This document shows positions 1-38,687 of a stretch of 38,687 nucleotides of DNA, piece by piece. The notes under the pieces are model-generated. The model saw only the letters and a program-made list of their open reading frames with translations. It had not been told where the DNA came from and did no database searches. A program made the translations under genes and the position numbers. Positions within the stretch are counted from its first letter, which is position 1. Every line of letters starts with the position of its first letter. Origin of the DNA: an uncultured Acidobacteriota bacterium (lineage in GTDB: Bacteria > Acidobacteriota > Thermoanaerobaculia > UBA5066); assembly GCA_937888435.1 (NCBI GenBank), contig CALAQS010000223.1, positions 1-38,687 on the forward strand, given 5' to 3'.

Positions 1-2
1 TG

Positions 3-356
3 GTGGGCGAGTTCTCGCGGTTTCCATCCGGTCGCCGCTTTGCGAGTTCGCTCGGCCTGACACCGAAGGAACACTCCAGTGGCGCGAGGCGGCAGCTCGG
101 TGCGATCAGCAAGAGGGGCGACACGTACCTCAGGACGCTTCTCATCGGCGGGGCACGGTCGGTGCTGCTCTGGGCACACCGCACAAAGAAACCGCATCGG
201 CTGCAGGAGTGGGCGCTAAACGTCGAGAGAAGGCGCGGGCGAAACCGCGCCTCCGTCGCCGTGGCGAATAAGCTCGCGCGAATCGTCTGGGCCGTCTCGA
301 CGCGAGGCGTTCCCTTCCATCCGATCCCGCTCGCACCACAAAACGTTCCCGCCTGA
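3..356 (+). CDS. IS110/IS1111-family transposase, C-terminal part (5' end outside window)
   Basis: This is the C-terminal 117 residues of an IS110-type transposase, a DEDD/serine recombinase that uses a bridge (seek) RNA. The stretch LGLTPKEHSSG, then ISKRGDTYLRTLLIGGAR, then VANKLARIVWA is the usual Transposase_20 domain order, with the near-invariant Ser of the HSSG block. Family members are about 320-420 residues, so two thirds lie left of the window. The frame is open to the edge, and the GTG at position 3 is probably not a true start. I cannot tell whether the full gene is intact. The IS110 assignment is sure. The IS1111 subgroup is a guess from the ISKRGDTYLRTLL wording and matters because that subgroup carries its guide RNA downstream of the gene. 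Confidence 0.9.
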   Translation: MGEFSRFPSGRRFASSLGLTPKEHSSGARRQLGAISKRGDTYLRTLLIGGARSVLLWAHRTKKPHRLQEWALNVERRRGRNRASVAVANKLARIVWAVSTRGVPFHPIPLAPQNVPA

Positions 357-708
357 AAGCCACAAACGAAAGGAGTCCGTCAGAGTCCTCCCGCCCAAGA
401 ACGCGAAAGATGCGACAGATGAGCTCGGTCCGACCGACACGGGGGAAAGCCGATAACCCCGCTGGCCCCAAGAGGCCGTTGTTCAGCGATTGGCTCCCCG
501 TGTGCGGATTTTCATCCTGGCCCGGAGCCCATGCCGGCTCCAACTTCAAAGGCCGTAGATACGAGTGCCGTCGCGACCCCCGCTCATCACCATCGAGCCC
601 GTTCAAACGCGGCAAGCACCCCGACGACCGAGAGCTTGTGTTCTCTTAAAAGGAGAAGATTAGAGACCGCCCGTGTTTGACGGAGGGGAGGAGTCCAGAT
701 ACGAGGGG
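357..708. other. Non-coding stretch after IS110 transposase, possible IS right end
   Basis: There is no convincing gene here; the short open frames in it have no family-like sequence. Two small hairpins are visible: GGCC arms at 464-467/474-477 and GGAGCC/GGCTCC arms at 524-529/536-541. A run rich in A and G (640-672) lies near its end. In IS1111-type elements the region between the transposase stop and the right end encodes the guide RNA, so this stretch is a candidate for one. I did not identify the terminal inverted repeat or target duplication. Confidence 0.4.
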
Positions 709-1125
709 TTAGACGGCCGCAATATCGGTGGGGTAAAGAGACAGGCGAGCCGTGAAGCCGTACGCCCCAGCGAGCTTGAGGAGTTGCGGAGGCAGCCGGT
801 AGGAGTGGGTGTACGTTTCTGGTGGAGCCGTGACCCAGATACTGAAGTCGAGCTCAGGCGAGCTGCGCGGAAAGGCCGCACTTATACGACGAAGCTCGCG
901 TGCATGTTTCCTGAAGAAGACGAGAGTTTCCTTAACCTGCGCGGGTAGGTCGGACCCCGGAGCGTCGCTGACCGAAATGTTGAGGCCGGTGACGCGGGTC
1001 AGACGGTTGCTGCCGGGCCAGATTGGTTCGCCGGCGATGAAGACGCGACAGACGGGCAGCGAAGTGCGGGCCGCAAACTTGCGGACGGCTGACTTCGAGC
1101 CGGCGACACGAAGAACGCAGCTCAT
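709..1125 (-). CDS. Uncharacterised small soluble protein
   Basis: A 138-residue protein with ATG start. No signal peptide or membrane segment is evident. Sequence features are a short beta-type start (SCVLRVAGS), a central LNISVSDAPGSDLP segment, an amphipathic helix around residues 62-80 (VKETLVFFRKHARELRRI), a strand LDFSIWV and a final helix/strand QLLKLAGAYGFTARLSLYP. I recall similar small conserved hypothetical proteins in soil bacteria but cannot name a family or function. It sits in the accessory block between the IS110 remnant and the integron integrase, on the same strand as the integrase, so it may have been acquired. Its stop lies within GTCTAAC, which fits the attC R'' consensus, but no partner site was found. 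Confidence 0.6.
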   Translation of the reverse strand: MSCVLRVAGSKSAVRKFAARTSLPVCRVFIAGEPIWPGSNRLTRVTGLNISVSDAPGSDLPAQVKETLVFFRKHARELRRISAAFPRSSPELDFSIWVTAPPETYTHSYRLPPQLLKLAGAYGFTARLSLYPTDIAAV

Positions 1126-1185
1126 TTCTGTTTCGGCTGGCTAACTAGTATTCGGCTGCAGGACGGGTTTGTACGTGCGGAAGCT

Positions 1186-1617
1186 TCATGACGGAGTCCC
1201 GGGGGAGGTTTCCGCAGGTGGGTGCTCTTCGGTTTCCGCAGATGGGAGCTTTCTGGTGGTGGTTTCGAGGCTCGACGCGTCGATTCGGATCCGCCGGGAG
1301 AGTCCGAGTTTGACGGCGCGGTCGTAGCGGATCTCCCACAATCTCTTCTCTGGCGACCACCTGCCGCCGGCGTTTCGCATCGCCGCCCTGAGCCGAACCT
1401 CCCCGTATTTCACGTCGACGAAGACGCGCCGCGCGGAGCCGGGAATCCACGGCACTTCCTCGACGACGAGCTCCACGGTTTTCATCCTCGTGCGCTTTCT
1501 CTCATCATAGCGGTAGCGGACGCAAACGAGTCGGGGGCCGAACTCGCGGAGGAGCTTTCGCGTGCCCTTGCGGCCCGGCTTGAGGCACGAACCGACCACG
1601 CCCGAAGAGGAGCTCAC
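1186..1617 (-). CDS. Conserved hypothetical protein coupled to the integron integrase
   Basis: I place the start at a GTG that overlaps the integrase stop (the sequence ATGTGA holds the integrase Met, stop and this GTG), giving 143 residues. The N-terminal part contains [20 protein letters not shown] and then [14 protein letters not shown], a basic and Arg/Tyr-rich block. The middle ([38 protein letters not shown]) looks like a small beta-rich fold, and the last 25 residues are low-complexity and acidic/Pro-rich. No signal peptide or membrane segment is seen. I recall similar proteins next to phage/integron integrases and other mobile loci in several phyla, but the function is unknown. Translational coupling to the integrase suggests a shared job or shared mobility. 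Confidence 0.7.
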
Positions 1618-2603
1618 ATCCGGTCCAGCGGGCTGGTGACGCCGAGGCCGCCGCGGTTCAGGACGTGTGTATAGATCATGGTGGTGGCAACGTCGCGGTG
1701 GCCGAGCAGCTCCTGGATGGTGCGGATGTCCGAGCCGCTCTCGAGGAGGTGCGTGGCGAAGGAATGCCGCAGGGTGTGGCAGCTTGCGGGCTTTCCGAGG
1801 CGGGCCTCGCGCACGGCGCGCTGGACGGCGCGTTGGACGAGCGTTTCGCCCAGATGGTGGCGGCGCAGGGGAGAGCCTGCGCCCGCTCGCGGGTCGGCGC
1901 TGCGCGACGCGGCGGGGAAAATCCACTGCCAGCCCCACCACTTGGCCGCGGCCGGATACTTCCGCGCGAGGGCGTCGGGCAGATAGACGCTGCCGAAGCC
2001 CTCGCGGAGGTCGGCCTCGTGGAGGGCTTTGACGGCCACCAGGTGGCGCTGGAGCGGCTGCCGGAGGGCGACGGGAAGCATGGTAAGTCGGTCCTTCATG
2101 CCCTTGCCGTCGCGCACGAGGATCTGGTTGAGCGCGAAGTCGACGTCCTTCACTCGCAGCCGCAGGCACTCCATGAGGCGCACGCCGGTGCCGTAGAGGA
2201 GCGTCGCGACGAGAAGGGGCGTCCCGTCGAGCCGCGCGAGGACGGCCCTCACCTCGTCCCGCGTGAGGACGACGGGCAGGCGCTCCGGGCGTTTCGCGCG
2301 GACTACGGCGCCGAGGGACTCGACGGGCCTCCCGAGGACTTCGCGGTAGAGGAAGAGAAGCGCGCTCAAGGCCTGCGTCTGGGTGGAAGCGGCCACCCTC
2401 CCGCGCGTGGCGAGATCCGAGACGAAGGCGTTGATCTCGGCTTCGCCCATTTCGTCGGGATGCCGTTTACCGTGGAAAACGACGAACCGCCGAATCCAGC
2501 CGACGTAGGCCTCTTCGGTACGGATGCTGTAGTGGCGCGTGCGGAGCGCGGCACGCACGAGGTCGAAGAGCTTCATCGGCTTTCGCAAAGAAGATAGGGC
2601 CAC
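1614..2603 (-). CDS. intI: Integron-type tyrosine recombinase (IntI-like integrase)
   Basis: This is a site-specific tyrosine recombinase of the integron integrase group, 329 residues from a GTG at 2603; an ATG at 2576 ([17 protein letters not shown]) is an alternative start. The SAM-like N-terminal core-binding domain ([20 protein letters not shown]) is followed by the catalytic domain with Arg in [18 protein letters not shown] at residues 276-280, LGHRD and the nucleophile Tyr311 in MIYTHV. The extra segment around [16 protein letters not shown] and the ending [12 protein letters not shown] mark IntI rather than XerC/D. All catalytic residues are present, so the enzyme may be active. It diverges from etfB, and I see no attC sites or cassette array on either side, so this looks like a solitary integrase. 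Its stop overlaps the next gene. Confidence 0.93.
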
Positions 2604-2701
2604 GGCGAGCGCAAGTCAAGCGTAAGTTTCGCTCTGGAATGAGCCGCCATTCAGTTTTTCCATGACGCGCGGGGAAAGGCGTGCTAGGTTTCCGGGTTGC
2701 C

Positions 2702-3490
2702 ATGAACCACATCGTCTGCATCGCCTACGTTCCCGACACGGAAACGAAAATCCGCATCGCCGCCGGGGGCGTCTCGATCGACGAGGCGGACGTGAAGTGG
2801 ATCGTGTCCCCCTACGACGAGTACGCGCTCGAGGGAGCGCTCCAGATGAAGGAGGCAAAGGGCGGCACGGTCACGGCCCTAACATTCGGGCCCGCGCGCG
2901 CCGACACGGGCCTGCGCGAGTGCCTCGCCCGCGGCGCCGACGACGCAATCCGAATTGCCTCCGAGGGCCTCGGCGAAGTGGACTCGCTCGGCGTGGCGCG
3001 CCTCCTCGCGGGCGCCATCAAGGCGCTGCCGCACGACGTCGTGTGGATGGGCAACAAGGGCGTCGGCACGGACGCGCAGGTGCTCGTGCCGATGCTGGCC
3101 GAGCTGCTCGACCTGCCGCACGTGAATCTCGTGACGAAGCTCGAGTGGAAGGACGGCGCGGTCCTCGCCTACCGCGAGATCGAGGGCGCGCGGGAGATCG
3201 TCGAGATGCCGCTGCCCGGCGTCATCGGCGCCACGAAGGGCCTGAACGAGCCGCGCTACGCGTCGCTGAAAGGCATCATGGCCGCGAAGAAGAAGGCGAT
3301 CGCCGTGAAGACTCCGGCCGACGCCGGAGTGGACCCGGTTACGGTGGCGGGAGAGGCCGCGCACGTGCGCTGGACGAAGCTCGAGCTGCCGCCCGCTCGG
3401 CAGGCCGTGAAGCTGGTCCCCGGCGACGACCCGGCGAAAGCGGCGACGGAGCTTCTCCGGCTGCTGCGCGACGAGGCCAAAGTCCTTTGA
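2702..3490 (+). CDS. etfB: Electron transfer flavoprotein beta subunit
   Basis: The small subunit of the soluble ETF, which accepts electrons from acyl-CoA dehydrogenases and relatives and binds AMP (or FAD in bifurcating types). The 262 residues match the usual length. Typical blocks are IVCIAYVPDTETKIRI, IVSPYDEYALEGALQ, DLPHVNLVTKLEW, REIEGAREIVEMPLPGVIG and the C-terminal AAHVRWTKLELPP. I start at the ATG beginning MNHIVCIAYVP because homologues begin there; an upstream in-frame start would add only seven residues and no clear ribosome site distinguishes them. The TGA stop is inside a copy of the dispersed A+T-rich motif (3489-3510), and etfA starts 35 bases later, so the two are almost surely one operon. 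Confidence 0.96.
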   Translation: MNHIVCIAYVPDTETKIRIAAGGVSIDEADVKWIVSPYDEYALEGALQMKEAKGGTVTALTFGPARADTGLRECLARGADDAIRIASEGLGEVDSLGVARLLAGAIKALPHDVVWMGNKGVGTDAQVLVPMLAELLDLPHVNLVTKLEWKDGAVLAYREIEGAREIVEMPLPGVIGATKGLNEPRYASLKGIMAAKKKAIAVKTPADAGVDPVTVAGEAAHVRWTKLELPPARQAVKLVPGDDPAKAATELLRLLRDEAKVL

Positions 3491-3510
3491 AGATTTTCTT
3501 AGAAGGTTAA
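3489..3510 (-). repeat. Dispersed A+T-rich motif, copy at etfB stop
   Basis: GAAGATTTTCTTAGAAGG at 3489-3506 is identical over 18 bases to the copy at 33060-33077. On the minus strand the core is CCTTCTAAGAAAATC, 14 of 15 to the forward consensus. It begins in the etfB TGA and ends just before the etfA ribosome site. Confidence 0.8.
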
Positions 3511-3525
3511 GAGGGAAGGACAGCC

Positions 3526-4506
3526 ATGGCGAATGTCCTGGTCTTCATCGAGCAGCGCGATGGGAAGCTGAGAAAGTCCTCCCTCGAGGCGCTCAGCCTC
3601 GGCTATTCACTTTCTAGGAAAATCAGCGGCACCCTTGGAGCGGTGGTAGCAGGCTCTGGAATCTCTTCGCTGTCTTCCGAGCTCGCCGCGTACGGCGCCG
3701 CGAAGGTGTTCGTGGCCGACAGGCCCGAGCTAGCGCTCTTCTCCTCGGAGGGTTATACGGCGGCCCTCGACGCCGCCGCATCCGCGTTCAAGCCGTCCAT
3801 CGTCCTCGTCTCGGCGACGGCGATGGGGCTCGACGTCGCCGCGCGGTTCGCCGCGCGCCGCGGCGTGGGCGTGCTCTCGGACGTGATGACTCTGGACGTC
3901 GAGAACGGCCGCCTGGCGGGCGAGCGACCGGTGTATTCGGGCAAGGCGCGCGTTCTCGTCACGGCCGCGCCGAGCGCCGGGATCCAGGTCGCGACGCCGC
4001 GCCCGAACGTGTTTCCAGCTTCGAGATCGGATACGCCGGGCGCGGGCGAAGTCGTGAACCTCGACCTTCCGGCGCTGAAGATCCGCGCGAAGGTCGTGAA
4101 AGTGGAGGCAGCCGAGGCCGGCGAGATCGACGTGGCCGAGGCGGACAAGATCGTCTCCGGCGGGCGCGGCATCAAGGGGCCCGAGAGCTGGCCCATGCTG
4201 CGCGCGCTGTGCCACGAGCTGGGCGCCGCGCTGGGCGCCTCGCGCGCCGCGGTGGACGCGGGCTGGATCGGGCACGAGCACCAGGTTGGGCAGACCGGCA
4301 AGGTCGTGTCGCCGTCGCTCTACATCGCGTGCGGGGTCTCCGGCGCGATCCAGCACCTCGCGGGCATGGGCTCGTCGAAGGTCATCGTCGCCATCAACAA
4401 GGACCCCGAGGCGCCGATCTTCAAGGTGGCGACGTACGGCATCGTGGGCGACCTTTTCCAGATCGTGCCCGCGCTGACCGAAGCCGCGAAAAAGCTAAAG
4501 GCCTAG
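3526..4506 (+). CDS. etfA: Electron transfer flavoprotein alpha subunit
   Basis: The FAD-carrying ETF subunit, 326 residues, with a GGGAAGGA ribosome site just upstream. The N-terminal half is the Rossmann-like ETF fold. The C-terminal FAD-binding domain holds [31 protein letters not shown] (about residues 249-262), [12 protein letters not shown] and [12 protein letters not shown], all standard for EtfA. Residues 27-33 (YSLSRKI) are encoded by an A+T-rich motif copy whose codon choice differs sharply from the surrounding G+C-rich codons. Homologues usually have an Ala/Arg-rich helix at this place, so it is not an obvious insertion. The stop overlaps that of the convergent Ig-like gene in the tetranucleotide CTAG. 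Confidence 0.97.
3603..3624 (+). repeat. Dispersed A+T-rich motif, copy inside etfA
   Basis: Starts CTATTCAC and has core CTTTCTAGGAAAATC (14 of 15). Read in etfA as TAT TCA CTT TCT AGG AAA (Tyr-Ser-Leu-Ser-Arg-Lys). About 100 bases from, and inverted relative to, the copy at 3489. Confidence 0.75.
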
Positions 4507-6305
4507 TTGACCGTCGCCGTGAACACAGCGAACATGAACCCGCAGCCATTCGAGTAGAAGACGCGGACGATGTCTACTCCGGGGCGGAAACCCGGAACGT
4601 AGGCGTAGACCCCGGGTGTCTCCGTGGTCTGGAAGAGGCTGCCGGATTGGTTCTGGATAAAGAGCGTCCGGAGGTTCGTCGGGTCGGGGACGCCGGTGAC
4701 CGTGACGAAGACCGTGGCCGAGTTCGCCAGCACGGTTTTGTTATTGGGCGTCAGCACCGGGATGTACGGCTGCGAGTCGACCGGAACGGTGAGCGACTGC
4801 TGGGCGGGGTCCCCCCCGAGAAGCGGGAAGGCGTTCAGCGTGAACGTCGTCGCGCCGGTGATCGTCGTGCCGACCGAGCCGTTCGGCGCAAGGCCGAAGG
4901 GCGCGGTGACACCGTTGATCGTCACCATTCCCGTGTTCTCGGTCTGCCACGACAGGACGATGTTCGACGACGAGCCGCAACCGCGCGCCGGATCGGCCGT
5001 GAAGGAGTCGATCACCGGGTCGCCGGGCACGATGACGGTGGCCGTGAACGTGGCGGTCGCGGGCCCGCAGGCGCCGCCGGGCACGGTGAGGCGCACGATA
5101 TCGGTGCCGGTAGCCGAGCCGGCCTTGTACGTGAACTGGTTGCCGCTCACGATGAACGTCGAGCCCGTGGACTCGTGTTTGTCGAACGTGATCGTGACGA
5201 GGGTCCCGGTGTAAGCCGCGGGGATCGAGCCCTGCACGACCTGGCTGGTGCCCACCGTCGCCGTGGCGGGCGTCGGCGTGGGCGGTGTCGTGGGCGGCTG
5301 AAGCGTAGCCTTGCGCGTCGCCGTGGAGGTGACGCCCGAGAGCGCGACGGCCGTGAGCGTGATGTCGCCCGCCGATACGACCTGGAAGTTGGCCGTGCCG
5401 GAGGTTGCGAGGTCGCCCGCGGCGCCCGTGATGTTCACGTGGTCCGCGCCCGTCGTCGTCCATGTCGCGGTGACGGCAAGCGGCGGGCAGCCCGTGGAGG
5501 GCGAGATCGTGAAGGAGGTGATGACCGGCGCCGTCGAGAAGGCGCCGCGCGAGACGGACAGCGCCAGGCTGCTGCCGTCGCTCGTGAGGTTGTCGTTCTT
5601 GATGGCGTACGGCAACCCCGCTCCGGTGAGCATGCGGAAGCGCAGCGCGAGTTGCGATTTCTCGGCCGTCGCAGGCACCAGCGAGGCGAGCGACTGCTGC
5701 GCGGCCGAGCCGGGGACGGCGAAGATCTGGGCGTCGCCGATGGGGGCGCCGCCGTCGAAGGGCGTGACTTCGACCGTGCAGCCCTGCGCAGAGAGCGGGC
5801 TGCACAGGACGCCCACGTTCGTGCGCGCGCGGCCGGGGTCCGTAGACGACGACGCGTCGGCGCCGCCGCCCCACGACTCGTCACCCGCCGCGAGGAAATC
5901 GGAGACAGGGAAGGCGGTGGTCACGGTGCCGAAGCGGCCGCCCGGCGTGTCGTTGAACGTCTCGGACCAGGCGTTCACGGGGGAGTCGCTCCTGAGGTGG
6001 TACAGGAAGGTCCCCATCCCGTCGACGGCCGCGGGCGCGGGGATGACGGCGACGCCGCGGGTGGACAGCGTGAACGGCACGCTCGCGAGCGTGGCGCCGC
6101 CCACGAGGAAATCGATGGAGCAAGTCGCCGGGGCGACGCTCGAGACGTAGATGTTCGTGTCGTAGCGCGCATTCGTGCCCACGCCCTTCACTGCCGGGCC
6201 GCCCCAGAGATCCGTGCCCGCGGGCGCGGCGGCCCGAAGGGCGCCGGCGGGGGCCAGCGCGAACACGATCGAAGCGGCCCAGAGGGACCTTCGGAGGCGC
6301 GTCAT
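4503..6305 (-). CDS. Secreted multi-domain Ig-like beta-sandwich protein
   Basis: A 600-residue exported protein from the ATG at 6305; a GTG at 6323 would add six residues. The start MTRLRRSLWAASIVFALAP with a following ALRAAAP is a Sec signal peptide. The N-terminal 250 residues form a beta-rich domain (DTNIYVSSVAPATCSIDFLV, LYHLRSDSPVNAWSETFND) often seen in acidobacterial surface proteins. After it come an Ig/PKD-like domain (PVITSFTISPSTGCPPLAV, about 260-335), a Pro/Thr linker, and three more beta domains ending with [17 protein letters not shown]. Cys pairs within domains would suit an oxidising periplasm or outside. No enzyme motif or anchor is seen. It is probably a surface or secreted structural/adhesive protein. 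It separates etfA from the Fe-S oxidoreductase and is transcribed against both. Confidence 0.8.
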   Translation of the reverse strand: MTRLRRSLWAASIVFALAPAGALRAAAPAGTDLWGGPAVKGVGTNARYDTNIYVSSVAPATCSIDFLVGGATLASVPFTLSTRGVAVIPAPAAVDGMGTFLYHLRSDSPVNAWSETFNDTPGGRFGTVTTAFPVSDFLAAGDESWGGGADASSSTDPGRARTNVGVLCSPLSAQGCTVEVTPFDGGAPIGDAQIFAVPGSAAQQSLASLVPATAEKSQLALRFRMLTGAGLPYAIKNDNLTSDGSSLALSVSRGAFSTAPVITSFTISPSTGCPPLAVTATWTTTGADHVNITGAAGDLATSGTANFQVVSAGDITLTAVALSGVTSTATRKATLQPPTTPPTPTPATATVGTSQVVQGSIPAAYTGTLVTITFDKHESTGSTFIVSGNQFTYKAGSATGTDIVRLTVPGGACGPATATFTATVIVPGDPVIDSFTADPARGCGSSSNIVLSWQTENTGMVTINGVTAPFGLAPNGSVGTTITGATTFTLNAFPLLGGDPAQQSLTVPVDSQPYIPVLTPNNKTVLANSATVFVTVTGVPDPTNLRTLFIQNQSGSLFQTTETPGVYAYVPGFRPGVDIVRVFYSNGCGFMFAVFTATVN

Positions 6306-6361
6306 CGGGCTTCGAGCTACCACAACTTATCTTACAACATGCTGCGCTATCCTCCCTTGCG

Positions 6362-8473
6362 ATGACGATCACGCCGGCCCAGGCCACGTATTTCGGGTTC
6401 TCCGGGACCCTCCTCTTCGCGCTTCTGCTGCTCGGCGCCCTTACCCTTTTCACGTACACCGCGTCGCGCCGCATCCAGCTCCTCACGCTCGGCGGGCCCC
6501 CCGAAGACCGCCTCGACCATCCGCTCGCGCGCCTGTGGCACATGGCCGAGTACGGGCTCCTGCAGCGGAAGATGTTCCGCGACCCGTACGCGGGCCTCTA
6601 CCACGCCCTCATCTTCAGCGGTTTCCTCGTGCTGCTGCTGCGCACGCTGATGCTCGTCTTCGAGGGCCTCTTCCCCGGGGCCGGGCTGCCGTTCCTTCCG
6701 ACGGGCTTCTGGCAGGGCTATCTCCTCGTCAAGGACCTCGTCCTCGTGACGACCTTCGCCGGCGTTGTCCTCGCGCTCGCGCGCCGCCACGTCGCGAAGA
6801 AAGAGCGGCTCGACCCGTCCTTCGACGCGGACCTCATCCTCCTGCTCATCGGCTTCCTGATGGTGACGGATCTCGGCGCCGGCGCCGCGAAAATGGCGCT
6901 GGATGCGGCGAAAAGCGCGGCTCTCGGCGCGACGCCAAGTACCGCTCTCGCCCAAAACGCTCTCTGGGAACCCCTGACCTATTCCCTTTCTAAGCAATTC
7001 TCTTTTCTTTCTTCGTCCTCTTTGCAGGCTATTTATTTCGGTGCGTGGTGGGCGCACCTCGTCGCGATCTTCGTCTTCGGGAACTACCTGCCCTTCGCGA
7101 AGCACTTCCACGTGATCACGGCGCTCCCGAACTTGTTCTTCGCGAAGCTCGAGCCCGCCGGGAAGATGGCGACGTTCGACATCGAGAGGGCGGCCGAGGC
7201 CGAGAAGTTCGGCGTGTCGAAGATCGAGGACTTCACCTGGAAGCAGAAGCTGGACATGTTCACGTGCACCGAGTGCGGGCGCTGCCGCGAGGTGTGCCCG
7301 ACTCACCTCACGGGCAAGCCGCTCACGCCGAAGGGCTTCATGGTGGACCTGCGCAATGCGCTCTACGCGGACGCGGACGCGCTGATCGACGCCGACGCCG
7401 GCCGCGGCGACGGCTCGGCCGAGGTGGCGCTCGCGGCGCGAAGGCCGCTCATCGGAGGCTGGATCGACGAGGAGACGATCTGGGCCTGCACGACGTGCCG
7501 CTACTGCGAGCACGCGTGCCCCGTGGGCATCACGTTCGTCGACAAGATCACCGACCTGCGCCGCCACCTCGTGCTCGAGAAGAGCTCGTTCCCGAAGGAG
7601 GCGCAGACGGCCTTCAACGGCATGGAGCGCCAGGGCAATCCGTGGAACCTCGCGGCTTCGGACCGCGCGGCGTGGACGGTGGACTTGCCGTTCCCGGTGC
7701 TCACGATGGCCGAAGCGGCGGACGCGAAGTTGGCCGGCGGAGTCGAGGTGCTTTTCTGGGTGGGCTGCGCGGGCTCGTACGAGGAGCGCGGCAAGCGCGT
7801 GTCGCGGTCGCTCGCGCGGCTGCTCCACGAGGCCGGCGTGACGTTCGCGATCCTCGGCACGGAGGAGACGTGCACGGGCGACGCGGCGCGCCGCCTTGGG
7901 AACGAGTATCTCTTCCAGACGCTCGCGCGGCAGAACGTCGAAACGATGAAGGGCTACGGCGTGACGAGGATCGTCACGAACTGCCCGCACTGCTTCAACA
8001 CGCTCGCGAACGAGTACCCCGACTTCGGCGGCACGTTCGAGGTGATGCATGGGACCGAGCTCGTGTCGCGGCTCGTTCGCGAGGGGAGGATCCGTCTCGT
8101 GAACGGCGAGGCCCGCTCGCTTTCCTTCCACGATCCCTGCTACCTCGGGCGCCACAACGGCGTGTACGACGCGCCGCGCGAGCTCCTGAACGCGATCCCG
8201 GGGATCGTGCTGAAGGAGCTGCCGTTGAGCCGCGGGAACGGCATGTGCTGCGGCGCGGGCGGCGGGCGAATGTGGCTGGACGAGACGATCGGCGCGCGCG
8301 TGAACCAGGCGCGGTTCGCCGAGATCGAGGCGAACGGGACGGACGCGGTCGGCGTCTCGTGCCCGTTCTGCATGGTGATGCTCGGCAACGCGAAGACCGA
8401 GCTCGCGGGCAGGACCGAGGCTTACGACGTCCTCGAGCTGGCCGCACAGGCGTTGCCCGCCCATCCGGGCTGA
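6362..8473 (+). CDS. Membrane Fe-S oxidoreductase with CCG domains, candidate ETF:quinone oxidoreductase
   Basis: A 703-residue membrane redox protein. The N-terminal third has about five hydrophobic helices with His residues (RLWHMAEYG, GLYHALIF, AWWAHLV, HFHVI) like a NarI-type haem b quinone domain. Then come two [4Fe-4S] ferredoxin motifs, CTECGRCREVCP (about residue 301) and CTTCRYCEHACP (about 376). Two cysteine-rich CCG (HdrD-like) domains follow, with CAGS, CPHC, CYLGRH, CCGAGGG and CPFC. Proteins of this build beside etfBA have been described as ETF:(mena)quinone oxidoreductases (EMO), and the proximity to etfBA supports the same role; the exact electron path is inference. Residues 207-220 (YSLSKQFSFLSSSS) are encoded by a dispersed A+T-rich motif copy and lie in the loop before the last helix. 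Confidence 0.88.
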   Translation: MTITPAQATYFGFSGTLLFALLLLGALTLFTYTASRRIQLLTLGGPPEDRLDHPLARLWHMAEYGLLQRKMFRDPYAGLYHALIFSGFLVLLLRTLMLVFEGLFPGAGLPFLPTGFWQGYLLVKDLVLVTTFAGVVLALARRHVAKKERLDPSFDADLILLLIGFLMVTDLGAGAAKMALDAAKSAALGATPSTALAQNALWEPLTYSLSKQFSFLSSSSLQAIYFGAWWAHLVAIFVFGNYLPFAKHFHVITALPNLFFAKLEPAGKMATFDIERAAEAEKFGVSKIEDFTWKQKLDMFTCTECGRCREVCPTHLTGKPLTPKGFMVDLRNALYADADALIDADAGRGDGSAEVALAARRPLIGGWIDEETIWACTTCRYCEHACPVGITFVDKITDLRRHLVLEKSSFPKEAQTAFNGMERQGNPWNLAASDRAAWTVDLPFPVLTMAEAADAKLAGGVEVLFWVGCAGSYEERGKRVSRSLARLLHEAGVTFAILGTEETCTGDAARRLGNEYLFQTLARQNVETMKGYGVTRIVTNCPHCFNTLANEYPDFGGTFEVMHGTELVSRLVREGRIRLVNGEARSLSFHDPCYLGRHNGVYDAPRELLNAIPGIVLKELPLSRGNGMCCGAGGGRMWLDETIGARVNQARFAEIEANGTDAVGVSCPFCMVMLGNAKTELAGRTEAYDVLELAAQALPAHPG
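6979..7020 (+). repeat. Dispersed A+T-rich motif with pyrimidine tract, inside Fe-S oxidoreductase gene
   Basis: CTATTCCCTTTCTAAGCAA followed by about 20 bases almost all C or T. Read as Tyr-Ser-Leu-Ser-Lys-Gln, then Phe/Ser/Leu codons. Shares CCTTTCTAAGCAA with the copy at 33151. Confidence 0.8.
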
Positions 8474-8510
8474 TCCGGAATCCAAGGGCGTGGGTGTAAT
8501 CTTTCCGCAT

Positions 8511-8945
8511 ATGGCGGACGAGCCGAAGGCCCCGGGCGCGCCGACTCCGGCGGGCGGCGTGCGGCCGGCGCAGCGCATCGTCGGGCCCGTGGCGCCGCCG
8601 GTCTACACGGCGGGGGCGAAAGCGGGCGCGGCGCGCATCGCCTCGGAGAGCGCCGAGCCGCTCGTCACCGAGGGCATGAAGGCCCGGCAGCGCGATATCG
8701 AGAAGAAGCGCCGCGTCGTGGCTACGCTCCGGCAGGTCGAGGAGGAGGAGGCGTCCGAGCGCTGGCGGCGCGTCCGCGCGTGGATCTTGAGGTTCGTGGG
8801 CGTCCTCGTCGCGCTCGGCGTTTACGCGAAGATCCAGTCGATGTACGGCAATAAGTGGCCGATGCTCGCCGTGTGGATCTTCCTCACCGTGATGCTCGGT
8901 GTGGCCGCGACCTGGCTCCTCTGGTACCTGGATTACTCCGACTAG
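8511..8945 (+). CDS. Small membrane protein with two C-terminal helices
   Basis: A 144-residue protein of unknown function. The first 50 residues are Pro/Ala/Gly-rich and disordered-looking. A charged helix (KARQRDIEKKRRVVATLRQVEEEEASERWRR split over residues 55-88) follows and is probably a short coiled coil on the cytoplasmic face. Two hydrophobic segments close the protein: WILRFVGVLVALGVYA and MLAVWIFLTVMLGVAATWLLW. I chose the ATG at 8511 because the longer frame gives no family-like extension. It lies 37 bases after the Fe-S oxidoreductase on the same strand and may be cotranscribed. Its TAG stop shares the palindrome CTAG with the convergent zinc-ribbon gene. No homologous family was recognised. 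Confidence 0.7.
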   Translation: MADEPKAPGAPTPAGGVRPAQRIVGPVAPPVYTAGAKAGAARIASESAEPLVTEGMKARQRDIEKKRRVVATLRQVEEEEASERWRRVRAWILRFVGVLVALGVYAKIQSMYGNKWPMLAVWIFLTVMLGVAATWLLWYLDYSD

Positions 8946-9235
8946 TCGTCGTCGAAGATCCCCTTCGGTTTTCCGTGGTCTTTCTGCGCCTTCTCGAGCG
9001 CCTGCCGGAACGTCTTGTCGAGGATCTCGCTCTTGTGCTTCTCGCGCTCGACCGTGGCCGCGAAAAGGTCCTCGGCGCGGTCCTTGCGCCGCTGGTTCTC
9101 GCGCGACGCTTCCTCGAGCGAAGAGGGCTTGGTCTTCGAGGTCGCGGATTCGTGCGACAGCACGGCGCCGGTATCCGGGTCCACCTTCAGCGTGGAGCCG
9201 CAATCGGGGCACAGGACGAGGACATGGTCGCTCAT
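8942..9235 (-). CDS. Small zinc-ribbon-like protein with charged helix
   Basis: A 97-residue protein. The N-terminus has one CPDCG knuckle (VLVLCPDCGSTLKVDPDTG), the half of a zinc ribbon. The rest is a long, highly charged, probably helical segment (SRENQRRKDRAEDLFAATV then LDKTFRQALEKAQKD) ending FDDD. With one CxxC only, metal binding would need a dimer or other ligands. I start at the ATG of MSDHVLVL; the longer frame upstream runs into the neighbouring gene. Divergent from the YraN-like gene with only 24 bases between the two starts. Function unknown; comparable short CPxCG proteins are common conserved hypotheticals. Confidence 0.72.
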   Translation of the reverse strand: MSDHVLVLCPDCGSTLKVDPDTGAVLSHESATSKTKPSSLEEASRENQRRKDRAEDLFAATVEREKHKSEILDKTFRQALEKAQKDHGKPKGIFDDD

Positions 9236-9259
9236 GGCGGCCCGGATTATCCTCCCGTC

Positions 9260-9724
9260 GTGAATTCCTCCGAAGGGGAAGACTGGAAGAAGCACCTGAA
9301 GTCGCTGGGGATCGTGCGCAAGAGGCGGCCGAAAAGGACGAAGGAAGAGAAAGAAAAAGAGAAAGATCTTAGAAAAGTCGAAGGCGGCCGGATCGGTGAA
9401 GACATCGCCTGCTCGTTATTCAAAGAAAATTCTCTTCGGATTCTCGATCGAAATGTCCGATACCCGGACGGAGAGATCGACATCGTCGCCCTAGACGGCG
9501 AGACGACCGTCTTCGTCGAGGTCAAGCGCCGCCGGGACGGGGCGTTGGGGACGCCGGCCGAGGCCGTGACGCGGACGAAGCGCGCGCGGGTCGTGCGGGC
9601 CGCCCGCCGCTGGCTCGCGGCGCACCCGGCGCGGGCGGGCTCCGTGCGGTTCGACGTCGTCGCCATTCAGGACGATTCCACGGCCGTCGAGTGGCTGCGC
9701 GGCGCGTTCGATGCGTCACGGTAA
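9260..9724 (+). CDS. YraN/UPF0102-family nuclease-fold protein
   Basis: A 154-residue member of the UPF0102 (YraN) family, which has a PD-(D/E)xK restriction-endonuclease-like fold and an ill-defined role in DNA metabolism. The core is standard: GGRIGEDIACSLFKENSLRILDRNVRYPDGEIDIVALDG, interrupted here only by description, with the catalytic-type series GEIDIV and FVEVK, then TKRARVVRAARRWL and RFDVVAI. Unlike typical members (about 120 residues) it has a roughly 40-residue Lys/Glu-rich N-terminal extension from a GTG start. That extension (KEKEKDLRKVEG) and the segment FKENSLRIL are encoded by two A+T-rich motif copies. A later GTG near 9315 would shorten the extension. Confidence 0.85.
   Translation: MNSSEGEDWKKHLKSLGIVRKRRPKRTKEEKEKEKDLRKVEGGRIGEDIACSLFKENSLRILDRNVRYPDGEIDIVALDGETTVFVEVKRRRDGALGTPAEAVTRTKRARVVRAARRWLAAHPARAGSVRFDVVAIQDDSTAVEWLRGAFDASR
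9341..9384 (-). repeat. Dispersed A+T-rich motif with purine tract, YraN-like gene
   Basis: On the plus strand a run of only A and G (9341-9365) then GATCTTAGAAAAGTCGAAGG. The minus-strand core matches TTTCTAAGA exactly, then skips three bases to TCTTTCTC. Encodes the Lys/Glu-rich N-terminal extension. Confidence 0.6.
9412..9446 (+). repeat. Diverged A+T-rich motif, YraN-like gene
   Basis: TTATTCAAAGAAAATTC then TCTTCGGATTCTCG. It matches 11 of 15 core positions, and its tail resembles ATTCGGATTCG of the copy at 33151. It lies 28 bases from the previous copy in opposite orientation. Confidence 0.45.
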
Positions 9725-9760
9725 ACTGACTGCGCGAGTGTTCCGTCCGGAGATGTGTCC

Positions 9761-11689
9761 GTGAGCGATTATGTCGGGAGATCGCTGGGCCGTTACCGGC
9801 TCGAGAAGCTTCTCGGGCAGGGCGGGATGGCCGAGGTCCATCAGGCCACCGACACGAAGCTCGCGCGCACGGTGGCCGTGAAGGTGATTCTCGCCACACA
9901 CGCCATCAAGGGGGACTTTTTGGAGCGCTTCCTGCGCGAGGCGCGCATGGTGGCCTCGCTCGAGCATCCGAACATCCTCCCCGTGTACGACTTTGGCGAG
10001 GACAACGGCGTGCCGTTCCTCGTCATGCCCTACCTCTCCGGCGGGTCGTTGCGCGAGCGGCTGCGGGCCGGCGCCGTGCCGCTCGCGCTCGCGTCCGCAT
10101 GGATCACGCAGCTTGCCGACGCGCTCGATGCCGCCCACGCCGCGGGCGTGCTGCACCGCGACGTGAAGCCCGCGAACGTGCTCGTCGACAGGAACGACCG
10201 GCTCTTCCTCGCGGACTTCGGCATCGCGAAGATGCTCGAGAACCAGTCGGGCCTCACGACGACGGGTGTCGTGGTGGGCACGCCCATCTACATGGCGCCC
10301 GAGCAGGCGCAGGGACGCCCGGCGACCCCCGCGACGGACCGCTACGCGCTCGCGGTCGTCGCGTACGAGATTCTGTGCGGCCGCCCACCGTTCGACGGCG
10401 ACAACCCGCTTTCGCTCATGCACCAGCACGTCTCGAGCCCGCCGCCGTTGCTCTCGGCGCGCATCGGCGGCCTGCCCGCCGGCCTCGACGCGGTGCTCTC
10501 GCAGGCGCTCGCGAAGGACCCGGCCGCGCGGCCGCCCACGTGCCGCGCCCTCGCGGACGCCGTGGCGGCCCTGCTGCCCGCGGGGATCACGCCGCCGCCC
10601 GCTCTCGCGGGCCGGGGCGCTTCGCCGGGCTCGACGACGTCGCCGACGATGGTCTCGACGCCGGAGATACGGCCCCCCACCGTGGCGCCGGGCACGACCC
10701 CGTGGGCCCCGCCGTCCACGCCTCCGCCCGTGCGGCTCTCCGACGTGCGGCCGTCTCTGACGAGCGATGCGACGGTTCTCATGAGCTCGCGGGGCACGAC
10801 GCGCCGTGCGATGTATCTCGGTGCGGTGGCGGTCGCGGCGCTCTCCGGCCTGTGGTGGGTCGCCGCGCACCGCCCGGCGCGCGAGAGTGTTCCGCTCGCC
10901 GCTCCGCCCGCCGTCTCACCCGCGAGCGCCGCGGCTCCGGCCGCCCCATCGGCCCCCGCGGTATCGGCCTCCGAGCCCGCGTCGGTGGCGGTCGTCGAAA
11001 AAGCGGAGAAGGCGCCGGAGCCGGCGCCGGCCGCGAGCGCGAGGAAGGCAGAGCCGCTCGTGAGAAAGCTCGCCGATGAGGACAAGCGCATCGCGGACCT
11101 CGAAGCCCGCGTGAAGGAGGCCGAGGCCGCGGCCCAGGCCGCGCGGGTCGCCGCGGCCGCGAAGCCGTCCATCCCGCCTCCGCCGAACTCCGAGCGGGAC
11201 GCGGGCGCGGCCGACGACCCGTCTCATCCGTTGCACGCGGCGCGCGAACGCCTCGAGCCGGCGAAGAAGCCCACGCACCGCCTGTCGAGGGCGGACTTCC
11301 AGTTCGCGCTCGACGAGGCCCAGCGCGTTCTGAATGGGCGTCCGCTCAACCCGGAGGCGAAATATCTGGAGACGTACGCCCGGGGCGGGCTCGCGTACGT
11401 GGCGGGGAAGGACGGCGTGGCGTCCGCGGCGCTCGTCGAAGCGTTCACCGAGCTGAGGCGTCGAAAGAAGCGCGAGTCGCGCCCGATCGGAAGCTTTCTC
11501 CTGCGGCCCGACGGCACGATCGGGCAGCCGAACGCCTGGCAGCTCGCGCTCGGATACGGGGACGCGCGGGGGGAGGCGATGGGTCTGATCGAGAAGGAGC
11601 TGGCCGCGAATCCGCGTTCCATGCGCGCCCTGAAGGCGCGCGCCCAGCTCCGGCGGATGCAGGGGCTGGACGAGCCTCGGCCGAATTGA
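9761..11689 (+). CDS. Membrane-anchored Ser/Thr protein kinase (PknB-like) with C-terminal domain
   Basis: A 642-residue Hanks-type kinase. The start is GTG at 9761, eight bases after GGAG; a GTG at 9755 is too close to that site. The cytoplasmic kinase domain (about 8-270) has GQGGMAEV, VAVKVI Lys, HRDVKPANV, ADFGIAK and YMAPEQAQG, so all catalytic residues are present. A Pro/Thr-rich juxtamembrane linker leads to one helix at about 350-367 (YLGAVAVAALSGLWWVAA), so the rest should be outside the membrane: an Ala/Pro-rich spacer, a coiled coil at about 435-465 and a helical, TPR-like domain to the end (DFQFALDEAQRVLNGRPLN, ALKARAQLRRMQG). No PASTA repeats. Substrate unknown. No operon partner is evident; the tRNA-Gly terminator follows on the other strand. 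Confidence 0.93.
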   Translation: MSDYVGRSLGRYRLEKLLGQGGMAEVHQATDTKLARTVAVKVILATHAIKGDFLERFLREARMVASLEHPNILPVYDFGEDNGVPFLVMPYLSGGSLRERLRAGAVPLALASAWITQLADALDAAHAAGVLHRDVKPANVLVDRNDRLFLADFGIAKMLENQSGLTTTGVVVGTPIYMAPEQAQGRPATPATDRYALAVVAYEILCGRPPFDGDNPLSLMHQHVSSPPPLLSARIGGLPAGLDAVLSQALAKDPAARPPTCRALADAVAALLPAGITPPPALAGRGASPGSTTSPTMVSTPEIRPPTVAPGTTPWAPPSTPPPVRLSDVRPSLTSDATVLMSSRGTTRRAMYLGAVAVAALSGLWWVAAHRPARESVPLAAPPAVSPASAAAPAAPSAPAVSASEPASVAVVEKAEKAPEPAPAASARKAEPLVRKLADEDKRIADLEARVKEAEAAAQAARVAAAAKPSIPPPPNSERDAGAADDPSHPLHAARERLEPAKKPTHRLSRADFQFALDEAQRVLNGRPLNPEAKYLETYARGGLAYVAGKDGVASAALVEAFTELRRRKKRESRPIGSFLLRPDGTIGQPNAWQLALGYGDARGEAMGLIEKELAANPRSMRALKARAQLRRMQGLDEPRPN

Positions 11690-11714
11690 CCCGGGAGGGG
11701 TGGTTTCGCTCCGG

Positions 11715-11743
11715 AAAAAACGAGGCCCGGCTCGTGCCGGGCC
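11715..11743 (-). terminator. Intrinsic terminator of the tRNA-Gly unit
   Basis: A perfect 8-bp stem (GGCCCGGC/GCCGGGCC, 11724-11731 with 11736-11743) and a 4-base loop, followed on the minus strand by six T (11720-11715). It lies 14 bases beyond the encoded CCA end. It also sits 25 bases after the kinase stop, but there is no T run for that strand. Confidence 0.88.
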
Positions 11744-11756
11744 CCGGGTTCGACTA

Positions 11757-11831
<75 letters not shown>

Positions 11832-11844
11832 TCAGGAGCAGAGG

Positions 11845-11873
11845 AATATAGGGGACGGGCCTCGAGGCGTCAA
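11845..11873 (-). promoter_or_regulatory. Sigma-70-type promoter of tRNA-Gly
   Basis: On the minus strand TTGACG (11873-11868), a 17-base spacer and TATATT (11850-11845) give a near-consensus promoter whose start would fall about 6 bases before the tRNA 5' end. The -35 box overlaps the stop codon of the upstream Pro-rich protein gene. Confidence 0.8.
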
Positions 11874-12235
11874 GAAGAGCCCGCGCGCGGGTCGCGCGGC
11901 GCGGGCGTGAGCATCTCGGAGGGCCCGGGCGTCGGCGGCGGAACGATCTTGTCGCCCGGGTCTCCGCCGGGTGTCCGGCTGATTCCCGGCGTCCGCAGCG
12001 GATCGAGCTTTCCGATTCCGGGAGTGCGCGAAGCGCGCAATTCGGGAGTGGGCAGGGGCGTGGGAAGGTTCTCGGGCGTGGGGGGCGCTGGTGGCGCTTG
12101 TTGCGTGCCGTCCGGCCGCGGCAAAGGCGTCGCCTGGGGATTGACTTCGGGTGTCGGAACGGGCGTCGACTCCTGAAGCACGGCCGCCGTCGCGCCACCC
12201 AGAATCACGGTCAGAATCAACGCTTTGTAATTCAT
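11870..12235 (-). CDS. Small exported Pro/Thr-rich protein with TPG-type repeats
   Basis: A 121-residue protein starting at an ATG preceded by GGGAAGGAC. The start MNYKALILTVILGGATAAVL is a signal peptide or single N-terminal anchor. Everything after it is low-complexity: repeated (x)TP and RTPG units such as PTPEVNPQATPLP, LPTPLPTPEL, SRTPGIGKLDPLRTPG and ISRTPGGDPG. The composition suggests a stiff, unfolded extracytoplasmic spacer or wall/periplasm-spanning peptide. No enzyme domain or cysteine is present. It lies downstream of the CBS-UspA pair on the same strand with a 55-base gap, and its stop overlaps the tRNA promoter. Function not known. Confidence 0.7.
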   Translation of the reverse strand: MNYKALILTVILGGATAAVLQESTPVPTPEVNPQATPLPRPDGTQQAPPAPPTPENLPTPLPTPELRASRTPGIGKLDPLRTPGISRTPGGDPGDKIVPPPTPGPSEMLTPAPRDPRAGSS

Positions 12236-12290
12236 GTCCTTCCCGGTGGACGGAAGGTACGGCGCATGCCAGCCACGCCGTTTCCGTGCG

Positions 12291-12713
12291 TCACGCCGCC
12301 GCGCGGACGACGACGACGGGGCAGAGCGCCTCGCAGACGACGCGCATCGCGACGCCGCCGAAGACGAGCCGCGAGACGCCCGTCCGGCCCTGCGTGCCGA
12401 GGACGAGGAGCGCCGCGTTCGCGCGGGCCGCCGCTTCCACAAGCGTGGTGTGCGGCGTGCCGTCGAGAAGCTCGATGCGCACCGTGACACCGGCGGATTC
12501 GGCCCGGCGCCTCAGCGCCTCGAGCTTTTTCAGGCAGATCGCGCGCAGCGGCGCCACTTCGCCGATGCCATGGTCGAGGAGGACGGCGGTCGGGATGACG
12601 TGCGCCACGACGAGCTCGGCCGACCGCAGCTTCGCCTCGTCGACCGCGGTGAGGAACGCACGGTCGGATGCGGGCGAGAAGTCCGTTCCGAAAAAGATGG
12701 TCGCGTCGCTCAT
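12291..12713 (-). CDS. Universal stress protein (UspA family)
   Basis: A 140-residue single-domain Usp. The N-terminus MSDATIFFGTDFSPASDRAF is the usual first strand and helix, and the C-terminal nucleotide loop reads LVLGTQGRTGVSRLVFGGVA, fitting G-2x-G-9x-G but with Gly where ATP-binding members have Ser/Thr, so ATP binding is likely but not certain. The last strand is CPVVVVRA. The start ATG overlaps the stop of the CBS-domain gene by four bases (ATGA), so the two are translationally coupled and probably act in the same stress or energy-sensing response. A longer frame upstream is only the CBS gene in another frame. Confidence 0.93.
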   Translation of the reverse strand: MSDATIFFGTDFSPASDRAFLTAVDEAKLRSAELVVAHVIPTAVLLDHGIGEVAPLRAICLKKLEALRRRAESAGVTVRIELLDGTPHTTLVEAAARANAALLVLGTQGRTGVSRLVFGGVAMRVVCEALCPVVVVRAAA

Positions 12714-13192
12714 GAGGTTCTCCGATCCCGACCAGGCCACCCGCGGGCCCGGCCGGCCTTCTTCGGCGGCCTGATCTTCACCACTCGCTTCGTCCGGCTC
12801 ACGCGCGCGGGCGCCGGAACCTGCTCGGCGAGAAGCCGCAGGAGGTCGGACACCGTGACGATGCCTGCCAGCTTGCCGTCCGGCTCGATCACGGGCAGAC
12901 AGCCGATGTTCCAGCCGCGCATGACGTTTGCGGCCTGGCGTACGGGCATGTTCGGCGTCGCCTTGACCGCGTAGGCCGTCATCATCGCGGAGATCGGGCG
13001 CAGGCGGCGGATCTCGTCGCGGTCCCGCCCGCCGAGGTCGCGCGCGGACACGACGCCGACGACTTCACCGCCTTCGCCGGTCACGACGAGGTGGTGGATG
13101 CGCTTCCAGCGCATCAGGTTCCAGGCCGCTTCCGCGTTCTCCGTGTGGGAGACGGTCTGGACGCGCCTCGTCATGATGTCCTGGACTCGCAT
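12710..13192 (-). CDS. Tandem CBS-domain protein
   Basis: A 160-residue protein made of two CBS domains, which as a pair bind adenosine nucleotides. The first covers about residues 1-58 (MRVQDIMTRRVQTVSHTEN, HHLVVTGEGGEVVGVVSARDL). The second covers about 66-125 (ISAMMTAYAVKATPNMPVRQA, IGCLPVIEPDGKLAGIVTVSDLL). A basic tail follows (RTKRVVKIRPPKKAGRARGW), which may bind nucleic acid or acidic partners. The start ATG at 13192 follows GGGAGGG closely; two upstream in-frame starts are less well placed. It overlaps the UspA gene by ATGA and is divergent from the hemerythrin gene. Confidence 0.93.
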   Translation of the reverse strand: MRVQDIMTRRVQTVSHTENAEAAWNLMRWKRIHHLVVTGEGGEVVGVVSARDLGGRDRDEIRRLRPISAMMTAYAVKATPNMPVRQAANVMRGWNIGCLPVIEPDGKLAGIVTVSDLLRLLAEQVPAPARVSRTKRVVKIRPPKKAGRARGWPGRDRRTS

Positions 13193-13271
13193 GAACCCTC
13201 CCCTCATACGATCGGGAGGCGACGAGCCCCGCGCCATGAGCCACCTGAATCAGATTCTGGCAAAGCGGCTT

Positions 13272-13299
13272 TTGGCCGGTCGGGCGCACGCCGTATCAT
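13272..13299 (+). promoter_or_regulatory. Probable promoter of the hemerythrin gene
   Basis: TTGGCC (13272-13277), 16 bases, then TATCAT (13294-13299), 22 bases before the ATG. A start about 7 bases on would leave a short leader containing the AGAGGAG ribosome site. The -35 match is only moderate. Confidence 0.45.
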
Positions 13300-13321
13300 T
13301 CGAGGTGGGAAGAGGAGTTTC

Positions 13322-13750
13322 ATGCCGACGGCCGAGGGCCGGAAGGACGTTCACGGCCTTCCGGAGATAGAGAGGGAGCACGAGCTCCAGATCGCGCTCG
13401 TGGACGCCTTCGAAAGGGCCGCGGGCGCGAATGAGCGCGTCGAGGCCGGGAGGATCCTCGAGGAGATGGCCGACCTTTCCGAGAAGCACTTCCTCGCCGA
13501 GGAGCTCGTCATGCGGCTGCACCAGTATCCCGCCTTCGAGGAGCACGCCGCCGAGCACGTGAGGCTGATCCGGGAGATGAACGAGCTGCTGCGCCAGAAC
13601 GCGGCCGGCACGCTGGAGATCACCCTGGAGCTCGCCGACCGCCTCCGGCGCACGCTCACGAACCATCTCCGCGGGACCGACCACGCCCTCGCGGCGTTCA
13701 TGCGTCGCGAGGCCGCCGCGGCGAAGCCTCCGGGAGCGCCTTCGGTCTGA
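13322..13750 (+). CDS. Bacteriohemerythrin-like di-iron protein
   Basis: A 142-residue four-helix hemerythrin-domain protein, with the ATG preceded by AGAGGAG. The full metal-ligand set is readable: His20 (REHELQ), His56 and Glu60 (KHFLAEE), His75 and His79 (EEHAAEH), His115 and Asp120 (NHLRGTD). Such proteins bind O2 (or NO) at a di-iron site and serve as oxygen sensors, carriers or scavengers. No membrane segment or output domain is fused, so it is a stand-alone cytoplasmic protein. It is divergent from the CBS/UspA pair across a 129-base region, which suggests a shared response to oxygen or energy state; this link is inference. Confidence 0.93.
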   Translation: MPTAEGRKDVHGLPEIEREHELQIALVDAFERAAGANERVEAGRILEEMADLSEKHFLAEELVMRLHQYPAFEEHAAEHVRLIREMNELLRQNAAGTLEITLELADRLRRTLTNHLRGTDHALAAFMRREAAAAKPPGAPSV

Positions 13751-13771
13751 CGCTCCCGGGCTCGGCTCCGC

Positions 13772-15070
13772 TCAAACCCCGCTTGGCTCGTTCGCAAGGG
13801 CCTTTTGTCTCCTCCCGAGGGCGAGCGCATTCGCGACCCACACGGCGGCCACGGGCAGGAAGAGCCATGCGAAGCCGAGGGGCGAGAGGCCGAGGAAGGC
13901 CACGAGCCGGTCGGCCAGCGCGCCCAGCGCGTCGCCGCTCCGGTACACGAACGTGTCGATGAAGCTCTTCGCCGTGTACTTCTCCTCGCGTGGGACGACG
14001 GTGAAGAGGGCCTCGCGCGCGGGCTTCACGAGCGCGAACTCGGCCGCGCGCCGGAGGACCTGCACGGCGAAGAGCGTGCTCGCGGTGGACGAGACGCCGA
14101 GCGCGAAGAAACCCGCCGCCGTGACGGCCGGCAGCAGCGCGAGGGCGGGCCCGAGGCCCACGGCCGGCAGGATGCGCCCCGTCAGGAAGAGCTGCGTGAG
14201 GGCCGTGAGGACGTTGACGACGAGGTCGGCCTTCGCGAAGAACGCCGTCCGGGCGCCGGCGTCGTGGAAGGCGCTTCGCACGATGCGCGCCTGCGCCAGA
14301 TAGAGGAACGTCGAGCCGACCGTGAAGAGAAGGAGGAACGCCGCGATGCCGAGGAGGTAGCGCGACTTCGCGAACAGCGTCAGGCCCGAGAGCGCGCCCG
14401 TGCCGGGCGGGACCCCGTCGGCGCTCCCGGCCGCCCGCTCGGCGGCGCCCACGTCCACATGGTAGATCCCCGCGAGCCGGTGCAGGCAGAGGACGCCGGC
14501 CTCGAAGAGAGCCGCTGCGACGAGGAGCAGCGGCACCGGGCCGATTCGCCGCGCGAGCGCGACGGTGACGGCGCCGCCCAGGATACCGCCCACCGTGCCG
14601 CCGAGGCCGATGAACCCGAAGAGGCGCTTCGCCTGCTCGGAACGGAAGAGGTCGGCGAGGAACCCCCAGAAGACCGACACGACGAGGAGGTTGAAGACGC
14701 TCGCGTACACGAAGAAGAACCGCCCCGCGGCGAGCCGCGCGGGGCCGTCGAGAAACGTGAGGAGTCCGAAGAACGCCACGAAGCTCGCGGCGAACGCGTG
14801 CATCACCGCCGGGACGAACACGCGGCGGGGCGTGCGCGCGACGAGCGCTCCGAACAGCGGATTGACGACGAGCGTGCCGGCGAGCGTCCCGAAAAAAAGC
14901 CAGTTCAGGGCGAAACCGCCTCCCGCCGACGCGCCCATCTCGTCGCGGAGCGGCCGGATGACGTAATAGCCGGCGAGGATGAAGAAGAACGAAAGCGCGG
15001 ACCAGAGGAGGCCCGCGCTTTCTCCGGGCTCGACCCGCACGAAGCGGGAAAGCGCGCTCCGCCCCCCCAC
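13772..15070 (-). CDS. Multi-helix carrier of the NTP/NDP-exchanger (TLC) or MFS type
   Basis: A 432-residue polytopic membrane protein with about 11-12 hydrophobic helices. The N-terminal block SFFFILAGYYVIRPLRDEMG is the characteristic first helix of ADP/ATP-carrier-like (TLC) proteins that are widespread in Acidobacteria and often called MFS transporters. Further landmarks are LFGFIGLGGTVGGILGG in the middle and VKPAREALFTVVPREEKYTAKSFIDT near the end, split here by description. Substrate unknown; free-living bacteria carry this group without nucleotide parasitism. The start is GTG at 15070, four bases beyond the stop of the upstream Tat-type protein, so it is likely the last gene of the rml operon. 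I see no terminator between it and the convergent hemerythrin gene. Confidence 0.8.
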   Translation of the reverse strand: MGGRSALSRFVRVEPGESAGLLWSALSFFFILAGYYVIRPLRDEMGASAGGGFALNWLFFGTLAGTLVVNPLFGALVARTPRRVFVPAVMHAFAASFVAFFGLLTFLDGPARLAAGRFFFVYASVFNLLVVSVFWGFLADLFRSEQAKRLFGFIGLGGTVGGILGGAVTVALARRIGPVPLLLVAAALFEAGVLCLHRLAGIYHVDVGAAERAAGSADGVPPGTGALSGLTLFAKSRYLLGIAAFLLLFTVGSTFLYLAQARIVRSAFHDAGARTAFFAKADLVVNVLTALTQLFLTGRILPAVGLGPALALLPAVTAAGFFALGVSSTASTLFAVQVLRRAAEFALVKPAREALFTVVPREEKYTAKSFIDTFVYRSGDALGALADRLVAFLGLSPLGFAWLFLPVAAVWVANALALGRRQKALANEPSGV

Positions 15071-15074
15071 GCCG

Positions 15075-16181
15075 TCAGCCGGCCTTCGGGGGCTTCTTCG
15101 CCTGCGCCTCGTGCCACGCGGCGAGGACCTCGGCTTCGCGCTCGGGCGAAAGGCCGCTCTTCAGCTTGGAAGTCCGCTCTTTCGGGAGCGTCTTCCACCA
15201 GTCGAGCGTGTCCTTCGCGGTGGCCTTCACGGGCCGGAACGCGAGGCCCTTCGCGACCGCGCGCGCGTTGCTCACGCGGCCGGCTCCGGCGTCGGAGCCC
15301 GCGGGCGAGGTCCACACGGGAAGGTCGCTCCACTCCTCGACCTTCTGAGCGGCGAGGAAAGCGGCCTCCACCCACGTGAAGCGCGCGTCGCCGCCGCCGG
15401 CGGCCTTGCAGGCGTCGAGAACCTCGCCCATTCGGAGCGGCGCCGACGTCGCGTTGAAAACGCCCATGGTCTTCGTGTCGATCGTCTTCACGATCCACGT
15501 CGCGAGGTCGCGGACGTCGATGAACTGGACGAGGTCCTCGGGCGCGTCCGGCGCGAGGACCTCGCCGCCGCGCGCGACCCGGACCGGCCAGTACGTGAAG
15601 CGATCCGTGCCGTCGTTCGGCCCGGCGATGAGGCCGGGGCGCACGTTCGTGACGCGGCCGGGCATGGCGGCTTCGGCGGCTTTCTCGCACAGCGCCTTGA
15701 GGCCGCCGTACGTTCCCTCGCCCACGTTTTCGACAGCCGGATCCTCGAGGATCGCGACCGGTCCTGTCTCGTCGACGCCCGGCTTCGACAGGTCCGAGAA
15801 CACGGAAATCGACGAGATGAAGACGTACTGTGAAACGCGCGGAGCCAGGAGCGTCGCGGATGCCTTCACCTGGCGAGGCACGTAACCCGAGGTATCGACC
15901 ACCGCGTCCCAGGCGCGGCCCTCGAGCGACTTGAGGTCGCCGTTGCGATCTCCCTGCAGCTTCTCGAGGTCGGGGAAGAGGCCGGGGTTGGTCTTGCCCC
16001 GGTTGAAAAGGGTGATCGTCCAGCCGCTCGCCTTCGCGGCGTCGACGATCTCGGGCCCGAGGAAGCGGGTGCCTCCGAGGATGAGGAGGGTTTTCCTCGT
16101 TGCGGAGGACGCGGGGAACCCACCCGCCAGAAGACCCGCGGAAGCGGCCGTTTTCCAGAGAAAATCGCGTCTCGTCGTCAT
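15075..16181 (-). CDS. NAD-dependent epimerase/dehydratase-like SDR protein with Tat signal
   Basis: A 368-residue extended-SDR protein. Residues 1-27 form a twin-arginine signal (MTTRRDFLWKTAASAGLLAG, then FPASSATRK), and the mature part starts with the Rossmann motif LLILGGTRFLGPEIV. NFRG-type cofactor contact (LFNRGKTNPG), VVDTSGYVP, VFISSISVFSD and the YGGLKALCE block (Tyr-x3-Lys pattern) are in the usual order. Tat targeting would place an NAD(P)-fold enzyme in the periplasm with its cofactor already bound, as for glucose-fructose oxidoreductase. Substrate unknown. It lies downstream of rmlA on the same strand with a 54-base gap, so a role in envelope sugar chemistry is possible. Confidence 0.85.
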   Translation of the reverse strand: MTTRRDFLWKTAASAGLLAGGFPASSATRKTLLILGGTRFLGPEIVDAAKASGWTITLFNRGKTNPGLFPDLEKLQGDRNGDLKSLEGRAWDAVVDTSGYVPRQVKASATLLAPRVSQYVFISSISVFSDLSKPGVDETGPVAILEDPAVENVGEGTYGGLKALCEKAAEAAMPGRVTNVRPGLIAGPNDGTDRFTYWPVRVARGGEVLAPDAPEDLVQFIDVRDLATWIVKTIDTKTMGVFNATSAPLRMGEVLDACKAAGGGDARFTWVEAAFLAAQKVEEWSDLPVWTSPAGSDAGAGRVSNARAVAKGLAFRPVKATAKDTLDWWKTLPKERTSKLKSGLSPEREAEVLAAWHEAQAKKPPKAG

Positions 16182-16235
16182 GTCTCTTCTCCTCGTCCCG
16201 AGAGATACGAGCGCGCCCGGGCCCCGGTTGCGTCC

Positions 16236-17108
16236 TCAGTCGACTCCGTCCTCCAGCATCCGGAGAAGGTAGCGGCCGTAGTCGCTCTTCATCTGCTGCG
16301 CGAGCCGGGACACGTCGGCCGCGGAGATCCAGCCGGCCTTGTGGGCGATCTCCTCGGGGCACGCGATCTTCAGCCCCTGGCGCGCCTCGATGGCCTGGAT
16401 GAAATTCGAGGCCTGGAGGAGCGCCTCGTGGGTGCCCGTGTCGAGCCACGCCATGCCCCGGCCGAGAAGCTCGACGTGGAGGTCGCCGGTTTCGAGGTAC
16501 GCCCGGTTGACGTCCGTGATCTCGAGCTCGCCGCGCGGCGAGGGTTTCAGCGCCGTCGCGATGTCGAGCACGCGGTTGTCGTAGAAATACAGGCCGGTGA
16601 CGGCGTAGCTCGAGCGCGGCTCCTTCGGCTTCTCCTCGAGGCCGATCGCGCGCCCTTTCCCGTCGAACTCCACGACGCCGTAACGCTCGGGGTCGAGCAC
16701 GCGGTAGGCGAAGACGGTCGCGCCCGAGGCGCGGCCCGCCGCGCGCTGGAGCATCTCCGGCAGGCCGTGCCCGTAGAACAGGTTGTCGCCGAGCGCGAGC
16801 GCGACGGCGTCCTCGCCCACGAACGGTCGGCCGATGAGAAACGCCTGCGCGAGACCCTCGGGCTTCGGCTGCGCCGCATAGGAGATCCGGATGCCGAACT
16901 GCCCGCCGTCGCCGAGGAGGCGCCTGAAGCCGGTCTGGTCCTCGGGCGTCGTGATGACGAGAATGTCGCGCAGGCCCGCGAGCATGAGCGTCGAGAGCGG
17001 GTAATAGACCATGGGCTTGTCGTAGACGGGGCAAAGCTGCTTCGAAACCGCGAGCGTGAGCGGATAGAGGCGCGAGCCCGAGCCTCCCGCGAGGATGATC
17101 CCCTTCAC
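16236..17108 (-). CDS. rmlA: Glucose-1-phosphate thymidylyltransferase
   Basis: This enzyme makes dTDP-glucose from dTTP and glucose-1-phosphate, the first step toward dTDP-L-rhamnose and other dTDP sugars. It has 290 residues, as in the family. Motifs are [62 protein letters not shown] and GELEITDVN, and [11 protein letters not shown] near the end. The GTG start overlaps the rmlB stop by four bases (GTGA), showing coupling. A much longer open frame exists upstream but is only rmlB in another frame. rmlC and rmlD are not in this window. Confidence 0.97.
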
Positions 17109-18232
17109 GCGCGGACTCCGCCCGCGCGGGGCGCGGACGCGGCGGGGCCGAGGCCGAGCCGCTCGCGGTCGTAGTTTCCCGCCTGGATCGTCGCGCACCA
17201 TTCGAGATTCGACAGGTACCACCGCACCGTCCGAAGAAGACCTTCTTCGAATGAGTAAGAGGGGCTCCACCCGAGGTCGCGGCGGATCTTGGTTGCATCG
17301 ATCGCATAGCGGCGATCGTGGCCTGGCCGGTCTGGAACGAACGTCATGAGTTGCGCGTATCCCCCCTTGCCCTTCGAAGAGATCCTCGGAATCTTCGGGT
17401 TCTTCTCGGCCGGCCGCTCCTGCTCCAGCGCCGCGCAGAGCGCGTCGACGATCTGGAGGTTCGTCCGCTCGTTTCCGCCTCCGATGTTGTATTTGCTTCC
17501 GGGCGCGCCCTTCTCGAGGACGAGGAGGATGCCGCGACAGTGGTCCTCGACGTGGAGCCAGTCGCGCACGTTGCCGCCGTCGCCGTAAATCGGGAGGGGC
17601 TTTCCCTCGAGGGCGGTCAGGATCATGAGCGGAATGAGCTTTTCGGGGAATTGGTACGGCCCGTAGTTGTTCGAGCAGTTCGTCAGGAGCGTCGCGAGGC
17701 CGTACGTCTCGCGCCAGGCGCGCACGAGATGGTCCGCGGCGGCCTTCGACGCGGCGTACGGCGAGTTCGGCGCGTACGGCGTCTCCTCGGAGAAGAGGCC
17801 CGTCTCGCCCAGCGTGCCGTAGACCTCGTCGGTGGAGACGTGGAGGAACCGGAAGGCCTCGCGAGCGGCGGGCGGGAGGGCCGCGGCGTGCGCGCGCGAG
17901 GCCTCGAGCAGCTCGTACGTGCCGTTGACGTTCGTGTTGACGAACGCGCCCGGGCCGTCGATCGAGCGGTCGACGTGCGTTTCGGCTGCGAAGTTCAGGA
18001 CGGCGCGCGGCCGGTGGGCCGCCATGGCCGCTCGCATGGCGTCGCGGTCGGCGATGTCCGCCTCGATGAAGGCGAAGCGCGGGTTCCTCTCCACGTCGGC
18101 GAGGCTCGCGCGGTGCCCCGAGTACGTGAGCTTGTCGACGACGACGACGCGGTCGGGCGTTTCGGCGAGCGCGAGTCGCACAAAGTTCGAGCCGATGAAA
18201 CCGGCCCCGCCGGTGACGACGATGGACTCCAC
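17105..18232 (-). CDS. rmlB: dTDP-glucose 4,6-dehydratase
   Basis: This enzyme converts dTDP-glucose to dTDP-4-keto-6-deoxyglucose. It has 375 residues from a GTG start at [17 protein letters not shown]. Landmarks are the NAD loop [29 protein letters not shown] with the catalytic Asp-Glu, [44 protein letters not shown] and [16 protein letters not shown]. Between ALEQERPAE and [12 protein letters not shown] lies a Lys/Pro-rich stretch (about residues 278-292, [15 protein letters not shown]) that is longer than I expect for this loop, and it is encoded by a copy of the dispersed motif (17358-17400). A second copy encodes [12 protein letters not shown] near the C-terminus, a sequence normal for the family. 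Start GTG overlaps nothing upstream; divergent from trpB2. Confidence 0.97.
17233..17264 (-). repeat. Diverged motif (TTCGAAGAA variant), 3' part of rmlB
   Basis: Minus-strand core CATTCGAAGAAGGTC then TTCTTC, 11 of 15 to the consensus. The encoded SYSFEEGLL is normal for RmlB, so this may be a native sequence with unusual codons. Confidence 0.4.
17358..17400 (+). repeat. Diverged motif inside rmlB, at a possible extra loop
   Basis: TATCCCCCCTTGCCCTTCGA then AGAGATCCTCGGAATCTTCGG lines up with the copy at 33151 (TATCCC, CTT-CC, TTC-AAG, ATCCTC). It is more G+C-rich than the other copies and encodes [15 protein letters not shown] in rmlB. Confidence 0.45.
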
Positions 18233-18302
18233 GCGGCGGCAAGGATATCGGAGTCGGCCGGAGACTGCGCTATCGTCGCGCCTTTCCGAAAGGGGAGGAC
18301 CC

Positions 18303-19673
18303 ATGGCGGAGACCGCGAGATTCCTGTTGGACGAATCGCTCCTGCCGAAGGCCTGGTACAACGTGAACGCGGACATGCCCGTGCCCCCGTCCCCGGTCCT
18401 GCACCCAGGGACGATGGAGCCGGTCACGCCGGACTTCCTGTCCGTCCTCTTCCCGATGAACATCGTGATGCAGGAGGTCACGCCCGAACGCTGGGTCGAG
18501 ATCCCGGAGCCCGTGCGCGAGATCTACCGGCTCTGGCGCCCGACGCCGATGTGCCGCGCCCTGAGGCTCGAGAAGGCGCTCGGGACACCGGCCCACATCT
18601 ACTACAAGAACGAGAGCGTGAGCCCGGTCGGCTCGCACAAGCCGAACACGGCGGTTCCTCAGGCCTTCTACAACAAGGAGGCCGGGACGAAGGCGCTGAC
18701 GACGGAGACGGGCGCCGGGCAGTGGGGGTCGGCCCTCGCGATGGCGTGCAGCTTCTTCGGGCTCGACCTCGAGATCTTCATGGTGAAAGTCTCGTACGAC
18801 CAGAAGCCTTACCGCCGGTACATCATGGAGAATTTCGGCGCGCAGGTCTTCGCGAGCCCGACCGACCGGACGCAATTCGGCAGGAAGCTCCGCGCCGAGT
18901 CGCCCGACTCGCCGGGCTCGCTCGGGATCGCGATCTCCGAGGCGGTCGAGGTGGCGGCGACGAGCGGCGGCGCGAAGAAGTACAGCCTCGGCTCGGTCCT
19001 CGGCCACGTCCTGATGCACCAGACGGTCATCGGGCTGGAGGCGCTCCTCCAGATGGAGATGGCGGGCGAGTATCCCGACGTCGTGATCGCGTGCGCGGGC
19101 GGCGGGTCGAACTTCGCGGGCTTCGCGTTCCCGTTCGTCCACCGCAACCTCACGGAGGGAAAGAAGACGCGGATCGTGGCCGTAGAGCCCGCCTCCTGCC
19201 CGACCTTGACGAAGGGTCGCTATACGTACGACTACGGCGACACGGCCGCGATGGCTCCCATCGTGAAGATGCACACGCTCGGGCACACGTTCGTCCCGCC
19301 GGGGATCCACGCGGGCGGCCTGCGCTATCACGGGATGGCGCCCTCGGTGAGCGCGCTCGTCGCGCACGGCGACGTCGAGGCCCGCTCTGCCCAGCAGCTC
19401 GAGACGTTCGACGCGGCCGTGCAGTTCTCGAAGGCCGAAGGGATCATCCCGGCGCCCGAATCCGCGCACGCGATCCGCGCCGCGATAGACGAGGCGCTTC
19501 GCTGCAAGGAGACGGGGGAGAAGAAGGTCATCGCCTTCAACCTCTCGGGCCACGGCCACTTCGACATGACCGCCTACCAGAGCTACCACGCGGGGCACCT
19601 GCAGGACTTCGAGTACCCCGACCACGCCGTCGAGGAGGCGATGACGCACCTCCCGAAGGTGCCGGGCGGCTGA
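18303..19673 (+). CDS. trpB2: TrpB2-type tryptophan synthase beta-like PLP enzyme
   Basis: A 456-residue stand-alone TrpB2 protein, preceded by AGGGGAGGA. The PLP lysine is Lys113 in [11 protein letters not shown]. Other marks are [27 protein letters not shown], the phosphate loop [14 protein letters not shown] and the C-terminal [10 protein letters not shown]. TrpB2 differs from TrpB1 by longer N-terminal and internal insertions and by not pairing with a normal TrpA. Known members condense indole with serine, or have been proposed to salvage indole or deaminate serine. No trpA or other trp gene is nearby, so the role here (indole salvage versus biosynthesis) is open. It is divergent from the rml operon across 70 bases. 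Confidence 0.95.
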
Positions 19674-19677
19674 CGCG

Positions 19678-19732
19678 AAAAATTCCGGCCCGCGGTCCTC
19701 ACGCGGAACCGCCCGCCCGAGGACGACGGGCC
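19678..19732 (-). terminator. Intrinsic terminator after the ABC exporter operon
   Basis: A long imperfect stem (19687-19700 with 19719-19732; two mismatches in 14) starts at the exporter stop. On the minus strand it is followed by GGAATTTTT (T run 19682-19678). It fills the gap between the convergent trpB2 and ABC genes, but only the minus strand has a T run. Confidence 0.7.
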
Positions 19733-21589
19733 CTAGGCGGCCGCTTCCCGGTCCTTGAGCTGCAGCGTGTAAAGGCGGGCGTAGAGCCCGTCCTTCGCGA
19801 GCAGCTCCGCGTGCGTGCCGGACTCCTTCACCTCGCCGTGCGAGAGGACGAGGATCTCGTCGGCGCGCACGATCGTCGAGAGGCGGTGCGCGACGACGAT
19901 CGACGTGCGGCCCGCCAGCAGACGGGCGACGGCGCGCTCGATCGTCTTCTCCGTCTCGGGATCGACGGAGGACGTGGCCTCGTCGAGGATGAGCACGCGC
20001 GGGTCGCGCGCGAGCGCGCGGGCGAAGGCGACGAGCTGCTTCTCGCCCACGGAAAGGCCGCCGCCGCGCTCGGAGAGCTTCGCGTCGAGCCCCCCCGGAA
20101 TGCGCGCAAGGAGCGGCGCGAGGCCGACCTCGATGCAGGCTTCCTCGATACGCGCGCGCGGGAGTCCTGGATCGAAGAAGGAGACGTTCTCCGCGATCGT
20201 CCCGGTGAAGAGGAACGTGTCCTGCAGGACGATGCCGAAGTGCTCGCGCAGGCGCACGGGGTCGTACCGGCGCACGTCCGTGCCGTCCACGAGGACGCGC
20301 CCTTCCGTCACGTCGTAGAAGCGCAGAAGGAGGTTCAGGACCGTGGACTTGCCCGCGCCCGTCGCGCCCACGAGCGCGACCGTGCGCCCGGGCGGCACGT
20401 GGAACGAGACGCCATTCAGAATCTCTTCGCCCTTCTTATAGGAGAAGCGCACGTCCTCGAACGCGACATCGCCGTGAAGGGGCCCCTTTGGGGCGACCGG
20501 ATCGGCCGGCGCGGTGATGGAGGGCTGCGCATCGAGGAGATGGAAGATCCGCTCGGAGGAGGCCATCGCGGCCTGCAGGATGTTGTACTTCTCCGAGAGG
20601 TCCATGAGCGGGCGGTAGAAGCGCTTGCTGTACTGGAGGAACGCCACGACGGCGCCGAGCGTCATGCGGCCGCGGAGCACCTCGCCGCCGCCGTACCACA
20701 CGATCGACGCCATGCCGACCGCCGACAGGAAGTCGAGGGCCGGATAGAAGACCGAGTAGTAGAAGATCGAGTCGAGGTTCGCCCGCCGGTGCGCGTCGTT
20801 CACGTCGGCGAAGCTCCGGCGCGAAACGGGCTCGTGGCGAAAGAGCTGCACGACGTTCATTCCGGAGATGTGCTCCTGGAGGAACGCGTTCACCCGGGCG
20901 ATCTTCACGCGCACGTCGCGGTACGTGTCGCGTGCGCCCTTCCGGAACCAGTTCGTCACCCAGAGCATCGGCAGGAGGATCGCGAACGTGATCGCCGCGA
21001 GCGTCGTGTCGAGGGCGAAGAGGATGGCCACGATTCCCGCGAGGATCGCCACGTCGCCGAGGAGCGCGACGAAACCCGACGTGAAGAGCTCGTTCAGAGC
21101 GTCGACGTCCGTCGTCAGGCGCGTCATGAGCCGGCCCACGGGCGTGCGGTCGAAGACGGCGATGTCGGCGCGCTGGAGGTGGGAGAAGATCCGCGTCCTC
21201 AGGTCGTACATGACGCCCTGGCCCATCTGCGAGGTCCACGCGACCATGACCACCATGAAGACGAACGCGAGCGCGGCCATGAGGATCGAAAGCCCCGCGA
21301 TCCACTCGATGCCGTGCCCCGCGCCGAGGTCGATGCCAAAGATGCGAAAGAAGCCGTCCACGCCGCGGGAAGCCGGGCCGGCCCCCGTCCCGCCTTTCGT
21401 GAACAGGAGGTCGATCGCCGCCGCCATGAGCAGCGGCCCCGCGAGCTGGGCGACCGACTCGAGGAGCAGGGCGACGACGGACCCGACGACGTAGCGCCGG
21501 TACGGGCGCACGAGGGAGAAGAGCCGCTTGGCGAGGCGCGGCTCGAAGGCGCTCCCCAGGATCTCTTCCTCGTGAGGAGTTTCGGCCAT
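19733..21589 (-). CDS. ABC exporter half-transporter, consensus-ATPase subunit (YheH/TM288-like)
   Basis: A 618-residue half-transporter with an N-terminal six-helix exporter domain and a C-terminal ATPase. ATPase motifs are Walker A GATGAGKST, Q-loop LQDTFLF, signature LSVGEKQL, Walker B VLILDEATSS with the catalytic Glu, and AHRLSTI. The signature departs from LSGGQ while Walker B is intact. Its partner, the next upstream gene, has the reverse pattern, so the pair forms one degenerate and one consensus ATP site, as in BmrC/BmrD and TM287/288. Substrate unknown; relatives export drugs or lipids. The ATG shares one base with the partner's stop (TGATG), so expression is coupled. The terminator at 19678-19732 follows. 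Confidence 0.95.
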   Translation of the reverse strand: MAETPHEEEILGSAFEPRLAKRLFSLVRPYRRYVVGSVVALLLESVAQLAGPLLMAAAIDLLFTKGGTGAGPASRGVDGFFRIFGIDLGAGHGIEWIAGLSILMAALAFVFMVVMVAWTSQMGQGVMYDLRTRIFSHLQRADIAVFDRTPVGRLMTRLTTDVDALNELFTSGFVALLGDVAILAGIVAILFALDTTLAAITFAILLPMLWVTNWFRKGARDTYRDVRVKIARVNAFLQEHISGMNVVQLFRHEPVSRRSFADVNDAHRRANLDSIFYYSVFYPALDFLSAVGMASIVWYGGGEVLRGRMTLGAVVAFLQYSKRFYRPLMDLSEKYNILQAAMASSERIFHLLDAQPSITAPADPVAPKGPLHGDVAFEDVRFSYKKGEEILNGVSFHVPPGRTVALVGATGAGKSTVLNLLLRFYDVTEGRVLVDGTDVRRYDPVRLREHFGIVLQDTFLFTGTIAENVSFFDPGLPRARIEEACIEVGLAPLLARIPGGLDAKLSERGGGLSVGEKQLVAFARALARDPRVLILDEATSSVDPETEKTIERAVARLLAGRTSIVVAHRLSTIVRADEILVLSHGEVKESGTHAELLAKDGLYARLYTLQLKDREAAA

Positions 21590-23316
21590 CAGGCGGCCTC
21601 CATCTCCTCGGCGAGGCGCTGGCGCTCGGCGATGGCCGCGTAGACGCCGCCCTTTTCGAGCAGCTCCGCGTGCGTGCCCATCTCGACGATCCGGCCGCCG
21701 TCGAGGACGGCCGCGACGTCGGCGTTCTGGAGCGTGGACAGGCGGTGCGAGACGAGAAAGACAGTCCGCCCCCCGGCCGCGGCCTTGAGAGCGTCGAGGA
21801 TCTTCGCCTCCGTCTCCGTGTCGACGGACGAGAACGCGTCGTCGAGGACGAGGACGGGCGCGTCCGTCAGGAGAGCGCGCGCGAGCGCCGTGCGCTGCTT
21901 CTGCCCTCCGGAGAGCGTGATGCCGCGCTCGCCGACGAGCGTGTCGAGGCCCCTCGGGAACCGCGCGACGTCGGGCGCGAGCCCCGCGGCCTGAACGGCG
22001 CGCTCGATCTCCTCGCGCGTGGCTGATGGACGCCCGAAGGCCACGTTGTTCGCAAGCGTGTCTGAAAACAGGAACGTCTCCTGCGGCACGACGACGACGT
22101 TCCGCCGGAGGACGGGCAGCGGGATTTCCGTCAGATCGCGGCCTCCGATGAAGATCGTACCCACCGGCGGGTCGTCGAGCCTCAGGAGAAGATTCAGGAG
22201 AGTGGACTTGCCGGCGCCCGTGCGGCCCACGACGGCGATCGTCGTGCCGGGCGTGACACGGAACGTGACGTCCGAGAGGATGGCCCGCTCTCCATGCGCG
22301 AACGAGAGCCCCCGGAACTCCACGTCACCGGAGAGGCGTTCGCCGCTGTCCGCCTGGGCGGGCTGCGGCGCGGCCTCCCAGATGTCCACCATGCGATTCC
22401 ACGAAGCCGACCCCCGCTGCCACAGGTTCACGACCCAGCCCAGCGCGGTCGCCGGCCAGATCAGCTCGATCATGTACAAGTTGAACTCCACGTACCGCGC
22501 GACCGTGAGCTTCCCCGCGAGGATGAAGCGGCCGCCGGCCCAGAGCGTGAGCGCGAAACCGACGCCGACGAGGAGCTGGAGCAGCGGGAAGTAGAGGGCG
22601 TTCAGGCGCGCCAACCCCAGGTTGCGGCGCTTGAACTCGCGGTTCTTCGCGTCGAATCGGGATTCCTCGCTCGCCTCGCGCGCGAAGGCGCGCACGAGGC
22701 GGGCGCCGGAGAAGTTCTCCTGCGCCTCGGCGGAAATCTCGGCGAAGAACTCCTGGATCTTCGTGAAGCGCCGGTGCGTGGCCTGGCCCATGACCTTCGT
22801 CGCCACGGCGACGATCGGCAGCACTGCGAGGGCGACGCCCGTCAGCGCGGGCGACACCATGAACATGAGCGCAAGCGCCACGACGCCCACGAAAAACGTA
22901 TTCGCGGCCTGCATGATCCCGGGTCCGAGCAGCATGCGCACGGCCGAAAGGTCGTTGACGGCGCGGCTCATCAGGTCGCCCACGCGGTTCTTCCGGTACC
23001 ACGTCACGGGCAGGCGCAGCAGGTGCTCGAACAGGTCCTGCCGCATCTCGTACTCGATGTGGCGCGAGGCGCCGATCAGGATGCGCCGCGTGAGGAAGAG
23101 GGCGATCGCGTCGCCCACGGCGAGGAGGACGATGAGCGCCGCGAGGCGGAAGAGCCGCTCTTTGGTCACGCCCACGCCGAGCTCCTCGATCGCCCTCCGC
23201 ACGATGCCGGGCATCGCGAGAAAGAGGCCCGTCGAGGCGAGGATCGAGGCGAATCCAGTCAGATAGGCGCCGGGGCGGCGACGGAAATAGCTCAGGAAGC
23301 GGGGGAGGTCTCTCAT
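21589..23316 (-). CDS. ABC exporter half-transporter, degenerate-site subunit (YheI/TM287-like)
   Basis: A 575-residue half-transporter from the ATG of MRDLPRFLSYFRRRPGAYLTG, the length typical of the group; a longer frame to 23403 has no family-like sequence. Six helices (LTGFASILASTGLFLAMPG is the first) are followed by the ATPase domain: Walker A GRTGAGKST, VVPQETFLF, canonical signature LSGGQKQR, Walker B VLVLDDAFSS and SHRLSTL. The residue after Walker B is Asp in place of the catalytic Glu, the hallmark of the degenerate site in heterodimeric exporters. It is first in a two-gene operon, divergent from the Cys-rich genes across about 130 bases that contain TATACA/TATATT-like boxes at 23370-23377. 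Confidence 0.95.
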   Translation of the reverse strand: MRDLPRFLSYFRRRPGAYLTGFASILASTGLFLAMPGIVRRAIEELGVGVTKERLFRLAALIVLLAVGDAIALFLTRRILIGASRHIEYEMRQDLFEHLLRLPVTWYRKNRVGDLMSRAVNDLSAVRMLLGPGIMQAANTFFVGVVALALMFMVSPALTGVALAVLPIVAVATKVMGQATHRRFTKIQEFFAEISAEAQENFSGARLVRAFAREASEESRFDAKNREFKRRNLGLARLNALYFPLLQLLVGVGFALTLWAGGRFILAGKLTVARYVEFNLYMIELIWPATALGWVVNLWQRGSASWNRMVDIWEAAPQPAQADSGERLSGDVEFRGLSFAHGERAILSDVTFRVTPGTTIAVVGRTGAGKSTLLNLLLRLDDPPVGTIFIGGRDLTEIPLPVLRRNVVVVPQETFLFSDTLANNVAFGRPSATREEIERAVQAAGLAPDVARFPRGLDTLVGERGITLSGGQKQRTALARALLTDAPVLVLDDAFSSVDTETEAKILDALKAAAGGRTVFLVSHRLSTLQNADVAAVLDGGRIVEMGTHAELLEKGGVYAAIAERQRLAEEMEAA

Positions 23317-23445
23317 CTCGGAGAAGCGGAGCGCGAGGAAACGAAGCCGTTCCGGCGCCGCCGGGACGAAATATACAGGACGCCGTTGATGCCGACGCAT
23401 CATGGACGCCGAGCCGGGCCGGCCTCAATAGAGAGGAGGGTGCCT

Positions 23446-24000
23446 ATGAGTGTCCCGCTCGTCCTGCTCGCCTTCCTCGCTCTCGGCCTCCTGACGGCGT
23501 TCGTCGTGATCCCGGTCGTGCGCGTCTACCGCGGCACGCGCCTCGTGGCGTGCCCCGAGACGAAGCGGCCCGCCGCCGTGGAGCTCGACTCGATGCGCGC
23601 GGCCTTCACGCGGTTCGGGAACGAGCCGGGACGGTTTCGCCTGACGAGCTGCTCGCGCTGGCCCGAAAAGGCGGGGTGCGGGCAGGAATGCCTCGCCGAA
23701 GTTACGCGCGACCCCGGGGCCTGCCTCGTCCGGACGATCGTGGCGGGCTGGTATCACGGCCAGTCCTGCGTCTTCTGCGGGAAGCCGATGCCCGAGGTGA
23801 CGTGGACCGAGCATCGCCCGGCGCTCCTCGCGCCCGACGGGGTCACCGTTTCGTGGAAGGACGTGAAGCCGGAGACGCTCCCCGACCTCTTCTCGACGCA
23901 CAGGCCCGTCTGCTGGGACTGCCACGTCGTGCAGAGCCTCATTCGCGAGCGCCCGGACACCGTGACCGTGCGCCCGGACCGGGAGCATCTCTGGAGCTGA
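23446..24000 (+). CDS. Membrane-anchored Cys-rich protein, paralogue 1
   Basis: A 184-residue protein after a strong GAGAGGAGGG ribosome site. One N-terminal helix (VPLVLLAFLALGLLTAFVVI) is followed by a soluble Cys-rich part. Readable motifs: ACPETKRPAAVELDSMRAAF, CSRWPEKAGCGQECL, CVFCGKP and VCWDCH. That is at least eight cysteines, two as CxxC, the last as CxxCH, which could be a haem-c site but lacks other cytochrome features, so metal binding is at least as likely. The next gene repeats the first half (CPET and CSRWPE-AGCGQ blocks). I recall such proteins as unnamed conserved hypotheticals in Acidobacteria and relatives. The pair converges on the 3' end of the cox operon. A role in metal or redox handling for the oxidase is a guess. 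Confidence 0.8.
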   Translation: MSVPLVLLAFLALGLLTAFVVIPVVRVYRGTRLVACPETKRPAAVELDSMRAAFTRFGNEPGRFRLTSCSRWPEKAGCGQECLAEVTRDPGACLVRTIVAGWYHGQSCVFCGKPMPEVTWTEHRPALLAPDGVTVSWKDVKPETLPDLFSTHRPVCWDCHVVQSLIRERPDTVTVRPDREHLWS

Positions 24001-24025
24001 AAAAGCGGAGCTCGGGAGGTTCGCC

Positions 24026-24295
24026 ATGACCATGCTCGGAGCGGGAGCGATCATTCTGGTGATTGCGTTCTCCGCCGTCGGCTTCCTGTGGGTCCTGCCG
24101 GCCTGGCGCGGATACCGGGGAAAGCGGATCGTGACGTGCCCCGAAACGGGGCAGTCCGCCACAGTGGAAGTCGATGCCGCCCGCGTCGCGACTTCCGCGT
24201 GGGGCGGCGTGCCCGACGTCAGGCTGAAGGTCTGTTCGCGGTGGCCGGAGCGGGCCGGATGCGGACAGGACTGCCTGATCCAGTTGGAGGGGTAG
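24026..24295 (+). CDS. Membrane-anchored Cys-rich protein, paralogue 2 (short)
   Basis: An 89-residue protein 25 bases after paralogue 1, with a CGGGAGG ribosome site. One N-terminal helix (GAGAIILVIAFSAVGFLWVL) leads into WRGYRGKRIVTCPETGQSATVEVD and ends with VCSRWPERAGCGQDCLIQLEG (here split at positions 75-89). It matches the anchor and the first Cys block of paralogue 1, including CPET, CSRWPE and GCGQ-CL, but lacks its C-terminal CxxC half. So the shared unit is an N-terminal helix plus a four-cysteine module, duplicated in tandem. Function unknown. Confidence 0.8.
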   Translation: MTMLGAGAIILVIAFSAVGFLWVLPAWRGYRGKRIVTCPETGQSATVEVDAARVATSAWGGVPDVRLKVCSRWPERAGCGQDCLIQLEG

Positions 24296-24326
24296 CAGCT
24301 CCTCGGCGGGGCCGAGCGCGGCAGTC

Positions 24327-24626
24327 CTATCGCCCCGGCACCCCGAGCCAGCCGCGCGTGCCGTAGTCCGCGGCCAGGAACAGGAAGAGGAGGAACAGGA
24401 AGAACAGGCCGGACAGGATGACGACCGGCACGAGCTTCGTGTTCCCCTTCACGTGCATGAAGTAGAGGATGACGAGCGTGGCCTTCGCGGCCGCGATGCC
24501 GAGGGCCACGAAGGTGTTCGCGGGCCCGAGGTTCACGAACGCCGCGGAGACCGTGAGCGCGGTGAACGCCATGAGCGCCAGAAAGACGCCGAAGTAGACC
24601 TTGAGAGGCTGAACGTGCGCCGGCAT
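24327..24626 (-). CDS. coxD: Cytochrome c oxidase subunit IV family protein
   Basis: A 99-residue protein with three hydrophobic helices, the size and pattern of bacterial caa3 subunit IV: VYFGVFLALMAFTALTVSAA, VALGIAAAKATLVILYFMHV with the family's AKATLVILYFMH motif, and VVILSGLFFLFLLFLFLA. It is an accessory membrane subunit without cofactors. The ATG shares one base with the coxC stop (TGATG). It is the last gene of the operon, and a weak G+C hairpin without T run (24302-24316) lies between it and the convergent Cys-rich pair. Confidence 0.93.
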   Translation of the reverse strand: MPAHVQPLKVYFGVFLALMAFTALTVSAAFVNLGPANTFVALGIAAAKATLVILYFMHVKGNTKLVPVVILSGLFFLFLLFLFLAADYGTRGWLGVPGR

Positions 24627-25315
24627 CAGTGCCTCCCGATGAGGTAGAGGAGCGGAAACAGGAAGATCCACACGAGGTCCACGAAGTGCCAGTAGAGGCC
24701 CGTGCCCTCGAGGAAGTTGTGGTTCTCGGGCGTGTAGGCGCCCCCCCAGGCCCTTTTCGCGACGTAGGCCACGAGGACGATTCCGATGACCATGTGGAGC
24801 GCGTGCAGCCCCGTCATCAGGAAGTAGAGGCTGAAGAAAAGCTGAGCGTGCAGGGCGTCAGGCCCCTCGAAGTGGAAGCTCGCGCCCGGGACGTGGTGCT
24901 CGACGAATTTCTCGTGGTATTCGAACCCCTTCACGACGAGGAAGACCGACCCGAGGATCAGCGTGAGGACGAGGAGAGCGGCCGCGAGCTTCCCCTTACC
25001 CGTCTGGCCTCCGCGCACGGCGAGCGCCATCGTGAGCGAGCTCGCGATGAGGACGACGGTGTTGAACGTGCCGAGCTGGATCGACAGCGTATGGCTGGAG
25101 GCGCGGAAGGCCTCGGGGTAAAGCGAGCGGTAGACGCCGTATGCCGCGAAGAGGCCGCCGAAGAACAGGATCTCGGTGACGAGAAAGGTCCACATCCCGA
25201 GCGTCGCGGAGTCCTTCTGCTGCTCGTAGCTGTCGAAATGGTGGGCGAGGCCCGCCCCATGGCCATGCTCGGCCGCGTCCGCGCCGAGCGGAGTCCCGTG
25301 CGCGTCAGACGCCAA
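24626..25315 (-). CDS. coxC: Cytochrome c oxidase subunit III
   Basis: A 229-residue membrane subunit without metals that stabilises subunit I and its proton path. Helices include [77 protein letters not shown] and [19 protein letters not shown]; the motifs FEYHEKF, GLHALH and [16 protein letters not shown] are standard. The best start is a TTG at 25315, because GGAGGTGA lies six bases before it, inside the coxA 3' end; this makes an 11-base overlap with coxA. A His-rich N-terminal stretch ([16 protein letters not shown]) precedes the first helix. Confidence 0.95.
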
Positions 25316-26945
25316 CGGTCACCTCCGGGGCTCGCTTCGGGGCCGGATACGTATACGGCGGCCCCGTCACGATGGGCTGGGTCAGGAAGTTCTCGACGGG
25401 CGGAGGTGACGTCGTCTGCCACTCGAGGCCCGTCGCCCCCCAGGGATTCGAAGGCGCCTTCGGGCCGTAGCGCATCGACCAGATGAAGTAGACGAGAGGC
25501 ATGAGATAGCCGAGGCCGAGAACCGTCGCGCCCGCGGACGACATGACGTTCAGGACCTGGAATTCGGGCGGGTACGAGTGGTAGCGCCGTGGCATGCCGA
25601 GATAGCCGAGGATGAACTGCGGGAAGAACGTCACGTTGAAGCCGATGAAGATGACGATCGCCGACAGCTTCGACCAGAACAGCGGGTACATGCGGCCGGT
25701 GATCTTCGGCCACCAGAAGTGCAAGCCTCCGAGATAGCCCATGATCGCGCCGCCGACCATGATGTAGTGGAAGTGCGCGATGATGAAGTACGTGTCGTGC
25801 ACGTGCGCGTCGATGCCGAGCGTCGCGAGCATGACCCCCGTGAGGCCGCCGATCGTGAAGAGGCCGATGAAACCGAGCGCGTAGAGCATCGGCGTGTCCC
25901 ACGAGATCGAGCCCTTGTAGAGAGTCGCGGTCCAGTTGAAAACCTTGATCGCCGAGGGCACCGCGACGAGCATGGACAGGACCGAAAAGATGACCCCCGC
26001 GTAGATCGACTGCCCGGAAACGAACATGTGGTGTCCCCACACGAGGAAGCCGAGGACGGCGATGCCGATGGACGCGAAGGCGACGAACTTGTAGCCGAAA
26101 ATGGGCTTGCGCGAGAACGTGGCCACGAGCTCGCTGACGACGCCCATGGAGGGCAGAATCATGATGTAGACGGCGGGGTGCGAGTAGAACCAGAAGAGGT
26201 GCTGGAAGAGCACCGGATCGCCGCCGAGCTTCGGATCGAAGACCCCGATGTGAAGCGTGCGCTCGGCCGCGACGAGGAGGATGGCGATCGCGATGACCGG
26301 CGTTCCGAGGATCTGGATGAGGCTCGTCGCGTAGGCGCTCCACACAAAAAGCGGCAGCCGGAACCACGTGAGGCCGGGCGCGCGCATGCGGTGGATCGTG
26401 ACGACGAAGTTCAGGCCGGTGAGAATCGACGAGAAGCCGGCGATGAAGATCCCGACGCCCACGGTGATGACGGACGTGTTCACGTAGTTCGTCGAGAGCG
26501 GCGTGTAGAACGTCCATCCCGTATCGACGCCGCCGTGCAGGAGCGCCCAGAGCGTGAAGAGGCCGCCGATCGAGTAGAGGTACCACGAGAGCAGGTTGAT
26601 GCGCGGGAAGGCGAGATCCCTCGCGCCGATCATCAGCGGGATCAGGAAGTTTCCGAGGACGGCCGGAATCCCGGGAATCAGGAAGAAGAAGATCATCAGC
26701 ACGCCGTGCATCGTGAACAGGCGGTTGTAGATGTCCGGCTGGAAAAGGTCGCCTTCCGGCGTCGCGAGCTCCATACGGATGAGAACCGCCATGAGGCCGC
26801 CGAGCGCGAAGAAGACGCTGATCGAGACGAGATAGAGAAGCGCGATTCTCTTGTGGTCTCTCGTCAGGAGCCACGACTTCAGGCCGTAGGCGGCGTTGAG
26901 ATAATGCGTGCGCGGGCTGCCGTCGGGGTTCGTCGTCCCGGTCAT
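25305..26945 (-). CDS. coxA: Cytochrome c oxidase subunit I, A2 family (caa3 type)
   Basis: The catalytic subunit, 546 residues, that reduces O2 at the haem a3-CuB centre and pumps protons. The low-spin haem His is in [16 protein letters not shown]. The active-site helix reads [15 protein letters not shown]: His and the cross-linked Tyr are kept, but the Glu of HPEVY is Ala and a Tyr-Ser pair stands just before, the pattern of A2-family oxidases such as the Rhodothermus caa3 enzyme. CuB His residues are in WGHHMF, and the haem a3/a His in [10 protein letters not shown]. The K-channel Lys is present in PSAIKVFNW. The start ATG overlaps the coxB stop (ATGA). The frame extends far upstream but that part is coxB shadow. 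Confidence 0.98.
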
Positions 26946-27913
26946 TTCCCCGCCTCCGCCGTCGTGGCCGATGCGGCCTTGAGCGACTTGACGTAGTTGA
27001 CGAGCTGGATGAGCTCCTCCTCGGAAACCTGCCCCTTGAACGTAGGCATGATGGGCTGGTAGCCGGTCACGACCTTCGCGGCGGGGTTCAGGATCGACTC
27101 GCGGATGTAATCCTCGTTCACGAGGGCCTTCGTGCCGTCGTTCAGGGAAGCCTGTGTCCCGAAGACCCCGTTCAGGATCGGCGCGCGCGCCGAGCTGTCG
27201 GGCCGATGGCAGGTGTTGCAGGACTTCGCAACGAACAGCTCCTCGCCGGAGGCGATCGCGGACGGCCCCGTCTTCTCGCCCGCGAGCCACGCCTCGTAGG
27301 CACGCGGCTCCATCACGATGACGTGGCCGACCATCTTGGAGTGCTCGGTGCCGCAGTACTGGCCGCAGAAGAGGTGGAACGAGCCGGTGCGGTTCGCCTT
27401 GAACCAGTAGGTCGTGTAGCGCGACGGGAGGACGTCCACGTGGATACGGAACGCGGGCACGAAAAAGTCGTGAATGACGTCCTCGGAGATCATCCGTAGC
27501 TGGACGGCCCGGCCGACCGGCACGTGGAGCTCGTTGATCTCGCGGCGGCCGTCGGGATGCTGAATCTTCCACATCCACTGTCGGCCCGTGACCCAGTACT
27601 GCTCGGCGCCCGCGGGCGGACGGTTCTGGTCGAAAAAGACCTTCGTCCCCCAGCCGAAAAGGACGAGCAGGAGGGTGAGCGGGATGACGGACCACACGAG
27701 CTCGAGGACGTGGGACTTCGGGTTCGTCTCGTAGATGTCGATCCCGACCTCGTCGTCGCTCCGGCGTCGGTACTTCACCATGAAGACGAGGACGAGAATC
27801 GCGATGAGCGCCGAGAAGAAGACGAGCCCCGAGAGGGCGAAGAGCATGAGGTGGTCGACGGACCGGGCGACGTCCGAGGCCTGATCGGGGAGAAGGGGAG
27901 AGCTCGGGATCAT
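26942..27913 (-). CDS. coxB: Cytochrome c oxidase subunit II with C-terminal cytochrome c domain
   Basis: A 323-residue caa3-type subunit II. Two N-terminal helices ([20 protein letters not shown] and [19 protein letters not shown]) precede the cupredoxin domain with the CuA ligands: His in [10 protein letters not shown] and [12 protein letters not shown]. The fused C-terminal cytochrome c has CNTCH, and the likely Met ligand lies in YQPIMPTF. The fusion means electrons can enter directly from the upstream complex, here probably ActA/ActE, without a soluble cytochrome. The start overlaps the sco stop (ATGA). No lipobox was seen. Confidence 0.97.
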
Positions 27914-28767
27914 CGCGGCGCTTTCCCGGCGTTCGCGCGCTCGCGCCGCAGCATGATCGTCACGAAACCCGCGAGGAGAACGAACGTGATCACCCCGCCG
28001 GCCCGGACGAAGTTCTGCACCGTCGTCGTGTACCGACCCGCCTTCGGGTCGTAATGGAAGCACAGGAGCAGGAGCTGGTCGACGACGTTGCCGATCTTCT
28101 CCTCCGCCGCCTCGATGAGCGCGAGGCGAAGGTCCTTCGCCGGGTATTCGATCCCGAAGAGGACCTTCGCGATGCGGCCCTGCGGGGTGAGGACCGTGAT
28201 GCCGGTCGCGTGGGCGAACTGCTTCTGCTCCGCGTCCCACACGTACCGGAATCCGACGGCCTTCGTGAGGGCGGCGATCGAGGCGGCGTCGCCCGTCAGG
28301 AAATGCCAGCCTCCCGGCCCGCTCTTCCGCCCGTATTGCGCCATGACCGTGCGCTTCTTCTCGGACGCCGCCTCGGGGGCGTCGCGCGGGTCGAAGCTCA
28401 CGGTAAGGATCTCGTAGTCGGTCCCCGGCTCGAATTTCAGGGCCCGCACGCTGCGCACGAGGCCGTCCATCGTCATGCCGCAGAGCATCGGGCAGGTGAA
28501 GTAGACAAGCGACAGGACGACAGGGCGTTTTCCGAAATACTTCGAGAGATGGACGCTCTCGCCGGCCTCGTCGCGGAATGTGAGATCGAGGGGAATCGCC
28601 TCGCCGAGCTTCTGATCGAAGCCGACGTCCTTGATCGGGGGGGGCGGCAGCGGGGCGTCCGGCGGCGGAGAGCCCGGAGCTCCCGACGCGCGCAGGGGCA
28701 CGGCGGGAGCGAGCAGCAGCGCGAGGAGTGCGATCCGGGCGAGTAAGACGACAGACACGTGCTTCAT
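27910..28767 (-). CDS. sco: Sco1/SenC-family copper chaperone with C-terminal membrane helix
   Basis: A 285-residue thioredoxin-fold protein that delivers copper to, or reduces, the CuA site of subunit II. It has an N-terminal signal ([19 protein letters not shown]), a Pro-rich spacer, the copper-binding [12 protein letters not shown] and the distal His in [10 protein letters not shown]. Unlike Sco proteins anchored at the N-terminus only, it has a hydrophobic segment near the C-terminus ([20 protein letters not shown]), so it is probably tethered at that end after signal cleavage. The start and the preceding gene's stop overlap as ATGA, and coxB follows in the same way. Confidence 0.95.
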
Positions 28768-29198
28768 GGGGCGGTCTCTCCGGCCGGCGCGGGCGGCGGC
28801 ATGGGTGGCGGCGCGGGCAGGCCGCGTGAGGCGACGATCTCGAGAGCGCGTTCGACCGGCACGCGCGCGACGGCCTTCTCCCTTTCGACCCAGGCCCAGG
28901 TCGCGAGCTCGGTCTCTTCGGCGGCGCGGAAAGCCGCGAGGTCAGCCGAGGGATTCGGCTGCAGGTTCGGCCCGGGAGGCACGCCCGGCACGCGGGCCTC
29001 GGCGAGCGCGGGCGGCGCGGGGTCCTTCCGCGCGAGCGAGCCCTTGAAAAGGACCGCGACGCCCCACATGAGGCCCATGACGACGAGCGTGACGGCCAAA
29101 AGTCCGCCGACGAAGACGAGAATGCCGCGGAAATCCAGCTCGTGGTCGACCGGGCCGCCGCCGGCTTCGGGAGCGCCGGAAGCCTGCCGCTCAGCCAT
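28764..29198 (-). CDS. Small single-helix membrane protein of the act-cox operon
   Basis: A 144-residue protein with a short Gly/Pro-rich N-terminus and one helix at about 26-52 (ILVFVGGLLAVTLVVMGLMW). The rest is extracytoplasmic: a Pro-rich stretch (GPNLQPNPSADLAAFRA), a helix with WAWVEREKAVARVPVERALE, and a Pro-rich tail. The sequence ending in ARVPVERALEIVASRGLP recurs, as far as I recall, in small proteins placed between act and cox genes in other bacteria, but I know no assigned function. It overlaps actF by eight bases and sco by four, so it is made with the complex and may help assemble it or be a minor subunit. Confidence 0.8.
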   Translation of the reverse strand: MAERQASGAPEAGGGPVDHELDFRGILVFVGGLLAVTLVVMGLMWGVAVLFKGSLARKDPAPPALAEARVPGVPPGPNLQPNPSADLAAFRAAEETELATWAWVEREKAVARVPVERALEIVASRGLPAPPPMPPPAPAGETAP

Positions 29199-30378
29199 GG
29201 GCGTGCACCTCGAGCGCGACCGCGAGGTTCGGGTCGTTCGCCGGAAGGAGGGATCGCGTTCCCAGCTCGCGCGCGAACGCCGCGAGCCACAGGCCGAAGA
29301 GAGCGACGGGCGTCGTGAGGTCGAGCCAGTGGACGCTCAGCCTGCCGGGATGAAAAGCCGGAGAGGCGAGCCAGAAGAGGTCCACCCAGCGCATGAAGAG
29401 GAGGAGCCCCGCGGCCCAGGCCAGCTTCCCGATGTCGCGCTTGAAGTCGCGTGACAGGAGGAAGACGAACGGTACGGCGAAATGAAAGAGGGCGAGGAAC
29501 ACCGACAGAACGCCCCAGCCGCCCCCGAGGCGGTCGTGGAAGAAGCCGATCTCCTCCGGCAGGTTTCCCGACCAGATGATGAGGAACTGCGATAGCGCGA
29601 AGTACGCCCAAAGCATCGTGAAGGCCAGAAGAAGGTTTCCGAGGTCATGCACGTGGCGCGGCTGGAGAACCCCTCGCATCGCCCCCTTCCGCACGAGGAA
29701 CAGGCTCACGAGAAGCGTGAATGCCATGCCCGAGATGGCCTGGCCGCCGACCACGTACACGCCGTAGATCGCCGAGTACCAGTGCGGGTCGAGCGACATG
29801 AGGAGGTCGACCGAGGCGATCGTGACGAGCAGGCAGTAGACGGCGAGGCCGGGCGCCGCGACGAGCTGCATCCGGCGCTCGAGGCCCGGTGCGGGCGCGT
29901 CGTCCTGCTTTTTCGAAAGGCGGCTCAGCGCCTGCGCGAAGACCGTCCACAGGAGCAGGCAGACGGCAAGCCGGACCGTGAAGAAGGTCGGGTTCATGTA
30001 GATCGCACGGTGCCGCAGGATCTCGTCGCCAGCGACCCGGGCCGGATCGGCCCACGGGTAGAGATGCCTGAGCCCGAAAAGGAGCGGGACCGCGAAGAGA
30101 GCGACGAGCGGGAGCGTGCGCGACGACGCCTCGAGGATGCGACGGATGACGAGGCCCCACGCGCCGCCCGACATGTGGTGGAGCATCGAGATCGCGAGGC
30201 TTCCCAGGGCCACGCCGAGGACGAAGACGAACGCCACGAGGTACGAGCGGTAGAACTGGGCGGGGTTCAAAACGAGGCCGGCCGCCGAGACGACGCCGGC
30301 AAGCGCCCCGACGACGAGGCCGCGCCGGCCGAGAACGGCGAGATCGGCGAGGGGGGGGGCCCAGGGGGATTCGGTCAT
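29191..30378 (-). CDS. actF: Alternative complex III membrane subunit ActF (NrfD/PsrC-like)
   Basis: A 395-residue polytopic subunit with about ten helices, one of the two NrfD-like membrane subunits of ACIII; the other is ActC. Recognisable blocks are FYRSYLVAFVFVLGVALGSL, HHMSGGAWGLVIRRILE, IYGVYVVGGQAISGMAF, HDLGNLLLAFTMLWAYFALS and SQFLIIWSGNLPEE. In solved ACIII structures ActF faces ActC and lacks the quinol site proper but may form a proton path. It is coupled to actE by ATGA. The segment LSRLSKKQDD in a loop weakly resembles the dispersed motif. Confidence 0.95.
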   Translation of the reverse strand: MTESPWAPPLADLAVLGRRGLVVGALAGVVSAAGLVLNPAQFYRSYLVAFVFVLGVALGSLAISMLHHMSGGAWGLVIRRILEASSRTLPLVALFAVPLLFGLRHLYPWADPARVAGDEILRHRAIYMNPTFFTVRLAVCLLLWTVFAQALSRLSKKQDDAPAPGLERRMQLVAAPGLAVYCLLVTIASVDLLMSLDPHWYSAIYGVYVVGGQAISGMAFTLLVSLFLVRKGAMRGVLQPRHVHDLGNLLLAFTMLWAYFALSQFLIIWSGNLPEEIGFFHDRLGGGWGVLSVFLALFHFAVPFVFLLSRDFKRDIGKLAWAAGLLLFMRWVDLFWLASPAFHPGRLSVHWLDLTTPVALFGLWLAAFARELGTRSLLPANDPNLAVALEVHAHG

Positions 30379-31031
30379 TTTGTTTCGGAAGAAGAAAGAG
30401 AAGATTTCTTAGAAGGGGAATGTCCGGAGGCGGCGGGTTCCGGCTGGCTCGCGAGCGCCGCCGTGTCGAGGTGTTCCCGATCTCCCTTTTCCAGAAAATC
30501 CCCGGGCATGTGCTGCGAGGCCTGGAGCGTGCGGATCCACGCGACGACGGCCCAGCGGTCCTCGGGGGTCACCTGCACGGCGTATCCCGACATCTGGCCG
30601 AAGCCGTTCGTGATGACGTCGAAGAAGTAGCCCGCGCGCTCGGCTCTCAGGCGGTCCGCGTGGAAGGAGGTCGGGCGCTTGAAGCCGCGCTGCACGATCA
30701 TGCCCTGGCCCTGGCCCGTTCGGCCGTGGCACGGAGAGCAGAAGACGTTGAAGCGCTCCTGGCCGCGCAGGAGGAGCGCGCGCGTGAGCGGCACGGGGAT
30801 CTGCTCGACGAACTTGCCGTCGGGGCCATGGCCGCGCCAGAGCGCGGAGTCTTCGCGGAGGAAGCCGCGGGCCACGGTGCCTTCGGGCAGCGCGCGCGCC
30901 GACGCGCCGTCCGCGAAGAACTTGCTCTCGCGAAAGGGCTTGATCTTGGCCTGATGGTGCATGTCGTTCCGGCAACCGGAAAGAGCGAGCGCGAGAACCG
31001 GTCCGCCTGCCAGGAAGAGAAGCCGGCGCAT
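30375..31031 (-). CDS. actE: Alternative complex III mono-haem cytochrome c lipoprotein ActE
   Basis: A 218-residue periplasmic cytochrome c. The start MRRLLFLAGGPVLALALSGC is a lipoprotein signal with lipobox LSGC. The single haem motif is CSPCH, with GQGMIVQRGFKRPTSFHAD and TNGFGQMSGYA around the expected Met ligand. ActE is the likely exit point for electrons toward the oxidase. The last 15 residues (HSPSKKSSLSSSETK) are Ser/Lys-rich, unlike the rest, and are encoded by a dispersed motif copy that continues to the overlapping actF start. The ATG shares one base with the actD stop (TGATG). Confidence 0.95.
   Translation of the reverse strand: MRRLLFLAGGPVLALALSGCRNDMHHQAKIKPFRESKFFADGASARALPEGTVARGFLREDSALWRGHGPDGKFVEQIPVPLTRALLLRGQERFNVFCSPCHGRTGQGQGMIVQRGFKRPTSFHADRLRAERAGYFFDVITNGFGQMSGYAVQVTPEDRWAVVAWIRTLQASQHMPGDFLEKGDREHLDTAALASQPEPAASGHSPSKKSSLSSSETK
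30381..30422 (-). repeat. Dispersed A+T-rich motif with tract, actE/actF junction
   Basis: Plus strand: TTTCGGAAG, a purine run, then GAAGATTTCTTAGAAGGGG. Resembles the copy at 33043 along its whole length (TTCGGAA, purines, GAAGATTT-CTTAGAAGGG, AAT). Encodes the ActE C-terminus and reaches the actF start. Confidence 0.8.
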
Positions 31032-31641
31032 CAGTCCTCCACGTCCGAGACGAGGCTCGCGCCGAGCGTCTCCATGAAGCGGAACGTGTCGCCGGCGCGG
31101 AAGCGCGGGTCGCGCGCGAGGATCAGGAGGAAGTACCGGTCGCGCGAGGCGAGCTGGAAGCGCGGCACGGAGAACACCGGGTGGTACGGCATCGGCAGGC
31201 CGTTCAACACGAGCATGCCGAGCACCGCCGCGATGCCCGCGAAGAGGATCGTGCACTCGAACGTGATCGGGATGAAGGACACCCAGCTGTTGTATGGGCG
31301 CCCTCCGACGTTCAGCGGGTAAGCGACGACCGAGGTCCAGTACTGGAGAAAAAACCCGAACAGCCCGCCCACGATCCCGCCGATCAGGACGAGGAGCGGC
31401 ACGCGCGAAGGGCCGTGGCCGATCGCGTCGTGCAACTCCTCGATGGGATAGGGCGTGTAGGCCTCGATCACCTGGTACCCCTCCTTGCGGGTCGCGTGAA
31501 CCGCGTGAACGAGCGTCTCCGGTTTCCCGAACTCGGCGATGACGCCGTAAAGGTGCGGGGGCAGGTCTCCGCCCTCCTGGCGCGGGCCCGGCTTGCCGAA
31601 CTCCGGCTTGACGTGGCGCGCGAACAGACGGGACAGGACGC

Positions 31642-31645
<4 letters not shown>
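31031..31645 (-). CDS. actD: Alternative complex III subunit ActD
   Basis: A 204-residue subunit with a DUF3341-type build: a cytoplasmic N-terminal domain (HLYGVIAEFGKPETLVHAV, GYQVIEAYTPYPIEELHDAI), two helices (VPLLVLIGGIVGGLFGFFLQ and FECTILFAGIAAVLGMLV) and a short C-terminal domain (FLLILARDPRF). It carries no cofactor and clamps ActC. The start is a GTG overlapping the actC stop (GTGA), chosen because family members begin about there; the long upstream frame is actC in another phase. Confidence 0.93.
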
Positions 31646-33018
<1,373 letters not shown>

Positions 33019-33042
33019 CAGAAGAGATCCGGAAAATTCTGC

Positions 33043-33085
33043 TTCGGAAAAGAGAAGAAGAAGATTTTCTTAGAAGGGCAATAGG
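33043..33085 (-). repeat. Dispersed A+T-rich motif with tract, actB/actC gap
   Basis: Plus strand: TTCGGAAAAGAG, a GAA-rich run, then GAAGATTTTCTTAGAAGGGC and AATAGG. Its 18-base core equals that at 3489. It is intergenic, 24-67 bases upstream of the actC start. Confidence 0.85.
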
Positions 33086-33150
33086 GCATTGCCCCGACCG
33101 CCGAGGTGCATGAGAAGCATGCGGGGACCGACGACGACGGCATGGGAGCT

Positions 33151-33190
33151 CTATCCCTCTTCCTTTCTAAGCAAATCCTCATTCGGATTC
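33151..33190 (+). repeat. Dispersed A+T-rich motif, end of actB
   Basis: CTATCCCTCTTCCTTTCTAA then GCAAATCCTCATTCGGATTC; core CTTTCTAAGCAAATC matches 14 of 15. On the minus strand it encodes the last residues and TAG stop of ActB. Inverted relative to the copy at 33043. Confidence 0.8.
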
Positions 33191-36063
33191 GTCAGCTTGG
33201 CGAGATAGGTCGTGCGCGGCCGCGTGTTCAATTCTTCGAGCAATCCGTAATTCAGCTTTTCATTCCTCAGCTTCGCGACCTTCGAGGTCGGATCGTTGAT
33301 GTCGCCGAAGACGAGCGCTTCCGTCGGGCACACCTGCTGGCAGGCCGTGAGGATCTCGCCGTCCCGGAGAGGCCGGTTCTCCTTCTCTGCGTCCATGCGC
33401 GCGCGGTTCACGCGCTGAATGCAGTAGTTGCACTTCTCCATGACGCCCTTCTGGCGGACCGTGACGTTCGGGTTCGCGAGGAGCGTGAGGACGGGGAGGT
33501 GCTTGTCCTTGTTGTAGTCGAAGAAATTGAAGCGGCGCACCTTGTACGGGCAGTTGTTCGAGCAGTACTTCGTCCCGATACAGCGGTTGTAGGTCATCTC
33601 GTTGATGCCTTCCTCGCTGTGCGTCGTGGCGGCGACCGGGCAGACGACCTCGCAGGGCGCCTGCTCGCAGTGCATGCACATGACGGGCTGGTTGTGCACG
33701 AGAGGGTTGTCGGGGGAGCCCTCGTAATAGCGGTCGATCCGGATCCAGTGCATCTCTCGGCCGCGCCGCACTTCCTCCTTGCCGATCGTCGGGATGTTGT
33801 TCTCGGACTGGCAGGCGACGACGCAGGCGTTGCAGCCGGTGCAGGACGACAGGTTCACCGCGAGGCCCCACGCGTGCCCGTCGTACTTGAACCCGGGGTA
33901 CAGGCTGATCGTGGGAACTTCTTCGAGCCTGCGGGCGAACTCGGGGTCCTTGCGGTACTCCTCGAACGTGCCCGTGCGAACGAGGTGGCGCCCTTCCATG
34001 TTGAAGTGGTGCTGCGTCGTGGCGAGTTCGGTGGTCCCGCCGGCCTTCTGCACCGAGGCCGTCGCGAGCCAGAGGCCCGTGGCCGCGCGTAGGCGGTAGG
34101 CGTTCACGCCGGTGCCGTTGCCGACGCGGCCGGCGCGCGTGCGCCCGTGGCCGAAGTGCAGCGTCACGACGTCGTCGGGCTGGCCGGGGAGGATCCACAC
34201 CGGGGCCGTGAGCGTCGCGCCCCCCGCGGTGATGGCGACGAGGTCCTCGTTCTTCACGCCAAGCCTTTTCGCCGTCGCGAGGCTAACGTGCGCGGCGTTG
34301 TCCCACGTGAGCTTCGTGAGGGGCTTCGGGACTTCCTGAAGCCAGCCGTTGTTCGCGAAGCGGCCGTCGAAGATGCCGGGATCGGTTCGAAAGACGACTT
34401 CGAGACCGGCCGCGTCCGCCGCCGCGGCTGGAGCCGGGACGTTCGCCACGGGCTTGAAGGCCCTGGCCGGCAGCGCGCTGCCTTCGACGAAGCCGTCGTG
34501 AAGCGACTTCCGGAAAAAAGCGTCGAAGCCGTCGGGGTGCTGCTTCTGCCAGTGCGCCCGGAGAAGGTCGAGCCCCTTCGCGGCCGGCTGCCCGAGCGCC
34601 GCCGCGAGCACCTCGAGCGCCGTCTTTCCGCCGTAGAGAGGCTCGATGAGAGGCTGGAGGATCGTGACGGTGCCGTCGAAGGCGCGCGCATCGCCCCAGG
34701 CCTCGAGCTCGTGCGCCTCGTTCACGTGCCACGGGCAGTATTGGCTCGTCTCGTCGTCGTAGAGCCCGAGGCGCGCGCGGAAAGCGACCTTCTTCAGCCC
34801 CTCGACGAAGCCGAGGTCCGCTGGCGCGTCGAACGCGGGGTTGCCGCCGAGGATGAGAAGCGTGTCGACGCGGCCCGCCTTCATGTCGGAGACGAGAGCG
34901 GTGAGAGAGGCGAGCTGGTCGACGGGCTCGGCCTCGACGGGATCCGTGAGGATGGCGGTCGCGCCGAGGTTGGAGAGCGCGTCGTTGAGAAGGTGCGCGA
35001 GCGCGTGGACCTCGGCCGGCGCGTGCTCGCCGGGGATTACGAGGCTGCGGCCCGCGTGCGCGATCAGGTCGGCCGCGCACGAGGCGACCCACGGGAAGCT
35101 TGAATCCGCGCTCTTCCCGGCGACGGCCGCGAAAAGGGCGGCGGCCGCGGCGTGAAGCTCGGACGGCTTCAGGGAGATCCGATGGTCGGCGAGCGCCCCG
35201 GAGCTCGTGGGCGTCGTCTCGATCGCGTAGTAGCGCGGGGGGGCGAAGGACCCGGTCGCAGCCTCGCGCCTTCGCCGTGCGAACGCGCGGGCGTAAACGA
35301 GAGAGCCGGGCCCGAAGGTGAAGGGATCCGCGTCGAGGGACACGATGACGTCGGCCTTGCTGAAGTCGTAGCGGGTCTCGATGGGCTGACCGAACGCAAG
35401 GCGCGCGCCGGCGCGCACGAGGTCGCGGCCCGCCGGCTCCCACTGGTGCCAGCGCGCCTTCGGGAGAAGCGCGTTGAGCTCCCTGATCTTCGCGGCGAGA
35501 GCAGGCGACGTGACCGTCGGCGTCAGCAGGCGGAAACCCTCGCCGAAGATCGCCCGGTGCGTCTTCACGCGCGCCTGAAGCTCCTCGGCGAACGCCGGCC
35601 ACGTGCGGATCTGGCCGAGCTTCGTGATCGTCTGCGAGCGGTCCGGGTCGTACAGAGAGAGAATCGACGCCTGCGCGAAGAGGTCCGTCGCGCCGAGGCT
35701 CGCGGGGTGCTCCGGGTTGCCTTCGACCTTCGTGGGGCGGCCCGTGTGGCTTTCTACGAGGATGCCGGTTGCGTACCCTGAGAGCGTCGACGCGGTCGCG
35801 AAGAAGAGCGGCCGGCCCGGAATGACCTCCTCGGGCTGCTTGACGTACGGGACGAGGCCCTCGCGCGGCTGCTTCACACAGGCCGTCAGGCCGGCGAGCG
35901 CGAGCGAGGCGCCCGAAAGCTCCAGGAAGCGCCGGCGACTCACGCCTGCGTCCCACTCGGAAGCGTACTGCGGGAACTCGCGGCCGAGCTGCTCGGCGAA
36001 CTCGGGCGTGTCGGCGTACTCCTCGAGGCTGCGCCAGAAATCGGGACCGTCGAGTGTCTTCAT
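33151..36063 (-). CDS. actB: Alternative complex III Fe-S/molybdopterin-like subunit ActB
   Basis: A 970-residue fusion of a catalytically silent molybdopterin-oxidoreductase-like domain and a C-terminal ferredoxin domain. A Tat signal is near the N-terminus (SRRRFLELSGASLALAGLTA). The Fe-S domain has four Cys sets: CTGCNACVVAC, CMHCEQAPCEVVC, CIGTKYCSNNC, and CNYC paired with CQQVC. By homology these carry three [4Fe-4S] clusters and one [3Fe-4S]. It passes electrons from the ActC quinol site toward the haem subunits. The final codons (DLLRKEEG and the TAG stop) lie inside a dispersed motif copy (33151-33190). The start overlaps the actA stop (ATGA); the frame upstream of it is spurious. Confidence 0.96.
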   Translation of the reverse strand: MKTLDGPDFWRSLEEYADTPEFAEQLGREFPQYASEWDAGVSRRRFLELSGASLALAGLTACVKQPREGLVPYVKQPEEVIPGRPLFFATASTLSGYATGILVESHTGRPTKVEGNPEHPASLGATDLFAQASILSLYDPDRSQTITKLGQIRTWPAFAEELQARVKTHRAIFGEGFRLLTPTVTSPALAAKIRELNALLPKARWHQWEPAGRDLVRAGARLAFGQPIETRYDFSKADVIVSLDADPFTFGPGSLVYARAFARRRREAATGSFAPPRYYAIETTPTSSGALADHRISLKPSELHAAAAALFAAVAGKSADSSFPWVASCAADLIAHAGRSLVIPGEHAPAEVHALAHLLNDALSNLGATAILTDPVEAEPVDQLASLTALVSDMKAGRVDTLLILGGNPAFDAPADLGFVEGLKKVAFRARLGLYDDETSQYCPWHVNEAHELEAWGDARAFDGTVTILQPLIEPLYGGKTALEVLAAALGQPAAKGLDLLRAHWQKQHPDGFDAFFRKSLHDGFVEGSALPARAFKPVANVPAPAAAADAAGLEVVFRTDPGIFDGRFANNGWLQEVPKPLTKLTWDNAAHVSLATAKRLGVKNEDLVAITAGGATLTAPVWILPGQPDDVVTLHFGHGRTRAGRVGNGTGVNAYRLRAATGLWLATASVQKAGGTTELATTQHHFNMEGRHLVRTGTFEEYRKDPEFARRLEEVPTISLYPGFKYDGHAWGLAVNLSSCTGCNACVVACQSENNIPTIGKEEVRRGREMHWIRIDRYYEGSPDNPLVHNQPVMCMHCEQAPCEVVCPVAATTHSEEGINEMTYNRCIGTKYCSNNCPYKVRRFNFFDYNKDKHLPVLTLLANPNVTVRQKGVMEKCNYCIQRVNRARMDAEKENRPLRDGEILTACQQVCPTEALVFGDINDPTSKVAKLRNEKLNYGLLEELNTRPRTTYLAKLTNPNEDLLRKEEG

Positions 36064-36716
36064 CGATGGCACGTGCTGCAGTTCGTGAGCGCGACCGTCG
36101 ATCGGAGGTGGTTCTGTTTCGCGAGGTCTCGTCCGAGCGTCTCTTGATCGGCCGCCGCCCAGGTCAGGTCGAAGATCCTGTCTTTCGGGCGCAGGAATTT
36201 CTCCGGGTTGCGGTGGCAGGCGATGCACCACTCCATCTGGAGCGACGGGAACTGCGCCGTGAGGCGCATCTTGTCGACGCGGCCGTGGCACGAGACGCAC
36301 CCGACTCCCTTCGCCACGTGAATGCTGTGGTCGAAGTACACGAAGTCGGGCAGGTCGTAGACCTTCCTCCAGTTCAGCGGCTTTCCGGTTCGGAAGCTCT
36401 CGCGGACGGGCTCGAGCATGGGGCTGTCGCTCCAGATGAGCTTGTGGCAGTTGATGCAGGTCGCCGTCGGCGGGATGCCGGCCGAGGCGCTCTTCTCGAC
36501 GAAGGAATGACAGTAGCGGCAGTCGATGCCGAGGCCGGCCACGTGATGCTCGTGGCCGAAGGGCACGGGCTGCTTCACCGTGACGCCCTGGTTCGTGTTG
36601 TAGGCGGAGCGATTCAGGATGGACGCCGCCCACCCGACGCCACCGAGGATGAAGACCGCGCCCCAGATCGAGAGGCGCGCGATGGCGTTCGTGCTCCGAT
36701 TGAAGATCTGTGACAT
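36060..36716 (-). CDS. actA: Alternative complex III pentahaem cytochrome c ActA
   Basis: A 218-residue subunit with one N-terminal helix (LSIWGAVFILGGVGWAASIL) and five haem c motifs: CRYCH, CINCH, CVSCH, CIACH and CSTCH. Blocks such as PVPFGHEHHVAGLGIDCRYCH and VYFDHSIHVAKGVGC are typical of ActA, with free His residues for the sixth ligands. It collects electrons from the ActB clusters and passes them toward ActE or the oxidase cytochrome domain. It is the first gene of the operon, so the promoter must lie in 36717-36830 or beyond. The stop overlaps the actB start. Confidence 0.97.
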   Translation of the reverse strand: MSQIFNRSTNAIARLSIWGAVFILGGVGWAASILNRSAYNTNQGVTVKQPVPFGHEHHVAGLGIDCRYCHSFVEKSASAGIPPTATCINCHKLIWSDSPMLEPVRESFRTGKPLNWRKVYDLPDFVYFDHSIHVAKGVGCVSCHGRVDKMRLTAQFPSLQMEWCIACHRNPEKFLRPKDRIFDLTWAAADQETLGRDLAKQNHLRSTVALTNCSTCHR

Positions 36717-36776
36717 CTCGATTTGTTCTTGAGTCTCTCTCGCCCGGGCGCGGGGAATTTACCAGATAAAGGAAGT

Positions 36777-36796
36777 GCCGCCGGTCGCCCGGCGGC
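36777..36796. promoter_or_regulatory. Perfect hairpin in the divergent actA/glycosyltransferase leader region
   Basis: An 8-bp perfect stem (GCCGCCGG/CCGGCGGC) closes a TCGC loop (GCGA tetraloop when read on the minus strand). It lies 60 bases upstream of actA and 34 bases upstream of the glycosyltransferase start. No T run follows on either strand, so it is not a standard terminator. It could be a 5' leader structure or a dyad binding site. No convincing -35/-10 pair was found in this 114-base region. Confidence 0.4.
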
Positions 36797-36830
36797 CCTT
36801 CGAGAAAGCACACGCCTCTAGAATCCCCGT

Positions 36831-38549
36831 GTGCTCTCCCGCGCCACCCGCTCGCGCGTCACGGCGCCCCTCGCCGTGTTCGCGCTCGTCCTCGCGTTGC
36901 GCGCCGCCTCGCTCGCGTCGCTCGTCGCGACGCCGCTCGCGTCGTGGCACCTCTGGATGGAGACGGACGAGCACGCGTACGTCGAGTGGTCGGCCCGTCT
37001 CGCGGCCGGGAACTGGGCCGACGTTCCCGCGTACCGGGCGTACTTCAACTGGCAGAAGGGCTACGGTCCGCCAGAAACGTGGGAGCGCTGGTATCAGAAG
37101 AACGCGTACTACGCGGGACCGCTGTACCCGTACGGGCTCGCGCTCGTGCGGGTCGTCTTCGGGTCGCCGTTTCTGCCTGCGCGGCTCCTGCAGCTGCTCC
37201 TCGCGTGCGCCGCCTCGGCGCTCCTGGCGATGGCGGTGCAAAAACTCATAGAAGATTCTCTTCGAGATGGGAGAGAGGGTGGCGTTCGCGTCGCGTTCTG
37301 GTGTGCCCTGGCAGCGGGCGTCTTCTACGGCGCGTACGGCCCGCTCGTCTTCCACGACTTCTTCCTCTACCGCGACGGGCCCGTCGCGCACGTGTCGACC
37401 CTTCTGGTCGCTCTGCCGCTGATTGCGAGGGGGAGGTCCGAGGAGAAGAAAGAAAAGAAAGAGATTTCTTCGAATGAGGAAAGCGGGAGATGGATGCGCC
37501 GCGCCGGCTGGTCCGCGCTTCTTCTCGGGCTCCTCGGCGGCCTTGCGATGCTCCTCAAGCAGACCACGGCGCCGCTGGCGCTCGCCTCTCTCTATTCACT
37601 CTCTAAGAAATCCCCGGTCGGCGGCGGTCGCCGCCGCTCTCTCGTCTTCGGGCTCCTCGGTCTTGCGATCCCGCTCAGCGTCCTCGCGGCGCGGAACGTC
37701 TCCGCCGGAGTCCCGCCGCTCACGTTCGACACGCGGCAGGCGATCGGCCTCGCGTGGGGCAACGGCCTCGGCGCGGACGCGACGACGAACCCGCCTCCGG
37801 ACATGAAGGAGATCCTCGAGGAGGCGGGCGGGTCGACGCTGAAGACCGCGAAGCTCGTCCTCGAGGAATACCGGCAGGAGCCGTTCGAGATGCCGAAGCT
37901 GCTCCTCAAGAAGCTCGCGACGTTCTTTAACGCCTACGAGGTCCCGGACAACGCGAACTTCTACTTCTTCCGGGACCGGCTGCCGCTGCTGAAGGCGCTG
38001 CCCGTCTTCCCCTGCCTCCTCGGGATCGGGGGAGTCGGACTTTGCGCGGCGCTCGCGCGCCGCGTGCTCAGAAGGGAAGAAGGACTCCTGGCGTTCGTCG
38101 CGATCCTCGCCCCTCTCGCGGCGTGTCTCCTCGTCCAGACGACGTCCCGTTACCGGGTGGGAGCGATCGGGCCGCTGGCCCTTGGGGCCGGCCTCTTTCT
38201 TTTCTTCGCATTCGAAGAAATCCGCCGGCGCCGCTGGCGAGCTGCCTGCACTCTTGCCGCGGCGGCGGGTGCGCTGTCCTTCGTCCCAATGCTTCCCTCC
38301 GTCATTCCCGTGGAAAGGCACCGCTTCTCGGACACGCTCGTCTACGCGACGATCGTCGAGGGGCAGGACGGGCCGGCCGCGGCGGCGGTCGAGGTGCGCC
38401 GCTACCTCGAGGAGGGGGGCGACGACACGCGACGGCAGGTCGGCATCGCGGCCGTGCGGTACTGGGTCGAAAGCGGCGACCGCTCGAGCTCGCTCGTCGA
38501 GCCCTCCGGCATCGCGCCGCCCGGGAAGAGGCTGCGCGAGAGGAAATGA
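36831..38549 (+). CDS. Polytopic glycosyltransferase-like membrane protein (GT-C, ArnT/PMT-like)
   Basis: A 572-residue protein with about ten helices, from a GTG start with no clear ribosome site. The first periplasmic loop has WMETDEHAYVEWSARLAAG, the Asp-Glu pattern of GT-C enzymes that take sugars from polyprenyl-phosphate donors; substrate unknown. It ends in a small soluble domain rich in charged residues. Four dispersed motif copies lie in it: residues 137-149 (KLIEDSLRDGREGG), 204-219 (EEKKEKKEISSNEESG), 254-262 (YSLSKK) and about 455-465 (FLFFAFEEIRR). All four fall at or just after the end of a helix, in basic loops that should be cytoplasmic. It is divergent from actA. Confidence 0.75.
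   Translation: MLSRATRSRVTAPLAVFALVLALRAASLASLVATPLASWHLWMETDEHAYVEWSARLAAGNWADVPAYRAYFNWQKGYGPPETWERWYQKNAYYAGPLYPYGLALVRVVFGSPFLPARLLQLLLACAASALLAMAVQKLIEDSLRDGREGGVRVAFWCALAAGVFYGAYGPLVFHDFFLYRDGPVAHVSTLLVALPLIARGRSEEKKEKKEISSNEESGRWMRRAGWSALLLGLLGGLAMLLKQTTAPLALASLYSLSKKSPVGGGRRRSLVFGLLGLAIPLSVLAARNVSAGVPPLTFDTRQAIGLAWGNGLGADATTNPPPDMKEILEEAGGSTLKTAKLVLEEYRQEPFEMPKLLLKKLATFFNAYEVPDNANFYFFRDRLPLLKALPVFPCLLGIGGVGLCAALARRVLRREEGLLAFVAILAPLAACLLVQTTSRYRVGAIGPLALGAGLFLFFAFEEIRRRRWRAACTLAAAAGALSFVPMLPSVIPVERHRFSDTLVYATIVEGQDGPAAAAVEVRRYLEEGGDDTRRQVGIAAVRYWVESGDRSSSLVEPSGIAPPGKRLRERK
37241..37275 (-). repeat. Diverged motif inside the glycosyltransferase-like gene (copy 1)
   Basis: Plus strand ATAGAAGATTCTCTTCGAGA then TGGGAGAG. 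It matches 18 of 25 positions of the reverse-orientation consensus. Read as Glu-Asp-Ser-Leu-Arg, like Glu-Asp-Leu-Leu-Arg at the ActB end. Confidence 0.6.
37441..37487 (-). repeat. Motif with purine tract inside the glycosyltransferase-like gene (copy 2)
   Basis: A 23-base purine run precedes GAGATTTCTTCGAATGAGG. The minus-strand core CATTCGAAGAAATC is identical over 14 bases to the copy at 38193-38223. Encodes a Lys/Glu-rich loop. Confidence 0.65.
37592..37613 (+). repeat. Dispersed A+T-rich motif inside the glycosyltransferase-like gene (copy 3)
   Basis: CTATTCACTCTCTAAGAAAT then CC. It agrees with the etfA copy at 17 of the first 19 bases and is read in the same frame (TAT TCA CTC TCT AAG AAA, Tyr-Ser-Leu-Ser-Lys-Lys). 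Confidence 0.8.
38193..38223 (+). repeat. Motif (TTCGAAGAA variant) inside the glycosyltransferase-like gene (copy 4)
   Basis: CTCTTTCTTTTCTTCG then CATTCGAAGAAATCC. It shares 14 identical bases with the inverted copy at 37441-37487. Encodes the end of a helix and the start of a basic loop (FFAFEEIRR). Confidence 0.5.
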
Positions 38550-38552
38550 AAA

Positions 38553-38574
38553 CGGCGGGCCCGTGGGCCCGCCG
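38553..38574 (-). terminator. Intrinsic terminator of the right-edge minus-strand gene
   Basis: A strong inverted repeat (CGGCGGGCC/GGCCCGCCG around CGTG) is followed on the minus strand by TTTTCATTTC. It lies 24 bases after the stop of the minus-strand gene at the edge and 4 bases after the stop of the convergent glycosyltransferase gene, so it may insulate both, though only the minus strand has T residues. Confidence 0.7.
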
Positions 38575-38597
38575 CAAGGAATCGAGGAACCCCGCGC

Positions 38598-38687
38598 TCA
38601 GCGCGGGCGGAAGCCGCCGCCACCCGGCCGGCCGCCGCGGAAGCCGCCACCGCCGCCCGGCCGCCGATCGCGGTCGAAGTGGCGGGG
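38598..38687 (-). CDS. C-terminal tail of an RGG-rich protein (5' part outside window)
   Basis: The minus strand is open from the window edge to a TGA at 38600-38598 and gives PRHFDRDRRPGGGGG then FRGGRPGGGGFRPR at the C-terminus. Gly/Arg/Phe-rich tails of this kind end bacterial DEAD-box RNA helicases and small RRM RNA-binding proteins, where they bind RNA loosely. Only 29 residues are visible, so the body of the protein is unknown. The terminator at 38553-38574 directly downstream supports a real 3' end here. Confidence 0.65.
   Translation of the reverse strand, partial: PRHFDRDRRPGGGGGFRGGRPGGGGFRPR

Follow-up and report, generated by a model that had tools for sequence, protein, structure and literature searches.

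A polar motif of about 30 nt is maintained across a genus of Thermoanaerobaculia-related Acidobacteriota as a DNA-level signal made up of two convergent sites. The window analysed here is a 38,687-nucleotide stretch from one genome of this genus (G000), and four copies of the motif lie in a single membrane-protein gene near its end. A first-pass annotation of the sequence had described these four copies but overlooked the unit, which is the convergent pair, and the explanation that we prefer assigns the four copies no specific role in the glycosyltransferase-like protein. Short motifs scattered through bacterial genomes are as a rule interpreted as terminators, as repeats carried by transposons or as uptake tags. 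The present motif has features of all three, yet for each of them it fails a test that defines the class; its geometry is strict in polarity, spacing (60–220 nt) and lack of phasing. We tentatively regard it as a genus-specific recognition motif of ~30 bp, with a convergent pair 60–220 bp apart as its unit and a self-DNA tag as its most likely role. If the pair is functional, bacterial genomes can carry two-site signals genome-wide, and selection at the DNA level would explain, as its by-products, the loops with charged residues and the unusual C-terminal tails in this genus. No description of such a motif was found in the Acidobacteriota literature consulted, which was less than a full literature search.

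The consensus, approximately rrGATTTTCTTMGAARGkkAAkrrGG, consists of a purine-rich left flank, GATTTTCTTMGAARG and then kkAAkrrGG. Allowing at most one mismatch, the pattern GATTTYCTTMGAADG gave 116, 99, 121 and 128 matches in the four genomes of the genus (G000 to G003; congener MAGs include JARXKK01 and JAMQPJ01), about equally divided between the strands, compared to 0–3 matches in each of ten other genomes of the family and 0–1 for the reversed pattern in the congeners. With at most two mismatches there were 296 matches in G000 compared to 23 for the control. Variants with one T fewer (GATTTCTTMGAADG) were about as common as the full form (25 vs 29 in 694 kb, with none for the reversed pattern). 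Among AT-rich 8-mers and 10-mers, the strongest ones of G000 and G002 were pieces of the motif, G005 and G006 had no such k-mers, and a sister-genus dialect of the motif was not found in 200 kb of each of the latter two genomes. All genomes were draft MAGs, with tool-assigned kinship labels for the relatives. For scoring, near-exact copies from G000 and one congener, but not from G003, were turned into a 30-column matrix; densities were based on 0.69 Mb of G000, 0.34 Mb of G002 and 0.78 Mb of G003 in addition to the whole-genome pattern counts. Counts depended on the threshold chosen; the direction of each result did not.

The arrangement of neighbouring copies was strongly one-sided. Among neighbours 40–300 nt apart, 76 were convergent and 3 divergent in G000, 39 and 4 in G002, and 53 and 1 in G003, the genome outside the matrix training. 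A facing partner (counted at a score of at least 0 and within 300 nt) was present for 79% of 258 strong copies, compared to 13% for the opposed arrangement. Partner distances set in near 60 nt and had faded by about 220 nt, with no 10–11 nt (10.5-bp) periodicity and no modulo 3 preference. Within the window, pairs lie at 3492/3610, 9262 or 9362/9417, 17239/17371, 30402/30486 and 33063/33163, with two more in the membrane-protein gene at 37462 (and 37254)/37599 and, formed with a half copy, at 38067/38209 (Table 1).

Table 1. Motif copies in the window and the membrane-protein gene that carries four of them.
Feature	Position	Strand	Score (bits)	Remarks
Left arm, etfB/etfA junction	3488..3517	+	43.9	Present in G002 and G003; degenerate in G001
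Right arm in etfA (encodes YSLSRKI)	3599..3628	-	31.2	Partner of 3488..3517
Copy in Fe-S oxidoreductase gene	6975..7004	-	31.1	No strong partner; kept in all four species
Right arm in YraN-family gene	9406..9435	-		Nearest + copies 9258-9287 and 9358-9387; scores for the three copies 17.2, 15.6 and 10.1 bits
Left arm in dTDP-glucose 4,6-dehydratase gene (TIGR01181, 475 bits)	17235..17264	+	28.2	In four of four species
Right arm	17360..17389	-	18.0	Partner of 17235..17264; recognisable in four of four species, variable loop
Left arm, 3' end of cytochrome c gene, Act-like (alternative complex III) cluster	30398..30427	+	23.9	
Right arm	30475..30504	-	19.4	Partner of 30398..30427; recognisable in all four species
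Left arm in ~150-nt intergenic stretch	33059..33088	+	41.1	
Right arm	33152..33181	-	33.1	Partner of 33059..33088; present in G002
Membrane-protein gene, GT-C/PMT-like (weak)	36831..38549	+		Open reading frame, 572 codons
Motif copy 1	37250..37279	+	23.1	From codon alignment; directly 3' of a hydrophobic segment
Motif copy 2	37458..37487	+	21.9	In species-unique insertion
Motif copy 3	37588..37617	-	20.8	Faces copies 1 and 2 (137 nt to copy 2)
Half copy (right half CTCAGAAGGGAAGAAGG)	38067..38083	+		From codon alignment; faces copy 4; G002 and G003 share the right half
Motif copy 4	38198..38227	-	20.3	

The copies are kept as DNA. Relative to the gene strand, 130 were sense and 130 antisense, all six frames were occupied, and 28% lay outside called genes, though ~92% of the sequence was called coding. 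The even strand split, the use of all six frames and the intergenic share indicate that the target is not a peptide and not a transcript. The protein loop is thus not what is conserved, and a function of the loops at the protein level was rejected on the six-frame and intergenic occurrence. At orthologous sites 183 of 232 arms were retained, in comparisons that were reciprocal and therefore partly redundant. Identity was about 0.90 in the core, ~0.75 in the immediate surroundings and ~0.82 at 60–120 nt outside, which agrees with the earlier suggestion that the copies occupy permissive positions. An indel accompanied 19 of 38 absent arms and the other 19 had none. At this evolutionary distance, joint loss of both arms was not above the expectation for independent loss (3 pairs with both lost compared to about 4 expected, of 81). 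Among the arms of the window, the right arm in etfA was present in G000 and G003 and substituted, with length unchanged, in G001 and G002, and the left arm in the cytochrome c gene was present in G003 and absent from G001 and G002.

The four copies placed at 37241, 37441, 37592 and 38193 by the first-pass annotation were all present and far above chance. They score 20–23 bits on the matrix built from near-exact copies. In 694 kb of G000, 149 matches reach at least 20 bits, compared to 0, 0 and 2 when the sequence was put through order-3 shuffling three times; the matrix training drew on part of the sequence behind the chance estimates, with G003 as the exception. The four 15-nt cores begin at 37254 (+), 37462 (+), 37599 (-) and 38209 (-), an order of + + - - that the first-pass annotation had not stated, and copies 2, 3 and 4 are of the variant type with one T fewer. 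Few genes hold four strong copies, but this gene is not the only one: there were 8 among 923 sampled. The peptides quoted for the copies were correct, and by hydropathy each of the four falls within a loop or borders a hydrophobic segment. The label 'glycosyltransferase-like' rests on a PMT_2 match below the cut-off (E = 0.0085). Two congeners have homologues of the protein at 66% and 65%, and other genera of the family have homologues at 45–49% along most of its length.

Repeated insertion had been proposed for these copies, with loop-length variation among homologues at the four points as the check. In two alignments, one of codons (two congeners and three more distant homologues) and a wider one of proteins, such variation was seen at sites 1–3 and not at site 4. 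The stretch at site 1 is missing or shorter in other genera and variable in length; copy 1 has better matches in G002 and G003 (one base off in the core of G002 and a perfect core in G003) and is absent in other genera. Site 2 (37441) is an insertion of ~60 nt found in this species only and absent from the other 11 homologues aligned. Site 3 is common to the genus, with length differences of 0, 2 or 4 codons. At site 4 no length difference separates this species from its congeners or from most homologues in other genera, so copy 4, which has a strong match in G002 and a degenerate one in G003, was formed by substitution. Genome-wide, indels likewise account for about one half of the absent copies and substitutions for the other, and the organisation in convergent pairs makes repeated insertion alone insufficient as an explanation.

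The motif is nearest to DNA uptake sequences in its density, its restriction to one lineage, its neutrality to strand and frame, its permissive placement and its gain by both substitution and indel, and a tag role is proposed on this basis at modest confidence. Like the DUS of Neisseriaceae and the USS of Pasteurellaceae the motif occurs in hundreds of copies, is strongly over-represented in one lineage only, stands on both strands and in any frame, tolerates intragenic sites where these are permissive and is enriched between genes. It differs in length (~30 bp compared to DUS/USS cores of 9–12 bp) and in being inverted at 60–220 nt with near-obligatory pairing and no stem constraint. Published uptake sequences are bound singly and their orientation is irrelevant (PMC1939737), whereas convergent pairs dominate here, a difference of arrangement and not of activity; DUS/USS inverted pairs also occur, but form hairpin terminators (PMC3630211). 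Given this single-site recognition and these terminator pairs, the motif was not filed as a DUS. ComEC was found in all 14 genomes searched, including the four of the genus and motif-free relatives, and being universal among them it does not discriminate for an uptake role.

Under the preferred reading as a self-DNA tag, a protein with defined polarity would bind each copy, and an effect would require two bound copies pointing inward, probably in a symmetric assembly. The complex may span or enclose the intervening DNA flexibly and not as a rigid short loop, as the spacing is broad and unphased. The pair would then be read as a two-site signal marking self DNA, as in competence, a role proposed from the distribution of the copies. 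Copies would accumulate wherever the protein sequence tolerates them, which would account for those found in loops of membrane proteins, in C-terminal tails and at gene junctions. Two results speak against this reading: at this evolutionary distance arms were lost together no more often than independent loss would give, and the two other genera sampled had no comparable motif. Two inward-facing polar sites with broad, unphased spacing are also found in systems of licensing or collision at convergent sites, such as yeast ORC sites and type III restriction sites; this is an analogy of arrangement only. It is possible, if doubtful, that the motif represents a previously undescribed class of genome tag, with paired convergent sites read by protein at flexible spacing, and a symmetric two-site machine not known from other bacteria.

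A role in chromosome architecture is unlikely. Here a nucleoid-associated or condensin-like factor would be bounded or bridged by inward-facing sites, organising the DNA every ~10 kb. The polar convergent sites are genome-wide, strand-neutral and both genic and intergenic, as such a role would have them, and their density of about 0.07–0.11 pairs per kb with near-Poisson placement is compatible with it. However, the placement of pairs along the chromosome was no more even than random, the motif is absent from sister genera, and pair spacing at 60–220 bp showed none of the helical phasing that short rigid loops would need.

Less probable still is an origin as relics of a small MITE- or REPIN-like mobile element with the arms as its inverted ends. 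REPINs consist of two inverted copies of a short motif ~50–200 nt apart, in hundreds per genome (PMC3116915), and the inverted doublets found here lie at similar distances. REPINs, however, are extragenic, form hairpins, favour spacings of 71 or 110 bp and come with a RAYT gene, whereas 70 of 108 pairs were wholly intragenic (by gene calls from a simple codon model), with no hairpin constraint and no fixed spacing, and a Y1_Tnp/RAYT transposase was found in none of G000 to G003, while most sister genera have one. A REPIN/RAYT system was rejected on the missing transposase, and location, hairpin and spacing also spoke against it. MITEs and other terminal inverted repeats share with the pairs the inverted ends around a short interval and some presence or absence between species. 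The ~150 nt at 33023–33173 missing in G001 and G003 fit a MITE-type empty site (no clear target-site duplication was seen by eye at 33023/33173), and ~80 nt around 30402 are missing in G001 and G002, as are the ~60 nt at 37441 from all but G000. Most orthologous comparisons nevertheless keep the interval, which is normally ordinary host coding DNA shared with species that lack the arms (etfA; many equal spacings), and half of the absent arms went without an indel.

Paired nicking or recombination initiation, in which strand-specific nicks at two inward copies within ~220 bp would give a break with defined overhangs, is less probable again. It would account for the polarity, the minimum and maximum spacing and the lack of phasing, and G+C between the arms was 2.2 ± 0.7 points above the flanks, but the sequence immediately on the inner and on the outer side of the arms had diverged to a similar degree (0.747 vs 0.762). 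Least probable of all is a hairpin of RNA or single-stranded DNA in which the arms pair into a long-loop stem: the arms are inverted, and complementary through their shared consensus, but arms of the same pair matched no better than swapped arms (core 0.688 vs 0.696; longest shared run 7.5 vs 7.8; duplex -36.5 vs -35.9 ± 0.56 kcal/mol) and the variable position 9 (A/C) showed no covariation, so that a hairpin or terminator function is ruled out by the arm-swap tests at their current resolution.

A viral origin was also considered and set aside. The seven viral contigs in which the motif was matched exactly are AT-rich (33–45% G+C); in two of them (L322 and L327) a second match faces the exact one within 300 nt, where weak background matches are dense, and these were read as chance.

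Several further observations were made in the window and in related genomes. No known RNA family coincided with the motif in an Rfam search of the window, in which the sole match was a tRNA gene on the minus strand (11760–11831). In the region 6900–7004, length-variable coding sequence lies directly upstream of the strong lone minus copy in the Fe-S oxidoreductase gene. Two genes of the Act cluster meet at an overlapping stop/start in G001 and G003 (window 33019–33173), and the same genes are ~130 nt apart in G000 with a motif arm in between. In G005, of the same family (L141 to L150), GGGACAGACA was enriched (12 compared to 0.3 expected) and 10 Y1/RAYT transposase matches were found, which suggests an ordinary REP/RAYT system in that genome. 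Finally, an orthologous intragenic pair in G000 and G002 (L117 11201/11351 and L087 8626/8776) has an identical spacing of 150 nt in both genomes.
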